A DNA stretch of 64,000 nucleotides from Hellea sp. (lineage in GTDB: Bacteria; Pseudomonadota; Alphaproteobacteria; Caulobacterales; Maricaulaceae), in NCBI GenBank assembly GCA_028224375.1, contig JAOIVW010000013.1:1-64000 (forward strand), written 5' to 3'. This document shows positions 1 to 64,000 of the stretch, piece after piece. The notes beneath the pieces are model-generated. The model did no database searches, was not told the DNA's origin, and saw only the letters and a program-made list of their open reading frames with translations. The position numbers and the translations under genes are program-made. How positions within the stretch are numbered: position 1 is the stretch's first letter; the number at the start of each line of letters is the position of its first letter.

Positions 1-857
1 GCCTTCGAAAAATTGTTGATTTCAGGCCCCGAAATACGCTCTGAGTGACCGATATAAAGATAAGCCTTAGGCGCCATTTTTCGGTTAAATTTGGTCCAGA
101 CTGCGCCTTGCGTCTCCTCATCAAAATAAATGACAGTGTTTCGACAGAAAATTATATCAAATTTGCCTTTCATCGGCCACGTCGGAGCATTCAAGTTTAA
201 CAGCTTAAATGAGATTAAATCTTTAAGCTCATTAGATACCTCAAAATATTCCGGATTGTTTTCCATCTGCCGGAAATACTTATTTTTAATTGCGAGCGGC
301 AATTTTGCAGTGATTTCTTTCTTGTAGAATCCAGCGCGTCCTGTCTGCAGGACATTGCTGTCAATGTCAGAGGCTAGTATTTTGATATCATAGCGAGCAA
401 TGTCAGGACAAAGCGAGTGCAAGACGGCAGCAATTGAATAAGCCTCCTCACCTGTAGAGCAGCCGGCAGACCATAGTCTCACCCGGTCACCAGCTTCCAA
501 TTTTTTTATAAGAGGTGGTAAAGAGGTTTTGATTAAGTGTTTAAAGTGATGCGGCTCGCGAAAGAAATGTGTAAGGTTTGTTGTAAGTGCGTTCATCATG
601 ATTTTGCGTTCCTCTACACCCGCCTTGTGCTCTACGAGGTCGCAATAGTCTTTAAATGATGTAATCGATAATGCCCGCAATCTTTTTTGTAACCGTGCAT
701 GCACAAGATTTACTTTTTCATTCGGCATTGAAATGCCGGCATCTTTTTTCATAATGTCAGAAATTCGCTTAAACTCTCCAAGGCTCAAAGCAATGTTAGG
801 CGATGGGTGATGCGCGGCGGCAGATTTTAGCGTGGCTTGTGCGGTCGCAGGGGGCAT
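1..857 (-). CDS. cheR: Chemotaxis protein methyltransferase CheR (3' end beyond window)
   Basis: CheR methylates glutamates of chemoreceptors using S-adenosylmethionine, in adaptation. The gene is absent from the ORF track because its stop lies left of base 1, but translating the minus strand from ATG 857 gives about 285 uninterrupted residues. An N-terminal helical CheR_N region (LSLGEFKRISDIMKK..) is followed by the SAM-binding motif LWSAGCSTGEEAYS, the acidic loop ILASDIDSNVL and the diagnostic IIFCRNTVIYFD plus YIGHSERI. Its ATG overlaps the cheW stop as TAATG, so the two are probably translationally coupled. It is the last visible gene of the STAS-cheY-cheA-cheW-cheR operon; cheB and receptors may follow outside the window. 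Very sure of the family; only the last few residues are missing. Confidence 0.95.
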   Translation of the reverse strand, partial: MPPATAQATLKSAAAHHPSPNIALSLGEFKRISDIMKKDAGISMPNEKVNLVHARLQKRLRALSITSFKDYCDLVEHKAGVEERKIMMNALTTNLTHFFREPHHFKHLIKTSLPPLIKKLEAGDRVRLWSAGCSTGEEAYSIAAVLHSLCPDIARYDIKILASDIDSNVLQTGRAGFYKKEITAKLPLAIKNKYFRQMENNPEYFEVSNELKDLISFKLLNLNAPTWPMKGKFDIIFCRNTVIYFDEETQGAVWTKFNRKMAPKAYLYIGHSERISGPEINNFSK

Positions 858-1327
858 TATGCGGCTACCGTTTCATTTTTATCTGGGAGGATACGCAAGG
901 GGTCGATGATGCTAATCATGCGGTTTTCCATTGCGACCAGGCCGCTAATAAAATAATTATCTGTTTGCGCGGACATTTGCGGCGGCGCTTGAATGTCAGC
1001 TTGTTCTATCGATAAAATATCTGAGACAGCGTCAGCAGATAGGCCAATCATTTGATCGCCAATGTTCGTAATCATAATAACGCTACGCTCCGTTTTTTCG
1101 GCGGGCGTTAGGCCAAGCCTAAGGGCCAGATCAACGATTGGAACAACGGCTCCTCTGAGATTAATTACGCCCCGTACGTATGCGGGCGAGTCTGGTAAGC
1201 TGGTTGGTGCTGTCCAGCTTCTGATCTCTCTTAGCGACATAATATCGATGCAATATTCATTTTCGCCAATGAAAAATATTACAAATTCATTTCCGTTTTT
1301 AGTGAAGGCATTTTCGATATCACGCAT
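857..1327 (-). CDS. cheW: Chemotaxis coupling protein CheW
   Basis: CheW is the cytoplasmic adaptor that links chemoreceptors to the CheA kinase. The 156-residue protein has the single beta-barrel CheW domain of usual length: FFIGENEYCIDIMSLREI near the N-terminus, then RGVINLRGAVVPIVDLALRLG and the later GLSADAVSDIL segment. The ATG at 1327 lies inside the 3' end of cheA, an 8-base overlap, and its stop overlaps the cheR start, so the three genes form one tightly coupled unit. It resembles the C-terminal CheW-like domain of the upstream CheA, as expected. No unusual residues were noticed. Function is secure from the motif pattern and the operon. Confidence 0.96.
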   Translation of the reverse strand: MRDIENAFTKNGNEFVIFFIGENEYCIDIMSLREIRSWTAPTSLPDSPAYVRGVINLRGAVVPIVDLALRLGLTPAEKTERSVIMITNIGDQMIGLSADAVSDILSIEQADIQAPPQMSAQTDNYFISGLVAMENRMISIIDPLRILPDKNETVAA

Positions 1328-3593
1328 GGGCTAACTCCAAAGTCTTAAGCTCGGCAGGCTGGGTAAGCAGAACGGCGTCCGAACGTACGATTTCATCAAT
1401 ATCGGCAATGAGCGCAATACGTCCGTCTCCTAAGATTGTTGCGGCGGCTATACAGGGGACTTGTCCATAATTGTCCTCGAGGCTTTTTATCACGACTTGC
1501 CGTTGGTCTTGAATAGCGTCGGCCATTAACGCATATTTCTTTCCGTCCTCGGTTTCGACGCAGAGAACAATTGGATTGCTTTTACTGTCTTGACCGTTTT
1601 CAAAATTTAGCTTTTTAGCCAGATTTATCAACGGCATGAATGAACCCCTGACATTTATGACCTGCTCCGACGGACTAATATCGTGAATATCGCTCGGTTT
1701 GGGTAGAAGAGTTTCGATGATAGATGTCAGCGGAATAACGATTGTCTGCTCGCTAACCTCAACCAACATTCCGTCGAGTACGGCTAATGTTAAGGGCAGG
1801 CTGATGGTGAATTTAGAGCCGGCTCCCGGTTCCGAGTTTATTGAGATTCGACCGCCAAAAGATTGAATGGCTCTTTTAACAACATCCATGCCAACGCCGC
1901 GCCCGGACAATGTAGAGACTTTGTCGACTGTCGAGAAACCGGGTAAGAACAAAAGGTTATCAATTTCAGTGTCATTCAGTATAGTTTCGGGCGCAATTAA
2001 CCCTTTTGAGATAGCGAGCGACTTTACTTTTTCCCTGTTTATTCCCGCTCCATTGTCGGAAACTTCTATGATAATTTTACCGGAACGATGCGCCGCTGAC
2101 AGTGTAACTGTGCCTTCCGGTGACTTTCCCGAGGCGCTACGTTTTTCAGGTGTTTCCAATCCATGATCAATGGCATTGCGGATCATATGTGTCAGCGGAT
2201 CAGCCAGCTTTTCAATAATCGTTTTGTCGACCTCGGTAAATTCGCCCTCTAAAACCAACTTTGCTTTCTTATTTGTCGACTGTGCCGCCTCTCTGACAAT
2301 ACGCGACATTCGCTGAAATAAGGGCTGAACAGGCTGCGCTCTAATGGCCATAACGCTGTCTTGAATATCGCGAGTAAGCTGCTTGAATTCGTCAAGCACT
2401 GACACAACCTCTGGCGATTGACCCATCTCAGCATCAGAGATGCACTGGCTCAGCATGGCTTGATTGATAACCAATTCGCCAACTTGATTGATAAGGCGAT
2501 CAACGCGCTCAAGGTTAATGCGAATGGTTGCGGGCGGGGCTTTTTTAGTATCTACTGCCTTTGAACTTATGGCGGGTTTGGCGGCGATAGCTAAAGCACT
2601 GCTTTCAGTGTTATCTAAAGCACTGTCCGAGTTTTTGCCTGTTTCAAGATTAACTTCCGTCAAGTTTTTAGCTGATTGAGGGTTATTGAAGCTAAGAGGT
2701 GCATCTTTATCCGTTTCTTCCCGCATTGGAGCTTTTTCCAGAGCAAAAGAAGTTCCAAGAAGATGGTCTAGAGAGCTACCTTCCGCATTTGAAATTTCAG
2801 TGTTGGCAGATGTGATGTTCAACTCACAATCATCAACAACAAAGTCAAAAATCTCCAGAATACTGGCTCTACTTTCTGACGTTTTCAGTGTGATATCCCA
2901 AGCCAAATATGACTCACCTGGATCAATATCTTTTAGCCCAACTAACTCTTCCGACTTGCAGATAATATCTACATCGCCCAGTTCCTTTAAGTGACGCATA
3001 AGGCGGGTTACCGAATGTCCTTTTTCAAACATTGAAGAGAAGGGTTTAAAACTTATCGAAAATTCTAAAATTGAAGGCGTGCTGTCTTGCATCTGGAGAG
3101 GCGATGTGATGGGCTCAAACGCAAAATCGAGCTCAATGGGCATTCCGACGGGCTCAAATCCGAAATCATTATCGTCTTCTACGCTGGGATTTACAGTGCC
3201 AGATATATCTTTGGACGAGAGCGTTTTTAACCGTTCTAAAAGATCTGCTGATGCGGAGCTGTCCCAGTCCTGATTATCTCTGGCCGCGGCGACAAGGTCG
3301 TTCAACGTATCTGAGGACTCAAGTAAGGTCTCATAGATGTCGTCATTGCCGTCAAGTTTTGAGGAACGAAGATCATCAAGAACATTCTCAAAAGTGTGAG
3401 AGAAGCTCACGAGTTCGGTTAAACTGAAAGCCCCCGCGCCGCCCTTTATGGAATGAACAGCCCGGAAAACTGAGTCGATACTGTCAGGGTCACCTTGCCC
3501 GTCTTTTAACAATATAAGGCCGCTCTCAAGTTCACGAAGCAGGTCTTCACATTCTTGGAAAAACGTTTGTTTTATACTTTCCATTTCGTCCAT
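1320..3593 (-). CDS. cheA: Chemotaxis histidine kinase CheA
   Basis: CheA autophosphorylates in receptor arrays and passes the phosphate to CheY and CheB. The 757-residue protein has the full order: an HPt domain with phospho-accepting His47 in AVHSIKGGAGAF; a long acidic linker with a P2-like segment (about 150-270, ending FDFVVDDCELNI); the dimerisation helices RINLERVDRLINQVGELVINQAMLSQ (about 365-420); a HATPase with the N box MIRNAIDHGLETPEKR and G boxes SDNGAGI and LSGRGVGMDVVK; and a C-terminal CheW-like domain from about 610. It starts 8 bases after the cheY stop and overlaps cheW. The linker is long and poorly conserved, which is usual for the family. Confidence 0.97.
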   Translation of the reverse strand: MDEMESIKQTFFQECEDLLRELESGLILLKDGQGDPDSIDSVFRAVHSIKGGAGAFSLTELVSFSHTFENVLDDLRSSKLDGNDDIYETLLESSDTLNDLVAAARDNQDWDSSASADLLERLKTLSSKDISGTVNPSVEDDNDFGFEPVGMPIELDFAFEPITSPLQMQDSTPSILEFSISFKPFSSMFEKGHSVTRLMRHLKELGDVDIICKSEELVGLKDIDPGESYLAWDITLKTSESRASILEIFDFVVDDCELNITSANTEISNAEGSSLDHLLGTSFALEKAPMREETDKDAPLSFNNPQSAKNLTEVNLETGKNSDSALDNTESSALAIAAKPAISSKAVDTKKAPPATIRINLERVDRLINQVGELVINQAMLSQCISDAEMGQSPEVVSVLDEFKQLTRDIQDSVMAIRAQPVQPLFQRMSRIVREAAQSTNKKAKLVLEGEFTEVDKTIIEKLADPLTHMIRNAIDHGLETPEKRSASGKSPEGTVTLSAAHRSGKIIIEVSDNGAGINREKVKSLAISKGLIAPETILNDTEIDNLLFLPGFSTVDKVSTLSGRGVGMDVVKRAIQSFGGRISINSEPGAGSKFTISLPLTLAVLDGMLVEVSEQTIVIPLTSIIETLLPKPSDIHDISPSEQVINVRGSFMPLINLAKKLNFENGQDSKSNPIVLCVETEDGKKYALMADAIQDQRQVVIKSLEDNYGQVPCIAAATILGDGRIALIADIDEIVRSDAVLLTQPAELKTLELAHA

Positions 3594-3601
3594 GGTGTCG
3601 C

Positions 3602-3967
3602 CTACGAGGCCACGCGGCGAATGGCGTCGGCGAGTTTATCTTTATCAAATGGCTTTACAATCCATCCTGTGGCACCCGCTGTTCGAGCACGCTGCTTTAA
3701 CTCCGGCGCGCTTTCAGTTGTTAAAACTAAAACAGGTGTTGTTTTAAAAACAGGATGCTCTCTTACGCCCTCAATAACGCCGAACCCATCCATAACAGGC
3801 ATGTTCAAATCCGTAACAATCACATCTGGCGAAAAGCTATTTAAGGTTTCCAGACCTAATTTTCCGTCTTCTGCTAAACACACATTAAAGCCAGATTGTT
3901 TTAATGCCATTTCAAGCATGGTTCGCATGGTTCGAGAGTCATCAATCGCTAAAATATTAAGAGACAT
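3602..3967 (-). CDS. cheY: Single-domain response regulator CheY
   Basis: This is a 121-residue stand-alone receiver domain, the diffusible motor-switch signal of chemotaxis. Visible signatures are the acidic pair Asp9-Asp10 (LAIDDSRTMR), phospho-acceptor Asp53 in VTDLNMPVMDGFG, the Thr of LTTES and the Lys of GWIVKPFDKDKL. The ORF track begins 16 codons upstream, but those codons lie in the preceding STAS gene and do not look like CheY. ATG 3967 gives the canonical MSLNILAIDDSRT start and overlaps the STAS stop by 11 bases. It sits directly upstream of cheA, so it is very likely the cognate output of this CheA. Other CheY copies may exist elsewhere. Confidence 0.95.
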   Translation of the reverse strand: MSLNILAIDDSRTMRTMLEMALKQSGFNVCLAEDGKLGLETLNSFSPDVIVTDLNMPVMDGFGVIEGVREHPVFKTTPVLVLTTESAPELKQRARTAGATGWIVKPFDKDKLADAIRRVAS

Positions 3968-4256
3968 GACCAAGCTCCGATTTAGGTCCCAAAAAGGCTG
4001 CAAGCCCGAGTGCATCGAGGCTTTCGAGAAAGTTTTTAGATGGGGTGATTATTTCAAATGCGGTGTTAGAGGCTAAGGACGAACGTTTAGCCGCTAGTAA
4101 AAGTTGTGCGCATGGCGCGTCTAAATGTTTAACTGCAGCAGCATCTATTTCTAAGGGAAGTCCAGCGCATTTAAATAACACTTCAAACAGAGGCGCAGCT
4201 GCTCTCACAGACAAGTTTTGATCAAGAATTACAGTTCTTATACGATTTTCTTGCAT
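3957..4256 (-). CDS. STAS-domain protein of the chemotaxis operon
   Basis: This 99-residue protein is a single STAS-like (anti-sigma-factor-antagonist type) domain. It has an N-terminal beta strand (RTVILDQNLSVRAAAPLFEVLF), a central IDAAAVKHLDAPCAQLLLAA segment where STAS proteins carry their phosphorylatable Ser/Thr loop, and a terminal helix (NFLESLDALGLAAFL). The usual D-S-[ST]-G-L-G motif is replaced by HLDAPCAQL, with Ala where many have Ser, so phosphoregulation is doubtful. It is the first gene of the che operon and overlaps cheY. STAS genes at the head of che operons are common in alphaproteobacteria, but their role is poorly defined. A CtrA-like box lies about 110 bases upstream. 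Confidence 0.8.
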   Translation of the reverse strand: MQENRIRTVILDQNLSVRAAAPLFEVLFKCAGLPLEIDAAAVKHLDAPCAQLLLAAKRSSLASNTAFEIITPSKNFLESLDALGLAAFLGPKSELGHVS

Positions 4257-4652
4257 GAAATAAATCCAATATTAGGGTCACGTTTTTTACAAAACCCAAA
4301 ATCGTTTGGTGAAACTTTGTGGGGGATTAAACCTGCTTAATAGGTAGTTGGTTATATTTCTGAGACTAACAAACTGTTAATATTTTGTATTGTTTTAAAA
4401 TAAACACTTTTTTGGTGTGCAGTCACTGTTTAAATAACGAGATTTCCAAGCTGGCGTAAGAAGCCCTGACAATATTTATCTCTATGGATTTCATATGCAG
4501 CCCAAATAAGGGAGTTGCATACTATAGCGGCCAGCTTATGAATTTGTTTTATAACCAGCTCGCGCTTCTGATATATCGCACACCCTAAGCCGGGATCCTA
4601 GATGCATTCGGGAGCTTAAATAGTATGTGCCTAGTGATAGAAATGACTTTTT
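4257..4652. other. Non-coding gap upstream of the che operon
   Basis: This 396-base AT-rich stretch lies between the STAS start and the stop of the XRE gene. No ORF, tRNA or convincing terminator is seen. It must hold the promoter of the minus-strand che operon. The one clear element is a CTAA-N7-TTAA box at 4366-4380, with an additional TTAA-N6-TTAA at 4327-4340. Confidence 0.6.
4366..4380 (-). promoter_or_regulatory. CtrA-like box upstream of che operon
   Basis: On the minus strand the sequence reads TTAA-CAGTTTG-TTAG, one mismatch from the CtrA consensus TTAA-N7-TTAA. It lies about 110 bases before the STAS start codon. Similar boxes sit in other flagellar intergenic regions of this window. 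Binding is inferred only. Confidence 0.45.
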
Positions 4653-4949
4653 TCAAAGAAAAATTTTTATTTTACAGAGATCCTCAACATCCTCTTGCTG
4701 AGTGTCAGCATTCGCCAAACTCACAAAGAAGTAGTCTGGCCTGACATTGAAAAACTGACAAAATTTCCAGAGACGACTCACGCTGATGCGATTAACGCCA
4801 TCCTCATATTTTTGAATTTGCTGATACTTGACTCCCGCATATTTACCAAGTTCGCTTTGGCTAAGGTCATGCTCACGCCGAAGGGTTCTAAGGCGCTTAC
4901 CAACGTGCATATCTACAGAGGTAGTAGAGCGTGTATTGTTTTTAGTCAT
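4653..4949 (-). CDS. XRE-family HTH regulator (copy 1)
   Basis: This is a 98-residue Cro/CI-type DNA-binding protein. The helix-turn-helix spans VGKRLRTLRREHDLSQSELGKYAGVKYQQIQKYEDGVNRISVSRLW, followed by a short C-terminal tail. The track ORF begins at a TTG; the in-frame ATG at 4949, with a weak GGAT upstream, gives a more natural MTKNNTRS start. It is strongly similar by eye to the XRE gene at 39676-40047 (shared YQQ-QKYE-G-NRISVSRLW), so the two are paralogues flanking the flagellar block. Each is next to a small helical protein gene. Target genes are unknown; control of motility is only a guess from location. Confidence 0.85.
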   Translation of the reverse strand: MTKNNTRSTTSVDMHVGKRLRTLRREHDLSQSELGKYAGVKYQQIQKYEDGVNRISVSRLWKFCQFFNVRPDYFFVSLANADTQQEDVEDLCKIKIFL

Positions 4950-5013
4950 TGTGATATCCAATATTAAAATATATTCCCGTTGCCTACATCACAGACAACA
5001 GGCGTTGTTCCGA

Positions 5014-5382
5014 TTAGGTTTCTTTGAGAAAATCAAAAACAGAATTAATTAATTGATCAGCAGCGCTCAGACTTTCCGCTGTTTGACTTTGAACAACTTC
5101 ATGATGCCAGAGGGTCATAATCGCTTTTGCATCATTAAGGTTCGCCACAGGCATTAAGAGTGCGGATTCTAATAAGCCAACCTGTTTATCCAGAAGACAC
5201 ACCTCTTTTTCGATAATCTCTTTTTGCTCAATGGGTGTTTCAGGAACAAGGTCAGCAAAAAGACTTAACTTAACGGCAATAGCTTTATACTCAGCTATGA
5301 TGTTGTTCAATGAGACGACGTTTTCCGCAATATCGGTATTTACAGTTTCGTTGTTAAGTTCTTTTTTTAATTCGGTATTCAT
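5014..5382 (-). CDS. Small helical protein of unknown function (copy 1)
   Basis: I do not recognise a named family. The ATG at 5382 is chosen over the track start at 5427 because GAGGATAAAATT precedes it as a clear ribosome-binding site. The protein is 122 residues, acidic, without signal peptide or membrane segment, and predicted largely helical (NIIAEYKAIAVKLSLFADL; IIEKEVCLLDKQVGLLESALL; AADQLINSVFDFLKE). The middle part, LLESALLMPVANLNDAKAIM, can be aligned loosely with IVTAILSYSITSFSELKQKL of the protein at 39331-39654, which also neighbours an XRE gene. It lies upstream of XRE copy 1 on the same strand and may be co-transcribed. A regulator partner or sensor is possible but unproven. 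Confidence 0.6.
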   Translation of the reverse strand: MNTELKKELNNETVNTDIAENVVSLNNIIAEYKAIAVKLSLFADLVPETPIEQKEIIEKEVCLLDKQVGLLESALLMPVANLNDAKAIMTLWHHEVVQSQTAESLSAADQLINSVFDFLKET

Positions 5383-5638
5383 AATTTTATCCTCAATATT
5401 ATTTTCTTTAAGTCCACATGCACTCATAGATACTTAAAAACGCCTGACGAATAGAACCCACCTAACCGAGTCTATTTCAGGTGAATTAAAGTGGGGGAGT
5501 CGGTTAGCATGAGCTACCTAGGGTCAATAAAATGAGGAGAATCTATTTAACTAGCGCATGTGAACTACGCCAGACTGAGTGGCCCATATGAGGGACTCAG
5601 ATTAACCCATAAAAGCGTAAAATTGTAAACGCGCTCAA

Positions 5639-6070
5639 TTATTGTGAACAGGATTGCGAAACAATCCAATTTTCGAGACGTGCAGAGGACTCGCCCTCCA
5701 AGAGGTCTTGTTCATGCGCGCGACGTTTTACTTTCATATCTGTTTTCAAAATATCTTCTTTGACTAGAATTTCCTTCAACATCTGTTTTTCCATATCTAA
5801 TTGAGCGCGAATATCTTTTTGTTGTGCCTGTATCTTCTGCATATTTCCTAAGGTTATATCACGCCATTGCTCCAATATTATCGCATCTCCAATAGGGTCA
5901 TCTGATATTACGCCTGACGACACCTGAGTACACAAACCGGATATTTTTTCCGTCAGAGCCTGAAGCTGATTATCTAAGGCCAGTAAACGCTTTTTAGACT
6001 GAGTAATCTCGCGTTCAGCTCGAGAGCGCTTTAAAGCCATGACTTCGCAAATTTTCGCTAAGCTATCCAT
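5639..6070 (-). CDS. fliJ: FliJ-like coiled-coil flagellar export protein
   Basis: The 143-residue product is almost entirely charged heptad-like helix (RSRAEREITQSKKRLLALDNQLQALTEKI ... QKIQAQQKDIRAQLDMEKQMLKEIL), matching the size and two-helix coiled-coil character of FliJ, the stalk-like chaperone-escort factor of the FliI ATPase. FliJ sequences are poorly conserved, so the call rests on physical character and on position: it starts 7 bases after the flhB stop, as the last gene of the flhA-fliR-flhB export operon. fliI itself is at 11576 on the opposite strand and has no other fliJ candidate beside it. Another coiled-coil flagellar protein cannot be excluded. Confidence 0.55.
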   Translation of the reverse strand: MDSLAKICEVMALKRSRAEREITQSKKRLLALDNQLQALTEKISGLCTQVSSGVISDDPIGDAIILEQWRDITLGNMQKIQAQQKDIRAQLDMEKQMLKEILVKEDILKTDMKVKRRAHEQDLLEGESSARLENWIVSQSCSQ

Positions 6071-6077
6071 TCACTCT

Positions 6078-7160
6078 TCAATAATCTTTGGGCCGCACTT
6101 TATCGGCAAAGTGAATAGCGGCCGCCACAGCAGCATAGTGTTCAGGTTTTATGCCCTCGCCAATCTCGACCATGGCATGGAGCGAGCGCGCGCAAGGCGG
6201 ATCGGAGTGAATTGGGATATCATGCAATTTAGCCCGCTCTCGAATACGCATTGCCATTTCATCTACGCCTTTGGCAACGCAGACAGGCACTGCCCCCTTG
6301 TCACGCGACCATTCCAAAGCGATCGCATAATGGGTCGGGTTGACGATAATGACATCAGCCTTGGCAACATCACGCAACATATTAGATTTTGAAATCTCTT
6401 GCGCCCGCATTCGCCTTGCGCGCTTCATGTGCGGATCGCCCTCATTCTCTTTACTCTCATCTTTGACCTCTTGCAGAGTCATACGAAGTTTTTTCATATG
6501 GGCGAAACGGGCGTAAGGCAGGTCGATAAGCGTAATCAGCATCGTAGCGATGAGCATATAAAAAGTCAGCTTTAGAGCGACATTTTTCATTTCACCCAGC
6601 AGACTATGCGTATTCATCGCGCTTAGTGCCGACAACTCAAAAAAGGCTTGATAGAAAAATAAACCCGCAATGGCAGATATAAACGATAACTTAGCAAAGC
6701 GTTTTAAAAACTCAACCATCCCATTCGGGCCGTATTTCTGTTTCGCATTAGAAATAGGAGATATGCGCGATAATTTTGGTTTGAGTTTATCCGGCGCGAC
6801 GACGATGGCTTGTTGCAGAATGAGTGAAATAAAAATGAAGACAATAGGAATAACGAATACAGGCGATATGGCCGCCGCAATGCCCCCTAAAATATTTTTG
6901 AACGGCTCCGCATCTTGATCCTGCAAAACCATATGCCCCAGCTCAGAAGGACGTGTCAGCATGGCGGAAAGATAGGAGAATAATTTTTGTGCAACCGTCC
7001 CGCCGACCATTACGATTACAACCAAGAGGCTCGTATAGAGCATAAAGGTATTGGCTTCTGTCGACTGGGGTGTGTCCCCTTTATCCCGGGATTTTTTGAT
7101 CTTGGATTCGGAGGCATCGAAATTCTTTTCCTGGCCGTCATTGTCAGCTCCGCCGCTCAT
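6078..7160 (-). CDS. flhB: Flagellar export switch protein FlhB
   Basis: FlhB is the inner-membrane export-gate component that switches substrate class from hook to filament. The 360-residue protein has a cytoplasmic N-terminus (KNFDASESKIKKSRDKGDTPQSTE), four membrane segments and a soluble C-domain. That domain carries the self-cleavage motif NPTHYAIAL at about residue 270, preceded by the conserved linker MKRARRMRAQEISKSNML. The end, PPCARSLHAMVEIGEGIKPEHYAAVAAAIHFADK, is typical. Length is normal. It overlaps the fliR stop by 4 bases (ATGA) and is followed by the fliJ-like gene, so it belongs to the flhA-fliR-flhB operon. Confidence 0.97.
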   Translation of the reverse strand: MSGGADNDGQEKNFDASESKIKKSRDKGDTPQSTEANTFMLYTSLLVVIVMVGGTVAQKLFSYLSAMLTRPSELGHMVLQDQDAEPFKNILGGIAAAISPVFVIPIVFIFISLILQQAIVVAPDKLKPKLSRISPISNAKQKYGPNGMVEFLKRFAKLSFISAIAGLFFYQAFFELSALSAMNTHSLLGEMKNVALKLTFYMLIATMLITLIDLPYARFAHMKKLRMTLQEVKDESKENEGDPHMKRARRMRAQEISKSNMLRDVAKADVIIVNPTHYAIALEWSRDKGAVPVCVAKGVDEMAMRIRERAKLHDIPIHSDPPCARSLHAMVEIGEGIKPEHYAAVAAAIHFADKVRPKDY

Positions 7161-7960
7161 TGTACAGCCTCGCTAGATGACAGTCCGTAAAAACCGTCTA
7201 AACTACCGTGATAAGCCTGCGCCCAAAAGACCAGAATGCTGCCTGACGCGATAACAAGAAGGAATAGCCCTGCCCCTGTGATGGCGGGCATACCGACGAA
7301 AGAAACCATGAGCTGGGGCATGGCGCGGTTTAGGAAGCCCAGCATCAGATTATAAACAAAGTTCAAAATTATAAAGGGCAAGGCGAGAGTTACAGCAAAT
7401 CCAATTGCGCCCATCGCTTTTTGGGTCATCCAATAAGCGATATTGTCCATATTTGGAGCGCTCCCCAGGGGAAATATATCATAGCTACGGTAGAACACCC
7501 CTATAGCCTCAACATGAAGATCCATTGTGACCAATAGCGTGACGCCTGACATCATCAAAAGAGTGCTGATAGTTGTATTTGGCTCTGTCGCGATACCCTC
7601 CCCCAATACTTGAGAGATCGACAAGGCTTGAGACACTATATTCCCTAACATATGCAAAACAAAAATCATCATCCTGAAAGCGAATCCTAATGCAAAACCA
7701 TGAAATCCTTCCTTGGCAATCAATAAGGTTCCGGTCGGCAGAGTTAACTCCGGCAAGGCAATTGTCGGCACTAAGATCGGGACTAAAATCCAAGTTATCA
7801 GGAAAGCCGCCCCCAAGCGTATACGTTGCGGAATAACAGTTTCACCAAGCCCGGGAAGCAAATAGATGAAAACAGATAATCTTGTAAAAATCGCAATAAC
7901 TGGGACAAGCAAAGTGATATTATCGATAATGACATCGGAAAAACTCGTTAAGAAATCCAT
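7157..7960 (-). CDS. fliR: Flagellar export gate protein FliR
   Basis: FliR is a multi-pass component of the FliP-FliQ-FliR export pore. This 267-residue protein shows the typical hydrophobic pattern: an N-terminal segment FTRLSVFIYLLPGLGETVIPQRIRLGAAFLITWIL, then a GFHGFALGFAFRMMIFVLHMLGNIVS block, QALSISQVLGEGIATEPNTTISTLL, and the conserved late LGFLNRAMPQLMVSFVGMPAITGAG. The stop and start are shared with flanking genes: one base with flhA upstream and four with flhB downstream, so translation is coupled. Length fits the family (about 250-260). No irregularities. Confidence 0.96.
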   Translation of the reverse strand: MDFLTSFSDVIIDNITLLVPVIAIFTRLSVFIYLLPGLGETVIPQRIRLGAAFLITWILVPILVPTIALPELTLPTGTLLIAKEGFHGFALGFAFRMMIFVLHMLGNIVSQALSISQVLGEGIATEPNTTISTLLMMSGVTLLVTMDLHVEAIGVFYRSYDIFPLGSAPNMDNIAYWMTQKAMGAIGFAVTLALPFIILNFVYNLMLGFLNRAMPQLMVSFVGMPAITGAGLFLLVIASGSILVFWAQAYHGSLDGFYGLSSSEAVQ

Positions 7961-10044
7961 CAGGCAACGCCGACAATTGCCGGACGTTCTGTTGACATAA
8001 TCTCCTCATAAGACACGACAGGATTGCGAATGCCCTTGGCAGATAAAACGGTTTTCAGGAAACGACGGCGTTTTGCACTTGTCGCCACGGCTGCGAAATG
8101 ACCCTGCGTTGCTGAAAGATCAAGTTGTTCTTTTACCGAATTAGCAAGACGGTTAAACTCATCTGGCGGCAATGCAACATCGCTGCGGCCCGACCCATCC
8201 GAGATCTCATGACCAGAGAATTGGGTTTCCCAATCCGGGCCAATTTGCACCAGTGGAAGCCGCCCTTGTTTATCTCGTAATTTAGTCACAAATTGATAAC
8301 TTAATCGCCGTCTTACAAAATCTGCTATCTGATCCGCAGCCGTCATAGAGCCGCGTGCTTCAGCAATCGTCTCTAAAATAACAGGGATATTGCGAATTGA
8401 AATCCGCTCCTCGAGGAGGAGGCGTAAAACCGCTTGCAAGCTTTCCATCGGGACTTTTTCGGGCAAAAACTCTTCAAGTAATTTTTTATTCGAGGCGGCC
8501 CGATCAGCATCGCTAACAGTTTTAAATGTCTCCAAGGTTTCACGCAAAGAGCGGCGCGTAAGGAGCTTTGTAAAGTTGGCTTGTACAGTCTCCAGCAGAT
8601 GTGTGGCCAAAACCTCAGTCACCTCAACCGTTGGAATACCTAGCATCATTAATTCATCTTGATGTTCTTTTGACACCCAGCGCGCAGGCGCATTATATAC
8701 GGGCTCTCTTGTATTGATTCCGGAGATTTCAGGATGATCGGCGTTTTCCATCAACGCCAAAACATGTCGAGGCCGCAACATATTACTGGCAACCTCGGTG
8801 CCTTGAATTTTTATGCGGTACATGTTGGACTCAAGCTGGGCATTATCCGTCAAGCGTATAGACGGCAAAATAAACCCAAATTCAGTTGCGATATATTTAC
8901 GGATTTTCTCAACGCGTTGGTCAAAACCAAAGTCTTCGCTCATCGCAACAGGCACGAGTTCTTTTGAGAGTTCGACATGGACCTCATCAATATCCAGAGC
9001 ATCTCCCAATAAGGGAACATCCGGAACATCTTGTTCAATTTTAGCCGTCTCAATTGCGCTTTCTTTTTCGGCTTCATCGGATGCAAAAGATCGATAAGCC
9101 GCGAAGCCCAAAATTATTGCCCCTATCATAAAGGGTATAAATGGTAGGCCGGGAAAGAATGCGAAAATCAGCATAATACCTGACACCGCCATCAAGGCCG
9201 CCGGATATTGCGCGAATTGCTTAAACAGAGCGAGGTCAACTGTTCCCTCACCTTTACCTTTTGCAAGCATTAGGCCTGCGGCAATAGAGATAATTACCGC
9301 AGGAATTTGCGACACCAGACCATCCCCAACGGTTAAGATAGAATAATTTTTCATGGCTTCCCCAAAGCCAACTTTATGCACTCCAACACCGATTGCGATA
9401 CCTGCTACAAGATTAAGTAAAGTAATTAAAATGCCTGCAATCGCATCACCTTTCATAAATTTAGAAACACCGTCGAGCGAGCCAAGAAACGCTGTCTCTT
9501 CCTGCTCAGTTGTGCGCCGCAAACGCGCTTCCTCGTGACTGATAGCACCCGCAGCAAGATCGGCATCAATGGCCATTTGCTTACCGGGCATCGCATCTAA
9601 GGCAAAGCGGGCGCCGACTTCGGCCATACGGCCCGCACCTTTTGTAATGACCATAAAGTTTACAATGACCAAAACTGAAAAAACGATAAGCCCAATGAAG
9701 ATGTTTCCGCCCATGATAAACATGGCGAAACCTTCAATAACCCCGCCTGCTGCACCTGACCCAGTATGCCCTTGACCAATTATCAATTTAGTCGAGGAAA
9801 TATTTAGCGATAGCCGCAGTAGTAGCGAGGCCAAAAGCACGGCAGGAAAGGAGGAAAAATCCAAAGGCCGTTCAATAAATAAGACAATTGTAAAAATAAG
9901 GATTGCAAAAGCAAAAGATGCTGTCAGCCCTGCATCAAGCACCCAAGACGGTACTGGCAGAACCATCATGATAATTATCATCATCAGGCCCATCGCGAGA
10001 AAGACCGTAGAATTATTAAAAGAGGATAGCGTAAGCTTTGGCAT
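7960..10044 (-). CDS. flhA: Flagellar export gate protein FlhA
   Basis: FlhA forms the nonameric cytoplasmic export ring and uses the proton-motive force. The 694-residue protein has an N-terminal set of about eight membrane segments beginning VFLAMGLMMIIIMMVLPVPSWVLDAGL, the conserved cytoplasmic FHIPEP-type loop (ITKGAGRMAEVGARFALDAMPGKQMAIDADLAAGAI with RTTEQEETAFLGSLDGVSKFMKGDAIAG), and a C-domain from about residue 350 that ends in a region docking export chaperones (HVLALMENADHPEI ... NIPVILETIAEA). Length is normal. It follows fliQ by about 10 bases and shares a base with fliR. Secure assignment. Confidence 0.97.
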   Translation of the reverse strand: MPKLTLSSFNNSTVFLAMGLMMIIIMMVLPVPSWVLDAGLTASFAFAILIFTIVLFIERPLDFSSFPAVLLASLLLRLSLNISSTKLIIGQGHTGSGAAGGVIEGFAMFIMGGNIFIGLIVFSVLVIVNFMVITKGAGRMAEVGARFALDAMPGKQMAIDADLAAGAISHEEARLRRTTEQEETAFLGSLDGVSKFMKGDAIAGILITLLNLVAGIAIGVGVHKVGFGEAMKNYSILTVGDGLVSQIPAVIISIAAGLMLAKGKGEGTVDLALFKQFAQYPAALMAVSGIMLIFAFFPGLPFIPFMIGAIILGFAAYRSFASDEAEKESAIETAKIEQDVPDVPLLGDALDIDEVHVELSKELVPVAMSEDFGFDQRVEKIRKYIATEFGFILPSIRLTDNAQLESNMYRIKIQGTEVASNMLRPRHVLALMENADHPEISGINTREPVYNAPARWVSKEHQDELMMLGIPTVEVTEVLATHLLETVQANFTKLLTRRSLRETLETFKTVSDADRAASNKKLLEEFLPEKVPMESLQAVLRLLLEERISIRNIPVILETIAEARGSMTAADQIADFVRRRLSYQFVTKLRDKQGRLPLVQIGPDWETQFSGHEISDGSGRSDVALPPDEFNRLANSVKEQLDLSATQGHFAAVATSAKRRRFLKTVLSAKGIRNPVVSYEEIMSTERPAIVGVA

Positions 10045-10054
10045 TGAGAGTTAA

Positions 10055-10321
10055 CTAGGCCCCGGCAATGACGGGAATAACATGATTATCGAACAAGCTG
10101 ATACAAATCCTCGCCATGTAACCCGCTGACAGAAAAAAAACGATGAGCATGACCGCGAGTTTAGGAACAAATGTCAAAGTCATTTCTTGAATGGCCGTCA
10201 AAGCCTGCAACAGACCAATCACAAGACCGACAACTAGAGCCGCTACCAATAAAGGCATAGCCATCATAGCTGCGCCCCATAAAAACTCTCTTAGAACTGA
10301 TAGAATTTCAGCTTCGGACAT
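10055..10321 (-). CDS. fliQ: Flagellar export gate protein FliQ
   Basis: FliQ is the small two-helix subunit of the export pore. The 88-residue product has two hydrophobic hairpins (FLWGAAMMAMPLLVAALVVGLVIGLLQALTAIQEMTLTFVPKLAVMLIVFFL) with the family's QALTAIQEMTLTFVPK signature between them. Its ATG shares a base with the fliE stop (TAATG), linking the basal-body genes flgB-flgC-fliE to fliQ-flhA-fliR-flhB as one long minus-strand operon. Length and motif are exactly those expected. Confidence 0.96.
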   Translation of the reverse strand: MSEAEILSVLREFLWGAAMMAMPLLVAALVVGLVIGLLQALTAIQEMTLTFVPKLAVMLIVFFLSAGYMARICISLFDNHVIPVIAGA

Positions 10322-10635
10322 TAGACAGGCATGCGCAAAAGTTCTTGGTAAGCTTCAACAACACGGTTACGAATCGTAACAGCTGTCTCAAGCGCCACTT
10401 CTGCTGTGGCCATAGCTTGGACAACGGAATGAGCATCCCCCTGCCCCACGCTCATAGCTTGAGTTGTGGTTTCGACATTTTCAAAGATTTGCGAAAACTC
10501 CTGCAGACCTTGCGCCATTGGAGATTGTTTCGCCTCCGCTCCGGCTGCCTTGGCGCCGTTTTTTAGGCTATCGGGACTAAGAGCTTGTTTAGCAATTTGA
10601 TATTGACGCGCGGCGCCGAGGGATGCGGGTTCCAT
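10321..10635 (-). CDS. fliE: Flagellar MS-ring/rod junction protein FliE
   Basis: FliE joins the MS ring/export gate to the proximal rod. The 104-residue protein has a poorly conserved, Ala-rich N-terminal half and the conserved C-terminal helices IFENVETTTQAMSVGQGDAHSVVQAMATAEVALETAVTIRNRVVEAYQELLRMPV, where the ending EAYQELLRMPV is diagnostic. It lies between flgC and fliQ in the usual flgB-flgC-fliE-fliQ order, about 10 bases after the flgC stop, and overlaps fliQ by one base. No signal peptide, as expected for a protein exported by the flagellar system. Confidence 0.95.
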   Translation of the reverse strand: MEPASLGAARQYQIAKQALSPDSLKNGAKAAGAEAKQSPMAQGLQEFSQIFENVETTTQAMSVGQGDAHSVVQAMATAEVALETAVTIRNRVVEAYQELLRMPV

Positions 10636-10644
10636 AGCGTTCTC

Positions 10645-11043
10645 CTAGCGGCGCAACAGATCAATCAAGCCTGAATACATCTGCGCGGCTTGCTTGAAAG
10701 TGGAAAGGTTAGCTTCGTAACTCCGGCCTGCCTCACGAGCATCGGCCAGTTCTATCATCATATCGACATTGGAAAGTGCAACATAACCCTGCTCATCGGC
10801 GAGCGGATGAGCAGGGTCAAAGAGAATTTCGCCTTGGCTACGGTCCAGCGTAACACCGTCAATACTCACGCCGCCTGCCCCCTTGAGGTTATTTATTTCA
10901 CTATCAAATGTAACCAGCTTGCGCTGATAACCATGCGTATCGGCATTAGAGAGATTTTCACTGACAACGCGAAGCCGAAAGGCTTGCGCACTCATCCCGC
11001 TACTCGCCGCTAACATAGCTTTAGAAATCGAATTATGTTCCAT
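10645..11043 (-). CDS. flgC: Proximal rod protein FlgC
   Basis: FlgC is a proximal rod subunit of the basal body. ATG 11043 is chosen over the track start at 11058 because GGAGG lies at the right distance and MEHNSISKAMLAASSGMSAQAFRL is the natural N-terminus. The 132-residue protein carries the rod/hook N-terminal signature SENLSNADTHGYQRKLVTFD and a C-terminal coiled segment MIELADAREAGRSYEANLSTFKQAAQMYSGLIDLLRR. Length is normal. It lies between flgB and fliE in the standard order. Confidence 0.95.
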   Translation of the reverse strand: MEHNSISKAMLAASSGMSAQAFRLRVVSENLSNADTHGYQRKLVTFDSEINNLKGAGGVSIDGVTLDRSQGEILFDPAHPLADEQGYVALSNVDMMIELADAREAGRSYEANLSTFKQAAQMYSGLIDLLRR

Positions 11044-11108
11044 AAACGCCTCCTGCATTTATTTGTGCTAATTGGGCACGCTCATCATTCTGACAGCGCG
11101 TATTTTAT

Positions 11109-11471
11109 TTAGATATTTTTGCCGATGGCCATTTTCATCATATCTAATGATTTTTTATAGACAGCCAGCGCCATATCATGTTGGCCTTTATTTTCGGTCG
11201 AGAGCATCATTTGCTGTTCAATCGAGACTGTGTTCCCATTGGGCGACGCGACATCACCTGTCGCCATTTCAATGGTTTGGGCCTGAAGGGTTTTGATGTC
11301 TTGTTGTCCACGCGAAGCCGTTTCAAACACTTCAGCAAAGGGCTGTAAGTCCTGTGCCTTAAAATTTGGCGTATCGGCATTGGCAATATTATTGGCGATA
11401 ACAGAATGACGCTGAGCCGCGTGACTTGCCATAGCCGACATGGTGTCGAGAATTTTTATTTTGCTGAGCAT
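11109..11471 (-). CDS. flgB: Proximal rod protein FlgB
   Basis: FlgB is the rod subunit nearest the MS ring. The 120-residue protein has the rod signature HSVIANNIANADTPNFKAQDLQPFAEVFE and a C-terminal segment TENKGQHDMALAVYKKSLDMMKMAIGK. A weak AAGGA lies 15 bases before the ATG. It is the first gene of the long minus-strand export and basal-body operon and is transcribed divergently from fliI across a 104-base gap holding a CtrA-like box. Confidence 0.94.
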   Translation of the reverse strand: MLSKIKILDTMSAMASHAAQRHSVIANNIANADTPNFKAQDLQPFAEVFETASRGQQDIKTLQAQTIEMATGDVASPNGNTVSIEQQMMLSTENKGQHDMALAVYKKSLDMMKMAIGKNI

Positions 11472-11496
11472 GATGAAGCAATCCTTGTCATCATAG

Positions 11497-11511
11497 TTAA
11501 CGATTATCTAA
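11497..11511. promoter_or_regulatory. CtrA-like box in flgB/fliI intergenic region
   Basis: The plus strand reads TTAA-CGATTAT-CTAA (minus strand TTAG-N7-TTAAC), one mismatch from TTAA-N7-TTAA. It lies in the 104-base divergent gap, about 25 bases before flgB and 65 before fliI. It is one of several such boxes in front of flagellar operons here; binding is inferred. Confidence 0.5.
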
Positions 11512-11575
11512 GAATTACACCATATAGTTGAATAAACTATTAATGAACCACGCACTATAATAAGTTTTCCCCACC

Positions 11576-12985
11576 ATGAAATTAGCCCACTCTGCATATA
11601 CAACACAATTTGAAAGGCACTTATTAAAAAAGCCGCCAGCCGCCAGATCTATTTGGGGACAGGTGACACAGATCGGCGCGCAATCTGTTCACATAACAGG
11701 ACTTTCGGCGATTATTCGGCTGGGCGATCTTATTACCATTCGCGCCCATGACGGCCTTGAGCTGCGCGGTGAAATAATCTCGCTTCAAAACGAAATAAGT
11801 ATTGCAATGATGCATGGCAGCCCGTTGGGCTTAAGGATCGGTGCAAAAGCTTATATTACCGAAGATCGCGCGCCGCATCCATCACATGATTGGATTGGGC
11901 GTGTTCTCAATCATTCAGGATGCTCTATCGACGGCCAAGCGCCGCTATCTGGCAAATATCCAGCTCCTTTGCACGCCAGACCGCCGGAGGCTATTTTGCG
12001 CAAATCTCTCGGCGAAAGGTTACAAACAGGTGTTACTGCCATTGATACATTTCTGCCGCTTTGTCAGGGTCAAAGAGTCGGGTTGTTTGCAGGATCTGGC
12101 GTCGGCAAATCCACACTCTTGGGCGCTTTGGCCAAAGGCAGTAATGCCGATATAAATATTATTGCACTCATAGGGGAACGTGGACGGGAAGTTCGAAGCT
12201 TCGTTGAAAAAACGCTCGGACCAGAGGGTATGAAGAAATCGATTGTTTTTGTCGCAACATCCAATGAGCTTTCTGCCCTTAAATTGCGCACCGCTTTACT
12301 GGCGATGGCAACCGCTGAGTATTTTCGCGACCAAGGTAAACAGGTTTTATTCTTATTTGACTCCATCACCCGCTATGCCGAAGCTCACCGGGATGTCGCG
12401 TTAACAGCCGGCGAAGTCCCGTCTTTAAGAGCGTATCCACCCTCAACCTTTGGCGCGCTTGCGGCTCTGTGTGAGCGGGCCGGACCCGGGATTGACTCCA
12501 TGGGCGATATCACCGCTGTCTTCAGCGTCCTTGTGGCTGGGTCAAATATGGAAGAGCCCATTGCCGACATGGTGCGCGGTATTCTGGATGGTCATATCAT
12601 TCTGGACCGCGATATTGCCGAGCGGGGGCGCTATCCAGCAATTAACCTTCCACGAAGTGTGTCGCGCGCCCTTCCAGAAGCGGCCACAGACGCTGAGAAT
12701 GCAAACTTACTTCTCGCGCGAAGATATATCACGCAATATGAAGAGTCCCGCACCCTTATTCAGGCTGGGCTTTATGTCGCTGGAACCGACGCTTTATTAG
12801 ATAAAGCTATAGACGTTTATGCCGCTCTTGATAATTTTATTGGAGATATTGGAGAGCCCGATATAAAAATGAGCTTTGAAAAACTAAATAGCATATTGCA
12901 TCCGCAGTCAGAGGCCTCAGTTGTGTTTGAAAGTAAAACGGCTGGCACAGTTAGCCAGAATGACCAGAGCGAAACTGGAATTTAG
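11576..12985 (+). CDS. fliI: Flagellar export ATPase FliI
   Basis: FliI is the F1-beta-like hexameric ATPase that energises and unfolds flagellar export substrates. The 469-residue protein has an N-terminal barrel (SIWGQVTQIGAQSVHI), the Walker A loop GLFAGSGVGKSTLLGAL, the conserved ALIGERGREVRSFVEK, Walker B VLFLFDSITRYAEAHRDVAL and the GEVPSLRAYPPSTFGALAALCERAGP signature of type III secretion ATPases. It is transcribed alone, opposite to the flanking operons, and convergent with the DUF1217 gene, only 6 bases from its stop. A fliJ-like gene is not adjacent, unlike the usual fliI-fliJ pairing. Confidence 0.97.
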   Translation: MKLAHSAYTTQFERHLLKKPPAARSIWGQVTQIGAQSVHITGLSAIIRLGDLITIRAHDGLELRGEIISLQNEISIAMMHGSPLGLRIGAKAYITEDRAPHPSHDWIGRVLNHSGCSIDGQAPLSGKYPAPLHARPPEAILRKSLGERLQTGVTAIDTFLPLCQGQRVGLFAGSGVGKSTLLGALAKGSNADINIIALIGERGREVRSFVEKTLGPEGMKKSIVFVATSNELSALKLRTALLAMATAEYFRDQGKQVLFLFDSITRYAEAHRDVALTAGEVPSLRAYPPSTFGALAALCERAGPGIDSMGDITAVFSVLVAGSNMEEPIADMVRGILDGHIILDRDIAERGRYPAINLPRSVSRALPEAATDAENANLLLARRYITQYEESRTLIQAGLYVAGTDALLDKAIDVYAALDNFIGDIGEPDIKMSFEKLNSILHPQSEASVVFESKTAGTVSQNDQSETGI

Positions 12986-12991
12986 CCTAGC

Positions 12992-13825
12992 CTAACTATT
13001 TGATAAAAGTAAATTGGTGATGCCCGTACTTCCAAGACCGCCATTTAAAATGGATATCGCGGCAAAGCCAGGGGTTGACGCCGAAGGTCCCAGCTCGATT
13101 TGCTCCTGAAGCAAGTAACGCCGGATTGTATTTTCGATAACGTCAGGGTCGTTAAAAACATCAACCGTAGTGCCGCCATAAAATTCCTTAGCTTTATCAG
13201 CGAGAATCTCTTTCTGGAAATCTAGATCAAGCTGCGAAAATCCATCAGGCAAATTAAAAGCGCTTTCTAAGACTGTGCGGATAGGCGTAGAGGCCATCGC
13301 TTTGAACCAGCCAGCATTTTCGGACAGGCCTTGGCTCGCAAAATCTGCTATTACACGTTTGAAATTAAGCGCCAACCGCATTGAGTTGTCTACATCACCA
13401 AGTTCTTCCTCAAAACTTTCGGTTTGATATTTCAGAACAATATCAGCGGCCGTGTCCGCCGTTATATTAAGCTCTCCATTGTCTCCAACGACAAATGTAT
13501 TGGCAAGATCAAGATAATCGGAATTATTCAGACGCACGGCAAAGCTACTGTTGTCTTCAGTGCCTTCTTCAAGAATCTTACGAACAAAAGCCCCTTTGTC
13601 GATTTCTTCGCCCAAGCTAAAGGCCCCAAGGGCAACGGTTAAAAGACGCCGATCCGACATCAGGTCATCAAGCGTTTCCACGGAGCCGATATTCTCCGAA
13701 AAATAATCTACATCTCTTTGAATATCCGGTGACCGGTTGAAAATTTCTGTTTGGGAAGCAAGGGATGACTCTAGAAAGTTCCAACCGGCCAAACCGGAGG
13801 CTGGTATGATGGGCGAGAAGGGCAC
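12992..13825 (-). CDS. DUF1217-family flagellar-associated protein
   Basis: The 277-residue product matches DUF1217 proteins, which occur in alphaproteobacterial flagellar clusters, often near flaF/flbT. Recognisable pieces are SPDIQRDVDYFSENIGSVETLDDLMSDRRLLTVALGAFSLGEEIDKGAFVRKILEEG and the later VIENTIRRYLLQEQIELG. It has no signal peptide or membrane segment and is acidic and largely helical. The gene begins 6 bases after flbT on the same strand, so it is the distal gene of the flagellin-flaF-flbT set. Its biochemical role is unknown. An exported or structural accessory protein is plausible. Confidence 0.75.
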   Translation of the reverse strand: MPFSPIIPASGLAGWNFLESSLASQTEIFNRSPDIQRDVDYFSENIGSVETLDDLMSDRRLLTVALGAFSLGEEIDKGAFVRKILEEGTEDNSSFAVRLNNSDYLDLANTFVVGDNGELNITADTAADIVLKYQTESFEEELGDVDNSMRLALNFKRVIADFASQGLSENAGWFKAMASTPIRTVLESAFNLPDGFSQLDLDFQKEILADKAKEFYGGTTVDVFNDPDVIENTIRRYLLQEQIELGPSASTPGFAAISILNGGLGSTGITNLLLSNS

Positions 13826-13831
13826 GTATGC

Positions 13832-14275
13832 CTAGCTCGCCATCGCAGGCAGCATTTCGTCAGAGGAAAATTTAGGGACAGGCTGTGCCAATAAATCTTC
13901 TTCGATTCGTAAAAGCGGTTTTAGAGCGCACAAGACTGAATAATAGCGGGCATTAGCGGCCGCAGCTTGGGCTTTGTTAATATTTTTTATTAGGGGAGTA
14001 TCTGCGAATACAGTTGCTAGAGCCTCCAAGCCTTTACGAATATCAGCATCCGTTTCAATCGCGCCAACATCACCTGAGAGAATAATCTGAGCCGCATAAT
14101 AGACGCGGCGAACAGGTGTGTTAACTTCGCTAGGATGAATAACATCACTCATGCGCAGAACATTAACGTCATCATCTCCAACACATATTTGTCCACGCTT
14201 AGGTCCATTGCTGAGCAATGCACCATTGACTAGGAATTTCTCATTGGGTTTGAGACTAAGGACAAGACCGGCCAT
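13832..14275 (-). CDS. flbT: Flagellin translation regulator FlbT
   Basis: FlbT is the alphaproteobacterial RNA-level repressor of flagellin synthesis; in Caulobacter it acts on the flagellin mRNA 5' leader. The 147-residue protein shows the family pattern LSLKPNEKFLVNGALLSNGPKRGQICVGDDDVNVLRMSDVIHPSEVNTPVRRVYYAAQIILSGD. It starts 2 bases after flaF and lies directly downstream of the flagellin gene. The long hairpin-rich leader of that gene is therefore a natural candidate target. Length is normal. Confidence 0.93.
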   Translation of the reverse strand: MAGLVLSLKPNEKFLVNGALLSNGPKRGQICVGDDDVNVLRMSDVIHPSEVNTPVRRVYYAAQIILSGDVGAIETDADIRKGLEALATVFADTPLIKNINKAQAAAANARYYSVLCALKPLLRIEEDLLAQPVPKFSSDEMLPAMAS

Positions 14276-14277
14276 AA

Positions 14278-14703
14278 TTATGCTACCTCTGTCAGGCGTG
14301 AAGTTTCATGTGTATCTTTAGCCGCCTGCTCGAGAGCAGCACTTTGGCGCAGTCCCTCAATAATGGACTGATTGATATCTATAAGGACTTGGTGGTCCGC
14401 TTTTCCGCTTAAGACTTGAAGCGTATGTATCTGTGTAAATTTAGCCAAGGACATGAGGCTTGATTTTAGGGGAAGCGGTAAAGGATTTTCAGGATTTACG
14501 AGATCAATAAACAGTATTTTCCAAAGCTTTGCGTTGTCAGTAAGCGCTTCGGCAAGTTTAGTCGCCCCCCCTATCTCTTCTTTGTCGACACGGCGCAAAG
14601 CTGATGTCACAGAAATGAAGACGTTTAATTCAATAGTTTTATCAGAATTTATTTCGCGCTGGACTGTTTTATATCCATGTATGGCTTGGTTACTATTTGT
14701 CAT
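14278..14703 (-). CDS. flaF: Flagellin regulator/chaperone FlaF
   Basis: FlaF is the counterpart of FlbT. In Caulobacter it promotes flagellin synthesis and secretion and has been compared functionally with FliW/FliS. The 141-residue helical protein has the family features AIHGYKTVQREINSDKTIELNVFISVTSALRRV, LWKILFIDLVNPENPLPLPLKSSLMSLAKFT and a final basic-to-acidic helix. It lies between flagellin (upstream, 86 bases) and flbT (2 bases downstream). No membrane segment or signal peptide is seen. Confidence 0.92.
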   Translation of the reverse strand: MTNSNQAIHGYKTVQREINSDKTIELNVFISVTSALRRVDKEEIGGATKLAEALTDNAKLWKILFIDLVNPENPLPLPLKSSLMSLAKFTQIHTLQVLSGKADHQVLIDINQSIIEGLRQSAALEQAAKDTHETSRLTEVA

Positions 14704-14789
14704 TGGAAATCTTACCCTTTTGTCCTATTTTAGGCGTTAGTCTGACCGAAGCGGCGTACCGCTCCGGTCTTAAGTCATTTAAGCTGTTT

Positions 14790-15995
14790 CTATCTGAAGA
14801 GTGATAGAAGCTGCTGTGGACCTGAGTTCGCAATTGACAGGGCTTGGACGCCGAGCTGCTGCTGAACCTGCAGGGACTGCAGACGGGCAGAAGCTTCTTC
14901 CAGATCGGAATCTGTCAGTGCGCCGATACCTGTTGTCAGGGCATCACTTAGCGTTGAAACAAACTCAACCTGGTTCTCAATGCGCGTTTGCTTGGAACCG
15001 AAGTTAGCAGCGGCATCAATAGCTGACTGCAAGAAGCCTTCGATATTTGAAAGCGCTGCAGCTGCACCTTCGGTTGATGTGACATCAATCGTCTCGAGAC
15101 CTGCAAGTGCACCGGCCTGCTTACCACCTTCAAAGACAGTTGCGTTGTCTACGACGGCATCATCACCACCGGAGACGTTGTTTACGGTCAGAACGCCAGC
15201 GGCAGCTGAGAAGGTGAAACCCTCAACGCCTTCGCCGTCATTCAAAGCCGCTGCAGCTGCAACCAGACCTGATGCGACATCTTCATTCGTGTCACCGGCG
15301 GTAGAGATATAAGAGATGGTCTCGCCGTTGACGTCGAATGATGTCGTTGTACCTTCGACAACACCATTTGCGCCGGCGGCAATAGTAACTGTCGTGCTGG
15401 CACCTTCGTCAACATCCGCGCCTGACGCCGCGATAGTCGCCGCACCGCCGTTACCGGCAGTCAGAGTATCTGTACCCAAAACTGCAGCATCCGTCGTCAG
15501 ATTTTCTTTTTGTACGTTAATTTGTGACGCCGTGACGGTTCCATCAGCTGCACGGTCAAGTGAAGACAAGACGTTGATGCTACCGGCTTCGTTTAAGAGG
15601 TTCGCACCGTTGAACTGAGCCGCGCCAACAACGGATCCGATTTGAGCGGTTAACTCAGAAATATCTGTTTGGATTTTGTCGCGATCAACGTTTTCTTCCT
15701 GAGCGGAGACAATAAGACTCTTCATATCTTGCAGAAGGTCTGTGACTTGTTCTGACGCAGCGCGTGCAACGCCAACAGTCGCTGAACCGAGATTCAAACT
15801 GTCTGAGATCTGATCGAAACTCTCTACATCTGTCGACATGACAGTAGAGATAGCCCAAATCGCGGCGTTATCTTTTGCAGAGTTAACTTTTTTACCTGTT
15901 GAAATCTCGCTCTGAACCATTTCAAGATTGCTGTTGATACCGCGGAGTGTATCGAGCGCCACCATGGCACTGTTATTTGTAATAATACTAGACAT
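14790..15995 (-). CDS. Flagellin
   Basis: Flagellin is the filament subunit, exported through the flagellar channel. The 401-residue protein has the conserved N-terminal D0/D1 (SSIITNNSAMVALDTLRGINSNLEMVQSEISTGKKVNSAKDNAAIWAIS), a Thr/Ala/Gly-rich variable centre (about 170-280), and the conserved C-terminal D1/D0 ending SLQVQQQLGVQALSIANSGPQQLLSLFR. Codon choice is visibly more GC-rich than in neighbouring genes, as for a highly expressed gene. A 205-base leader with three GGA-containing elements precedes the ATG. It is followed by flaF and flbT. Only one flagellin is in this window; others may exist elsewhere. Confidence 0.96.
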   Translation of the reverse strand: MSSIITNNSAMVALDTLRGINSNLEMVQSEISTGKKVNSAKDNAAIWAISTVMSTDVESFDQISDSLNLGSATVGVARAASEQVTDLLQDMKSLIVSAQEENVDRDKIQTDISELTAQIGSVVGAAQFNGANLLNEAGSINVLSSLDRAADGTVTASQINVQKENLTTDAAVLGTDTLTAGNGGAATIAASGADVDEGASTTVTIAAGANGVVEGTTTSFDVNGETISYISTAGDTNEDVASGLVAAAAALNDGEGVEGFTFSAAAGVLTVNNVSGGDDAVVDNATVFEGGKQAGALAGLETIDVTSTEGAAAALSNIEGFLQSAIDAAANFGSKQTRIENQVEFVSTLSDALTTGIGALTDSDLEEASARLQSLQVQQQLGVQALSIANSGPQQLLSLFR

Positions 15996-16162
15996 AGGAT
16001 TTTTCCTGTTGTGCGCTTATGCGCTCTGAAAATTATGAAGTTGCAGTCACTTCAAAATAATCAAACTCACCATTGAATTTGATCACCTAAGTCATCCTGA
16101 CATTTATGCCCGGTGTCGTTCTTTCGACGTTTACCTGGCAAAGCACAACTCTCCTGAGTTGT
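15996..16162 (-). promoter_or_regulatory. Flagellin mRNA leader with three GGA-loop elements
   Basis: Reading the minus strand towards the flagellin ATG there are three elements. First is a 7-bp hairpin ACAACTC-AGGA-GAGTTGT at 16145-16162 with AGGA in the loop. Second is GTCA-GGA-TGAC at 16091-16101 with GGA as the whole loop. Third is the Shine-Dalgarno AGGA itself, which can pair as AGGA-AAAA-TCCT (15996-16007) immediately before the ATG. GGA in hairpin loops plus one at the ribosome site is the classic CsrA/RsmA arrangement. In alphaproteobacteria FlbT is the alternative binder. Function is inferred. Confidence 0.5.
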
Positions 16163-16185
16163 ATGGTTTAGTTATACACCAAATA

Positions 16186-16200
16186 ATAACATAATCTTAA
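16186..16200 (-). promoter_or_regulatory. CtrA-like box upstream of flagellin
   Basis: The minus strand reads TTAA-GATTATG-TTAT, one mismatch from TTAA-N7-TTAA, about 190 bases before the flagellin ATG and directly after the end of the flgN-like gene. It could place the flagellin promoter just upstream of the hairpin-rich leader. Inferred only. Confidence 0.4.
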
Positions 16201-16201
16201 A

Positions 16202-16588
16202 TTACACCCGCTTTTCTGAAAAAACCTGATTCTCGGATAAAAATAATTTTGTGCCGGCTCTATTATAGGCCCCAACTTTAGCTTCTTGGTATTGTATTGC
16301 TTGCAAGCGCTCACGGGCGGACCGCAAACCATTTAACACGCTTTTTAACATAAGGCCGTTTTCATCGGCCAAGCGTTTCAACTTTTCGATTTGCGGTGCT
16401 ATTTGACTAAAATTACTTCGTGTCTGCAAAGTCGCCGTTAAAACTTCAAGTTCCGCCATGCGTTCAGTTTTTATGCGTACAATATCTTCAAGGCCCTGAA
16501 CACGCCCGGAGCTAAGTAATTTAGTTTCCTGCTTTAATATATTAATCAATTCAGAAATCTTGACGTTACAGTTTACCAAAGTCGACAT
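16202..16588 (-). CDS. FlgN-like flagellar export chaperone
   Basis: FlgN is the cytoplasmic chaperone of the hook-filament junction proteins FlgK and FlgL. This 128-residue helical protein (KISELINILKQETKLLSSGRVQGLEDIVRIKTERMAELEVL ... LKRLADENGLMLKSVLNGLRSARERLQAIQYQEAKVGAYNRAGTK) has the length, coiled-coil pattern and late GAYNRAGT-type segment of alphaproteobacterial FlgN-like proteins. It overlaps the 3' end of flgJ by 23 bases, so the two are co-translated. flgK and flgL occur at 28-30 kb. FlgN sequences diverge strongly, so the call is moderate. Confidence 0.65.
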   Translation of the reverse strand: MSTLVNCNVKISELINILKQETKLLSSGRVQGLEDIVRIKTERMAELEVLTATLQTRSNFSQIAPQIEKLKRLADENGLMLKSVLNGLRSARERLQAIQYQEAKVGAYNRAGTKLFLSENQVFSEKRV

Positions 16589-16943
16589 TCACAATCTCTC
16601 CGTTGTTTTCAAAATCATTTTGCTCATGCGTAAGACCGCTGAGTTTAACCATTTGCCCATAAAAATTTTCGGCCAAACCAAATCCACCTTTTTCGGCAAT
16701 TTGGTCGGCGAAACTCTCAATATAAAAGCTTGTGAAAGCCGCCACTTCTTCGCCGCCCCCTGCCATCAGCGCTTTATCTAATCCACTAAACGTAAGCATC
16801 TGTGCAATATAGGCCGCTTCAAAATTCTGTGCCGACTTACGCAGCTCAGCCTCAATGACCTTTTGATCTGCCTCGCCTGCAACATCGGTCGCATCCGGTA
16901 AATCGGAGTAAGGCAGTTGTAGCGGGTTAATTTGCGAAAACAT
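16566..16943 (-). CDS. flgJ: Stand-alone rod-binding protein (FlgJ N-terminal type)
   Basis: This 125-residue protein is only the rod-binding domain of FlgJ, with no muramidase domain, as is normal for alphaproteobacteria. The diagnostic part is AQNFEAAYIAQMLTFSGLDKALMAGGGEEVAAFTSFYIESFADQIAEKGGFGLAENFYGQMVKL. It acts in the periplasm as a rod-assembly scaffold. The gene is divergent from fliK and its 3' end overlaps the flgN-like gene. The lytic enzyme for peptidoglycan penetration must be encoded elsewhere. Confidence 0.9.
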   Translation of the reverse strand: MFSQINPLQLPYSDLPDATDVAGEADQKVIEAELRKSAQNFEAAYIAQMLTFSGLDKALMAGGGEEVAAFTSFYIESFADQIAEKGGFGLAENFYGQMVKLSGLTHEQNDFENNGEIVNVDFGKL

Positions 16944-16960
16944 GTAAATCCCAAGTTTTT

Positions 16961-16977
16961 TTAAGTATATTTTTTAA
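16961..16977. promoter_or_regulatory. TTAA-N9-TTAAC motif in flgJ/fliK intergenic region
   Basis: TTAA-GTATATTTT-TTAAC lies in the 78-base gap between flgJ and fliK. The same spacing (TTAA-N9-TTAAC) occurs before flgE at 26701. The spacing differs from the N7 CtrA consensus, so it may be another regulator's site or two half-sites. Confidence 0.3.
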
Positions 16978-17021
16978 CACGTAAAGGATTAGTAAATACT
17001 TTTTACTTATTTTAAATTGTA

Positions 17022-18215
17022 ATGAACATTTCACCTAAACTTCCTGATACACTAAGCCAAAAGCCTGCTAATTACCCGGCAAAGGCCGATCAAGATGATG
17101 CTAAGGGTTTTCAGCTCGGAGCTGATAAGGCGGTCATACCAGAGCCATCTGAAACGGCCGGTCTCGAACATGCCTCAACCCAACATGAAAAGGCTGATCA
17201 AGATTTTCTTGATGCCTTCTCTACTCTTCCAACGGAAACTCACTTACCCTCTGAAATCAAAAATGACTCCACTCTTTTCTTTTCGGCTTCAACAGCCCAA
17301 CCTACTGACTTAGATATCAGGATTGACGACGTTACGGATGGCTCTATCAAAGACGCGCACCTATTGGTTAAAGCTCCAGACGATGGCAAATCTCTTGACC
17401 CTATCGCTGACTTGTCAAAAGACAAAGTCCGCTATGATCTGAATGCAAGCACTAAAAGTGAAATAACTGCACTCGCTGTGAAAAATCTTGCCCAGCCAAC
17501 TCAGGATTCACCTCATACAATAACACAGACATTATTAACAGAGGCGTCCAAAACTCCCCAACTCCCACCTGAACCCATAGTTCAAGAAACGCCACCACCG
17601 GAAGGCGCCGTCATGAAAGATAGGCCTGCCTTGCCACCCCTCTCAAAAATAACTGACATCGCACCTAACGTGATGGGTGAGGCCCCCAAATTAACAGCTG
17701 ATGGAACTACCGCCTTAACATCGATAGCCAATCCCGCGTCTGAAAGCACGGCAAAACTTACGCAAGCTGTAACTCTGACCGCGCCCATATCAACCTCACA
17801 TCCGGCGCTCCAAACGGTTGCGCAAACCTTGGTCAAAGCCCAGGAAACGCAATCTGGTATTTCCGTAAGATTAGATCCGCCTGAAATGGGGCGTGTCTTC
17901 ATCGACTTTAAATTCGAAGCTGACCGCAGTGTTACAGCTATTATACGCTCCGAAGTGGCTGAGACGGCCATACTTTTAAAAGACAAAGCAGAGTTCTTTC
18001 AGCAAACGCTCAAGGATAGCGGTTTTGACTCGATTAATTTAAGCTTCCAACAGAATGACCCCTCAAAGCAAAATGACTTTGGTCATGACCATACAGAAAA
18101 ACCGCTAACGTTCTTTCATATAGAACATAGCGGTGAAGATAACCTACAAAGCGGAACACCCCAATCCCGTGGGTATAAATTATCAACCAACACAGCCATC
18201 GATATTAAACTTTAG
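17022..18215 (+). CDS. fliK: Flagellar hook-length control protein FliK
   Basis: FliK is the secreted molecular ruler that sets hook length and triggers the FlhB switch. The 397-residue protein has a long, low-complexity Pro/Thr/Lys-rich N-terminal ruler. Its C-terminal Flg_hook domain (about 270-350) contains ISVRLDPPEMGRVFIDFKFEADRSVTAIIRSEVAETAILLKDKAEFFQQTLKDSGFDSINLSF, where LxPxxLGxV and the later L-L-x-L-x-x-x-G-x-x pattern are the family hallmarks. It has no signal peptide, as expected. flgD follows 9 bases downstream, so the two hook-assembly genes form an operon. Confidence 0.9.
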   Translation: MNISPKLPDTLSQKPANYPAKADQDDAKGFQLGADKAVIPEPSETAGLEHASTQHEKADQDFLDAFSTLPTETHLPSEIKNDSTLFFSASTAQPTDLDIRIDDVTDGSIKDAHLLVKAPDDGKSLDPIADLSKDKVRYDLNASTKSEITALAVKNLAQPTQDSPHTITQTLLTEASKTPQLPPEPIVQETPPPEGAVMKDRPALPPLSKITDIAPNVMGEAPKLTADGTTALTSIANPASESTAKLTQAVTLTAPISTSHPALQTVAQTLVKAQETQSGISVRLDPPEMGRVFIDFKFEADRSVTAIIRSEVAETAILLKDKAEFFQQTLKDSGFDSINLSFQQNDPSKQNDFGHDHTEKPLTFFHIEHSGEDNLQSGTPQSRGYKLSTNTAIDIKL

Positions 18216-18224
18216 GAGCCTATC

Positions 18225-18578
18225 ATGAATATTCAAAGTCTCGTTGCCCTGACAAAGGGTCAACAACAGCCTCAGCTCTCTATATCTGAAGATGAACCAA
18301 CGATACCGGTTAATATCGAAACGGAAAACACGGTTCAAACATCAGCGACAGAAACCCAAACTGGAGAAGAGTTTTCAACATTCCTCACATTACTAACAGC
18401 TCAAATTCGCAATCAAGATCCCCTCGCCCCGCTGGACTCCACGCAATTCGTAGAACAGTTAGCCACGTTCTCAAACCTTGAGTTACAAGCCAAGGGCAAT
18501 GAGGTTTTAGAGGATATTGCGCTCATGTTAGCGCAGTCATTATATGCAACCACACCGCAAGCTGATACACAGACCTAA
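18225..18578 (+). CDS. flgD: Hook-cap scaffold FlgD, minimal form
   Basis: FlgD caps the growing hook. The 117-residue protein has the conserved N-terminal FlgD domain (FSTFLTLLTAQIRNQDPLAPLDSTQFVEQLATFSNLELQAKGNEVL) after a good AGGAG ribosome site. It lacks the usual C-terminal FLG_Ig and Tudor-like domains that bring typical FlgD to more than 200 residues, so it is a minimal form. The stop is clean and convergent with fliL, and no frameshifted remainder is seen before 18598. Either the cap here is built from the short form or the remaining domains are elsewhere. Confidence 0.9.
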   Translation: MNIQSLVALTKGQQQPQLSISEDEPTIPVNIETENTVQTSATETQTGEEFSTFLTLLTAQIRNQDPLAPLDSTQFVEQLATFSNLELQAKGNEVLEDIALMLAQSLYATTPQADTQT

Positions 18579-18597
18579 CGCGTTTTAAGGCCTCGAC

Positions 18598-19185
18598 TTA
18601 TTGGTCCTGACGGGCAATATCAAGAATGAGAATATTTTGGATTCCGTCAGGCAGGATGGCTTTAGTAGCCGAGAGTAATGTGCTTCGCACATCTTCATAG
18701 CTTTCCGTACTTGTTAGATTTGCGCCAAAGACGCCTTCATTGGATAAAGCTAGTAATTCACGGGTAATCGCGTCACGGAATTTTGGTTCAAGACTGTAAG
18801 CATTACCCGGCGCGTCTGAGTTCATTTCCAAACTCAAATTCATAATAACTAAAGCGTCTATTTTCCCGTGTGTCATGACCGGAACAACAAATTGACGTTT
18901 AAATTTCAGATAAGAAACATCAGAAGAGCTGCCTGAATCCTTACCGTGCCCGCCCTTATCCTTGCCATGTCCTTTACTTTTCTTCTTGTCTTTACTCTTT
19001 TTATCTTTGGTCTTCTTGTCCTTGCCGTGACCATCCTCTTTCTTAGCTTTCTTTGCCACTTTTTTCTTTGGCGCATGTGTCTCTTCTGCGGCGGTCGCGT
19101 CGCCTGAGGTTTTCAGAAAGTCAGCGCCAACAGCACCTCCAATCACAAATAAGATCATCAAAGCTGGAAAGAGAATTTTTTTCAT
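18598..19185 (-). CDS. fliL: FliL-like stator-associated protein with Lys/Asp-rich linker
   Basis: FliL is a single-pass membrane protein that surrounds stators. This 195-residue copy has an N-terminal hydrophobic segment (ILFPALMILFVIGGAVGADFL), then an extreme 45-residue Lys/Asp/Gly/His-rich linker (KKKVAKKAKKEDGHGKDKK ... GHGKDKGGHGKDSG), then a stomatin-like periplasmic domain (FKRQFVVPVMTHGKIDALVIMNLSLEMN ... FRDAITRELLALSNEGVF). It is downstream of flgH on the same strand. A second FliL-type gene lies at 36290. The charged linker is unusual and may contact peptidoglycan or phosphates. Family call is good; subfunction unknown. Confidence 0.8.
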   Translation of the reverse strand: MKKILFPALMILFVIGGAVGADFLKTSGDATAAEETHAPKKKVAKKAKKEDGHGKDKKTKDKKSKDKKKSKGHGKDKGGHGKDSGSSSDVSYLKFKRQFVVPVMTHGKIDALVIMNLSLEMNSDAPGNAYSLEPKFRDAITRELLALSNEGVFGANLTSTESYEDVRSTLLSATKAILPDGIQNILILDIARQDQ

Positions 19186-19203
19186 GAAGGTCTATATCCG
19201 GCT

Positions 19204-19962
19204 TTAGAATGGAAGTATTTTAGAGAGAATTTTGTTACCCTTACGCGGGCGTACACTATCTGTGATCTGTCCTTGGCCGCCATAATACACACGAGCTTCC
19301 GCAATTTTATCATAGGTAATCGTGTTTAGCCGGGAGATGTCCTGCGTACGTATAAGCCCCGTCACTTGTAAGTAACGGGCCTCATTATTGACCATTATTT
19401 CTTGGCGACCCACAAGACTGAGATAACCATTAGGCAGCACATCAACAACACGCGCTGCCAGCCGTAATGTCATTGTTTCTTGGCGTTTGATATTACCATT
19501 ACCGTTCACGTTACTGCCACGGGCAATATCGACCGCTGGCGTAAAACCCGCGCCATCCGGTAATTTTGGTGTGAGGAATTCCGGCAATCCAAACAGGGCC
19601 CCTATTAAAAAGTCCTGATCAGTCTGTCGGCTTTGCGTAACAGAATTTTGAATTTCAGCCTCATCATCAATCTCGATAACAACCGTCAACAGATCGCCAT
19701 TCTTGCTAGCACGGCGGTCCCCGAAAAGAGATTTAGGACTACTGCTCCAAAGGGATGTAACATTTGCATTGCTAGATTTTAAAACAGGCAACTCACCGCG
19801 TAAGACCGGCGGTGCATCTATATAGTTTCCTCTAGGCGCGTTCCAATTATCTGGGAAAGATTTTGGCGTCTCCAAGTTATTCGTGGAGGCACAGGCCGAG
19901 AGCGCCAAAATGCAAAAAGCCGCCATAGGTTTTACCAGAGGCTTGAGCGTAAAATGTGTCAT
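19204..19962 (-). CDS. flgH: L-ring lipoprotein FlgH
   Basis: FlgH forms the outer-membrane L ring. The 252-residue protein has a lipoprotein signal (MAAFCILALSACAS, lipid-bearing Cys in LSAC) and the conserved domain: SLFGDRRASKNGDLLTVVIEIDDEAEIQNSVTQSR, MTLRLAARVVDVLPNGYLSLVGRQEIMVNNEARYLQVTGLIRTQDI and the end ARVYYGGQGQI. It overlaps flgA by 4 bases and belongs to the flgF-flgG-flgA-flgH-fliL operon. Length is normal. Confidence 0.96.
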   Translation of the reverse strand: MTHFTLKPLVKPMAAFCILALSACASTNNLETPKSFPDNWNAPRGNYIDAPPVLRGELPVLKSSNANVTSLWSSSPKSLFGDRRASKNGDLLTVVIEIDDEAEIQNSVTQSRQTDQDFLIGALFGLPEFLTPKLPDGAGFTPAVDIARGSNVNGNGNIKRQETMTLRLAARVVDVLPNGYLSLVGRQEIMVNNEARYLQVTGLIRTQDISRLNTITYDKIAEARVYYGGQGQITDSVRPRKGNKILSKILPF

Positions 19963-20381
19963 GTGTGAACCTCAATAATACCTGATGGAAGAATAGTCCC
20001 TTGAATGCGCTTACGCGATTCCAGATTCATAATGCTGATAACATCGCCCTCTCCGCCCTCATCCAAAGCCCGCCCCCAAGCATTGATTTCAAGACGCCCA
20101 AAGCGGTAAATCATATTCACCCGGCTATTGCGCTTTACTAAAATAGGATTGCCTACAAAGGCTGGATTTAATTTATAGCCCGCATAAACCGTACGCTTTA
20201 ATTGTTTTCCCAGATAAGCCCCAAGAATATCCTCCTGGTTCTCATTTGCCGACGCTTTGATCGTCAGATCTTCGGCTTGAATAATATCACCGCGCTGCAG
20301 AGTTTCATTAGCTATAACAGTGGCGGCAGAGGCAGGAGCCGCGAGCAAAACGAAACCTAAAGTTAAATAGACATACTTCAT
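19959..20381 (-). CDS. flgA: P-ring assembly chaperone FlgA
   Basis: FlgA is the periplasmic chaperone of FlgI P-ring assembly. The 140-residue protein has a signal peptide (MKYVYLTLGFVLLAAPASAA) and the SAF-type domain (NETLQRGDIIQAEDLTIKA ... GKQLKRTVYAGYKLNPAFVGNPILVKRNSRVNMIYRFG), ending LESRKRIQGTILPSGIIEVHT. It starts immediately after the flgG stop and overlaps flgH. The client flgI is at 30551 in another operon. It is shorter than enterobacterial FlgA, as is common in alphaproteobacteria. Confidence 0.93.
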   Translation of the reverse strand: MKYVYLTLGFVLLAAPASAATVIANETLQRGDIIQAEDLTIKASANENQEDILGAYLGKQLKRTVYAGYKLNPAFVGNPILVKRNSRVNMIYRFGRLEINAWGRALDEGGEGDVISIMNLESRKRIQGTILPSGIIEVHT

Positions 20382-21167
20382 TTATCTAATCCGTGTTGTT
20401 GCGGCGTACATCTCATCGGCCGCAGTGATAACTTTGGAATTCAGTTCATAACCACGTTGGGCTTCGATAAGTTCAGAAATTTCCTCAACGACATCGACCC
20501 CGGAGTCTTCCAGATACCCTTGGCGCATTGTGCCAATGCCGTCTGTTCCAGGTTCGCCAACAATCGGCGAGCCAGACCCGGCTGTTTCGCGAAATAAGTT
20601 ACCGCCGATTGCTTCCAACCCTTTAGGGTTTGCAAATACGGTCATTGTGATTGTTCCAATTTGTTGACCCTCAGGCACATTGTCAAAATAAGAGGTGACG
20701 GTCCCGTCCTGACTGATTGTCAATCGGCGCGTATCATTTGGAATCGTGATGTTGTCAGCCAGCGCGTAGCCATCCGTATTGACCATAAGACCTTCGGAAT
20801 CCCGGAAGAACTTTCCATCCCGCGTGTAAGCTGCGTCGCCGCTCGGGAGGGTAATTTCAAAATATCCGCGCCCTTCAAGGGCAAGGTCCAGATCACCGCC
20901 AGTTGGACTAAGCCCGCCTTGAACGATCTCCATAGACACCGTTGACGGACGCACCCCCATACCCATCTGAATCCCGGCAGGCACAATATTTCCTGTCTGC
21001 GAAGATACAGCTCCGGGCGGAAGATGTTGTTGATAGAGCAAATCGGCAAATTCAGCGACACGCGGTTGATAAGCCGTCGTACTCATATTGGCGATATTAT
21101 TAGAAATCACGTCAACGCGTGTTTGCTGGGCAGCCATGCCTGTGGCTGCAATTTTTAGAGCATTCAT
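20382..21167 (-). CDS. flgG: Distal rod protein FlgG
   Basis: FlgG builds the distal rod. The 261-residue protein starts after a strong GGGAGG site and has the rod signature MNALKIAATGMAAQQTRVDVISNNIANMSTTAYQPRVAEF. Its core LDLALEGRGYFEITLPSGDAAYTRDGKFFRDSEGLMVNTDGYALAD is followed by the C-terminal GYLEDSGVDVVEEISELIEAQRGYELNSKVITAADEMYAATTRIR. It is separated from flgF by 45 bases and abuts flgA. All family hallmarks are present. Confidence 0.97.
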   Translation of the reverse strand: MNALKIAATGMAAQQTRVDVISNNIANMSTTAYQPRVAEFADLLYQQHLPPGAVSSQTGNIVPAGIQMGMGVRPSTVSMEIVQGGLSPTGGDLDLALEGRGYFEITLPSGDAAYTRDGKFFRDSEGLMVNTDGYALADNITIPNDTRRLTISQDGTVTSYFDNVPEGQQIGTITMTVFANPKGLEAIGGNLFRETAGSGSPIVGEPGTDGIGTMRQGYLEDSGVDVVEEISELIEAQRGYELNSKVITAADEMYAATTRIR

Positions 21168-21212
21168 CCTGAACCTCCCTTTCTATAGCGGACATCCTGT
21201 CCGAGCGGTCGG

Positions 21213-21950
21213 CTAAGTTAATTGCCGAACCGTTGTGATGACCGATTTGATACGGTCGTTTTCAATTTCCAATAGTTTTTGCCCAGCATCATAAGCGCGC
21301 TGCACTTCAATCATGCGAGCAATTTCTGCAACGGGCTGAACATTAGAGTCTTCCAAGAAACCTTGAATAACCTGCGGTTCTTCGACGGGCACATAGCCAT
21401 TTGCAGCAGACCAAAGGTTATCGCCCTCTCGCGATAAATCCTGAGGAATAGCCGTGACAATTCCCAACCTGCCCAGTTCAACACCATCTGCGCTCAAAGT
21501 CCCGTCTCCGCCAATCGCTAAAAGGTTGACCTCTTGAGGTATCTGAATGCGTCCGCCGGCATCGTCCAAAATCGCAAAGCCGGTCGCATTTATCAGCGTA
21601 CCTTCACTATCGGTCATAAAATGCCCCGCGCGAGATAGACGCTCACCTTGTGGCGTCTCAACAAGAAAGAAGCCTTCTCCGTCAATCGCCACATCCAAAG
21701 AGCCGCCAGTTCGGCGCAATTCACCGCTTTCAAAATGGCTGACATGGGCCCCAAGACGACCCATAGACATTGACTCGCGCAGACTACCGGACGGTTGGGA
21801 CGCACCGGCCGCTTTTACAAATTCCGTAAAGATAGCCCCTTCACGCTTATAGCCTGTTGTATCGGCATTGGCCATATTATTGGCAATGACGCTCAGTTCT
21901 TTTAGTAATCCCGATTGGCGCGAGAGGCCGATGTAACTTGGGTTATCCAT
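21213..21950 (-). CDS. flgF: Proximal rod protein FlgF
   Basis: FlgF is a rod subunit. The 245-residue protein has ELSVIANNMANADTTGYKREGAIFTEFVKAAG near the N-terminus, the core GGSLDVAIDGEGFFLVETPQGERLSRAGHFMTDSEGTLINATGFAILDDAG and the C-terminal LEDSNVQPVAEIARMIEVQRAYDAGQKLLEIENDRIKSVITTVRQLT. Its ATG overlaps the stop of the 598-residue periplasmic protein gene by 8 bases, tying the rod operon to motA. Length fits the family. Confidence 0.95.
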   Translation of the reverse strand: MDNPSYIGLSRQSGLLKELSVIANNMANADTTGYKREGAIFTEFVKAAGASQPSGSLRESMSMGRLGAHVSHFESGELRRTGGSLDVAIDGEGFFLVETPQGERLSRAGHFMTDSEGTLINATGFAILDDAGGRIQIPQEVNLLAIGGDGTLSADGVELGRLGIVTAIPQDLSREGDNLWSAANGYVPVEEPQVIQGFLEDSNVQPVAEIARMIEVQRAYDAGQKLLEIENDRIKSVITTVRQLT

Positions 21951-23739
21951 TGTTGAGATATCCTTTCACAAGCGCGATATCATTATCCAATTGCGCTTTT
22001 AAAAGATTGAGATCTGCCGCTGTTTTGGGGGCGGCGCGGTTTACATAAGCCAGGCTTTCACCACCAACATAATTTGTAATCGCGATCTTATTTGCAACGT
22101 TACTGTCAGGGGCTTTATGTGCCAAAGCCTCAAGGGAGATTTTAGCCTCGCCCCAATGCCCTTTTTGCCAAGCAATATCGGCCTGCAGGGCAAAGCGTTC
22201 TGCATCCGGGGCTTTATGACTTAGGGAGTCAATTGTTTGCTTATAGTTACCGGATTTAAGGGCCGCCTCGAGAATTAGGGCCTGAAATTTAGGGTCAGCC
22301 TTATAGGGCTTTGATACAACGAATACACGGTCATAATCCCCCTGCTTTTGCGCAATAAGAGCATTGGTATAGGCCAGAGATGCTTTTTCATCCTTCGATA
22401 ATTTTTTATCAACAGGCGTAATAATGGAGACAAGTTCCGGCAAATTTAGGTCAATGGCCGTATCTTTCGCTCGGGTTTTCAATTCCCCAAGATGATCATA
22501 GTTTGAAAAAAATGAAGGATCGAAAAGATAAGAATTGAGTGCATGAATCTGTTTGCTCTTTTCGGCATCTTGTAACCGAAGCGTTAGACGCTCCGCAGCA
22601 TAATTTACGGCTTCAATACGCTCCGCATCATTAAGCGCAAATTCACGTTTTGACTGCTTAATTGCATCAATAAATTGATCGGTTTTTAAACGATGTTTAA
22701 TGACCTGTAGCGTTGCCTGACGACTCTCCCTTTGTCCGTTATATTGCTGGCTTACGGCGGCAAGGTCTTCCGAAAAATTGTCGTATAATTCGGTCCCGTG
22801 ATTAATATTGTCTTCGGCTAATTTTTGTAAGGACCGTGTTCTGTAAAGTCCGTCATTTTGCGCAAGATGTTTAAAAATTTGAGACGCGGCGGGGTCGCCT
22901 TTCAATTGGCTTACGAGGCCATAAAAGTATAATATTGCATCATCTTTGACAGCAGGTACTTTTCCGTATTCTGTCTCGGGCGCGAGGGAGGTCAACATTC
23001 GCACAGCCATTGTTTCTGACTTCTCTTCAGCGGCATAGATCCCGAGCCTTAAAGTTACCAGTTTTTGCAGATAGGCGGGAAGCTCTTCCAAAAAAATTTT
23101 TTCGTTACGGCTTAACGTAAAGGGCTCATTTGTTGTATCGAGAGTATCTTGCGAAGCTTTCGCGAACATAGACCAAAGTTTCATAGCCGCATTGCAATCA
23201 CTATATTGCACAACTCTTTTTATATCATTTTCCGTAGGATTACCTGCAATGACGCGGCCCATAGATTCGATAAGCCGGGCTTTGTGACCTTTGAACTTCT
23301 GGACCGAACTTGACATCTCAGTTCCCAAGCCCAGTGCCATATAGGTTTTAACCAGAGGTAAGGTGTGTTCCAGTGTGCTAGCCTCGGCAATATTTGATTT
23401 TAAGAGCGAAATATCCTCATAAGAGCTAACAGATTTATAAATTGAGAGATCTAACACAGATGTGACGCTGCAATTCATCGTGCCGAAATCTTCGTCCTCA
23501 ACCGCGACTTTGTTTTCATTAGGTGAGACTGGGTTACGCCTCTTAGAAGCTTTGACTTGACCTTTGATGTCTACAAAGCCCTGCTCACTCGCTTTTTGCA
23601 AAACATTTTCAAGCGACGTCACAGCATCATTTTTAGGCGGCGCAGGATCAGATTCATCTGCCGCGACAGCAACGCCGCCCCATAGAGCGGAAGCAGTTAT
23701 AATCCCTGCAGCGGTTTTACGGATAGTCTTAAGCGCCAT
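21943..23739 (-). CDS. Large periplasmic repeat protein between motA and flgF
   Basis: I do not recognise a named family with certainty. The 598-residue product has an N-terminal signal peptide (TIRKTAAGIITASALWGGVAVAADES) and then a long, mostly helical protein with TPR-like character, such as SLAYTNALIAQKQGDYDRVFVVSKPYKADPKFQALILEAALKSGNYKQ and ALQADIAWQKGHWGEAKISLEALAHKAPD. It sits 5 bases after motA and overlaps flgF. A periplasmic motility protein encoded beside the stator recalls MotC of rhizobia in position and export, but I see no clear sequence proof. A stator- or P-ring-associated scaffold is the best inference. Confidence 0.55.
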   Translation of the reverse strand: MALKTIRKTAAGIITASALWGGVAVAADESDPAPPKNDAVTSLENVLQKASEQGFVDIKGQVKASKRRNPVSPNENKVAVEDEDFGTMNCSVTSVLDLSIYKSVSSYEDISLLKSNIAEASTLEHTLPLVKTYMALGLGTEMSSSVQKFKGHKARLIESMGRVIAGNPTENDIKRVVQYSDCNAAMKLWSMFAKASQDTLDTTNEPFTLSRNEKIFLEELPAYLQKLVTLRLGIYAAEEKSETMAVRMLTSLAPETEYGKVPAVKDDAILYFYGLVSQLKGDPAASQIFKHLAQNDGLYRTRSLQKLAEDNINHGTELYDNFSEDLAAVSQQYNGQRESRQATLQVIKHRLKTDQFIDAIKQSKREFALNDAERIEAVNYAAERLTLRLQDAEKSKQIHALNSYLFDPSFFSNYDHLGELKTRAKDTAIDLNLPELVSIITPVDKKLSKDEKASLAYTNALIAQKQGDYDRVFVVSKPYKADPKFQALILEAALKSGNYKQTIDSLSHKAPDAERFALQADIAWQKGHWGEAKISLEALAHKAPDSNVANKIAITNYVGGESLAYVNRAAPKTAADLNLLKAQLDNDIALVKGYLNNG

Positions 23740-23744
23740 TTCGA

Positions 23745-24611
23745 TTAAGCCGCCTGTTTTAAGGCTTTGAGAGATTCTTCAATATCAGTGAAACTCGGAC
23801 GATTATGTTTCGGGGCACTCCGGCGAGCCACCTCAACACAAAGATTGGTTGGATTATTATGCAGGCTTGAGACTAAAACACCGCGGATGAGTGAGTAAAA
23901 ATAATGTTCTTCTTCACGAACGGTTTTGACCTTATTAGCAAAAGGTCCGACGAGTGAATAGGCGAGAAAAACGCCGAGGAATGTTCCAACCAAGGCCCCA
24001 CCAATCATACCGCCCAAGACTTCCGGCGGCTTATCAATAGAGGCCATTGTTTTAATCACGCCAAGAACTGCAGCAACAATACCAAGAGCGGGCAAGGCGT
24101 CGGCCATATTTTGCAAAGCATGAGAGCCGTGCAGACTGTTTTCCTTCATAACCTCAAGCTGTTTATCAAGAAGTTCTTCAACCTGATAAACATCATCAAA
24201 ATTCATAATCATTGACCGTATGGTGTCGCAAATTAGCTCAACAAAATATGTTTCTTTCAAAATACGGGGATATTTCTGGAAAAGAGATGACTCTTCAGGA
24301 TTCTCAATATGCGCTTCGATTTCAACGGGACTTTCTTTTGCGATACGTACTAATTCATGCATCAGGCAAAGAAGGTCGTTGTAATCAGACTTTTTCCATT
24401 TCGCGCCCTTAAAAACAGCACCAAAATCTTTTAATGTACCCTTGATGGTATGCATATCATTTCCGCAGGCAAACGCGCCAACAGCGGCGCCTCCGATAAT
24501 CATCATCTCATAGGGAAGCGAATGTAATATAATTCCGAGCTTACCGCCTGCGAGAAGGTACCCGCCGAAAACACAGACCAATGTCAAAATAATACCGAAT
24601 ATAGAACTCAT
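23745..24611 (-). CDS. motA: Flagellar stator protein MotA
   Basis: MotA forms the proton-driven stator with MotB. The track starts at a TTG; ATG 24611 is preferred since MSSIFGIILTLVCVFGGYLLAGG matches normal MotA N-termini and gives 288 residues. Four membrane segments are visible. The third and fourth contain PALGIVAAVLGVIKTMASIDKPPEVLGGMIGGALVGTFLGVFLAYSLVGP with the conserved functional prolines. The cytoplasmic loop carries RIAKESPVEIEAHIENPEESSLFQKYPRI. It is monocistronic with the large periplasmic protein and flgF, while motB is about 1.2 kb away on the opposite strand. Confidence 0.95.
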   Translation of the reverse strand: MSSIFGIILTLVCVFGGYLLAGGKLGIILHSLPYEMMIIGGAAVGAFACGNDMHTIKGTLKDFGAVFKGAKWKKSDYNDLLCLMHELVRIAKESPVEIEAHIENPEESSLFQKYPRILKETYFVELICDTIRSMIMNFDDVYQVEELLDKQLEVMKENSLHGSHALQNMADALPALGIVAAVLGVIKTMASIDKPPEVLGGMIGGALVGTFLGVFLAYSLVGPFANKVKTVREEEHYFYSLIRGVLVSSLHNNPTNLCVEVARRSAPKHNRPSFTDIEESLKALKQAA

Positions 24612-24677
24612 GGAGAAAGTCTTATGTGTCAATGATTACGTATTTATTAAAAATACACTATATCAGTGTGTATAATT

Positions 24678-25691
24678 TTAATTAAGACACGACTCTGGAC
24701 AAAACTCAGGATTCATATTTTCGATAAGTTTGACTGCACGGTGAGATTTATAGATTCCAAGCGCAGCAGACCCAAAATTTACACTCCCTTCAACCATCTC
24801 CGTCTCAAGTCCAATTGACTGTAATGACACGCCGGGTAATTCAATAACTTGCCCAATTTCAAATCGCGTGCAATCGGCGACTGTCATGCGGCAAGTCTCG
24901 ACTACCGCCCTTACGGGAACAACCGCTGTATCTAGCGATTGACGCATATGGTCTGTCCAAGGGTTTTCAGGATCAATAACAGACGGACCATCTTCATTCA
25001 TGCAAGATGCTAAGAGATTCTGTAATAATGTTTGCGGCAGTAAAATTTTAAACGTCAGAGACAAGGGCTTTGACGGCTTAGACACCGTTTTTTTGACCGC
25101 TTTCTTATTTGCTTTTTTTGTTTCCGTTTTTTTTGTGTCCAGTTTTGTTTTTGTATGATCTTCGCTTTGCTGAACAATAAAAGTCACTTCATTCCACACA
25201 CCTTTATCATCGGCTAACTCAATATCTTGCAGATTGAGTGAACGCTCTGACTGTTTCAAATTCTCGCTGATGTTAGCAAAGGTTGCGGAGAAGAGATCTC
25301 CAAGCGCAATGTCAAAACCTTGCACAATAGGCCTGAAAAGAATGAGGTCTAACTTGGTGGGTTTATAAGTCTCATCGATTACTTTAGCCTGCATCTCTAA
25401 AGAGCGCGTGGTAACTTGCGCCGCGAAACGTGACTCATAATGCGCCAGCAGAGTAGCTGGGTGATCTGAGACGCTATAGCTAAAACCAAGGCCCGTTTCC
25501 GGCAAAGCGGACTTAAGCTCTTTCAACTCCCCAGATTTTACGTCCACACGGCCCGTTTCCCAAGCCATCTGTGTAAGTTCAGAAAAGGCTGCACATATCG
25601 CCGAATGTAATGGATGCCAAATTTTAAGATTATTTATGATGTGATCCGGTATCCCAGATTTAACATCAAGTTTTTTTCGTAACAGACCCAT
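24678..25691 (-). CDS. fliM: FliM-like flagellar switch protein
   Basis: FliM is the C-ring protein that binds CheY-P and sets rotation. I choose ATG 25691, giving 337 residues, the usual size. The middle CheC-like domain (LLAHYESRFAAQVTTRSLEMQ ... LDLILFRPIVQGFDIALGDLFSATF) is divergent. The C-terminal SpoA domain is clear: VPVRAVVETCRMTVADCTRFEIGQVIELPGVSLQSIGLETEMVEGSVNFGSAALGIYKSHRAVKL. Unusual points are the lack of the N-terminal EIDALL-type CheY-binding peptide and a 25-residue Lys/Thr-rich insertion (TKLDTKKTETKKANKKAVKKTVSK). It is divergent from motB across a gap with a perfect TTAA-N7-TTAA box. Confidence 0.8.
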   Translation of the reverse strand: MGLLRKKLDVKSGIPDHIINNLKIWHPLHSAICAAFSELTQMAWETGRVDVKSGELKELKSALPETGLGFSYSVSDHPATLLAHYESRFAAQVTTRSLEMQAKVIDETYKPTKLDLILFRPIVQGFDIALGDLFSATFANISENLKQSERSLNLQDIELADDKGVWNEVTFIVQQSEDHTKTKLDTKKTETKKANKKAVKKTVSKPSKPLSLTFKILLPQTLLQNLLASCMNEDGPSVIDPENPWTDHMRQSLDTAVVPVRAVVETCRMTVADCTRFEIGQVIELPGVSLQSIGLETEMVEGSVNFGSAALGIYKSHRAVKLIENMNPEFCPESCLN

Positions 25692-25760
25692 AGCGCACCA
25701 CATTAGTGTTATTATTATTTTTACATGATACGCATAACTGCGTTTCGAAAAGCTTAACAC

Positions 25761-25775
25761 TTAAGGGATTTTTAA
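25761..25775. promoter_or_regulatory. Perfect CtrA-type box between fliM and motB
   Basis: TTAA-GGGATTT-TTAA matches the CtrA consensus TTAA-N7-TTAA exactly. It lies in the 144-base divergent gap, 70 bases before fliM and about 60 before motB. It is the strongest of the boxes in this window, and CtrA control of class II flagellar genes is well established in Caulobacter relatives. Binding here is inferred. Confidence 0.6.
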
Positions 25776-25835
25776 GCACGTTTGTTACCCATAAATTCAG
25801 GACTACCCTCTAACACTCAACTTAAAGTAAGTTAT

Positions 25836-26645
25836 ATGAGTGTTCCCATGGATAAAGAAACCAGACCCATTATAATACGACGCAAAAAAGTTTATGCGGC
25901 TGACGGGCATCATGGCGGGGCTTGGAAAGTAGCTTATGCTGACTTCGTGACCGCCATGATGGCTTTCTTCTTATTGATGTGGCTTTTAAATGCGACAACC
26001 GAAGAACAGCGCAAAGGTATTGCAGATTATTTCAGTCCTAACATCCCTATTGCCGCTGTTTCTGGTGGTGGTTCTGATGCTCTGTCAGGCGATACGTTCT
26101 TCTCGCAACAATCACTTGCTAAATCCGGCTCGGGCATGAAAAGCGATTCAGGTAATAAGATTTTAGAGGAAGAACTCAAAAAAGCAGCCGAAGAAAAAGC
26201 TAAAGCACAAATCGAAGATCTAAACCAAGCCCTCATTAAAGAAAGTGCTGATTTATTGGAGCATGTAAGCTTAAAAATGAGCCCGGATGGACTGGTCATT
26301 GAACTTATTGATAGCGATGATAAGCCGCTTTTTTTGATTGGCGATACCACGCCCTCTGACCTCTTAAAACAACTTCTGAAAGTCGTCACTAAATCCTTTG
26401 AAACAGTACAGAATGATATCAAAATTGTTGGCCATACGGATGGCCGAGTCTTTATAAATAAGCAGCATTATTCTAACTGGGACTTATCAACGGACCGTGC
26501 AAATACAGCGCGGCGTTTACTTATCTCCTATGGCTTCCCCTATGAGCAGATTACCGAAGTTTCGGGCAAAGCCTATACAGACCCATTAGCCTCAGATCCA
26601 CTTGCGGCGCAAAATAGAAGAATTTCTATTATCATATTGCAATAA
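25836..26645 (+). CDS. motB: Flagellar stator protein MotB
   Basis: MotB anchors the stator to peptidoglycan and carries the proton-binding Asp. The track begins at a TTG in the promoter region; ATG 25836 (or 25848) is more natural and gives 269 residues. AWKVAYADFVTAMMAFFLLMWLLNATTEEQRKGIADYF holds the single membrane helix with Asp36 as the proton site. A charged helical linker (ILEEELKKAAEEKAKAQIEDLNQ) follows. The OmpA-like domain contains IVGHTDGRVFINKQHYSNWDLSTDRANTARRLL and ends AAQNRRISIIIL. It is upstream of flgE with an 88-base gap. Confidence 0.94.
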   Translation: MSVPMDKETRPIIIRRKKVYAADGHHGGAWKVAYADFVTAMMAFFLLMWLLNATTEEQRKGIADYFSPNIPIAAVSGGGSDALSGDTFFSQQSLAKSGSGMKSDSGNKILEEELKKAAEEKAKAQIEDLNQALIKESADLLEHVSLKMSPDGLVIELIDSDDKPLFLIGDTTPSDLLKQLLKVVTKSFETVQNDIKIVGHTDGRVFINKQHYSNWDLSTDRANTARRLLISYGFPYEQITEVSGKAYTDPLASDPLAAQNRRISIIILQ

Positions 26646-26700
26646 CTTATATGGTGTATAAAATATTACACACTTTATTAATTCCTTATAAGTACTCTTT

Positions 26701-26717
26701 TTAATTGAGTATATTAA
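26701..26717 (+). promoter_or_regulatory. TTAA-N9-TTAAC motif upstream of flgE
   Basis: TTAA-TTGAGTATA-TTAAC lies 17 bases before the flgE start and has the same spacing as the motif before fliK (16961). Both precede hook genes, which suggests a shared promoter element. Spacing is not the CtrA N7, so identity is open. Confidence 0.3.
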
Positions 26718-26733
26718 CTATCAAGGATTGATT

Positions 26734-28038
26734 ATGACAATATCTTCTTCTTTAAACGCTGGGGTCATGGGCCTTAACGTGAATGCCACCAGACTAGCAA
26801 CCATTTCTGACAACATCGCCAATTCGAGCACCTATGGCTACAAACGTAGTGAAGTCGATTTTTCGAGCATGGTGATTAACCAGCGTTCCAGCGTCTATTC
26901 GGCTGGCGGTGTAAGAGCGACCACCTATAAAGATATCCTAAGTACAGCATCGTTGGTGTCTACTGGCAATGCCTTAGATATTGCGATTAACGGTGGCGGC
27001 ATGATTCCCGTCACAGACGTTTTTGGTGTCAACCAAACCAGTACCGAACGAGATTTCATGATGGTGCCCACGGGCGGGTTTTCGCCAGATGAAAATGGCA
27101 ATCTACGCACCCAAAGCGGCTTATATCTTTTGGGATGGCCAACAGATTCAACAGGCGACGTTATATCAGGCAGCCGCGACAGTACAAACGGCCTAGTTCC
27201 CGTCAATATCGACATCAGCCAATTTTCCGCCTCTCCGACCAGAAATATTGGTTTAGGGATTAACTTACCTGCAGATTCAACAATAGCAGGCGGAACCGGC
27301 GAAGACTTTAGCCTTCCTATCGAATATTACGATAATCTTGGCCGCGCGCAGACTTTAACTTACACATTCTCACCCGTAGTCCCCGCCACAGGGGAAAGTA
27401 ATAGCTGGAACGTGAGTGTAGCGGATTCAGCAGGCGATCCTTTAGCGCCTATCGCCAGTTTCGATATTTCCTTTAATGACACCGCAGGGAATGGCGGTTC
27501 AATTAATACAATTACGCCAGGTGCGGGCATGACCTATGATGCCGCAACGGGTGAAATGGAATTTAATGTCGTTAGCGGTCCAATGACAGCATTTATTGGT
27601 AAGCCCGGCGAGAGTAGCGGTATTTCGCAACTCGCAGCCCCCTTCTCGCCCCATAATGTTACCAAGGACGGCTCTCCTATTGGGGATATACTAGGCGTTG
27701 AAATTAATCAAGAAGGCCAAGTCGAAGCCATCTTCAGTTCTGGCTTCCGCCGGACGCTTTTTCAGATTCCCGTCGTAGATGTTCCCAATGTTAACGGTCT
27801 GACGGCGCGAAACAATCAAGCTTACTCCGTCTCGCAAGATAGTGGCGATCTTTATCTTTGGGATGCAGGCACAGGGTCTGTCGGTAGCTATGCTGGCTAT
27901 GCTTTGATGGAGTCCGGCACTGATATTGCCGCAGAACTCACCAGCCTTATTGAAACGCAACGCGCTTATTCTTCCAACGCTAAAATCATCCAAACCGTGG
28001 ATGAGATGTTGCAGGAAACCACAAACCTCAAACGTTAA
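26734..28038 (+). CDS. flgE: Flagellar hook protein FlgE
   Basis: FlgE builds the hook. The track ORF begins at TTG 26728; ATG 26734 preceded by AAGGA gives MTISSSLNAGVMGLNVNATRLATISDNIANSSTYGYKRSEVDFSSMV, the hook signature. The 434-residue protein contains an internal flgE beta domain (FSLPIEYYDNLGRAQTLTYTFSPV) and the C-terminal GYALMESGTDIAAELTSLIETQRAYSSNAKIIQTVDEMLQETTNLKR. Length is short-to-normal for a hook protein. It heads the plus-strand operon flgE-flgK-flgL-flgI. Confidence 0.95.
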   Translation: MTISSSLNAGVMGLNVNATRLATISDNIANSSTYGYKRSEVDFSSMVINQRSSVYSAGGVRATTYKDILSTASLVSTGNALDIAINGGGMIPVTDVFGVNQTSTERDFMMVPTGGFSPDENGNLRTQSGLYLLGWPTDSTGDVISGSRDSTNGLVPVNIDISQFSASPTRNIGLGINLPADSTIAGGTGEDFSLPIEYYDNLGRAQTLTYTFSPVVPATGESNSWNVSVADSAGDPLAPIASFDISFNDTAGNGGSINTITPGAGMTYDAATGEMEFNVVSGPMTAFIGKPGESSGISQLAAPFSPHNVTKDGSPIGDILGVEINQEGQVEAIFSSGFRRTLFQIPVVDVPNVNGLTARNNQAYSVSQDSGDLYLWDAGTGSVGSYAGYALMESGTDIAAELTSLIETQRAYSSNAKIIQTVDEMLQETTNLKR

Positions 28039-28054
28039 GCTTAGGATTAGATAA

Positions 28055-29527
28055 ATGTCACTCTCGCGCGCACTTTCCAACGCTTACACCGGATTGGCCA
28101 CCTCTGGGTTCCGCGCTAATGTTGCGGCGAGCAATGTGGCAAATGCTTCTACGCCAGGCTATGTCCGGCGTGAAGTGATAACGACAGAAAACGTTGCGGG
28201 TAATCGCGCAAATGGCGTTCGGGTCGCGGGCGTTGAACGCCATCAGGATTTCTCGTTAACAAGATTGCGGCGCGATTCAGACGCTTCTTTCGGGCGCGCT
28301 AATATTTTGGCAAGTGCTTATGACCAACTTAATAGTGAATTGGGTGCGCCTGGCGATGAATATGGTCTCTTTGCGTCGTTTGAATCGCTGGAGTCTAATT
28401 TCAGAGAGCTGGCCAGCACTCCAGAGTCACCCGCTTTACAAAATGCCGTCCTGGCATCAAGCACAGAATTAGTAAACCAGTTCAACGATCTGGCCACGAT
28501 GACAAATTCACTACGTAATAATGCTGATGCTAACATTGGACGATCTGTTGAAACAGTGAACACAGCTTTAGAGCGGTTGCACACACTCAACGGCGACATT
28601 GCCAGTATGAACCCACTGTCAGGTGATGGCGCCGCCGCCCTGGAAGATGAACGTCAAAAGCTGATTGATTCAATTGCGGAAATTATTCCCATAAACGACA
28701 TACGTAAAGACGGTGGACAAGTTGATATTGTCACGGATAATGGTGTCTACCTTCTCTCAGGAGAAGTCCATGAGCTGTCTTTTCAGCCTGCAGGCGTCAT
28801 TCCCCCAGGTGCGTCATATGCCGATGGCACCGGTAATTTATCTGGCTTATTTGTCGGCGACCAAGAGCTGACACCCGGAACCGGAGGAAATTTCTCATTA
28901 AGCTCAGGGACTTTGGCAGGATATTTCTCAGTTCGCGATAATGTCGCCCCAACATTTTCAGCTCAGCTAGACAGCCTTGCAGCCGATTTGGTTTCTCGCT
29001 TTTCTAATGATGGATTAGATCCGACGAAAGCTGCGGGCGCGCCAGGAATATTTACAGATGCAGGTGGGCCGGTTGATGTAACAAATATTTCCGGCATTGC
29101 AGGCCGTCTGCGATTAAATGCTGCTATAGATCCTGTACAAGGTGGCTCCGCTACCCGTTTCCGAGATGGGCTTGGCGCGACAACAACTGGCCCCACAGGT
29201 AATGCAGATATTATTAATGGATTTTTGGATGCCTTAAACGCCTCGAATAGCGCCCCAAGCGATTTAGGTCTATCCGGAAGTTTTTCATCCATTGAATTGG
29301 TAGCAGGTTTTTCATCGGTGATTGGCGAGAACAGTATCCGCCATAACGCACTAAGCGCGAGCGCGTTGACACGCAGCAACGCGCTTTATGATGCAGAAAT
29401 TCAAAAGTCCGGCGTGGACACCGACCAAGAAATGCAGTCCCTTCTCTTAATCGAACAATCATATGCTGCTAATGCACGGGTCATCCAAACGGTAGGCGAA
29501 ATGATCGACCGCCTGATGCAAATTTAG
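28055..29527 (+). CDS. flgK: Hook-filament junction protein FlgK
   Basis: FlgK is the first hook-filament junction protein (HAP1). The 490-residue protein begins SLSRALSNAYTGLATSGFRANVAASNVANASTPGYVRREVITTENVAG and has the central helical part with NTALERLHTLNGDIASMNPLSGDGAAALEDERQKLIDSIAEIIPI. It ends YDAEIQKSGVDTDQEMQSLLLIEQSYAANARVIQTVGEMIDRLMQI, all typical. AGGA precedes the ATG by 9 bases and the gene follows flgE after 16 bases. The probable FlgN-like chaperone is at 16202. Confidence 0.96.
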   Translation: MSLSRALSNAYTGLATSGFRANVAASNVANASTPGYVRREVITTENVAGNRANGVRVAGVERHQDFSLTRLRRDSDASFGRANILASAYDQLNSELGAPGDEYGLFASFESLESNFRELASTPESPALQNAVLASSTELVNQFNDLATMTNSLRNNADANIGRSVETVNTALERLHTLNGDIASMNPLSGDGAAALEDERQKLIDSIAEIIPINDIRKDGGQVDIVTDNGVYLLSGEVHELSFQPAGVIPPGASYADGTGNLSGLFVGDQELTPGTGGNFSLSSGTLAGYFSVRDNVAPTFSAQLDSLAADLVSRFSNDGLDPTKAAGAPGIFTDAGGPVDVTNISGIAGRLRLNAAIDPVQGGSATRFRDGLGATTTGPTGNADIINGFLDALNASNSAPSDLGLSGSFSSIELVAGFSSVIGENSIRHNALSASALTRSNALYDAEIQKSGVDTDQEMQSLLLIEQSYAANARVIQTVGEMIDRLMQI

Positions 29528-29536
29528 GGGATCATC

Positions 29537-30547
29537 ATGCAATTAACAGGATATCCTGACCTCTTGAGTTTTACCCGCCGTAACCGAACAACAGCTAACA
29601 TTAAAGCGCGCCTAGATGTCGCCGCGCAAGAGGCTGTAACAGGTCAACGCGCAGATTTGACCGAAGCCACGAATGGCCGCGTGGGCAATGCTCACCTTCT
29701 GAGTAAGGCTTTAAATGACATTGAGCAGAGCTCACGCATAAATGCTTTAAGCACGACACGCCTTGATATGATCGGCCAAGGTATTAGCGGAGCCCGCAAC
29801 GCCATGAACGGCATTGATACGCGCGCGCTTATTGCCATAAATTCCGCAGGCACAGCTGACGTTGAGACAATCGCGGATGAAGCCAAAGCCAATTTACGCA
29901 GCGTAATGAGCGCTCTGAGCTCAAAACAGGGAACGCGCAACCTTTTTTCAGGCGATGCAGTTGATCAATCGCCTTTTGCAGATGTCGATATCTTGTTGGA
30001 TGATATTAAAAACATCATGGCAACAGCCGGGTCTCCTGCAAACATTGAATCAGCTTTGGATAGTTATTTCGATGACCCCGCCGGCGGGTTTCACACAAAT
30101 ATTTATACAGGCGGCACAGATGCGGCCCCGCCGCTGCAAATTGGCGATGGTCAAAAACTCAACGTCGACTTACGCGGTGATAATGATGCCATCAAAGACA
30201 TCCTGCGCGGCCTTGCCGTAATCGCCACAGCTGAGTCCTCGGGTAACGCCATTGGCACGTCCGCATTCACTGAAATCTTTAGTAGCGGCATTACAGCTGC
30301 AGCTAATGGGACGAGCGGGCTCATTAGTCTTGAAGGCAATCTGGGTATCGCTTCGGAAACTTTAGAAAAAGCCAATAGCCGGAATCAATTCGAAGCGCTG
30401 TCCCTGAACACTGCATACCAATCTCTGACGGGACGCGATCAGTTTGAAGCTGCCGCTGAGCTCAAACAGCTCGAAGTCCAACTTGAGAGTTCATACATTA
30501 TTACATCACGGCTTTCCGACCTTAGCCTCACAAATTATTTGAGATAA
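29537..30547 (+). CDS. flgL: Hook-filament junction protein FlgL
   Basis: FlgL is the second junction protein (HAP3) and resembles flagellin at its ends. The 336-residue protein has an N-terminal helix NRTTANIKARLDVAAQEAVTGQRADLTEATNGRVGNAHLLSKALNDIEQSSRI, a central variable part with TRNLFSGDAVDQSPFADVDILLDDI, and a C-terminal SLNTAYQSLTGRDQFEAAAELKQLEVQLESSYIITSRLSDLSLTNYL. A clear AGGGG site precedes it. It lies between flgK and flgI, 9 bases from flgK and 3 bases before flgI. Confidence 0.92.
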   Translation: MQLTGYPDLLSFTRRNRTTANIKARLDVAAQEAVTGQRADLTEATNGRVGNAHLLSKALNDIEQSSRINALSTTRLDMIGQGISGARNAMNGIDTRALIAINSAGTADVETIADEAKANLRSVMSALSSKQGTRNLFSGDAVDQSPFADVDILLDDIKNIMATAGSPANIESALDSYFDDPAGGFHTNIYTGGTDAAPPLQIGDGQKLNVDLRGDNDAIKDILRGLAVIATAESSGNAIGTSAFTEIFSSGITAAANGTSGLISLEGNLGIASETLEKANSRNQFEALSLNTAYQSLTGRDQFEAAAELKQLEVQLESSYIITSRLSDLSLTNYLR

Positions 30548-30550
30548 ATT

Positions 30551-31666
30551 ATGACCACTTTTCTAATACGCCTGTGTCTGTGTCTCGCGCTGAGTTTTTC
30601 AGTTTTTAACAGCGCAGCTTTTGCCGCTGTGAAAATCAAGGACATTGTCGATGTCGAAGGTGTTCGCGGCAATGATTTGGTTGGTTACGGCCTTGTCATT
30701 GGCCTAGACGGTACAGGGGATACTATTCGAAATTCACCCTATACTGAAGAGGCTTTGTCCAATCTGTTAGAACGCCTAGGTGTTAATATTCAAGGTAGTG
30801 ATTTTCGTCCTAATAATGTTGCTGCGGTTATCGTGACCGCCTCCCTGCCCCCCTTCGCCCGCACAGGCTCGCGCATCGATATAAATGTATCCTCGATTGG
30901 TGACGCCAAAAGCCTTGCGGGCGGAACCCTTATCATGACACCCCTTAATGCAGCTGACGGCGAAGTTTACGCTGTGGCCCAAGGTAACGTTCTTATAAGC
31001 GGTTTTAAAGCTGAGGGCGATGCCGCCTCCGTCGTTGAAGGCGTTCCGACCTCAGGAGCTATTCCTAATGGCGCGCGCATTGAACGCGAGATTGAATTTG
31101 ACTTCATGTCAATGTCTCGCATTCGCTTAGCCTTGCGCTCACCTGATTTCACAACGGCTGAACGCATCGAGGCCAAGATCAATAAAAACTTTGGTAGGCC
31201 TATTGCGACTTTACTGGATTCGGGAACTGTCGAGCTTGACTTAAGCACCGTTTCACAATCCCCTGCCCGACTGCTGAGCCGCATTGAAAATTACGACCTT
31301 ACCCCTGCTCAGAAAGCGCGTGTTGTGATAGACCAACGCTCTGGTACAATTGTTCTAGGGCAGAATGTTAAGGTCTCTTCCGTAGCAATCGCTCAAGGAA
31401 ACCTTTCCATCAAAATCGCAGAGTCGCCTTTCGTTGTAACTCAGCCCAATCCTTTCGGGTATAGTGAAGATATCATAGTGCCTCAAACCGATATAGGAAT
31501 CGATAAGGGTGAGCCTGGGAATATCGCACTAGTAGAAGAAAACGTCACGCTCCCAGACCTTGTTGCCGGATTGAATGCGCTAGGAGTGTCCCCGCGTGAG
31601 ATGATAGATATTCTAAAGACTATGAAGACGGCTGGCGCGCTCCACGCCGAACTCATCTTGCAATAA
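30551..31666 (+). CDS. flgI: P-ring protein FlgI
   Basis: FlgI forms the periplasmic P ring. The 371-residue protein has a signal peptide (LIRLCLCLALSFSVFNSAAFAA) and the conserved mature start VKIKDIVDVEGVRGNDLVGYGLVIGLDGTGDTIRNSPYTEEALSNLLERLGVNI. It also has RPNNVAAVIVTASLPPFARTGSRIDINVSSIGDAKSLAGGTLIMTPLNAADGEVYAVAQG and the C-terminal LVAGLNALGVSPREMIDILKTMKTAGALHAELILQ. It is the last gene of flgE-flgK-flgL-flgI and convergent with fliG (3 bases apart). Its chaperone FlgA is at 19959. Confidence 0.97.
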   Translation: MTTFLIRLCLCLALSFSVFNSAAFAAVKIKDIVDVEGVRGNDLVGYGLVIGLDGTGDTIRNSPYTEEALSNLLERLGVNIQGSDFRPNNVAAVIVTASLPPFARTGSRIDINVSSIGDAKSLAGGTLIMTPLNAADGEVYAVAQGNVLISGFKAEGDAASVVEGVPTSGAIPNGARIEREIEFDFMSMSRIRLALRSPDFTTAERIEAKINKNFGRPIATLLDSGTVELDLSTVSQSPARLLSRIENYDLTPAQKARVVIDQRSGTIVLGQNVKVSSVAIAQGNLSIKIAESPFVVTQPNPFGYSEDIIVPQTDIGIDKGEPGNIALVEENVTLPDLVAGLNALGVSPREMIDILKTMKTAGALHAELILQ

Positions 31667-31669
31667 AGT

Positions 31670-32746
31670 TTAGACCTGCGCATCCTCAGATACAGGTTTA
31701 ATGAAAGTAATCCGTCCTTCTTTTTCCAACTTACCGATAAAGCTCATCAAACTTGAAATAGCATTATCGGATTCTTTTTGGCTTATATCCTTAATCTCTT
31801 CGATTTGTTCTTTATATTGCCCCGCCATACGTTGGGAAATATTTGCAAAGAGAAATTCGATTGTCGCAGGTTCTTGTTCACCGCCGGCTTTTAATGCGAT
31901 GAGAAGCTTCTCCTTCTCAAAGTCCTTAAAGATGATCGGAATGGCGGTGGTAGGCAAGCGCTTGGGTAAGTCTTCAAACGTCATCATGCCTTTACGAATG
32001 CGTTCCGCTTGTGCCGGATCAGCTTTTTCGAGGGTCTCAAGCATCATGTCACGGCGCTCACGCGGCAATATACCCAAAATCTCACTGACAAAGGCCACAG
32101 AACTTGGCGCGTCCCCTTCGGACTCCTCATTCAAAAATTCGATCTGAACAAGTTCAGCCACGGCTTCAATAGTGCGTATATCAATTGTGGTATCGCGTGA
32201 TAATTGCCGTACACAAGCCACAGATACATCTTGCGGAAGCTCGGCTAATATTTCTCCAGCGCGATCTGTTGAGAATTGCGAGAGAATGATACTAACCACT
32301 TCACTTTGCTTCGCGGATAGATATTTTGCGATATCAATATCCTTACGTTTTTTGAGCTCAGGCCAAACGGATTCAGCAGATGATACAGGCTTCGTCGCAG
32401 CGGCGCCGAATAATCGCACGGCCCGCTCTTTTTCAAAAAGGCTTTCCGCTAATTGCCGAGCGGCGTCATGGCCGCCGCGTAGTCCACCGCGCCTTGCGCT
32501 TAATTCCGTGATGAAATCTGCAACTGCAGCCAATATACTTTCCCGGGGAATAAGCGTTAGGTTTTCAAGCGCATTCATAAAAGTCCGTAAATGTTTATCC
32601 TCGATTTTCTGAACAACGGGTCCAGCATAATCGGCGCCAAGGAGCGCTAGAATTACAGCAGCTTTTTCCGGATTCGAAAGTACAAAGGCTCCTCCCGTTT
32701 GCATCGCGAGAGATTGCGGCGGTACAATAACGGACGCCTCTTCCAT
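31670..32746 (-). CDS. fliG: Flagellar motor switch protein FliG
   Basis: FliG is the C-ring protein that takes torque from MotA. The 358-residue protein has an N-domain (SNPEKAAVILALLGADYAGPVVQKI), a middle ARM domain (QSEVVSIILSQFSTDRAGEILAELP) and the C-domain with charged torque helix (MMTFEDLPKRLPTTAIPIIFKDFEKEKLLIALKAGGEQEPATIEFLFANISQRMAGQYKEQIEEI). It is unusual in position: it follows fliP at the end of the fliF-fliH-fliN-fliP-fliG operon, instead of directly after fliF. It shares one base with the fliP stop. Function secure. Confidence 0.95.
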   Translation of the reverse strand: MEEASVIVPPQSLAMQTGGAFVLSNPEKAAVILALLGADYAGPVVQKIEDKHLRTFMNALENLTLIPRESILAAVADFITELSARRGGLRGGHDAARQLAESLFEKERAVRLFGAAATKPVSSAESVWPELKKRKDIDIAKYLSAKQSEVVSIILSQFSTDRAGEILAELPQDVSVACVRQLSRDTTIDIRTIEAVAELVQIEFLNEESEGDAPSSVAFVSEILGILPRERRDMMLETLEKADPAQAERIRKGMMTFEDLPKRLPTTAIPIIFKDFEKEKLLIALKAGGEQEPATIEFLFANISQRMAGQYKEQIEEIKDISQKESDNAISSLMSFIGKLEKEGRITFIKPVSEDAQV

Positions 32747-33564
32747 CAGGCCACCCCATAGCCGCGTAGCAGCGCTTCTGTTATTTTTACCCAGCCATCT
32801 GCCATGACAAAAAAGGCGAGCTTAAATGGTAAAGACACCACTGCAGGCGGCACCATCATCATCCCCATAGCCATAAGAATGGAGGCCACAATAAGATCAA
32901 TAATTAAAAAAGGTAAAAAGATCACAAAGCCAATTTGAAAAGCCTGCTTAATTTCGGACAACATAAAAGAGGTGGTCAAAAGCGAGAATGGAATCTCTTC
33001 TTCAAGGTTGTAATTTCGCTCGGGCATGGTCGCGGCAAGACGTTCTAAAGTATCCCGTTGAACACGATTTTCCATGAAGTTTTTAAATGGTGTCAGCGTA
33101 CGATCAATCGCTTGTTCTTCTGTAATTGACCCCTCAATTAGAGGCGAAATACCCTCATCCCAAGATTTCATGAAGACCGGCTCCATAACAAAAAATGTTA
33201 AAAACATCGCCAGACCCATAATCATCATATTTGGCGGGGATTGTTGCAGACCGATAGCTTGGCGCAGAAAAGAAAATACAATAATCATAAAAGGTAAACA
33301 GGTAATCATCATGGCAAGGCCAGGTGCGAGGCTAAGAACCGTGACGATGAGAAAAAGCTGAATGACGCGGGCGTTAAGACCAACACTCTCACCCTCGGTA
33401 TTCTCTTGAGCATTCTCGAGCAATTCTTGCAGAATATTATCGCTCTCAGGCGCAACTTGCGCATGGGCATCCACGCCAAAAATTAAAGATAAAGTAAGCA
33501 GGCCTAAACTCGTAAGGGCCCAAATCCAGATAGATTTCCGCTTGTAATATGGCGCTGGTGTCAT
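32746..33564 (-). CDS. fliP: Flagellar export gate protein FliP
   Basis: FliP is the main pore subunit of the export gate. The 272-residue protein has an N-terminal signal sequence (LTSLGLLTLSLIFGVDAHAQ) and the conserved SLAPGLAMMITCLPFMIIVFSFLRQAIGLQQSPPNMMIMGLAMFLTFFVMEPVF. The final IKQAFQIGFVIFLPFLIIDLIVASILMAMGMMMVPPAVVSLPFKLAFFVMADGW is also conserved. It overlaps fliN by 4 bases and fliG by 1. The other pore subunits (fliQ, fliR) are 22-25 kb away in this cluster. Confidence 0.97.
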   Translation of the reverse strand: MTPAPYYKRKSIWIWALTSLGLLTLSLIFGVDAHAQVAPESDNILQELLENAQENTEGESVGLNARVIQLFLIVTVLSLAPGLAMMITCLPFMIIVFSFLRQAIGLQQSPPNMMIMGLAMFLTFFVMEPVFMKSWDEGISPLIEGSITEEQAIDRTLTPFKNFMENRVQRDTLERLAATMPERNYNLEEEIPFSLLTTSFMLSEIKQAFQIGFVIFLPFLIIDLIVASILMAMGMMMVPPAVVSLPFKLAFFVMADGWVKITEALLRGYGVA

Positions 33565-33899
33565 TGGAGAAAATCTTCAGAAATATCTACAATTTCAGTA
33601 AGCTTGACGCCGATACTACCTGTCGCCGGGTCGGTTTCAATTAATTCACCGCGCGCTATAACGCGGTTATTGATACAGAGGTCCACAGGGTCTTCGATCT
33701 TACTGTCGAGCTGAATAAGCGAATCTTGTTTGAGCTGTAAAAGCTCGGCAATCGTTGGGCGAGCCGTACCAATGACGACCTGAACAGATACGGGTAGCGC
33801 ATAAATGGAGCGCTTATAGACCGCGCCCTCCTCACCGACGCGTCGCTCTGCCATCGGAATATCAGTTGCATCTAGCTCGTTCGCTGTGGCGTTGTTCAT
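33561..33899 (-). CDS. fliN: Flagellar motor switch protein FliN
   Basis: FliN forms the base of the C ring and docks FliH-FliI. The 112-residue protein is mostly a SpoA domain: ALPVSVQVVIGTARPTIAELLQLKQDSLIQLDSKIEDPVDLCINNRVIARGELIETDPATGSIGVKLTEIVD, all hallmarks of the family. It follows fliH by 4 bases and overlaps fliP by 4. The N-terminal extension is short, as in alphaproteobacteria. Confidence 0.95.
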   Translation of the reverse strand: MNNATANELDATDIPMAERRVGEEGAVYKRSIYALPVSVQVVIGTARPTIAELLQLKQDSLIQLDSKIEDPVDLCINNRVIARGELIETDPATGSIGVKLTEIVDISEDFLQ

Positions 33900-33903
33900 A
33901 TCA

Positions 33904-34539
33904 TTATTCCTTTGATTGATTTAATGCGGCGTTGAGTTGGCTGAGGCAAAAAGTGGCAGCCGCTTGACAGTCAATATTAGCGCCTCCGCCAGTCCAGTGC
34001 AGGCTCATTTGCAGCGGCGCTAGAGTCTTATCCACCGTGATATCAATATCTTGGTCCGCGCAAAGTTCTTCGCAATGCGTTTGGTCATCGGGATGGACAC
34101 GGAGTTGAATTTGGCCCTTTAGAGTCGAGCCGCAGGCCTTTTGCAGGAGAGTTTGGAGTTCCAAATCTGTGCCCCCCTGCATGAGGCTCGGAAAAACAGC
34201 GCGCAAACATGTTGCCAGAGCCGATAAATGGCTTGCCTCAATCTGCTGCGCTATAGACCCCATTTCGGCCTGAAGGTTATCCAAAGCCGTTTGCATAACT
34301 TTAATCGCATCTTTGTAAACCGCATCTGCCTTGGCCTGCCCTTTCTCAAACCCCACATCATAATTAGATAGCCCAGATGACGGCTCCTCAAGAGGCAACT
34401 TTACAGATGGGATTTCGTGAAAGAGTGAAATATCTGCTTTGATAAGTGTCGATTCTTTGCTCTCAGCCTTAGGCAGAATAACATCCAAAGCGGCACCAGC
34501 GGAATAGACATCAATTTTTTTAATTAGCGCTGTATCCAT
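33904..34539 (-). CDS. fliH: FliH-like export ATPase regulator
   Basis: FliH tethers and inhibits FliI and links it to FliN. The 211-residue protein has a variable N-terminus, then a helix with GFEKGQAKADAVYKDAIKVMQTALDNLQAEMGSIAQQIEASH (the GxxxG-like FliH helix) and a C-domain LRVHPDDQTHCEELCADQDIDITVDKTLAPLQMSLHWTGGGANIDCQAAATFCLSQL, which follows the family pattern of a gain-loss recognition domain. It shares one base with the fliF stop and precedes fliN, exactly where the FliH homologue (FlbE) sits in Caulobacter. Sequence conservation is low, so the call rests on position and pattern. Confidence 0.8.
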   Translation of the reverse strand: MDTALIKKIDVYSAGAALDVILPKAESKESTLIKADISLFHEIPSVKLPLEEPSSGLSNYDVGFEKGQAKADAVYKDAIKVMQTALDNLQAEMGSIAQQIEASHLSALATCLRAVFPSLMQGGTDLELQTLLQKACGSTLKGQIQLRVHPDDQTHCEELCADQDIDITVDKTLAPLQMSLHWTGGGANIDCQAAATFCLSQLNAALNQSKE

Positions 34540-36140
34540 TAACTCACAGCCTTCTTATCTTGATCAAGCCAACTTGCTAGAAGGTCAGCTGCTTCGGTGG
34601 TCTGCTCTGATGTTATGGATTTTAACTGTTCAATGGGATCGTTATAAGACGCTATAGATGGCAAACTAGGCGCAGCACCTTCAATTAAGAGCGTCTCGCC
34701 TGGTGCTTGCCCCGCAAGAGCTATTTGAGGCTCAAGTCCATCCAGCGCGCCATTATTCAATGACATAGGAAGCAATCCCTGCACGGGTTCAGCGGCACCT
34801 TGCGTTAGCAACGGCCTCACAACAAACACGCCCAATACAAGTATAACAATCGCTAAAATGGTGGCCTGTATTGTACTCCAAAGATAACGATCTAGAAACT
34901 GGGCCATCATGCCGGGTTTTTGAATAAGGTCATTCACAGGGGGTTGATCGAAAGGTAAGCTTTTCAGCGTCAGTTTGTCTCCGCGCGCTTCATCAAGTCC
35001 TGCTGCGGTGCCGACAAGCTCTTGCAAGGCCTGTAATTCATCATTAGATCGCGGTTTTTGGGTAACAGTTCCATCTTCATTGCGTGTAGCGATATTGCTA
35101 ACTAAGACCGCAACAGTCATGCGTTTTATCCCGCCGGGTAGAAGCTCTGTATTTTTAACAATTTCCGAAATCTCATAGGTGACTGTTTCCGAGGTCTCGC
35201 TGCGATCAGACGTGGAATTACCGCCGCCCCCTTCACCCTCAGGGAGGTTACTAGCCACAGTGACTGCGCCCGTAGTCCCCGAATTACTGTCAGTGATTTC
35301 ATTACTAGTCTGAGATTTGAGAACCCGCGTGTCTGGGTCAAAGCTGCGTTCAGCTGTCGTGATATGTTCACGGTCAATATCAAGCGTGACGTTAACACGG
35401 GCATTTCCAATACCCACATGTGCTTCGAGCAAATTTTTCAAATTTTGTTTAATCTCGGCGGCGCGCTCAAGCTCACCCATACCGCCTTTGGTCATTTCTC
35501 CATCTAAACCTGGTCCTGCAATAACACCCTGCACGGTATCAATGACTGCGACATCCGAAGGGTTAAGCCCAGAAACAGATAAAGCCGTCATATATTGAAT
35601 AGCTTTTGCTTGTTGGGCTGATATTCCTCCTGCCGCTGATAGTGTCACCGAGGCTGAATTTGCAGACGGGCCGCTTGTAAATCCTTTTGATTTTTGTGTT
35701 CCTAAATGGACACGAGCACTGCGAATATTTGGCATGGCTAATAGGGTGCGAGCTAATTCACCCTCTTTGGCCCTCCAATAAGCCGTATCAAACATCTCCG
35801 AGGTCATAGCAAAACTGTTCATATCATCGAAGAGTTCGTACCCGACTACGCTTTGACGCGGCAGCCCGTCCCGCGCCAGCTCGAGCCTGAGTGAATCGCG
35901 CCGTGACTTATCTGCATAGATCGCATTACCCTTCACTTCATAGGCAACATCCATCGTCTCTAACTTAGCAATAATTTCACCAGCCGCCGCCGGGTCAAGT
36001 CCTGCATAGAGTAAATCTGTTCTAGGTTTTAAGGCCGTATTAATAAGAAAGTACAACGCACCAATCGTCGCCAACACACTCACAATAGAGGCCAGTCGTT
36101 TTTGCGGCGATAAAGCCAGCCATACATTTATTATGTTCAT
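34539..36140 (-). CDS. fliF: MS-ring protein FliF
   Basis: FliF forms the MS ring. The 533-residue protein has an N-terminal membrane segment (LASIVSVLATIGALYFLINTAL), the ring-building motifs TDLLYAGLDPAAAGEIIAKLETMDVAYEVKGNAIYADKSRRDSLRLELARDGLP, the conserved MNSFAMTSEMFDTAYWRAKEGELARTLLAMPNIRSARVHL, a Gly/Ser-rich loop and a C-terminal membrane segment (LWSTIQATILAIVILVLGVFVV). The C-terminal tail ends LASWLDQDKKAVS, the FliG-binding region. It is the first gene of fliF-fliH-fliN-fliP-fliG and divergent from the second fliL. Confidence 0.96.
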   Translation of the reverse strand: MNIINVWLALSPQKRLASIVSVLATIGALYFLINTALKPRTDLLYAGLDPAAAGEIIAKLETMDVAYEVKGNAIYADKSRRDSLRLELARDGLPRQSVVGYELFDDMNSFAMTSEMFDTAYWRAKEGELARTLLAMPNIRSARVHLGTQKSKGFTSGPSANSASVTLSAAGGISAQQAKAIQYMTALSVSGLNPSDVAVIDTVQGVIAGPGLDGEMTKGGMGELERAAEIKQNLKNLLEAHVGIGNARVNVTLDIDREHITTAERSFDPDTRVLKSQTSNEITDSNSGTTGAVTVASNLPEGEGGGGNSTSDRSETSETVTYEISEIVKNTELLPGGIKRMTVAVLVSNIATRNEDGTVTQKPRSNDELQALQELVGTAAGLDEARGDKLTLKSLPFDQPPVNDLIQKPGMMAQFLDRYLWSTIQATILAIVILVLGVFVVRPLLTQGAAEPVQGLLPMSLNNGALDGLEPQIALAGQAPGETLLIEGAAPSLPSIASYNDPIEQLKSITSEQTTEAADLLASWLDQDKKAVS

Positions 36141-36207
36141 CCTGTAGCCATTGTCATGTTAGTGAATCCTACACCAATAAGGCGAGTTATGAATTAGATT
36201 GAAAGCA

Positions 36208-36222
36208 TTAACAGAGCGTTTA
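36208..36222. promoter_or_regulatory. CtrA-like box in fliF/fliL intergenic region
   Basis: TTAA-CAGAGCG-TTTA (followed by C) is one mismatch from TTAA-N7-TTAA, in the 149-base divergent gap: about 68 bases from fliF and 68 from the second fliL. Inferred regulatory role. Confidence 0.45.
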
Positions 36223-36289
36223 CTTTAAAGTGCGAATTACAATATACACTAAATAATTGTATACTTATTTGAAAGCGCCTCATTACCTC

Positions 36290-36823
36290 ATGGCTAGAAA
36301 AAAAGATAAGACCAAAAAAGCGGCCGCGAAAGCGCTTGACTTTGAAACTGGTGACGAAGCCCCCAAAAAAAAGGGCGGAGTTGTTGGCAGCTTTGTTACA
36401 TTAGTCGCTCTTGGTGCTGCTTCTTTTGGCACGGTCTTTATGTTACCCGGAAATAACCAAGCACCGATGGCCAGCTATAATGAAGAGTCCTCTCATCATG
36501 GGCACGAAGCAAAGTTAGATCTGACGGAAGATACGAGCTATCTTGAGCTCACACCCTTGACCATATCCCTTCAAGATGATGCGCGGATTTTAAAAATTGG
36601 CATCACATTGGAAACGCTTGAGGGTGAAGAAGATTATATTGATCCAAATGATCCTAAAATCAGAGATGCCTTTGTGGGCTATCTGCGCGCCTTACGGCTC
36701 GAGCAGATTGAGGATGCTGCCTTTATGGCCCAAATGCGCGCGCAGCTCTTACGGCGGGCTCAACTTATTCTCGGGGCGGAAAATGTCCGAGGAATTCTAA
36801 TAACTGACTTTCTGGTGCGATAA
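36290..36823 (+). CDS. fliL: FliL-family stator-associated protein (second copy)
   Basis: The 177-residue protein starts at ATG 36290; the track start is a TTG in the promoter. It has a Lys-rich cytoplasmic N-terminus (MARKKDKTKKAAAKALDFETGDEAPKKKGG), one membrane segment (VVGSFVTLVALGAASFGTVFML) and a periplasmic FliL domain (YLELTPLTISLQDDARILKIGITLETLEGEEDYIDPNDPKIRDAFVGYLRALRLEQIED). The end, AQLILGAENVRGILITDFLV, matches FliL's C-terminal helix and strand. It heads a three-gene plus-strand set with the DUF6468-like and motE-like genes. This is the canonical copy; the copy at 18598 has a Lys/Asp-rich linker instead. Confidence 0.85.
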   Translation: MARKKDKTKKAAAKALDFETGDEAPKKKGGVVGSFVTLVALGAASFGTVFMLPGNNQAPMASYNEESSHHGHEAKLDLTEDTSYLELTPLTISLQDDARILKIGITLETLEGEEDYIDPNDPKIRDAFVGYLRALRLEQIEDAAFMAQMRAQLLRRAQLILGAENVRGILITDFLVR

Positions 36824-36825
36824 TC

Positions 36826-37359
36826 ATGGATATAGCAATACCAAGCCTTACAGATATTACGCCCCATATCGCGGATATCGTCCTAATTTTTATTTCAGGC
36901 ATGGCCTGTCTTTATTGCGCTATGTTAAGCCGCCGTCTTAAAAAGCTCAATAATCTTAAGTCAGGCGTTGGCGCGTCTATTCTCTCTCTGACACAGGCGA
37001 TTGAAGACACACATAAAGCCGCTCAGGACGCTCAAACATCAACAGTGCAAACCGTTGAAACCCTGCGCCACCTGCTTGATAAGTCGGAAAGTGCAGCCCC
37101 TAAAATTGAAGCGCTTATCTTGGAACTTGAAGAGGTCAGTAAAAATGCCAAACTTCAACAAAGCCAATTAAATAACATTGTTGAGACCGCCTTATCACCC
37201 GCTATCGATAAGGCGCAAACAACTGCCTCAGGGCTTCTAAAAATTGTCTCAGATATAAGCCGCTTTAAAGACACAGTCTCGAAATCGGAAGACCTGCCAC
37301 AGGACGGAAAGAGTGATAGACTTGTTACACTGGCCCCAATGAAACGGACTGCCCCATGA
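36826..37359 (+). CDS. Bitopic flagellar-cluster protein, DUF6468-like
   Basis: The 177-residue protein has an N-terminal membrane segment (HIADIVLIFISGMACLYCAMLSRRLKKLNNLKSGVGASILSLTQAIEDTHKAAQDAQTSTV) followed by long helical coiled-coil regions. The short stretch after the membrane helix, with LSRRLKKLNNLKSGVGASI and SLTQAIEDTHKAAQDA, resembles the DUF6468 proteins found near fliL in alphaproteobacterial flagellar clusters. The gene starts 2 bases after fliL and overlaps motE by 4. It is probably a membrane-tethered coiled coil of the motor or its placement; the exact function is unknown to me. Confidence 0.6.
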   Translation: MDIAIPSLTDITPHIADIVLIFISGMACLYCAMLSRRLKKLNNLKSGVGASILSLTQAIEDTHKAAQDAQTSTVQTVETLRHLLDKSESAAPKIEALILELEEVSKNAKLQQSQLNNIVETALSPAIDKAQTTASGLLKIVSDISRFKDTVSKSEDLPQDGKSDRLVTLAPMKRTAP

Positions 37360-37934
37360 AAACACGAATTTTGCCCATTATTGGCCTTACCTTTGCAATA
37401 TTATTGCTAAGCCGTACCGTAGCCGTATCCTCGGAGGTAAATCCCAATCAGCCTATCATGGCCATAGAGCCAAAGACGGGAGATAGCCCTCCAGAACTTG
37501 TAGAATCACCGGCGCTGCAATGCTTGACAGGAGCGGTGCTTGAAACGGTCAGCGCTGATATGAAACGCTTGGATTTACGGAAAAAGGAAATGTCTGAGCG
37601 TGAAAGTGCTCTCAAGGCGATTGAAGCAAAGCTGGCGACACAAATGAGCGCGATAGAAAAGGCAAATGCGGCACTACACAACAATATTGAAAGCTTAAAG
37701 GGTCTCGCCGATGACGATCTTAAGCATCTTGTCGGCATGTACCAAACTATGAAGCCTAAACAGGCGGCAGAGATTTTCAATTCTATGGACCCTTCATTTG
37801 CGGCCGGTTTTTTACGTGAGATGAATAGCGACAAAGCCGGGTTAATCATGGCCAATATGAATACGCGCAAATCTTACGCCGTCAGCGTCATCATTGCAGG
37901 ACGCAATGCAAAATACAGGCAATCAAAGTCTTAA
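37356..37934 (+). CDS. MotE-like periplasmic motility protein
   Basis: The 192-residue protein has an N-terminal signal-type segment (ILPIIGLTFAILLLSRTVAVSSE), a charged coiled coil (AVLETVSADMKRLDLRKKEMSERESALKAIEAKLATQMSAIEKANAALHNNIESL) and a C-terminal MgtE-intracellular-N-like helical domain (LKHLVGMYQTMKPKQAAEIFNSMDPSFAAGFLREMNSDKAGLIMANMNTRKSYAVSVIIAG). This layout is that of MotE, the periplasmic chaperone of MotC in rhizobia. It is co-transcribed with fliL and the DUF6468-like gene. If right, the 598-residue protein beside motA would be the natural MotC partner. Confidence 0.6.
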   Translation: MKTRILPIIGLTFAILLLSRTVAVSSEVNPNQPIMAIEPKTGDSPPELVESPALQCLTGAVLETVSADMKRLDLRKKEMSERESALKAIEAKLATQMSAIEKANAALHNNIESLKGLADDDLKHLVGMYQTMKPKQAAEIFNSMDPSFAAGFLREMNSDKAGLIMANMNTRKSYAVSVIIAGRNAKYRQSKS

Positions 37935-38297
37935 AAAATGGACTTTCTAAATTTAGCAAAGTGATTCGCTTTGAACTATATGTACCCCTTTTACCGATAT
38001 ATTGGAATAAAATTCCCTTTGACCATAGCCTGAATAAGTTTCTCGGAGACAAAAACCTACAAAATGTAGCTCAATCAAGTGACCACATATAAGTTTTTTT
38101 TGAAAAATCCACGTTAAGTACAAATATAACTCACTTAAAACTTGTGCAGATTCTTTCTAGTTTCTATAGATAGATAGCTGGAACAAGACACTTGAGGATG
38201 GCTGAAAACCAGTTTTTACAGCAAATAAATAAAGTGGCAAAACTCCGGTTTCTGTGGGGCCACTGGTAGAAATTACCGACTTAAAACAGGAACCCAC
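37935..38297. other. Non-coding gap between motE-like and luxR genes
   Basis: This stretch has no credible ORF. It contains a 7-bp stem CAAAGTG/CGCTTTG near 37960 and GGAAT-AAA-ATTCC near 38015, neither followed by a T run, so I do not call a terminator. An AGTGGC/GCCACT inverted repeat (38233-38264) and AGGA lie just before the luxR start. Confidence 0.5.
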
Positions 38298-39143
38298 ATG
38301 TTAAAAACTAAAAGTTATAACGACAACAATATTGCGCAAAGTCCAAACGTGACAGCCTCGTCGGGAAAACCCTCAGCTCTGAAACCCAAGATCAGAATTG
38401 CAGAGCAAAAGCCAGCGCCTCATAATTCGGCTTTAGACGCTCTGCTCGAAAGCTTTGAAAATATTTTTACGGCTGAAGAGCTATGGGATTCTCTTTTTGG
38501 CTTTACCAAAACCCTTGGTGTGGAGGCGTTGGCTTATCATCATCTTCCTCCTCCAGGGGCTATGGATTTTGACGAGAAAATATTCATTGCCCGAGGCTTC
38601 ACGCCCGAGAGCGTGATTGATTACAAGCGGCGGCATTCTTTTTTCAGTAGTCCTTTTGAAAACCGCACATTATCGCTTAATGAACCTATATTCTGGTCAA
38701 ATATCAAAAATAAAATTCCCTATTCTGAAGACCAATGGGCTACGATAAATAATTTTTATTTAACACACAATAACGGCATCATCATTCCGGTTCACGGCCC
38801 GAATAACCGCAATGGCTGTTTTATTTTACGCTTTAAAGACCCTAATCGCCGATACAGCAAAGCGGAAGTGCGGAAATTACAATGGATATGCCAATATGCG
38901 CATAACAAATTCTGCAATCTACAGACTAAACACCGTAAAAACCCAAAATCACTTACAACACGTGAGCAAGAAATCTTGACGTGGGTGGCCCGCGGTAAAA
39001 GTAATTCTGTGATTGCCGATATTATCGGCATATCTCAGCATACGGTGAACGGGTATTTGCGGCGGATTTATTTGAAGACAGGGACATCAGATAGAACAAC
39101 AGCCTCAATAAGAGCTATAGGGGAAGCCCTCATAGATTATTAG
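38298..39143 (+). CDS. LuxR-type solo transcription regulator
   Basis: The 281-residue protein has an N-terminal autoinducer-binding-like domain (about 60-200, TAEELWDSLFGFTKTLGVEALAYHHLP ... ATINNFYLTHNNGIIIPVHGPNNRNGCFILRF) and a LuxR HTH (KSLTTREQEILTWVARGKSNSVIADIIGISQHTVNGYLRRIYLKTGTSDRTTASIRAIG). No luxI synthase is in the window, so it is a solo. The first 40 residues are low-complexity and may be cytoplasmic linker. SD AGGA precedes ATG by 9 bases. Its place at the edge of the flagellar block suggests motility control but this is unproven. Confidence 0.85.
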   Translation: MLKTKSYNDNNIAQSPNVTASSGKPSALKPKIRIAEQKPAPHNSALDALLESFENIFTAEELWDSLFGFTKTLGVEALAYHHLPPPGAMDFDEKIFIARGFTPESVIDYKRRHSFFSSPFENRTLSLNEPIFWSNIKNKIPYSEDQWATINNFYLTHNNGIIIPVHGPNNRNGCFILRFKDPNRRYSKAEVRKLQWICQYAHNKFCNLQTKHRKNPKSLTTREQEILTWVARGKSNSVIADIIGISQHTVNGYLRRIYLKTGTSDRTTASIRAIGEALIDY

Positions 39144-39330
39144 TCTAGAAGAGATGCACACATATAAATTTAAGCATTTAGCAGTGCCTCTTAAGGCATC
39201 CAATTCCACCTAACGCTGTAATTTTAAAATTATGCGCGAAAAATAGCGCGAAATTATCCTGAAAACTGTAAGGAGTTGGCAATAGGCTTGCGTGAACAAA
39301 TACAGCAAAATTAATTTTTGCGAGCCCACA

Positions 39331-39654
39331 ATGTCACACGACAATCACTCTTCATCATTAGAAAATTTAATTCATAATGCAGATATAATTCAGGCGAGAA
39401 TAGACGCAGCTATTTCCAATCACGATGATGACAAATCTTACGATAAGTTAATAGACGCTTTATCACTTGAATTCGACGAGATAGTTACAGCTATACTTTC
39501 ATATTCGATAACATCATTTTCTGAGCTTAAACAAAAATTGAACTTTGGCAAAGAACTCATTCTCCTTGACCATAAAGACCCTGTGGTTGCCTCGGAGATA
39601 TTTGCAAAGCTAGTCAAAGATATTGAAAAATTAGATGAAATCTACAGCCCGTAG
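39331..39654 (+). CDS. Small helical protein of unknown function (copy 2)
   Basis: I do not recognise a family. The track starts at GTG 39292; ATG 39331 (MSHDNHSSSLENL) is as likely, since neither has a strong ribosome site. The roughly 107-residue product is acidic and helical (ENLIHNADIIQARIDAAISNHDDD; LIDALSLEFDEIVTAILSYSITSFSELKQKLNFGKELILLDHKDPVVASEIFAKLVKDIEKLDEIY). Its TAILSYSITSFSELKQKL part resembles ESALLMPVANLNDAKAIM of the protein at 5014. It is convergent with XRE copy 2 (21 bases apart). Both XRE copies have such a neighbour. Confidence 0.55.
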   Translation: MSHDNHSSSLENLIHNADIIQARIDAAISNHDDDKSYDKLIDALSLEFDEIVTAILSYSITSFSELKQKLNFGKELILLDHKDPVVASEIFAKLVKDIEKLDEIYSP

Positions 39655-39675
39655 CCTAGGGTCTTAAGTGCTTGC

Positions 39676-40047
39676 CTAACTGGCTAAGGCCTCACATAGC
39701 TTAATCATGAGATTGCGCTTATCTCCATCATCAATCGTCTTAAACGCCAACATAAGTTTAATATCCTGTGACGTCGCGACATTATTAGGAATCAAATCTC
39801 CGGGTGAATGTAAATTTGAAGAAACGTCTAAAACATTCTCGAACAGAAAATTTGGCGTGATTGAGAATATGTTACAAATTTGCCAAAGACGGCTGACCGA
39901 TATCCTGTTGAGTCCAGTTTCATATTTCTGAACCTGTTGATAAGTGATATCCATCTTTTTGGCTAAATCTTTTTGTGACATTTTTTGTGCCATGCGGAGC
40001 ATTTTAATCTGCTTGCCTATGTGTCGCTCAATATCATCAAGTTCCAT
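39676..40047 (-). CDS. XRE-family HTH regulator (copy 2)
   Basis: This Cro/CI-type regulator has an HTH (IGKQIKMLRMAQKMSQKDLAKKMDITYQQVQKYETGLNRISVSRLWQICNIFSITPNFLFENV) and a helical C-terminal tail. The track start is 40092; ATG 40047 (MELDDIERHIGKQIKM) is preferred because copy 1 aligns from about there and GGCGAG lies upstream. Starts at 40092 and 40071 are possible. It is a clear paralogue of XRE copy 1 at 4653. Partner genes are unknown. Confidence 0.85.
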   Translation of the reverse strand: MELDDIERHIGKQIKMLRMAQKMSQKDLAKKMDITYQQVQKYETGLNRISVSRLWQICNIFSITPNFLFENVLDVSSNLHSPGDLIPNNVATSQDIKLMLAFKTIDDGDKRNLMIKLCEALAS

Positions 40048-40229
40048 AAATACACTCGCCAGTTTCAGCATGCTGTAAGCGCTGCTTAACATTTTTGATA
40101 AAAATTATACACGCTAAATGTATCAGTTCGCACGAAAATCATAGTGGAAAATGTATAGCTTTGACAATCAAGACCGCAAGATTGGCACCCAGCCTCATCA
40201 CTGGGAGGGTGACCTCACTTTATTGCGCT

Positions 40230-41180
40230 TTACGATGATCGCAGGACAGCATTGAAGGTTAGCTGATTTATAGGCTTTTTGAACCTGATTCCTGCGAATA
40301 ATTTGTTATGCCATTTTATTTGAGCTGGATACCAAATTTCGCCAAGCTTAACCTCAAGCTTGCCTTTCCGTTGAATGACCCCGGGATGCTGTATTTTGAA
40401 ACCATTCATAGAAATATCGACCATAATCATTGTGTAATCGACGACTCCCATGCGTATATTAACCGGCATATTTAGCGAACGTCGTTCTTCTCGTTTCCTA
40501 ATAGTTTTTGACCGCTTCATTATAAAATAAGGCGCTAATATCAGAGCCAAACACATAATGAGAAAAAAAAGCTCTAAGCTACCCTTGGGATAAGCACTAT
40601 CTAATATAACACGTTGCAATGTGGTCCTACTATGAGAAGGCCGGTTACGCCCTTGTGACTGACCCAAGACTGGATTTACACGTTTATCAGCAGGTTTCTT
40701 AACCTGGGTGATAGCGCCTCCTGAGAAAACTGCATGGCCGCCTACCTCAAGCTGAGGTGTCAGCTGCGCGGGTGTGCAGTTCCAATGAGCTTCAAGAGAG
40801 AGGAGGCTTCTTGTAAAGTCGTGGGACGCTCCATGCCCTAAAGCTTCTACAGCATATTCCTCATGGCCCAACTGCGCGCCATGAACCACCATGCGCAGGC
40901 TAGATATATATTGATAAATTACACGGCTTTCAGCAAGATAAGCATCCTGTATTTCTGGAAGAATAAGGGCGGGGGGTAAAATGCTCTCTAAAAGCTTTTC
41001 TAGTTTAGTAACATTGTCGAAATAAACTTCTTCAGTCTTCGCATTTTGAATTTCTTGTACAAGAGATATCGAGTGTAAAATATTATCAATCGACTGGCAG
41101 GCTGTTTCAGCATGAGCCAGTTGAAGACTGCTTAGCATTGCTAGGCAAACGCATAAAAAACTTTTCTTAAACACGAACAA
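40230..41180 (-). CDS. Secreted/membrane PilZ-domain protein
   Basis: The 316-residue protein has a signal peptide (KKSFLCVCLAMLSSLQLAHAET), a roughly 170-residue helical periplasmic part, a membrane segment (SLELFFLIMCLALILAPYFIM, about 205-225) and a C-terminal cytoplasmic PilZ domain. The PilZ motifs are RKREERRSLNMPVNI (the RxxxR arm) and DISMNGFKI (D/NxSxxG), so c-di-GMP binding is likely. A periplasmic sensor coupled to c-di-GMP, perhaps motility- or surface-related, is the inference. It is the last gene before the integrase fragment and thus borders the mobile element. Confidence 0.8.
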   Translation of the reverse strand: MFVFKKSFLCVCLAMLSSLQLAHAETACQSIDNILHSISLVQEIQNAKTEEVYFDNVTKLEKLLESILPPALILPEIQDAYLAESRVIYQYISSLRMVVHGAQLGHEEYAVEALGHGASHDFTRSLLSLEAHWNCTPAQLTPQLEVGGHAVFSGGAITQVKKPADKRVNPVLGQSQGRNRPSHSRTTLQRVILDSAYPKGSLELFFLIMCLALILAPYFIMKRSKTIRKREERRSLNMPVNIRMGVVDYTMIMVDISMNGFKIQHPGVIQRKGKLEVKLGEIWYPAQIKWHNKLFAGIRFKKPINQLTFNAVLRSS

Positions 41181-41332
41181 CCATATAGTGATGATAGTTA
41201 AATTACTATTTAAAGTAATGGCTGGGTTTGTTCGGTATCTTTAAAATGTTAACGGTATGGAAAAAGTGATGACTTCTACTCAGCCCCGATTTGAGAAGTA
41301 AGCTGAAGTATCTAGCATGAGACAGTGTTACA

Positions 41333-41968
41333 TCAGATTACAGCAGCCAGCTCGTTTTCAAATTGCTTTGGTACCGGATGAACAATTTTTAAAAGCTCAT
41401 CTCTTCGATAAGCCATTGAACCGCCATCCCCGTAACTGGGGCGCGAATTTTGGTGGCCCATTAACAGGCAACGCAGGCCGTAATCCCAACCAGCCTCCAA
41501 CATTCTTTTTTCAAACGAGTGCCTGAACGAGTATATTCGATGGTCTTTGCTAGGAAATAACTCTCGGATTCTGAAAGCCTTCATAAGTAATGCTGAGAGA
41601 AGGTTTCCTTTATCCATATAATTTGGAAAACCATTTGGGGCACGTTTCATGGCCTCCAGTGATACGCCGACTATTGGCACTTCACGCACCGAAGCCTTCG
41701 ATTTCAACTGACGAACATTTTGTGGACGAATACGCAAGTGTGGGACGTCACTATCAAGCACGATATTTTCGGATATGAGATTTGACAATTCGCTCTGTCG
41801 GCAGCCCGTTTCTATCATGGCATAAACAAGCAGAATGGCTTCCGCATTCAAGCCTTTGAAAATTGTTGAGTTTAGAAATCTGGATTGGACCCAATCATCC
41901 TCAAAATGCGGAATATCCTTTAGCTTGTGCTTTGCAAAACTTAGATTACGGAAAGGGTTCTCCCTCAT
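41333..41968 (-). pseudogene. Tyrosine integrase, N-terminally truncated
   Basis: The 211-residue ORF is the catalytic half of a tyrosine recombinase. It shows the first Arg in IETGCRQSELSNL, the second box in IYSFRHSFEKRMLEAGWDYGLRCLLMGHQNSRPSYGDGG (Tyr in place of the usual His of HxxR, then Arg, and His of LMGHQ) and a candidate nucleophile Tyr in SYGDGG. A full integrase has about 150 more N-terminal residues. An in-frame TGA four codons upstream (TGA-CGG-GAC-GAG-ATG) and no core-binding domain in the next 400 bases show that it is a remnant or frameshifted. It marks the left part of the mobile element. It is probably not functional. Confidence 0.75.
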
Positions 41969-42215
41969 CTCGTCCCGTCATTTCGAAGCTGAAGATATCT
42001 GTTTTGATCGCGCAAAACAGGCGATGTAGGTGCGTTTATTACACTGATTGTTACACAAAATTGAAGAGCGGACCGATATAAAGCGAATTGGTGACTGAAA
42101 ACAATTTTTTCCAGTTACTTATACATTTCATAAGGGAATATTTGGTGCGGCCGAGAAGTCGCATATTTCTCTTTAATATTGAATGAATACAACAACTTAC
42201 GAACTTCGTCAACGA

Positions 42216-42252
42216 AATTTGTAGGTCAAAATGTGGGTAATTTGTAGGTCAA
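42216..42252. repeat. 14-bp direct repeat AATTTGTAGGTCAA, two copies
   Basis: AATTTGTAGGTCAA occurs at 42216-42229 and again at 42239-42252, 23 bases apart, about two helical turns. Placement beside an integrase remnant and a palindrome suggests a protein-binding region such as arm-type recombinase or regulator sites. Seen directly; function inferred. Confidence 0.6.
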
Positions 42253-42262
42253 TTTCTCAGCC

Positions 42263-42278
42263 GCGTCGATATCGACGC
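42263..42278. repeat. Perfect 16-bp palindrome GCGTCGATATCGACGC
   Basis: GCGTCGAT/ATCGACGC is a perfect inverted repeat without spacer, located 11 bases after the 14-bp direct repeats and 180 bases beyond the end of the ABC ATPase gene. It could be a dimeric regulator or recombinase site. Nothing in the sequence shows which. Confidence 0.55.
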
Positions 42279-42457
42279 TCCTTTACCCCACCAATCCAAA
42301 AGCTTACTTTCTTATTCAAATCAGCTCTTGCCACAAAACAGGAGTATTCGTTGAGTTAAAGTCTAAGGACTGGGATAGACTCGGCGTGAACACGGCAGCC
42401 CGTTTTTTTCAGGACAGATTAAAAAATGTTATTTCGGTAAATTGCGAAATTAAAATT

Positions 42458-44455
42458 TCACGAAATGTTCAGAGTGCCATTCTCACGCGTAGAGAAATGG
42501 CCTACCTGCATTTTTGGATCAAGTTTAGGTGACGGTATGGATGTTGCAAAAATGACCTGATGAGCTGGCCTAGCTTCCTCTGAGATACCTACAATCAGGT
42601 CTTGCAAATTATGAACCCGCTCAGGTTCCATACCTTTGTCTTCTAAGGAATCGAGTAATATCAGACGTGGATGGCGAAATTGCGGATCCTTTAAAGATGC
42701 CGCGAACAAACCAATGAGGAAAGCACTCCGGAGATACGCTGTCGAACTCGCTGAAAAATACGTAGCATCATCAACCGTTATTCTATTTCCTGCAAAAGAA
42801 AAATTTACCATTTTGGGGTTTTGAAAGGAATCTTGCCGCTCTAGGTCATTTTTTAGAAGCTCAATAACATTTGCTTCGACCATATTATGTGCTTGCTGCG
42901 TTCGTTTTGCTTGTCTAGCCAACAAGGCTTCGAGCCTATCTTTAAACTCTTGAATACTTTTTGCGAGGTCGGCTTTTTTGTCAGCGAGCTCATCCACCCT
43001 CTGCGCCATTTTTAACTGCCGGTCAGCATCAGCTATTTCTCTCTCGATATAGCCGAGTTTACGAAACATTTCTCGTATCTGCTTTTGGGCATTTGTTGTT
43101 GGCAAAGCTGTTACAGACCGGTATTCCGTCGCTGCTTCTTCCCAAGACTTACGTGATTTCGCTAACGCTTGTTCAGCAAGCTCAAACCTATCTTGACGTG
43201 CCTCCTGAAGAAGTTTGGATTGCTTGAGTTGAATGCTTGCTTCGTTGATTAGAGCAACCAGTCTATTTTCAGCTCGCTCGGACACGCTCTCCTTACATAG
43301 CGGACAAGTAACTTGTGAAACATCAGGTCTTTCGCTTCTGACTGGTATTGTGTCCGTATCTGACATCTCGTCGCTGAGCTTATCAATTTTGTCTTCTGTA
43401 ATATGTGAAATTGGAACGTAACACGCAGGACAAGCAGAGAACAAAATGCTTTCAATGTGTTCAGAAACATCCCGTGCTTCTTGTAACTCGGTAAGTCGGC
43501 TTTCCAAGGAGCCTATATACTGTTCTGAGTCTGATATTGAGAACTGGAGAGCCGCCAAAGTTTTTTCATCTTTGGCAATCTGCGCTTGAAGGATTTGGAC
43601 GCGCTTTGAGGCTTCTGTTTGAGCAGCGATGGTCAACTCATCATCGCCAGATTCGGCATTTGGATTGGTTTCTGTATTAGATATTTGACGGAGTAGATTC
43701 TCCCGTTGTGTCTCCAGTTTTTTCCTTGCCGCCAAAGCCCACTCAGTGCTGACTACTTCTTGGTCAGTAGAATTTAGGATGGCTCTTAGGGACCTTAATT
43801 CTGAGGTGGCGTCCTTTAGTGAGGCTTCTTCACCTCGAATTTTTTGCCTGGCACCATATATTTCGTTGCTGTATGCGCCAATCACAAGTGACCCTACAGC
43901 TTCACGTACATCTCTTCTGTCGAAAGAATCGCTTTTGAACAGATCTTCTACAGGGCTTAATTGATCGGCATACACCAGTCTTAATAATTGATGTACGGTG
44001 ATAGTTCCTGTGTCGTCGGTTGTCGCCTCCGGAATATTAAGCAATCGAAACAGGGCTTGAGAAAAAGATTCCTTATTTTTGGACCGACTGTAGGGATAGC
44101 GAATCCAATCACTAGAGGGCGCCAAGTCAGCTAATTTCAAAGGTCCGCCAAAAATTGACATCGCACTTTGGGCTGTTTCCGAAATTTCACGGCGCAAAGT
44201 TGCTAGCTTTCCATTTAAACTAACCTCGAGCCAAACGTCATCACATAGGAGAGCTTTATCGCTCCAAGCACGTAAATCTCCCCCAAGGGCGTAATATATG
44301 AAGTTCAAAATTGTCGATTTACCGGAAGAGTTTTCTCCAATCAGGACATTTACTCCTTGATGAAAAGCTTCATCGTAAGCGACATTTGCACCACGGGTGA
44401 CTTTTAGACGCTTTACTATGAGAGTGGGATCAAAAATTGGTCTAGCGATCGTCAT
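42458..44455 (-). CDS. SMC/RecF-like ABC ATPase of an ABC-three-component-type system
   Basis: The 665-residue protein has an N-terminal Walker A loop (NVLIGENSSGKSTILNFIYYALGG), long coiled coils (about 190-330 and 390-500), a central zinc-binding pair CPACYVPIS ... TCPLCKESVSE, and a C-terminal half with a signature-like FSASSTAYLRSAFLIGLFAASL and Walker B LILLDSLEDKGMEPERVHNL. It is a SMC/Rad50-like ABC ATPase of the kind found in ABC-3C conflict systems, where DNA structures are probably sensed. Its start overlaps the next gene by 14 bases. The Walker B has Ser after Asp, as in related members. The substrate is unknown. Confidence 0.75.
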   Translation of the reverse strand: MTIARPIFDPTLIVKRLKVTRGANVAYDEAFHQGVNVLIGENSSGKSTILNFIYYALGGDLRAWSDKALLCDDVWLEVSLNGKLATLRREISETAQSAMSIFGGPLKLADLAPSSDWIRYPYSRSKNKESFSQALFRLLNIPEATTDDTGTITVHQLLRLVYADQLSPVEDLFKSDSFDRRDVREAVGSLVIGAYSNEIYGARQKIRGEEASLKDATSELRSLRAILNSTDQEVVSTEWALAARKKLETQRENLLRQISNTETNPNAESGDDELTIAAQTEASKRVQILQAQIAKDEKTLAALQFSISDSEQYIGSLESRLTELQEARDVSEHIESILFSACPACYVPISHITEDKIDKLSDEMSDTDTIPVRSERPDVSQVTCPLCKESVSERAENRLVALINEASIQLKQSKLLQEARQDRFELAEQALAKSRKSWEEAATEYRSVTALPTTNAQKQIREMFRKLGYIEREIADADRQLKMAQRVDELADKKADLAKSIQEFKDRLEALLARQAKRTQQAHNMVEANVIELLKNDLERQDSFQNPKMVNFSFAGNRITVDDATYFSASSTAYLRSAFLIGLFAASLKDPQFRHPRLILLDSLEDKGMEPERVHNLQDLIVGISEEARPAHQVIFATSIPSPKLDPKMQVGHFSTRENGTLNIS

Positions 44456-44963
44456 ATCGAAAATCCATTAATCCCGAACGGTCTTTCAACCCTCCTTTTC
44501 CCAGTAGCTTGTAGGACGTCAAGATTGACCTCTGGACTGCCATGAGCATTGGTCTAGCTTGTAAACTTAAAATGCAGCTTTCCTTAAGCGAAGAAGGAAT
44601 TGCGTCAATTTGAGGTGCGATCCATCCCTGTGAGAATTGTTCACCATTAATATAACCAGCCTTCGCTAAAGTCGAAAAAGCGGCCTCTTGAGTGGATTCC
44701 ATTCTATTGAAAAGAGTGACTTCATCCGGCAAAAGACCGTACCGTGAAATCTGAATTTCGTTAATAGCAAGACGTCTAATCTTCATATCGCCACGCTGGC
44801 CCTTGAAATTTTTGAGAGACTCGGGAAACGCTAGATAGAAGTCAGCGATTCGGAGTCTGTCCTGCTCAACTTTTTCTACCTCTGGAAGGCCCAAAAAAAT
44901 CCGTAAATAACGATGGATTGTATGATAAGCGTCGAAAGCGCCTTCGTAAGTAAGATCAGCCAT
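44442..44963 (-). CDS. Middle-component-like protein of the ABC operon
   Basis: The 173-residue protein begins with YEGAFDAYHTIHRYLRIFLGL, reminiscent of the short middle components of ABC-3C systems. It is all-alpha with some winged-helix character (IRRLAINEIQISRYGLLPDEVTLFNRMESTQEAAFSTLAKAGYI). I cannot assign the exact subfamily. It overlaps the ABC ATPase gene by 14 bases and the following CTD-like gene by 8, so the three proteins are made in step and probably form a complex. It has no membrane segment or enzymatic motif. Confidence 0.5.
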   Translation of the reverse strand: MADLTYEGAFDAYHTIHRYLRIFLGLPEVEKVEQDRLRIADFYLAFPESLKNFKGQRGDMKIRRLAINEIQISRYGLLPDEVTLFNRMESTQEAAFSTLAKAGYINGEQFSQGWIAPQIDAIPSSLKESCILSLQARPMLMAVQRSILTSYKLLGKGGLKDRSGLMDFRYDDR

Positions 44964-45513
44964 GATGCCACTTCACAAAACACTGTTCAGCTAGCCAGTA
45001 AAGCATCCCAAAAACTGCTTCATCGTCTAAATGAAATACGTCGGTATAGCACTCGTCAACAATTGACTTAACAATTTCCGTATGAATCCTCATATTTGCT
45101 TGAGCCTCGGTCAACGACGGTAAGTCAGGATATATCGTTTTATTAAATGCCATTCGCACACGAGTTAAATAATGCACAAAAATTTCCTGAGCGCTCGCGA
45201 ACATGGTGTACCTTGACAAAAGCTTTGCAAAAGCTTCTTTCTGCTCAATTGCATCAAGGTATGCGTGGCCTAGGCCCGCTTTTTTCAGCTTACTTTCCAA
45301 TCCTTCGATCCCGTCCGTTGACTGCCTTTGATGGTAGCGAGCGAGTTCAGATATTGTCTCTTTGGTGAACACTTCGGCAGCAGACTCCGCTTTGAGTTTT
45401 TCGAGCAATGCCTGTATCTTTGACGGTGTAGAATTGTAAACAGTCGTAATCTTATCGCGAGCAACCATATCGTTGCCAGCATTAGCTTTCCTTTGATCAA
45501 CCACAGACTTCAA
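44956..45513 (-). CDS. C-terminal-domain-like third component with VVDQ-RDKITT tag
   Basis: The 185-residue protein begins with MKSVVDQRKANAGNDMVARDKITTVYN, a short repetitive tag, and then is helical (SKIQALLEKLKAESAAEVFTKETISELARYHQRQ ... HYLTRVRMAFNKTIYPDLPSLTEAQANMRIHTEIVKSIVDECYTDVFHLDDEAVFGMLYWLAEQCFVKWHHG). The C-terminal helical part resembles the CTD third components of ABC-3C systems, which couple an effector to the ATPase. Here the N-terminal part is only the tag and no enzyme domain is visible. The same tag ends the small membrane protein encoded 2 bases upstream. Family call moderate. Confidence 0.5.
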   Translation of the reverse strand: MKSVVDQRKANAGNDMVARDKITTVYNSTPSKIQALLEKLKAESAAEVFTKETISELARYHQRQSTDGIEGLESKLKKAGLGHAYLDAIEQKEAFAKLLSRYTMFASAQEIFVHYLTRVRMAFNKTIYPDLPSLTEAQANMRIHTEIVKSIVDECYTDVFHLDDEAVFGMLYWLAEQCFVKWHHG

Positions 45514-45515
45514 TC

Positions 45516-45704
45516 TTATCTTTTAGTCGTGATTTTGTCGCGTCCTACAATATCTCCGTCTGCATTGGCCTTGCTTTGATCAACCACAGAGCCCCGACCA
45601 ACTACGGACTTCTTCTGTATGAAACGCAATCCGAAACCCGCAATGATTGCGGTGACTATGCCGCCACCAAGCAACAACCAAGTGTCGATTGAAACGTCTC
45701 CCAT
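45516..45704 (-). CDS. 62-residue membrane protein ending in the VVDQ-RDKITT tag
   Basis: The track start at 45812 is unlikely; ATG 45704 is preceded by GGGGGA at good distance and gives MGDVSIDTWLLLGGGIVTAIIAGFGLRFIQKKSVV, one membrane helix with a short periplasmic end. The cytoplasmic tail is GRGSVVDQSKANADGDIVGRDKITTKR. That tail is nearly the same as the N-terminus of the next gene (VVDQxKANAxxDxVxRDKITT) and the DNA is similar too, so the segment was duplicated. It is the first gene of the ABC operon. A membrane effector or anchor is a plausible role; unproven. Confidence 0.55.
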   Translation of the reverse strand: MGDVSIDTWLLLGGGIVTAIIAGFGLRFIQKKSVVGRGSVVDQSKANADGDIVGRDKITTKR

Positions 45705-45828
45705 ATTTCCCCCAGCGATTCTTACAGTGTGTACGATTTTCCTGCAACCGTAGTGATAGTAACACCTTTTTTGCTTTCTGTCTAGACAAGCCATCCAAGT
45801 AACGTCAGGCATTATTTTCTAGTGGTGA

Positions 45829-46008
45829 CTAGCCATACTTGTTTGTTAAATGAGTCTCTATTCTCGACTTGCGTTTTTGACGACTTTCAAGCTCCCGTTC
45901 GAGACGCTCAAAAAGAGGCCAAGCTTCATCGCCATAGCGGTCAATCAGCCAAGCAAGAAGGCTTAGCCCCTCTTCGATGTCCTTTTCTGTAATTGGTGAG
46001 GTTACCAT
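45829..46008 (-). CDS. Small conserved-type protein beside DUF736
   Basis: This 59-residue ORF is too short for the track. It reads MVTSPITEKDIEEGLSLLAWLIDRYGDEAWPLFERLERELESRQKRKSRI.., a compact charged helical protein starting 10 bases from the DUF736 stop. Similar short proteins accompany DUF736/DUF2274 in trb-type ICEs of alphaproteobacteria, but I do not know a name. The reading frame is clean and codon use is like its neighbours, which supports it being real. It may be the last gene of the trb operon. Confidence 0.6.
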   Translation of the reverse strand: MVTSPITEKDIEEGLSLLAWLIDRYGDEAWPLFERLERELESRQKRKSRIETHLTNKYG

Positions 46009-46017
46009 ACGAACGCG

Positions 46018-46335
46018 TTAAGCAGCGTCACGCTTCGAACGTGACCAAACAAGGTCCGCTTCGCCATCCTTTTCGAACAGCGCCGCCCAAATCGGCGCTA
46101 CAAAGCTCGGGTCGTCCAAATAGACAGAGATGTAGGGCTGCCCATCTTCGCCCTGCGCAACGGCATGCCGCGCAAACCCAAGATCGCATTCATCCGATTT
46201 AACAAAGAAATCAGGACTGCCCTCACCCTTCTTATTTTCATTTTTCACCAGACTGACTTTCCGGTTCATTGTGAGAGTTGAGATGTAGCCATCGAAGCCG
46301 TTTTCAGTCGTCTTAAATTGTCCAATAGTAGGCAT
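46018..46335 (-). CDS. DUF736 protein of ICE
   Basis: The start at 46335 has AAGGA eight bases upstream and gives MPTIGQFKTTENGFDGYISTLTMNRKVSLVKNENKKGEGSPDFFVKSDECDLGFARHAVAQGEDGQPYISVYLDDPSFVAPIWAALFEKDGEADLVWSR, a full 105-residue DUF736 protein (the track start adds a spurious 29 residues). DUF736 proteins are common in alphaproteobacterial conjugative elements next to trb and parA genes. Function is unknown; a single-stranded-DNA-related or stability role has been suggested. It lies 37 bases after the DUF2274 gene. Confidence 0.85.
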   Translation of the reverse strand: MPTIGQFKTTENGFDGYISTLTMNRKVSLVKNENKKGEGSPDFFVKSDECDLGFARHAVAQGEDGQPYISVYLDDPSFVAPIWAALFEKDGEADLVWSRSKRDAA

Positions 46336-46372
46336 TGTTCTTCCTTTCGGGATTAGAGGATGTTTTGAAGGA

Positions 46373-46621
46373 TTATGTTTTGACAGTGGTTTTGAGGGCT
46401 TTTCGGGCTCGCTTAAAACCATTGTCCGTTGCTAGAAACCCGGCAATCATAGACGGAACAAGTTCGGCAGGCTTGACCGCCTCTCCATAACTCTCGCCAT
46501 AAATGCGGGCATAATCTTCCAGCATCTGGTGAATGTCGGGGTCCAAAGTGACCGATAACTTCACAGGTGTCAGATCAGGCAGCTTCCCTATCCGTAAGGC
46601 AGGTTGGTTTTGTTTTGGCAT
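46373..46621 (-). CDS. DUF2274 protein of ICE
   Basis: The 82-residue protein reads MPKQNQPALRIGKLPDLTPVKLSVTLDPDIHQMLEDYARIYGESYGEAVKPAELVPSMIAGFLATDNGFKRARK, the DUF2274 family. The central part resembles a ribbon-helix-helix (KLSVTLDPDIHQMLEDYARIYGE ... ELVPSMIAGFLATD), so DNA binding is possible. Its start shares a base with the trbI stop. DUF2274 genes nearly always follow trbI in this ICE family. Confidence 0.85.
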   Translation of the reverse strand: MPKQNQPALRIGKLPDLTPVKLSVTLDPDIHQMLEDYARIYGESYGEAVKPAELVPSMIAGFLATDNGFKRARKALKTTVKT

Positions 46622-47898
46622 TACAGGCCTCCATTTGTTGAAATGTATGGGGTCAGAACAAGGTCCCTATTGACAATCACGCCAAGTCGCCATCCTGGGC
46701 GAACACGCAAGGTCGGCTTACGAGAAAGCGCACGCGTAACAACCCGCTGGCCGGCTTGATTAAACGTATCTTGCCCTCCGGAGCGAATGGCTTCCGCAAT
46801 CCGGTCTTCCTCGTCCGTGCCCAGCTCAGCTCCAATTGCGAGAACGGACGAGAGAAGAGCGGCCTTGAAGAGACCGCCCGTATGTCGATCAACACTGTCT
46901 CGTAACCCCGCCTGCCCCGATAAATCGACACCGGGCAAGCTCTCTATGACTAGCGATGAACCATCGGGCCGGATCAGCCGGTTCCAGACAACAAGGGCGC
47001 GAGATTGGCCATCATCAATATCACTATCGTAACTGCCGATCAGTCTCGTGCCTTGCGGCAGCAGTAAATGCCGACCCGTTGGCGTATCATAAACATTTTC
47101 GGTGACCTGCGCGATGACCTGTCCCGGCAAATCTGAATTCAGACCCGTCACAAGGCTTGCAGGTATGATCGTGCCTGCCATAACCTGATAAGGCGATATC
47201 GGCGTTCTCAGGCTGTGAGGATTGTAAATTTCCGCATCATTCAAATCCGACGAAAAGGGATTTTCTCCATCAGCTAAAATATGATTTGCTCCGCCCTGCG
47301 CGGAAGGTTGGGGTATGACCCCGCTACCGCCTTGGCCAAATAGAGCCGCCAATGCTGCGACACCGGGATCAGAAAAGGTTGATGCGGCAGGTTCGACGGA
47401 GCTTGCAGCGTCTCCACCGCCATCATTGGCAATGAAAAATAACTTCGAGGTTCGTGCTGTGGGCGCGTTATGTGAAGTCCCGGTGGCTCCGCCCCCATAG
47501 GTTGAAGCCGGAGCCGGAGCGTATGAAGGCGGCGGCTGATATCGAAAGGGGTTGTCCGTTGGGATGGCCTTTGGCTTTCCGTAAAGGCCAGCACCAATAT
47601 CTCCGGGCAAAGGAGGACCAAGAATACCAAACTGCGGAACCGGCTCAATCTCGCTGTAGTCTTCAGGAAGACCGTTCAAAGCATCAGGCAGCGTTTTGCT
47701 GGTGGTGTTATAAAGCTCTTGCTGCTGAACCGTTTCAGTGTCCGGTGAGCGCAAGGCAAACCCCGCCGCAAGTAGAATAACTAGTGCCGACCCACCTAGT
47801 AATCCGCCCAGCATACGTTTGTTAAATCGCTTGGCTGATGGCGGACTACCTTTGATTTGCAACGCGGCAGATTTCTTTTGCTCGTTCGCCCCATTCAT
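46621..47898 (-). CDS. trbI: Conjugal transfer protein TrbI
   Basis: TrbI is the VirB10-like protein that spans both membranes. The 425-residue protein has a short cytoplasmic part, one membrane helix (MLGGLLGGSALVILLAAGFAL), a Pro/Gly-rich periplasmic linker and the conserved C-terminal domain: PISPYQVMAGTIIPASLVTGLNSDLPGQVIAQVTENVYDTPTGRHLLLPQGTRLIGSYDSDIDDGQSRALVVWNRLIRPDGSSLVIESLPGVDLSGQAGLRDSVDRHTG. It overlaps trbG by 4 bases and shares a base with DUF2274. Length is normal. Confidence 0.95.
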   Translation of the reverse strand: MNGANEQKKSAALQIKGSPPSAKRFNKRMLGGLLGGSALVILLAAGFALRSPDTETVQQQELYNTTSKTLPDALNGLPEDYSEIEPVPQFGILGPPLPGDIGAGLYGKPKAIPTDNPFRYQPPPSYAPAPASTYGGGATGTSHNAPTARTSKLFFIANDGGGDAASSVEPAASTFSDPGVAALAALFGQGGSGVIPQPSAQGGANHILADGENPFSSDLNDAEIYNPHSLRTPISPYQVMAGTIIPASLVTGLNSDLPGQVIAQVTENVYDTPTGRHLLLPQGTRLIGSYDSDIDDGQSRALVVWNRLIRPDGSSLVIESLPGVDLSGQAGLRDSVDRHTGGLFKAALLSSVLAIGAELGTDEEDRIAEAIRSGGQDTFNQAGQRVVTRALSRKPTLRVRPGWRLGVIVNRDLVLTPYISTNGGL

Positions 47899-48929
47899 GA
47901 CGAAATCCGGTCGATGCGAACAACTTGCTGGTCCTTTTCGCCTAAACGAAGTTCAGCGCGCGCAAAGAGACGGTCCACAAAATAATATCGGCCTTTCACC
48001 CGGTAGTTGACGAGTTGAGTTTCACCTTCGGTGCTAACGACGAATAGAGGCGGCGCTTCGCCTTGATCTATCCGTTCCGGAAATTGAATATAGACTTTTC
48101 GTCCATCATCGAAAGCGCGGAGCGGACGCCAATGCGGCGTATCGCCCTCAATCTTATACCGGAACTTCAAGGCGTCCACCGAAAGGCCCGCTGGAACAGA
48201 TTGCACAAGTTCTGAAGCATTCGAAGTCAGGCTTGATGATCCTTTCCTTTTGGATGTTTTTGTCCCTGACAAACTCGCAAAGCTATTTTGCGGATAACGC
48301 CACGACACTGCCGCCATATAAGTCTCACGGTAAGATGTCAGCTCCGCGTGATAAACCCGCTGGGACGTGGTGATAATAAGGTTGGTCGTCAGGCCACTTT
48401 TAATCGGCTTCACCAAAATATGGACCTGCTCGCGGTCGCCCTCGCCCGAAAGCGTATCACCCAAAATCCAATTTTCAGTATCGCCCGCTGAAACCGAGAT
48501 GAGCCGTTCGCCGGACCCAAGCGCAATATCTGTCACCTGTTCGGGAGCCGTGAAGACTTGATACAACGCCCCTTTCGCGAAGGGGTAAATCTGTATCGCA
48601 TTTACATAAGCGTCCGGATTAGGACCGACCTTTGCGCCCGCATTTGCGGCATCAATAACCTCGTGCGGCTTGCCGTCAAAACGTCTGCTCGGAATATACC
48701 GTTCACGCAGTTTGAGTTGTCCCGGCATTGGAACCGCAGTGAAACGCTCCACGATCACCGTCTCCGGTGTTGCATCTAAATCCGCGAGTTTAGTTTCCTC
48801 GGGCTGAATGATAGCGGGCTCAAACACCATATCATCCAATTTGAAATCGGGCATGGTCAATTTCGATAAATGCGAGCATCCGCTTAGGGCAGCTGATGAC
48901 AAGATTAGGGTTAAGGCGAGTGCTCTCAT
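47895..48929 (-). CDS. trbG: Conjugal transfer lipoprotein-type TrbG
   Basis: TrbG is VirB9-like and belongs to the outer-membrane core. The 344-residue protein has a lipoprotein signal (LALTLILSSAALSGCSHL) and the VirB9 pattern: DAYVNAIQIYPFAKGALYQVFTAPEQVTDIALGSGERLISVSAGDTENWILGDTLSGEGDREQVHILVKPIKSGLTTNLIITTSQRVYHAELTS and the end LNYRVKGRYYFVDRLFARAELRLGEKDQQVVRI. It overlaps trbF and trbI by 4 bases each. Confidence 0.93.
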   Translation of the reverse strand: MRALALTLILSSAALSGCSHLSKLTMPDFKLDDMVFEPAIIQPEETKLADLDATPETVIVERFTAVPMPGQLKLRERYIPSRRFDGKPHEVIDAANAGAKVGPNPDAYVNAIQIYPFAKGALYQVFTAPEQVTDIALGSGERLISVSAGDTENWILGDTLSGEGDREQVHILVKPIKSGLTTNLIITTSQRVYHAELTSYRETYMAAVSWRYPQNSFASLSGTKTSKRKGSSSLTSNASELVQSVPAGLSVDALKFRYKIEGDTPHWRPLRAFDDGRKVYIQFPERIDQGEAPPLFVVSTEGETQLVNYRVKGRYYFVDRLFARAELRLGEKDQQVVRIDRISS

Positions 48930-49639
48930 GGCGTGCCTCCTTCTGTTTGGGTTGAAGTAGAACGGTCCTGCGACCAGTTGATGGAATGGACGTAGAGGCC
49001 CAATGGGTTGCGCTGGAGCGTTTCCTCGTCACGCGGCGGATCGACCACAACACTCAGCTGCGCCGTGTAGGAAGACGTGCGCTGCTTGACGCTCGTCCGA
49101 AACTCGGTTTCTCGCCAGCGGACTTCAAAGGTCGAATCCGAAGACCGAACAACGCTCTCAATATCAATTGAGACAGACCGTACGCCAACTTCGGCAAAAG
49201 GGTCATGAGCTGCGGCGTAGTCCGACAAGGTGACTGCCGCTCGGCTGGTCGCGAAGTCATAGGCATCTAGCCAATTCTGCCGCACCACGACGGGATCGGA
49301 GGATATACCGCGCGTTTTGCGAATGAAGTCCGCAAGCTGAAACGCGATTTGAGCATCGGACGGAACATAGTTTTTTACAGTCGGCGTCACGCTTCGGACC
49401 TCGCCTGTTGTATCGATTTCCACGACATAAGGCGTCACGAGGCTTTGTGTCGCTTGCCACAACATACCGCCTGCCAGCACAGCCGAGACGCCAATTGATG
49501 TAAGCGTCGCTAACCGCCAGTTTTTAGCTTGCACCCTGGCCGAGCCGATACGCTCATCCCAGACCTGCGCAGCTTTTTGATAGGGTGTTGTCGCGACAGG
49601 TGTTTGCCCATACGCATTTTGTTGTCTTTTCCAGACCAT
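48926..49639 (-). CDS. trbF: Conjugal transfer protein TrbF
   Basis: TrbF is VirB8-like. The 237-residue protein has a short cytoplasmic N-terminus (NAYGQTPVATTPYQKAAQVWDERIGSARVQAKNWRLATL), one membrane helix (TSIGVSAVLAGGMLWQATQSLVTPYVVEID) and a periplasmic domain with VTPTVKNYVPSDAQIAFQLADFIRKTRGISSDPVVVRQNWLDAYDFATSRAA. It is 11 bases after the trbL stop and overlaps trbG by 4 bases. Length fits. Confidence 0.93.
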   Translation of the reverse strand: MVWKRQQNAYGQTPVATTPYQKAAQVWDERIGSARVQAKNWRLATLTSIGVSAVLAGGMLWQATQSLVTPYVVEIDTTGEVRSVTPTVKNYVPSDAQIAFQLADFIRKTRGISSDPVVVRQNWLDAYDFATSRAAVTLSDYAAAHDPFAEVGVRSVSIDIESVVRSSDSTFEVRWRETEFRTSVKQRTSSYTAQLSVVVDPPRDEETLQRNPLGLYVHSINWSQDRSTSTQTEGGTP

Positions 49640-49650
49640 TTTAGTCTCCT

Positions 49651-51039
49651 TTATTGTTCATCATCTTTGAGTTTGGGACCGGATGACGCGCCGCCGCTAT
49701 CCCCGCCGCGAACGGCATGAAGGGCTGCGCTTTCCGCGCGGTGATGGTTTGAGGTAGGTTTGGCTTTCCTGGCCCAATCCGGTGCTTGGTCGGCCCCGCC
49801 GCCTGTTCCGCCTACGGCACTGGATGCCGCAGAGCTCTTTGCTGGTCCAATGGACCCACCCGTGCCGGAAATTGCGCCGCGCGCGCCCGTGGTGGAAGCC
49901 TGCTTAATCGCCCCGCTCGCTTTCGAGACCTGCCCTTTCGCAGCGTTCGCAACAGTGCCCGCTCCGGCTTGTGCAACTGCGCTGACGCCTGCGGTTGCAC
50001 CCTTGAGCCCCCCTGCTCCGCTTGCAGCTTTACCCATAGCAAATGCCATGCTTGCGCCGCCGCCAAGAGATGCGCCCGCTTTGGCTGCGCCCATGGCCGC
50101 TTTTCCGGCAGCTTTCGAAGCTCCAACCGCGCCCGCAGCTCCGGCCGCTCCTGCCGCCCCAACTGCGGCGACGGTTCCAACCGCGGCACCTGCACCAAGC
50201 TGAGGCGCGCCTGTGACAAGTCCCGTGGCAATACCCGGTCCAAATAGGCCCAAGGCAAAAAGGGCAAGGCTCGCCAAAATGACGCCGCCCGCGTCTTCCA
50301 AACTTACGTCACCCGTTAGACCTGACGTCACTTCCGTGAACAGCGTCGAGCCGATGCCAACTATGATTGCGAGAACCATGACTTTTATGCCGGATGAGAC
50401 GACATTCCCAAGAACACGTTCAGCCAGAAACGATGTCTTATTCCAAAGCGCGAAAGGCACGAGCACAAAACCTGCAAGTGTGGTGAGCTTGAACTCGATT
50501 ATCGTCACAAACAGTTGGATCGATAAAAAGAAGAACGCAAAAATCGTGATAAGCCACGCTAGGAACAACACGGCAATCAGCACGATATTGACAAAGAAGG
50601 CGACAGGTCCCGTTAGGTCTTTTATCGTGTCGAGGATGGGAGACGCAGCATCAAAGCCAGTGCTCGCAATGAAGCCGGGCCGCATCAAATCGGAAGGGGT
50701 AAGGCTTGTGCCTGTCGCCTGTAATCCAAGTCCCGAAAAGCTATCAAAAATTATCGTCGCTAAGAATGCGAAGTTGCCGATGATATAAGCGAAGACGCCG
50801 ATATAGAGCACTTTCTTTATAAAGCGCACCATGACAGTGCCGTCGGAACTCATCGCCCAAAACACACCTGCCAAGACAAGATCTATGACGATGAGAGTTG
50901 CCACCAGAAAATCGACTTCCGAGCCCAGAAGACCAAAGCCTGAATCGATATAATCCGAGAAGGTCTGCATGAATGTATCAATCACCGACATATCAGACGG
51001 CGGCGGCGCGGGAGGCGTGACTTGGAAAACAGGCAGCAT
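49651..51039 (-). CDS. trbL: Conjugal transfer protein TrbL
   Basis: TrbL is the polytopic VirB6-like channel protein. The track start is spurious; ATG 51039, with GGAGGG upstream and immediately after the trbJ stop, gives MLPVFQVTPPAPPPSDMSVIDTFMQTFSDYIDSGF. The 462-residue protein has five or six membrane segments (LVATLIVIDLVLAGVFWAMSS; VLYIGVFAYIIGNFAFLATIIFDSFSGLG; FFVNIVLIAVLFLAWLITIFAFFFLSIQLFVTIIEFKLTTLAGFVLVPFALW) and a long Ala/Gly/Lys-rich C-tail of very high GC. trbK, usually between trbJ and trbL, is absent. Confidence 0.92.
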   Translation of the reverse strand: MLPVFQVTPPAPPPSDMSVIDTFMQTFSDYIDSGFGLLGSEVDFLVATLIVIDLVLAGVFWAMSSDGTVMVRFIKKVLYIGVFAYIIGNFAFLATIIFDSFSGLGLQATGTSLTPSDLMRPGFIASTGFDAASPILDTIKDLTGPVAFFVNIVLIAVLFLAWLITIFAFFFLSIQLFVTIIEFKLTTLAGFVLVPFALWNKTSFLAERVLGNVVSSGIKVMVLAIIVGIGSTLFTEVTSGLTGDVSLEDAGGVILASLALFALGLFGPGIATGLVTGAPQLGAGAAVGTVAAVGAAGAAGAAGAVGASKAAGKAAMGAAKAGASLGGGASMAFAMGKAASGAGGLKGATAGVSAVAQAGAGTVANAAKGQVSKASGAIKQASTTGARGAISGTGGSIGPAKSSAASSAVGGTGGGADQAPDWARKAKPTSNHHRAESAALHAVRGGDSGGASSGPKLKDDEQ

Positions 51040-51040
51040 G

Positions 51041-51739
51041 TTACCCTCCCCGGCCCATAAAGGCTTCGTGGCGCGCGGAGCCAGCTTGTTCCTGATAAAG
51101 GGCGCGGGATCGTTCAATCGACTCGGCACGATACTGCGCAGCTATCAATGTCTGCATTTGCATGGATTGTTTGGCTGAAAGCGCCGTAATTTGATTGCCG
51201 GCTTGCACAGCCGAGAGTTCGCCTACCGAAGCCTGTGAAGCATTCATCAGCACATCCAGTTGACGGCCATCTTGCTCGATGGCTTGTGTGATCTGTGCCT
51301 GCATTTGGATACTATCGCGAAACGCCATAATCGCAGCGTCCTGTTGAGCATCCGCGATTTGAGCTTGTTCCGTTATGGACCAATCCGCATAGGCGTCCGG
51401 AAACTGGAGCTCGAAGACACGTTCGATTTCATCAATGCGGAAGGTCAGCCCGCGCGCTTGATGCGTGAGGCGATTAATCTCGGAGAGCGTCCGCTCCATG
51501 TCCTCGCCCACGTAAATTCCCAGCCGGGTCATCTGCGTGATTTGATTGCGCAGCATGGTCGCTTGAGCGGTCACCTGTTGCAACGTCCGCGTGGCGGTCA
51601 ACGCGTTTTGAATAAGGTTGGTCGGGTCGAGAACAATATCTCCAAAACCAAAAATGGCGTGAGCGGGAGCTGCGAACATCATCGGGATGACAGCGGCGGT
51701 AACGATCAAAGCTCGAAGTTTTTTAAATGTGCGGCGCAT
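51041..51739 (-). CDS. trbJ: Conjugal transfer protein TrbJ
   Basis: TrbJ is the VirB5-like secreted pilus-associated protein. The 232-residue protein has a signal peptide (LRALIVTAAVIPMMFAAPAHAIFGFGD) and a helical mature part (DPTNLIQNALTATRTLQQVTAQATMLRNQITQMTRLG ... MQTLIAAQYRAESIERSRALYQEQAGSARHEAFMGRGG). The start shares a base with the trbE stop and the stop is one base from the trbL start. Good family fit. Confidence 0.9.
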   Translation of the reverse strand: MRRTFKKLRALIVTAAVIPMMFAAPAHAIFGFGDIVLDPTNLIQNALTATRTLQQVTAQATMLRNQITQMTRLGIYVGEDMERTLSEINRLTHQARGLTFRIDEIERVFELQFPDAYADWSITEQAQIADAQQDAAIMAFRDSIQMQAQITQAIEQDGRQLDVLMNASQASVGELSAVQAGNQITALSAKQSMQMQTLIAAQYRAESIERSRALYQEQAGSARHEAFMGRGG

Positions 51740-54189
51740 TAGGCGGCTCCTTTATGTGCAGTTGAAAATTGTGGGTGTGATGCGAGAAGATCTGAGGCCC
51801 AGCTAAGCCCTCGCCCCCGCAGCCACTCACTTGCGAAATCGAAAGACTCGTCACGGCTCAGAATAAGTTCGGCAGCTTCAAAATCGGGAGCCGAGGACGC
51901 ACCGCATATGCTCAAGGCGATTGCTCCAAGACCCAGATCGAAGACGCGGTTACCCGCGCGGCTTTGAAAGTAGTAATCCCGCTTCGGAGTCGCATGACCT
52001 ATAAGCTGTACTTGTGTGTCGTTGAGACCGAAGCGGCGATAGGCTTCCAGCTGCTGAGGTTCAGTGGCCCGTCCGTTGGGTAGAAAAATACGAGAAGGAC
52101 AGCTTTCAATGAGGGCCGGCGCGATTGATGAATTCGCGACATCGGCCAGAGATTGCGTCGCGAAGATGACTGAGACGTTCTTCTTGCGCAGGACCTTCAG
52201 CCATTCCCGAATGCGCTCCGAAAAAACAGGGTCATCCAAAAAGACCCAAGCCTCGTCAAGTACGAGCAAAGTTGGGCGTCCGTCAAAACGGGCTTCGAGC
52301 TTGTGGAAGAGATACGTCAGCACCGGCAAGGCCAATGCTTTGGAGTGCATAAGCTCTTCCATTTCAAAACACTGCCAATCTGCATCAGACAAACTGTCCG
52401 TATCTGCGTCCAAAACAGAGCCATGCGGACCTTCAAGCGTGTAAGGAGAGATAGCCTGACGTAGGTCTGCCGATTGAAGGAGTGCTGACAGACCCGTCAA
52501 AGTGCGCTCTTTAGCAGGCGCACTTGCCAGTGAAGAAAGAGCTGACCAGACAAATTCTTTGACGTCCGGCGTAATCACGACGGCTTCATGCCTGAGCAAA
52601 TCGAGTATCCACTCTTCTGCCCAGACCAGCTCAGATGGCTGATCAATGTGGCGCAAAGGTTGAAAGCAAAGCCCGGCATCTCCCCCGAGTTCATAATGCT
52701 CGCCCCTCATACCGAGCGTTGCGATTTTTGCGCTGCGCCCTTTGTCAAAGAGGAAAACTTGGGCATTTTCATAACGCCGAAATTGTAACGCCAACAGGGA
52801 CAGCAGAACCGACTTGCCTGCGCCTGTGGGTCCAACAATCAACATGTGTCCAACATCGCCTTGATGTGTCACGAGCCGAAAAGGTGTGTAGCCTTGTGTT
52901 GTCGCATGAAGAAGCGGCGGGCCGCCTAAATGATCATTGCGTTTTGGTCCTGCCCAGATTGCGGATACAGGCATCATGCGAGACAAGTTCAATGTGTGGA
53001 TGAGAGGTTGGCGGACATTCGCGTAGGCGTGACCCGGCAATGAGCCAAGCCAGGCTTCGACCGCATTCACGCTCTCGCGGATTGTAACGAAGCCTTGCCC
53101 GCTTACAATCTGCTCGATGGCTTTGGCGCGCTCTTCAACGACGGCGATATCTGTATCCGAGACAATGATTGTCTGCGTGACATAGCCAAAGGAAACATGG
53201 TCTTGCCCGAGAAGCTGTAAGGCTGTGTCCGCATCCGCGGCTTGATTATCTGCATCTGTGTCGACGAGAGCGGAGGCCTCATTTGTCATAACCTCTTTAA
53301 GGATGGCCATGACGTTTTTGCGTTTTGCGAACCACTGGCGACGGTAACGGCCAAGCACCTTCGTCGCTTCGGGTTTATCCATCGGTAAAAAACGCGTTGT
53401 CCAGCGGTAAGCAAATCCAAGTGCATTCAGGCCGTCCAGTACGCCGGGTTGGGTTGCGCTTGGAAAGCCCATGAGCGTAATTGCGCGAATATGGTGGGAG
53501 CCCAAGCGAGGCTCCAATCCGCCGACTAGTTCTGTACCGCCCAACACGCTATCAAGATGCATGGGTATTTCGGGCGCACAGACGCGTTGGCCCGCATCCG
53601 GTGCGAGGCAGCTTTGCAGAAAGGTCAGCGTTTCATTATCGCCTAAGAATTCGGCGGTCGGAAAAACGCTCGCGAATAAATCGTGCGCTGCATCGGTGTC
53701 GCGAATGAACGCCCGCAAATAATTATATCCCGCATTCGTTGCGGTTTCATCGTCTTGCGTATCGGTCTCGACAAAGAACCGCTCCAGCTTACCGATCTTG
53801 TCAGCAGGCGGGAGGAAGGTGAAAGTCAGATGGTAGTCTGATTCAAACAACGCTCCTGCTTCGTCATTCAAACCGCTTCGTTCTTGTTCAATCAACCACG
53901 CTAACGGGTCTCTAAATTCAGAAGGCTCACAAGGACGAGCCTCACGCCGCGTCGCTTCAAAGTGGAGCGCCCAGCCTGATCCGAAGCGCCTAAGCGCATT
54001 GTTCACTCGAGCGCATGTTGCAACTAATTCGCCAGGTGTGGAGCTATCGAGGTCAGGACCGCGAAAGCGCATTATGCGTTGGAAGCTGCCATCCTTATTT
54101 AAGATGACACCCGGCGCAATTATAGCGGCCCACGGCAAATGGTCTGCGAGTTGCGCGGGTTTACTGCGATATTCTGAAAGGTTCAGCAA
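51739..54189 (-). CDS. trbE: Conjugal transfer ATPase TrbE
   Basis: TrbE is the VirB4-like ATPase that powers pilus assembly and transfer. The 816-residue protein has an N-terminal CagE/TrbE domain (MLNLSEYRSKPAQLADHLPWAAIIAPGVILNKDGSFQRIMRFRGPDL) and an NTPase domain with Walker A MLIVGPTGAGKSVLLSLLALQFRRY. Walker B is TLLVLDEAWVFLDDPVFSERIREWLKVLRKKNVSVIFATQSLADVANSSIAPALIES. It follows trbD by 9 bases and shares a base with trbJ. Length is normal. Confidence 0.97.
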   Translation of the reverse strand: MLNLSEYRSKPAQLADHLPWAAIIAPGVILNKDGSFQRIMRFRGPDLDSSTPGELVATCARVNNALRRFGSGWALHFEATRREARPCEPSEFRDPLAWLIEQERSGLNDEAGALFESDYHLTFTFLPPADKIGKLERFFVETDTQDDETATNAGYNYLRAFIRDTDAAHDLFASVFPTAEFLGDNETLTFLQSCLAPDAGQRVCAPEIPMHLDSVLGGTELVGGLEPRLGSHHIRAITLMGFPSATQPGVLDGLNALGFAYRWTTRFLPMDKPEATKVLGRYRRQWFAKRKNVMAILKEVMTNEASALVDTDADNQAADADTALQLLGQDHVSFGYVTQTIIVSDTDIAVVEERAKAIEQIVSGQGFVTIRESVNAVEAWLGSLPGHAYANVRQPLIHTLNLSRMMPVSAIWAGPKRNDHLGGPPLLHATTQGYTPFRLVTHQGDVGHMLIVGPTGAGKSVLLSLLALQFRRYENAQVFLFDKGRSAKIATLGMRGEHYELGGDAGLCFQPLRHIDQPSELVWAEEWILDLLRHEAVVITPDVKEFVWSALSSLASAPAKERTLTGLSALLQSADLRQAISPYTLEGPHGSVLDADTDSLSDADWQCFEMEELMHSKALALPVLTYLFHKLEARFDGRPTLLVLDEAWVFLDDPVFSERIREWLKVLRKKNVSVIFATQSLADVANSSIAPALIESCPSRIFLPNGRATEPQQLEAYRRFGLNDTQVQLIGHATPKRDYYFQSRAGNRVFDLGLGAIALSICGASSAPDFEAAELILSRDESFDFASEWLRGRGLSWASDLLASHPQFSTAHKGAA

Positions 54190-54198
54190 AGCTGGCTC

Positions 54199-54465
54199 CT
54201 ATGAAAGATAAGATTTTTGACAAAGGTGACGGCGCAGCACATCAAGGAACAACGGGTCGCGTTTGGCTGCAAACACGCAAGCCGTTTGGCTGACGCCCCA
54301 GATCACAAGCCCGACAGGCCAAAGTTGAAGGCCTAAGCTCAGCGCTGCCGCGAGCGTGCCATTCAAAATGGTGGCCGCGCGCGGCGCACCCGCCATCATG
54401 ATGGGCTGGGTGACCGAGCGGTGAACAGGAATATTAAATCCTTCTATGTGCTGCGCCGCATCCAT
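54199..54465 (-). CDS. trbD: Conjugal transfer protein TrbD
   Basis: TrbD is the VirB3-like small membrane protein. The 88-residue protein contains IEGFNIPVHRSVTQPIMMAGAPRAATILNGTLAAALSLGLQLWPVGLVIWGVSQTACVFAAKRDPLFLDVLRRHL, matching the family closely (PVHRSLTxP and DPxFxxVxxRHL). It shares a base with the trbC stop and lies just before trbE. Confidence 0.95.
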   Translation of the reverse strand: MDAAQHIEGFNIPVHRSVTQPIMMAGAPRAATILNGTLAAALSLGLQLWPVGLVIWGVSQTACVFAAKRDPLFLDVLRRHLCQKSYLS

Positions 54466-54827
54466 TAGATTACGGCCCCGCCGCCAAAGCTGAAGAATGA
54501 CAGGAAGAAGCTGGTCGCCGTAAAGGCGATGGAGAGCCCGAAGACAATCTGGATTAGCTTCCTGAAACCGCCGCCTGTATCACCAAAGGCCAAGGCCAGA
54601 CCTGCCATGATAATGGCCATTGTGCCGACAATTTTGGCAATCGGGCCTTCCACGGATGAGAGGATTTGTGTGAGCGGGCCTTCCCACGGCATACCTGAAC
54701 CTGCGGCATGAGCGGGACCTGCAAGGGTTAAAAATGCGAGGATGAACGTCGCCCCGATGGCGGCTTGACGAAAATGAGGGTTGCCTAAAAGATGTGAGCT
54801 CAAGGCATGACTAGAGAATTGGGTCAA
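54465..54827 (-). CDS. trbC: Conjugal pilin-type protein TrbC
   Basis: TrbC is the VirB2-like pilin precursor. The 120-residue protein has a long signal region (HFRQAAIGATFILAFLTLAGPAHAAGSGMPWEGPL) and two hydrophobic pilin helices (IVGTMAIIMAGLALAFG and FRKLIQIVFGLSIAFTATSFFLSFFSFGGGAVI). It is probably processed by TraF (62804). A 6-bp stem-loop lies in the 69-base gap between it and trbB. Confidence 0.92.
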   Translation of the reverse strand: MTQFSSHALSSHLLGNPHFRQAAIGATFILAFLTLAGPAHAAGSGMPWEGPLTQILSSVEGPIAKIVGTMAIIMAGLALAFGDTGGGFRKLIQIVFGLSIAFTATSFFLSFFSFGGGAVI

Positions 54828-54870
54828 AATTGACTCCTTTTTAAATGTTGGGTTTTGTGGGTTAAGAGTT

Positions 54871-54886
54871 TGAGGCTTAGGCCTCA
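54871..54886 (-). terminator. Stem-loop between trbB and trbC
   Basis: TGAGGC-TTAG-GCCTCA forms a 6-bp perfect stem in the only sizeable gap of the trb operon, between the trbB stop and the trbC start. No T run follows on the minus strand, so it may attenuate or set processing rather than terminate. Confidence 0.3.
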
Positions 54887-54896
54887 GTGAGTGACG

Positions 54897-55862
54897 TTAT
54901 GGAGGGTCAGGAACCATGGGCCTCAGCCGATAGGTTCTGTTTTCTCCATCACATCCGAGAACTTCGAGAATGTCCGTAACACGCCGGACCCCTCCGTGAT
55001 TCTCGATCCCGACAACGAGATTAACCGCTGCGGAGATGAGTTTGCGCGGCACATTCGCCACGACTTCGCCGACAAGCTGCTCAAGACGGTCAAGTCCGTC
55101 TGCAGCGCTATTGGCGTGAACGGTTGCAACGCCGCCGGGATGACCGGTCGACCAAGCTTTCAGAAGATCGAGCGCTTCAGCGCCGCGAACCTCGCCGACG
55201 ACGATGCGGTCAGGGCGAAGACGAAGGGTCGAACGCACGAGCTCGCGCATGGGAACTGTTGGCTGCGTGCGAAGGGATACGCAATCCTCTGCCGCGCACT
55301 GGAGCTCACGCGTGTCTTCCAAAAGGAGGACGCGGTGATCTTCATTCGCGATTTCCGCGAGAAGCGCATTGGTCAGCGTCGTTTTGCCGGACCCTGTTCC
55401 GCCTACCACGAGAATATTCTGCCGCGCCTTTACAGCACGGCGCAATCCATTCGCAGAAGCCTCGCTCAATGCGCCGCTGCTGACATAATCACCAAGTTTA
55501 AAAACGCGCGCAGCAGGTACGCGAATGGCAAATGATGGCTGCAAAGCGACAGGCGGCATAACCCCTTCGAACCGTTGTCCACCAATTGGAAGCTCGGCGC
55601 TCACGATAGGCCGCTCACGCGTGACATCAAATCCCGACAAAGACGCGATAAGCCGAATAATCCGTTCTGCTTTTTCCGGCTCAAGAATCTGACCTTGGGA
55701 CCGGCGCCCTACTCCGGCCCGCTCAATCCATAATTCACCATTCGGATTTTGCATGATTTCGACAACGCTTGGGTCAGCAAGAGCGTCACAGATCACGGAA
55801 CCGAAGGCACTGCGTAACATCGTGTCAGTGCGAGACCGGCTTTGGGCTTTGCGCTGCGTCAT
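54897..55862 (-). CDS. trbB: Conjugal transfer ATPase TrbB
   Basis: TrbB is the VirB11-like hexameric secretion ATPase. The 321-residue protein has Walker A ILVVGGTGSGKTTLTNALLAEI, the Asp box LLLEDTRELQCAAEDCVSLRT, Walker B RPDRIVVGEVRGAEALDLLKAWSTGHPGGVATVHANSAADGLDRLEQLV and the His box, all typical. It overlaps the CopG-type gene by 4 bases. It is the first trb gene after the CopG gene and traG, giving the order traG-copG-trbB-C-D-E-J-L-F-G-I. Confidence 0.96.
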   Translation of the reverse strand: MTQRKAQSRSRTDTMLRSAFGSVICDALADPSVVEIMQNPNGELWIERAGVGRRSQGQILEPEKAERIIRLIASLSGFDVTRERPIVSAELPIGGQRFEGVMPPVALQPSFAIRVPAARVFKLGDYVSSGALSEASANGLRRAVKARQNILVVGGTGSGKTTLTNALLAEIANEDHRVLLLEDTRELQCAAEDCVSLRTQPTVPMRELVRSTLRLRPDRIVVGEVRGAEALDLLKAWSTGHPGGVATVHANSAADGLDRLEQLVGEVVANVPRKLISAAVNLVVGIENHGGVRRVTDILEVLGCDGENRTYRLRPMVPDPP

Positions 55863-56356
55863 GATGAACTCCCTTTTTGATTACTCGGTTTCTTATTTTC
55901 CAGCGCGTCCAGATCAGCGTCTGAGAAGAAATCGCTTTCAGCTAAGAAAGCATCTTCAATTCCGTTGAACAGATGTCTGTTTTTGCTGGACAGAATTGTT
56001 TCTAAAGATTGGCGATAACTCTCGAAACGGGCTGCGCCCTCTGCCCTCGCCGCTTGTCGTTCCGCGCCTTCCGGCGAAGGCGGCACCAAAGTTAGAAAAT
56101 AACGTACGAACAGAGCATGGCCTTCGGACAAGACGATGAGTCGTTGGCGCAGCTTTTCGCATTCCCGCGTCATCTGATCCAGACGCCGCAATATTGGGTT
56201 GTTCCTCGCCGCTTCAGCTTCCGCCGAAAGATAAAGCTCGAGCGCTCTTCTGACGATCTCCGACTTGCTCACGTCCGGGTGCGAAGCCGCTAACTCAAGG
56301 CGCTTATGAATATCCTCCGGAGCATAGGCCTGAATACGCCTGAGTGATGTGGTCAT
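55859..56356 (-). CDS. CopG/ribbon-helix-helix conjugal protein
   Basis: The 165-residue protein begins MTTSLRRIQAYAPEDIHKRLELAASHPDVSKSEIVRRALELYLSAEAEAA, a ribbon-helix-helix pattern, followed by a helical C-terminal region with a coiled-coil part (RLDQMTRECEKLRQRLIVLSEGHALFVRYFLTLVPP). It overlaps traG and trbB by 4 bases each, so it is an integral member of the operon. Such RHH proteins in this location are thought to regulate the transfer genes or bind oriT. The exact role is not visible. Confidence 0.8.
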   Translation of the reverse strand: MTTSLRRIQAYAPEDIHKRLELAASHPDVSKSEIVRRALELYLSAEAEAARNNPILRRLDQMTRECEKLRQRLIVLSEGHALFVRYFLTLVPPSPEGAERQAARAEGAARFESYRQSLETILSSKNRHLFNGIEDAFLAESDFFSDADLDALENKKPSNQKGSSS

Positions 56357-58380
56357 CGTCCATACCCCATCAAGTCTTGGCCCGGTGTCGCACGGTCCAA
56401 TACATCTGTTGTTCGCGCAAGTTCGCCGGGCAAAGCAACTTCTGACTGACCATCGAGGTCAATATCGTCTTTTGCGACTTCTTCAGCTGGTTCCTTCGGA
56501 GGTCGGTGCCGTTCGTCAAGATTTCGGGCCTGTTCCTTACCACCAGATGTTGGAGTTGTTTTCGATGATGTCTTGGTTTTCATAGCGTCCATAAGGTTCT
56601 GATGAACTTTCGCTGTAAGGCCACTCCAGTCATCGAAACGTCCCGGAGGGCTATCTCCATAAGGATGATTCGAGCCATTTAAGATTGGAGGCGAGCAAAC
56701 TCGGTCACTGAAATTCTTGTCCGCGTAATACCGAATTTTCGTAGCGCGAATGGGTGGTACGCCTGAGACCAACACAATCTCCTCATCTGACGGCAATTGC
56801 ATAACTTCGCCGGGGGTTAGAAGCTGGCGAGCCGTTTCCTGACGAGAGACCATCACATGACTGAGCCAAGGGGCAAGCCGATGACCTGCGTAATTGCGCA
56901 TTGCACGCATTTCCGTTGTAGTGCCGAGCGCGTCACTAATACGTTTCGCGGTCCGCTCATCATTGGTCGCGAAGGCCACGCGCACGTGGCAATTATCCAA
57001 TATTGAATTATTAGGTCCGTAAGCTTTCTCAATCTGATTGAGGCTTTGCGTGATCAGGAAAGCGCGGAGACCATAGCCGGCCATGAACGCCAAGGCGCTC
57101 TCGAAAAACTCTAAGCGCCCAAGCGCAGGAAATTCGTCCAGCATTAATAAAACTTGGCGGCGCGCATTGCCATCAATCTCGCCGTCTAGTTTTTCAGTTA
57201 ATCGGCGGCCAATCTGATTGAGGATAAGCCTGACGAGCGGCTTTGTTCTCGAAATGTCAGAGGGCGGTACAACCAAGTAAAGCGAGACAGGTTTTACTGC
57301 ATTCACTAAATCCTCAATTCGCCAGTCGCATGATGACGTCACCTCGGCCACTGTTGGGTCTCTATACAGCCCTAGAAAGCTCATCGCTGTTGAAAGCACC
57401 CCCGAGCGTTCATTCTCAGATTTATTCAGTAGTTCACGCGATGCTTGGGCGACAACGGGATGGACTGATGGAGTAGCTGCATCACTGCGGCCGAGGTGAT
57501 TGGTTGACATCATCCCGATCAACGTCTGCTCAAATGTGCGCGCAGGGTCGGAAAGAAAAGTTGCCACTTTAGCCAGCGTTTTCTCATTCTCGGCGTAGAG
57601 GACGTGAAGGATTGCTCCCACCAGTAAGGCATGAGCGGTTTTCTCCCAATGAGACCGCCGTTCGAGAGCGCCTTCGGGATCGACAAGAATATCAGCGATA
57701 TTCTGTACATCTCTGACTTCGTTACGCCCTTTGCGCACTTCCAGAAGTGGATTATATTTTGCTGACGCAGGATTTGTAGGATCGAAAAGTAGACAATGGG
57801 AAAAAGTAGACCGATAGCCTGATGTGACTTGCCAGTTCTCACCCTTAATATCATGCACAACCGTCGAATGTGGCCAGGACAGCAACGTTGGGATAACCAA
57901 ACCTACGCCTTTGCCTGATCGGGTTGGCGCAAATGTCATAACGTGTTCAGGGCCGGAATGGCGAAGGTAATTTTTATCCGTCCGCCCAATGAAAACGCCG
58001 TCTTGGTCGAAGAGGGTTGCTTGTTTTAAATCTTTGTCATCGGCCCAACGAGATGAACCAAATGTTGTCAGTTTTTTAGCTTGGCGTCCGCGCCAGACTG
58101 AGCCGATGACCGAGAATACAACACCCAAGAAAGATGCGCCAATGGCGATTTGTCCACCGCGCGCAAACACCTCCGGCGCGTAAGGCTCAAACGCGTACCA
58201 CCATTCGAATAAGCGCCACGGATAGTAAACAGGCATTTCATTAAACTGAAACCAAGGCTTACCCAAATATGGGTCAAATCTCAGTTCAGTCGCAACCCAT
58301 TGAGTGGCTCCCCACACGCCAGCGCCTATCGTCGTGAAGACGACGCCAACTTGGCCAATGAGAATTGAATTGGGTGACAT
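56353..58380 (-). CDS. traG: Type IV coupling protein TraG
   Basis: TraG (VirD4 type) couples the relaxosome to the Trb channel. The 675-residue protein has two N-terminal membrane segments (ILIGQVGVVFTTIGAGVWGATQWV and IAIGASFLGVVFSVIGSVW), Walker A VMTFAPTRSGKGVGLVIPTLLSWPHSTVVHDIKGENW and Walker B RRQVLLMLDEFPALGRLEFFESALAFMAGYGLRAFLITQSLNQIEKAYG. It overlaps the CopG-type gene. GAGG before its ATG lies in the second arm of an AGCCTC/GAGGCT stem-loop (58385-58408), so translation may be controlled. Confidence 0.97.
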   Translation of the reverse strand: MSPNSILIGQVGVVFTTIGAGVWGATQWVATELRFDPYLGKPWFQFNEMPVYYPWRLFEWWYAFEPYAPEVFARGGQIAIGASFLGVVFSVIGSVWRGRQAKKLTTFGSSRWADDKDLKQATLFDQDGVFIGRTDKNYLRHSGPEHVMTFAPTRSGKGVGLVIPTLLSWPHSTVVHDIKGENWQVTSGYRSTFSHCLLFDPTNPASAKYNPLLEVRKGRNEVRDVQNIADILVDPEGALERRSHWEKTAHALLVGAILHVLYAENEKTLAKVATFLSDPARTFEQTLIGMMSTNHLGRSDAATPSVHPVVAQASRELLNKSENERSGVLSTAMSFLGLYRDPTVAEVTSSCDWRIEDLVNAVKPVSLYLVVPPSDISRTKPLVRLILNQIGRRLTEKLDGEIDGNARRQVLLMLDEFPALGRLEFFESALAFMAGYGLRAFLITQSLNQIEKAYGPNNSILDNCHVRVAFATNDERTAKRISDALGTTTEMRAMRNYAGHRLAPWLSHVMVSRQETARQLLTPGEVMQLPSDEEIVLVSGVPPIRATKIRYYADKNFSDRVCSPPILNGSNHPYGDSPPGRFDDWSGLTAKVHQNLMDAMKTKTSSKTTPTSGGKEQARNLDERHRPPKEPAEEVAKDDIDLDGQSEVALPGELARTTDVLDRATPGQDLMGYGR

Positions 58381-58775
58381 GAAGAGCCTCGGTTTTGATC
58401 CTGAGGCTTATGTTCAGTGAAATTTAAAAAATAAGATAGGTAGGAAAGCGATAGCAAAATCACGGCTTTGGTTACTTGAAATTCAAGAGAGAGGCATATT
58501 GTGACTTTGTGGGATTTTCACGAACGCCGAAAAAATTTAACGAAGGCACCCGAGACTTCAAATTACTATTAGATGTGCTTTACCAAAACTTCGATGCTGG
58601 GACTCAAGGAAGGTTTTAATTTCCTAGGCGCTTCGATTGTTGAAGGCGCCAAGTTGAATAAAACCCGTCAAGCCTGGGGCTCAATTTCATCGGTAGGGGC
58701 CATCAATGAACCCTAGTGAAGTGAACATAAGAAGCTATTGATCTTCAAAATGCATTCGCTTCGCACTAGATAAAA
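58381..58775. other. Non-coding gap between traG and the MBL gene
   Basis: This 395-base stretch contains the traG leader stem-loop AGCCTC/GAGGCT at 58385-58408 and no recognisable gene; short ORFs here are not convincing. It is presumably the promoter region for the traG-trb operon and the 3' flank of the cargo gene. Confidence 0.5.
58385..58408 (-). promoter_or_regulatory. Stem-loop covering the traG ribosome-binding site
   Basis: On the minus strand AGCCTC ... GAGGCT forms a 6-bp stem whose second arm contains GAGG, the Shine-Dalgarno of traG seven bases before ATG. It could limit translation of the coupling protein. Structural reading only. Confidence 0.35.
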
Positions 58776-60527
58776 TCAACTAATAGCTTTTCGGCGTGCG
58801 GCTTCACGTTTTTCGGCCAAATCAGATTCTAGGTACTCCAGAACGCCATTTTCATTAATTTCTAAAGAATAAACATCCCAACGACTAGACCGAGATGCTT
58901 TTTCTTTCATATAGGCCATGACAACCCTTTCACCATCTGAACGGAGATTGATTGCCCCGTAAGAAGTAACGGCTTTAACTTTTGACTCCTCATCCAGGCG
59001 ATCAAATTCTTCTTGCAATTGCGCTTTCTTACCTAAGTTCTTTTCTGCTTCTATTTTACCCTTTATTTTTGCGGCCTGAAACCATGGAGTGTCTTCTTTA
59101 TTGATGAACTCTTTCGCTGAACGCGACAATTCCGTGCTAAACACAAGTGGCCGCTCGCCATATCCATTACGCCCAATCGCGCCTAAAGTATCGCAACGCG
59201 GATGAGCGTGACTTTCTTCGTCTCCACTCGATATGACCGTAGCTGTTGCATTTAACACCTCCAGAAACTCATCCTTAAAATCCGCACTACCATGATGACA
59301 AGATTTAGCGACGTCGACCTCAAAGATATCAGCAGCAATTTTCATTGCGTCACGCATAGTTTTACATTTTTTATCAAAAACATTTTTTCCTGTGTAATGT
59401 TTTAAGAGGAACATTTCGGCAGAGCTATTCAAATCGCCCCCGAACAACAGGCGTAGATTTTTGTATTGCAGCTTGAGCAATATGGAGTGGCCATTTTTGG
59501 TTTTTCCAGAGTTCATACTCGTTGTTTTTTCTTTCGGCTTTTTATCAAAGACTCTCAAAGAGTCCTGTCCGTTCACCTCTTCAATGACTGGGCCGACAAT
59601 ACGAATTTCGCAGCCATCAGGGTTGTCCGGGCCAAATCCGGGCAGATAACTCAAGCCGTCGTGTAATTCGCCGTCTTCAGTGGAAAGGTTTGAGATATTA
59701 GGAAACCTGCGCCTGCCATCAGAATTCGTAGCTGTTTGAGCTGTATTTAATAAGTTCGGGAACTGTTTGGCCCGTCCTGAAGAGGTTTTGATCCATGCCT
59801 TCTGTTCAGCCAATAAGTCTGACAATTCTCCATCTGTCTTGATAAGATCCGTTAGAAATTTTTGTCCGCTTTTCTCTGCAAAAGAACCCAGAAGATAATC
59901 TGTCGAACTACTTTGTTTTCCATTTCTGTCAATTTTGAATTGTTCGACAAGTCCATTGTGATAAATTTGATCGCAAGAAACGTTGTCATCTTCCACGATA
60001 TCTTGAAATCCAAGGTAGTGATCGTTGTCGGGATGGGTGATAATAAATCCATCAAAATCATTTGACGCTTTGAATCCGGCAAAGCGCCATTTCAGATAAC
60101 GATACATATTATCGCCTTTACCAGCATCTATGACGTATTTTTTGTTGTCGGGTGTTATCATGACGGCGCCATCGCCTTGTCCAACATCAATAAATATCAC
60201 CTCAAGCAGGCGGTTAGGGCTTAGATCTTCTATTTTCATGTAGCCGCTGACGCCGCGAACACGAACTGGAACCATACTTTTTTCGATTTCCGCAAGCTTG
60301 CTGTCGACGAAAACTTCTTCGGGGGTCGTTCTTATGTCGGGAACATGTTCTTTAGGAGCCGGTGTTTCTACACGGTAGTCAAAATCAGTGACTTTGACCC
60401 AATCTCCCCAAAGAAGATGTTTCATCTTTGCAAAAACAAGTTTATTTTTACTGTTACGACTAAAACTGTAAACATGGCTGGTCGGATAGCCTGAAAATCT
60501 AATATCACCTGTCTGTGGTCTTGCCAT
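58776..60527 (-). CDS. Metallo-beta-lactamase-fold hydrolase (ICE cargo)
   Basis: The 583-residue protein has an unassigned N-terminal part (about 1-110) and a metallo-beta-lactamase fold with LEVIFIDVGQGDGAVMI (first Asp), FIITHPDNDHYLGFQDI (HxxxDH metal motif), SCHHGSADFKDEF (metal-binding His pair) and SSGDEESHAHPRCDTLGAIG (last His). Such ComEC/Rec2-like MBL domains without membrane segments act as hydrolases or nucleases in many defence islands. There is no membrane part here. The gene sits between traG and the relaxase, where this ICE family commonly carries cargo. A defence role is inference. The C-terminal part (about 470-583) is a charged helical region of unknown role. Confidence 0.7.
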   Translation of the reverse strand: MARPQTGDIRFSGYPTSHVYSFSRNSKNKLVFAKMKHLLWGDWVKVTDFDYRVETPAPKEHVPDIRTTPEEVFVDSKLAEIEKSMVPVRVRGVSGYMKIEDLSPNRLLEVIFIDVGQGDGAVMITPDNKKYVIDAGKGDNMYRYLKWRFAGFKASNDFDGFIITHPDNDHYLGFQDIVEDDNVSCDQIYHNGLVEQFKIDRNGKQSSSTDYLLGSFAEKSGQKFLTDLIKTDGELSDLLAEQKAWIKTSSGRAKQFPNLLNTAQTATNSDGRRRFPNISNLSTEDGELHDGLSYLPGFGPDNPDGCEIRIVGPVIEEVNGQDSLRVFDKKPKEKTTSMNSGKTKNGHSILLKLQYKNLRLLFGGDLNSSAEMFLLKHYTGKNVFDKKCKTMRDAMKIAADIFEVDVAKSCHHGSADFKDEFLEVLNATATVISSGDEESHAHPRCDTLGAIGRNGYGERPLVFSTELSRSAKEFINKEDTPWFQAAKIKGKIEAEKNLGKKAQLQEEFDRLDEESKVKAVTSYGAINLRSDGERVVMAYMKEKASRSSRWDVYSLEINENGVLEYLESDLAEKREAARRKAIS

Positions 60528-60601
60528 AATACTGCCCCGTTAAAACTAACGATACCTTCCATACACGAAAAAAGGGTTCTCCGCATTATTTAAATTATTC
60601 G

Positions 60602-60617
60602 TCCACTAGAGAGTGGA
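60602..60617. repeat. TCCACT/AGTGGA stem-loop between MBL gene and relaxase
   Basis: TCCACT-AGAG-AGTGGA is a perfect 6-bp stem in the 128-base gap between the MBL start and relaxase stop. It has no T run on the minus strand, so termination is uncertain. Confidence 0.3.
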
Positions 60618-60655
60618 AAACCACGAATATGAGGTTCTCATGTCAGCTTTGGAAA

Positions 60656-62614
60656 TCATCGAGACATCCCTCTTGCTTTTGCAATATCCCAACTGATCCC
60701 ACCAGCGGACACCTTCCCCGAAATTGTCTGCCCTATACGCCGCTCCATCACAGGTCGCCAAGGCACAAGTGTAAAATCCTTGGCTCGTTCAACAACAGCG
60801 AATTTTCCACTCGGACGCTGAATGGATTGTTTGTAAATTCCTTCCACATTTCGATCCTCGCCTAGCGGCGCATAAGGCTTCCCTATGGATTTTTGGAAGT
60901 GACCTGACGCATCTTGCAAGTCTATCTCACGTAGCGCCTCCAAGGTGGACGGCGGAAATCGTCCAGCCTTATCCAACGCAAATCCCATTTTCCGAAGTTC
61001 GCTTTGACGTTTTAAAAGAGACTCTCCTAGAGAGGTTCCGCCGATACCTTCAGCCCCAAACCTGACCAGCCTTTTGTCTAGCCATGTCGCGCCTCTAGCG
61101 CGTTCCATTTCTGACAAGGTTTGGATGCTATCACGAGAAAAAGGTGTCGGCAGTCGCGCGGCTCGGAGTGCTTCATAATTCGCGGCGCGCTTGAGGTAAT
61201 CATCCGGTATCCGCCAACTCCCATCTTGATTTCTCGAGACGAGATTTTTCCGGCATAAAGCTTCTAATCTTCGTACATGAGCTTGTGCATAAGCAGGCGA
61301 AACACCCCTGGCCTCCGTGACATGATAAACTTCACTGTAAACATTTTTCTGTGTCTTAGCGAAGTCGGCGATGGAATGATCAATCTTTCGCGCGCCCTGC
61401 GGATGGGGCTGCAAGGTGACGACCTGGTCTTTGCGCAAGGTTTCGAAAATCTCGTCCTCTCTAACCCTCGTGTAAACAAGCTCCCCTTTTAAAGATCGGA
61501 TAACCACGAAGCCGCCGCTTTGAGTTTCGTCCGGCCTTCCAAACTTTCTGACAACGCCTGTGACATCTTGGGAGGTCGCTCGATTTGGATCATAACGATT
61601 GCGTTCGGTCATCAAACCGGGCGCATAGCCGTCTTCGCTCATGCTCTGGTGAATAGCTTTAATGATGTTACCGCGAGCTCCCATCTCACGGAGCGTTTCT
61701 CTAAAATTCGGGTCAAGCGTCCAGCGACCCGAACCTGCCCTGCTTGCCAGTCCCATTGTCGACAGGCTCTGCAACCGCCGAACCTGAAGCTGCCGATGCC
61801 AAACCCGTCTTTTCGGGACCGGCTTACTCATATCGACAATACCGTCTTTCAATTCGCTTGAGAGACTTCGGTCAAGCTCTGTGTAACGTTGCATATCAAT
61901 CGTATGAGCAAGCCTCACCCGCCCCTCAATTTGCGACACTGGACCAAGTTCGATATCTACGAGCTCTTGGGCGCGCTGTCTCATCGTTTGAGAAATGTAC
62001 TTTCGAGGGATAACAAGGTCATCACCGGTGTCTCGGACGCCGCGAACAATAAGGTGCGAATGTGGCTGACCCGTATCATGATGATTGGCGGCGACCCAAT
62101 CAAGCTTAGTGCCAAGGTCGCTCTCCATTTTCTGAACAAGATCGCGTGTAAACTCCGTCAGGTTTTGGAGCTTGGCGCTATCTTCAGGCGCCACGATAAA
62201 CCGAAAATGATGGCGATCATCTTTGCACCGCTCTGCAAATTGTTTCAGCGGCTCGGCCCGATGGTTTGGCTCGCCTTCCATCTGCAATTCAACGTCCTCT
62301 AAACCGTCGCCGTAAAGTTTCGCACGCTCTCCTTTTTCATCCGTCCCGTCGCGTTGAATATAGTCTAAGTGCTTTCTAAAACTTGATAAACCATGCCCAG
62401 CCATCTTTTTGATCGAGGCTTTAACAACGACGCGGCGATAAAACCTCATTGACTGCCCGGAGGATTTCGAAGACCCGCCTGATCTGCCGCGTCCCCTTTT
62501 CGACTTCGCGCCTCGGCTGACCGTCTCGAAAAAGCCAACAGCGCGCCGACTGCCGGATGATGAGCGAAGTCGTCCGAGGTAGACCTCAAATTGATCTTCT
62601 CCTCTACCGGCCAT
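60656..62614 (-). CDS. VirD2-like relaxase (DUF3363 type)
   Basis: The relaxase nicks oriT and pilots the transferred strand. ATG 62614 gives MAGRGEDQFEVYLGRLRSSSGSRRAVGF, the usual start of this family (the track adds 20 residues); length is 652. The N-terminal half holds the candidate Tyr region SFRKHLDYIQRDGTDEKGE and the three-His motif VAANHHDTGQPHSHLIVRGV. The rest, including DGYAPGLMTERNRYDPN, RFGAEGIGGTSLGESLLKRQSELRKMGFALD and PWRPVMERRIGQTISGKV, matches DUF3363. The traF-relaxase gap upstream contains the best oriT candidate. Assignment is secure; MOB class is inferred. Confidence 0.92.
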   Translation of the reverse strand: MAGRGEDQFEVYLGRLRSSSGSRRAVGFFETVSRGAKSKRGRGRSGGSSKSSGQSMRFYRRVVVKASIKKMAGHGLSSFRKHLDYIQRDGTDEKGERAKLYGDGLEDVELQMEGEPNHRAEPLKQFAERCKDDRHHFRFIVAPEDSAKLQNLTEFTRDLVQKMESDLGTKLDWVAANHHDTGQPHSHLIVRGVRDTGDDLVIPRKYISQTMRQRAQELVDIELGPVSQIEGRVRLAHTIDMQRYTELDRSLSSELKDGIVDMSKPVPKRRVWHRQLQVRRLQSLSTMGLASRAGSGRWTLDPNFRETLREMGARGNIIKAIHQSMSEDGYAPGLMTERNRYDPNRATSQDVTGVVRKFGRPDETQSGGFVVIRSLKGELVYTRVREDEIFETLRKDQVVTLQPHPQGARKIDHSIADFAKTQKNVYSEVYHVTEARGVSPAYAQAHVRRLEALCRKNLVSRNQDGSWRIPDDYLKRAANYEALRAARLPTPFSRDSIQTLSEMERARGATWLDKRLVRFGAEGIGGTSLGESLLKRQSELRKMGFALDKAGRFPPSTLEALREIDLQDASGHFQKSIGKPYAPLGEDRNVEGIYKQSIQRPSGKFAVVERAKDFTLVPWRPVMERRIGQTISGKVSAGGISWDIAKARGMSR

Positions 62615-62672
62615 AACCAAAACTTCCGGGACTTTGCGTAGGGAGAATACAAGGTGACACCCCCAAATCCTC

Positions 62673-62793
62673 AAGCCCTATGGGGCTTTGCGCCAAAACA
62701 GTAACTCCCCCCATAAGAGTGGGGGAGTTATAAAAATCGATGTGCAGACAAGGCGTTAGCCGGGGGGTGACACCACCCCCTTTTATCTTGCCC
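62673..62793. other. Candidate oriT with three hairpins and nic-like TATCTTG/CCC
   Basis: In the 189-base gap between the relaxase and traF there are three successive perfect inverted repeats: AAGCCC-TATG-GGGCTT (62673-62688), TAACTCCCCC-9 nt-GGGGGAGTTA (62702-62730) and GGGGGTG-ACAC-CACCCCC (62763-62780). They are followed immediately by TTTTATCTTGCCC. TATCTTG/CCC (62784-62793) resembles the RP4 nic TATCCTG/CCC and other P-type nic sites. GGTGACACC also occurs twice (62653 and 62766). Nicking after G62790 on the plus strand would transfer the right-hand genes first and the tra/trb genes last, as in known elements. Inferred. Confidence 0.55.
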
Positions 62794-62803
62794 TCCACGC
62801 CCT

Positions 62804-63346
62804 TCACCCGTGCCCAGCCCTCAGCCGCTCAAAACGCCCTTTCATCCGTCCAAGGTATTTAACGCGGCCCAGCACTAATTCACGGTCCACAGGACCAAAG
62901 TAGCGGCTGTCAAAAGAGGTCTGCACGTCGTTGGAGATGAGAAAGACCTCGTCTTTCGAAAGTTCATAGCAACCGCTTCGCGACGGCAAGGCACGGCCCA
63001 GCTTATCGTGTTTTAACACGATTAGCGGGGGGCGGCCTTGCACCAAAGCAAGCCCGTTCTCGTGACAAATTCTCTCTCCGGAAACAGCCCAAACCGTTTT
63101 GATAAGCGGGACATCTTGCGGAAGATAATGACGTTCACGGACAAGCGCAGCCCCGTTTTCAGGGAGGCGCGTGGCAACCAAATTACCCCTTTGAACATCA
63201 GAATTAGGCCACAAACGATACCACCCAACAGGCGCGCTCGGGCTTGGATTATAGAGAAGTCGCGGCACTGTAGGCCGTACGATTTGTAACAGCGAAGCTG
63301 TGCAAAGCGTGGCCACGGACAGCATACCCAAGACGCGAATTAACAC
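62804..63346 (-). CDS. traF: TraF-type S26 signal peptidase
   Basis: TraF is a periplasmic-facing serine peptidase that processes and cyclises the TrbC pilin. The 180-residue protein starts with GTG preceded by GGAG and has one membrane helix (LIRVLGMLSVATLCTASLLQIV), the catalytic Ser in NPSPSAPVGWYRLWP and catalytic Lys in LIKTVWAVSGERICHENG, plus the GCYELSKDEVFLISNDVQTSFDSRYFGPVDRELVLGRVKYL region. It overlaps the DUF2840 stop by 7 bases. Length and motifs are those of TraF. Confidence 0.93.
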   Translation of the reverse strand: MLIRVLGMLSVATLCTASLLQIVRPTVPRLLYNPSPSAPVGWYRLWPNSDVQRGNLVATRLPENGAALVRERHYLPQDVPLIKTVWAVSGERICHENGLALVQGRPPLIVLKHDKLGRALPSRSGCYELSKDEVFLISNDVQTSFDSRYFGPVDRELVLGRVKYLGRMKGRFERLRAGHG

Positions 63347-63774
63347 GTCCAGCTCCTGATGACACCGGCTGGGTCGCCATTAGGACCAAGCATAAGACCT
63401 ATGTCACGCCATCGGTGTTCACAGATTTCTTCAGGTCTGAAGCCGGCGGTTTTCATGACGTCTATCGCCTCAAAAAGCCGTTTGATTTGGGTTTTACCTT
63501 TGACCGACAGCCATATATCTGCACCGGGCTTAATGCCGGGAACGCGGGTAAAACGCCCTCCGCTAACGGCTCTGCCGATGTGGAAGGTCCAGTGTTGCGT
63601 TCCGTATTTATCGGCGAACCAACGCTCATAGCCAAAGACCTGTCCCGGTGCGAACACCGCGAATTGAGAGCGCCAACCGCGCCGAACACGGCGTAAAGGC
63701 TCTCCGAATACGACGCGGTGATTATAGCGTTTTTTGCGGTAATGCTCATGCAGAGCTGTGAGGCGCGCGCTCAC
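63340..63774 (-). CDS. DUF2840 protein of ICE
   Basis: The 144-residue protein starts with GTG after GAGG and reads HEHYRKKRYNHRVVFGEPLRRVRRGWRSQFAVFAPGQVFGYERWFADKYGTQHWTFHIGRAV ... EAIDVMKTAGFRPEEICEHRWRDIGLML, the DUF2840 family found next to traF in these ICEs. No catalytic motif is visible and function is unknown. It overlaps the HTH gene by 4 bases and traF by 7, so all are in one operon. Confidence 0.85.
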   Translation of the reverse strand: MSARLTALHEHYRKKRYNHRVVFGEPLRRVRRGWRSQFAVFAPGQVFGYERWFADKYGTQHWTFHIGRAVSGGRFTRVPGIKPGADIWLSVKGKTQIKRLFEAIDVMKTAGFRPEEICEHRWRDIGLMLGPNGDPAGVIRSWTC

Positions 63775-63998
63775 TTTTTCACCTCATCTTTCGGCGGTAC
63801 GCGGTGATCATTTGCATCCCGGCCCGACGACCAATGATCCAAGTCAGACATGTGATAGACGACTTTACCGCCATGTTTCCTGTAGTTCGGTCCCTCCCCG
63901 CGCCAGCGCATATTATTGAGCGTTTTCACATCGAGGCGCAGATAATCGGCGGCTTCTTGGCTTGTTAAAAATGGACTTTTGGGATGGTCATGCATCAT
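63771..63998 (-). CDS. AlpA/excisionase-like HTH protein
   Basis: The 75-residue protein is a MerR-type winged helix-turn-helix: FLTSQEAADYLRLDVKTLNNMRWRGEGPNYRKHGGKVVYHMSDLDHWSSGRD. Such proteins act as excisionases or regulators in ICEs and are usually followed upstream by parA and replication-type genes. The gene overlaps DUF2840 and begins 2 bases from the window edge. Its start codon (ATG 63998) is complete and a second ATG follows at once. Confidence 0.85.
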   Translation of the reverse strand: MMHDHPKSPFLTSQEAADYLRLDVKTLNNMRWRGEGPNYRKHGGKVVYHMSDLDHWSSGRDANDHRVPPKDEVKK

Positions 63999-64000
63999 AA

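Follow-up and report, generated by a model that had tools for sequence, protein, structure and literature searches.

A flagellin leader of Hellea sp. with CsrA-type hairpin sites and FlbT as its probable reader

We have found that the flagellin leader of a Hellea sp. genome carries two small hairpins, H1 and H3, that recur with compensatory base changes in its relatives, together with a third GGA element at the Shine-Dalgarno (SD) site. The leader is probably a multi-site translational control element of the CsrA type that is read by FlbT, through a diverged CsrA domain, instead of by CsrA.

Background

An interaction of FlbT with the flagellin 5'UTR was reported in Caulobacter crescentus in 2000 (Anderson and Gober 2000, as cited in PMC3930126). 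Secondary accounts describe FlbT as binding flagellin 5'UTRs and repressing translation until the hook is complete (PMC3930126), and by those accounts the way in which FlbT recognises flagellin mRNA has been a question ever since. The flagellin FljJ acts as the partner of FlbT in this repression until FljJ itself is secreted (PMC7591256). Dugar et al. raised the possibility that FlbT/FlaF is a system analogous to CsrA/FliW (PMC4894983). The window analyzed here is a stretch of 64,000 nucleotides (GenBank assembly GCA_028224375.1, contig JAOIVW010000013.1, positions 1 to 64,000 of the forward strand).

Elements of the flagellin leader

The regulated gene encodes a flagellin of 401 amino acids (14790..15995, minus strand, ATG at 15995) with matches to PF00669 (E 2e-28) and PF00700. 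It stands at the head of a gene row that continues with flaF (14278..14703, minus; PF07309, E 1e-25), flbT (13832..14275, minus; PF07378, E 1.7e-31, 109 bits, full length 1-125/125) and a DUF1217 gene. A single PF00669 match was found in the genome (G000), so that this is the only flagellin found there.

The 242-nt leader folds with a minimum free energy of -66.9 kcal/mol, compared to a mean of -49.1 in 200 dinucleotide shuffles, none of which was as good (z -4.06). All of its elements lie on the minus strand. H1 (ACAACTC-AGGA-GAGTTGT, 16162-16145) is evident from both sequence and fold, has its AGGA loop at 16155-16152 and extends to 8 bp of stem if one includes the flanking U and G. H3 (GTC-AGGAT-GAC, GTCAGGATGAC, 16101-16091) was recognized from sequence; its loop and closing pair read CAGGAUG, and it can be drawn with 3 bp and an AGGAU pentaloop or with 4 bp and a GGA triloop. 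The SD sequence AGGA (16007-16004) can pair with TCCT (15999-15996) in a possible 4-bp hairpin directly before the ATG (15996..16007), as judged by sequence and fold. These three GGA elements had been claimed in the initial annotation of this DNA, and all of them are present on the minus strand as described. That inventory overlooked four further hairpins, however. H2 (TGCC-GGT...GTCG-AAAGAA-CGAC-ACC-GGCA, 16140-16107) was predicted by folding, and in the folded leaders of relatives a hairpin is frequent between H1 and H3, although its sequence is unlike that of H2 in the window. H4 (GATCAAATTC-AATGGT-GAGTTTGAT, about 16084-16058) was also predicted by folding; its AATGGT loop occurs in the nearest relatives as well, and an A-ATGG-T loop was counted in 7 leaders against 0.28 expected from shuffles. 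H5 (GAAGT-GACTGCA-ACTTC, 16053-16037) is known from the fold only, and H6 (GCGC-ATAA-GCGC, 16024-16013) from the fold and from a similar hairpin at the same place in several relatives.

The layout corresponds to that of a CsrA-type target, with at least two loop sites (CAGGAG in H1 and CAGGAUG in H3) and one site near the SD (AGGA). Compared with the ANGGAN hexaloop, the loops of H1 and H3 lack one or two bases. The two hairpins are spaced 54 nt apart (GGA to GGA), inside the range of 10-63 nt that can separate a pair of sites bridged by CsrA (PMC7652899). An Rfam scan of the leader returned only chance matches, with no family that fits, and the covariance model of flg-Rhizobiales RNA (RF01736) gave 0 matches in 13500-17000 at E values up to 5.

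Conservation of the hairpins

Named relatives put the window genome in the Caulobacterales, close to Robiginitomaculum and Algimonas, and both H1 and H3 recur in the flagellin leaders of these relatives. Each hairpin was tested alone; H2 could not be aligned across relatives with MAFFT. For H1, 94% of the cells in the alignment of 14 leaders are paired and four of the five pairs have changed on both sides, with a covariation score of 0.556 versus 0.354 in shuffles (reached in 0/500). For H3, 93% of the cells in 26 leaders are paired and 14 cells carry a two-sided change, and again 0/500 shuffles were as high. Sliding the partner strand weakened the signal of both hairpins. Covarying stems, the check proposed at the outset, are thus found at both sites.

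Within both hairpins the loops are better kept than the stems. The H1 loop is AGGA or AAGA and the H3 loop is AGGAU/C, AGAAN or AAGAU, so that the consensus of the kept loops is C-A[AG][AG]A(N)-G, made up of A[AG]GA in H1 and A[AG][AG]AN with a C-G closing pair in H3. GGA is therefore common but not invariant, because the AAGA and AGAA variants occur, and the expectation of kept loops holds for ARRA(N) but not for strict GGA. The third element is weaker in this respect: the pairing of AGGA with TCCT amounts to 3-4 bp, and AGGAAAAACCT-ATG is kept mainly in the nearest relatives. The commonest form of H3, CAGGA(U/C)G, matches the CsrB repeat CAGGA(U/A/C)G, which has been described as a CsrA site in E. 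coli (PMC7652899). The hexaloop AAGGAU, found in three relatives, also occurs in the RsmZ hairpin that was examined together with RsmN (PMC3791407). One locus (L095) has two tandem flagellin genes, the second of which has a leader with an H3-like hairpin (ATCAGGATGAT) and no clear H1.

Across the class, C-AGRA(N)-G hairpins were counted in 26 of 68 flagellin leaders that adjoin flbT in many alphaproteobacterial families, versus 1.8 expected in shuffles; the motif was partly derived from the leaders counted, which makes these numbers not wholly independent, but the contrast with shuffles and with other genes is still large. Leaders of other genes at the same loci had the hairpin in 24 of 439 cases (Fisher 2e-12). 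The remaining 42 of the 68 flagellin leaders are without it under this strict definition. Leaders of the Caulobacter type have AGAA(N) loops, one of them frequently right at the SD (CCAGAATGGAAGGA).

CsrA, FliW and FlbT across genomes

The initial annotation had suggested that CsrA may be encoded elsewhere in the genome. The search for csrA was negative, with 0 matches in the genome itself (an assembly that is 89% complete) and 0/150 in genomes sampled from its order (149 of them at least 90% complete); no FliW was found in the genome either. The comparison was extended to 80 flagellated Alphaproteobacteria drawn from many families, in which CsrA occurs in 31 of 40 genomes without FlbT (its absence was rechecked) and in none of 40 with FlbT (Fisher 4e-14, a value that ignores kinship). 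Of the 31 genomes with CsrA, 30 also have FliW, which was found in 0 genomes without CsrA. No diverged FlbT or CsrA genes were found beside the flagellins of FlbT-less genomes, where FliW is found instead. FlbT was found in 0/9 sampled genomes of the same genus (G001-G009), though the window genome has a flagellar gene cluster; FlbT may have been lost in the genus or acquired by the window genome.

The frequency of C-closed hairpins follows the presence of a candidate reader. They occur in 21/31 leaders of CsrA genomes, frequently with an ANGUA loop that lies at the SD, and in 26/68 and 29/36 FlbT leaders, versus 0/9 where neither protein is present (Fisher 0.0003 against the CsrA group and 0.025 against the class-wide FlbT group, with a small n of 9 and kinship ignored). 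The flavor of the loops differs, with AGRA(N) in FlbT genomes and ANGUA at the SD in CsrA genomes.

Likeness of FlbT to CsrA

FlbT consists of an N-terminal CsrA-like domain (residues about 3-45) and C-terminal helices, with E12 and R41 invariant among the aligned FlbT sequences. In profile comparisons the N-terminus matched alphaproteobacterial CsrA with a probability of 77% (E 2.1e-5, 40 columns) and all CsrA combined with a probability of 58% (E 1e-4). None of 200 column-permuted versions of the combined CsrA profile reached the real score (top 20.9 versus 24.3), and the reversed profile stayed below 1%. In a comparison of 34 real families drawn from the same loci, FlbT and CsrA each ranked first for the other (28-30 versus at most 17, the next below 3%). 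The FlbT/CsrA alignment is collinear along all five CsrA strands (LVLSLKPNEKFLVNG / LYLTRKVGESVVIND; NVLRMSD / SVLRREI) and places Leu4 and Arg44 of CsrA on Leu6 and the invariant Arg41 of FlbT. Leu4 and Arg44 are critical for RNA binding by CsrA (PMC7652899), Arg44 being described as essential (PMC7652899, PMC3791407). Arg6 of CsrA strand 1 is missing from FlbT, which has Leu8 there.

The match depends on the CsrA sequences used. A shallow CsrA alignment gave no profile signal against FlbT, nor did gammaproteobacterial CsrA alone against the FlbT profile, and the signal appeared once alphaproteobacterial CsrA was added. The Pfam CsrA model PF02599 had 0 matches among 25 FlbT sequences at E values up to 10, so that FlbT is not classed here as a CsrA protein. 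A sequence search of FlbT against the PDB gave no match. Foldseek returned no CsrA match for either the full FlbT model or its N-terminus, from monomer models with low confidence at the N-terminus, in which a strand-swapped dimer is perhaps invisible; the N-terminal model had no meaningful match of any other kind. The AlphaFold monomer model of FlbT (pLDDT 84.5) has strands only at 13-16, 19-23 and 30-32, such that strands 2-4 are formed and strands 1 and 5 are unpaired. Strands 1 and 5 of opposing CsrA monomers lie side by side, and a monomer model of a like-built FlbT would consequently show them unpaired. The predicted arrangement fits a CsrA-like dimer, which is suggestive only.

The C-terminal helices (residues 54-130) gave weak Foldseek matches to helical bundles. 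One of these was the flagellin chaperone FliS, a match that would suit a flagellin-sensing role but was rejected as not significant (E 0.44).

Further candidate sites

Hairpins of the same kind were seen before other genes. The flgG leader (window 21203-21161, minus) has two CAGGAUG hairpins, CGGAC-AGGAT-GTCCG before the start codon and GTTC-AGGAT-GAAT at it. The one at the start codon is common to close relatives, and the upstream one was seen only here and, as GGGAC-AAGAC-GTCCC, at locus L302; flgG is a possible second target of FlbT. Just before the likely flgC start (ATGGAACATAAT), the leader (window 11062-11042, minus) has the SD in the loop of AAATGC-AGGAG-GCGTTT, with GTC-AGAAT-GAT slightly upstream. 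At locus L116, the flg-Rhizobiales motif covers the flgF start; its loops are of the GGGA type and its SD reads GGGGAG, and this start might be another FlbT target. An intergenic stretch of the window genome (L117:1501-1630, minus; G000:C1:204134-204263) scored 37 bits to flg-Rhizobiales RNA, below the cut-off. It holds three hairpins with UUGGGAGA, AGAGA and AGGGAAG loops, has no sensible downstream gene and had no DNA-similarity match in 32 other genomes, mostly relatives. It could be a CsrB-like decoy RNA.

Discussion

FlbT had been named at the outset as a protein that may read the hairpins. Exclusion of CsrA, co-occurrence with the hairpins and the FlbT-CsrA profile match all point indirectly to FlbT, at the level of sequence comparison. 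We infer that H1 and H3 are the FlbT sites, that FlbT acts as a CsrA-like dimer and that events in this organism follow the order set out here. The N-terminal 45 residues of FlbT would bind small C-G-closed hairpins with A[AG][AG]A(N) loops, and H1 and H3 would serve as two high-affinity sites that recruit an FlbT dimer. The dimer would also occupy the AGGA/TCCT SD site or stabilize it in its closed form, and ribosomes would be blocked. The C-terminal helices of FlbT may sense unsecreted flagellin. Since a single flagellin gene was found in this genome, flagellin itself would be the partner of FlbT. Once the hook is finished and flagellin is exported, repression would end. FlbT, with FlaF, would thereby replace the CsrA-FliW pair and would have taken over the hairpins of the flagellin leader.

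We lean towards the view that FlbT is a CsrA-superfamily protein in which an RNA-reading CsrA domain is fused to a flagellin-sensing helical domain, and that it displaced CsrA-FliW in much of the Alphaproteobacteria and kept the hairpins while its loop preference drifted from GGA to ARRA(N). FlbT may instead read the hairpins and be unrelated to CsrA; the two families would then have converged on one RNA layout, and their profile similarity would stem from short beta-strand patterns that resemble each other by chance. The Foldseek result, a likeness that disappears unless the profile includes alphaproteobacterial CsrA, and the earlier description of FlbT/FlaF as an analogous system (PMC4894983) all favor this view. 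We consider it rather unlikely given that the match is reciprocal best by a wide margin, runs along five collinear strands and pairs the positions of Arg44 and Leu4.

A third factor (another RNA-binding protein, an RNase or a small RNA) could read the hairpins while FlbT contacts the leader in another way. Older work reports an association of FlbT with the leader, and a review calls the recognized site and mechanism unresolved (PMC4347634), which leaves room for such a factor. A shared third factor does not predict the absence of hairpins from all nine genomes that have neither CsrA nor FlbT, however, and we judge this explanation improbable.

Stable 5' hairpins commonly protect mRNA, and the leader is AT-rich with many hairpins. 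That these only stabilize the message or expose the SD, with no specific protein reader, is nevertheless very improbable, as loops kept better than stems are needless for plain stabilization. A CsrA missed in the 89%-complete assembly, which the exact match of H3 to the CsrB repeat might suggest, is hardly credible against its absence from 150/150 sampled genomes of the order (149 at least 90% complete) and a genome without FliW.

Reading of the leader by FlbT can be compared with several known systems. The initial annotation likened the leader to that of hag in Bacillus subtilis. The analogy holds for the layout, a flagellin leader with an SD site and an upstream hairpin site, and would extend to flagellin translation that is tied to secretion (PMC7652899), but it does not cover the reader or the exact loop; the window genome has FlbT and FlaF with no CsrA or FliW, and the kept loops are ARRA(N). 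Regulation by FlbT in C. crescentus is alike in protein family, in the kind of target and in order (Anderson and Gober 2000, via PMC3930126), although the secondary accounts mention neither a hairpin-loop site nor a link to CsrA, and the loops there are AGAA(N) whereas the window leader has AGGA(U). The flg-Rhizobiales RNA (RF01736) is also an alphaproteobacterial flagellar leader with GGGA-loop hairpins and a G-rich SD, but the inspected L116 hit lies at the flgF start and not at flagellin, and the model does not match the window leader. The decoy RNAs CsrB and RsmZ share the loops CAGGA(U/A/C)G or AAGGAU with H3 but are separate small RNAs, whereas H3 is part of an mRNA leader. Pseudomonas aeruginosa RsmN (PMC3791407) is a diverged CsrA relative, as FlbT would be, with a rearranged fold and the essential arginine retained; it binds ANGGA, whereas FlbT has an extra helical domain and presumably another loop preference.

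Conclusions

By the secondary accounts, the binding of FlbT to flagellin 5'UTRs in Caulobacter is already known. For the hairpin element, the mutual exclusion of CsrA and FlbT and the proposed relationship of the two proteins, we found no earlier report in the literature searched, which covered few subscription-journal papers and preprints, such that prior reports are possible. This work names a concrete, kept RNA element and a protein surface (R41 and strand 1) for recognition by FlbT, and may explain the lack of CsrA and FliW in those flagellated Alphaproteobacteria that have FlbT. If true, it would provide a clear example in which a target is kept while its RNA regulator is exchanged, would widen the CsrA superfamily and would open a route to predicting other FlbT targets.
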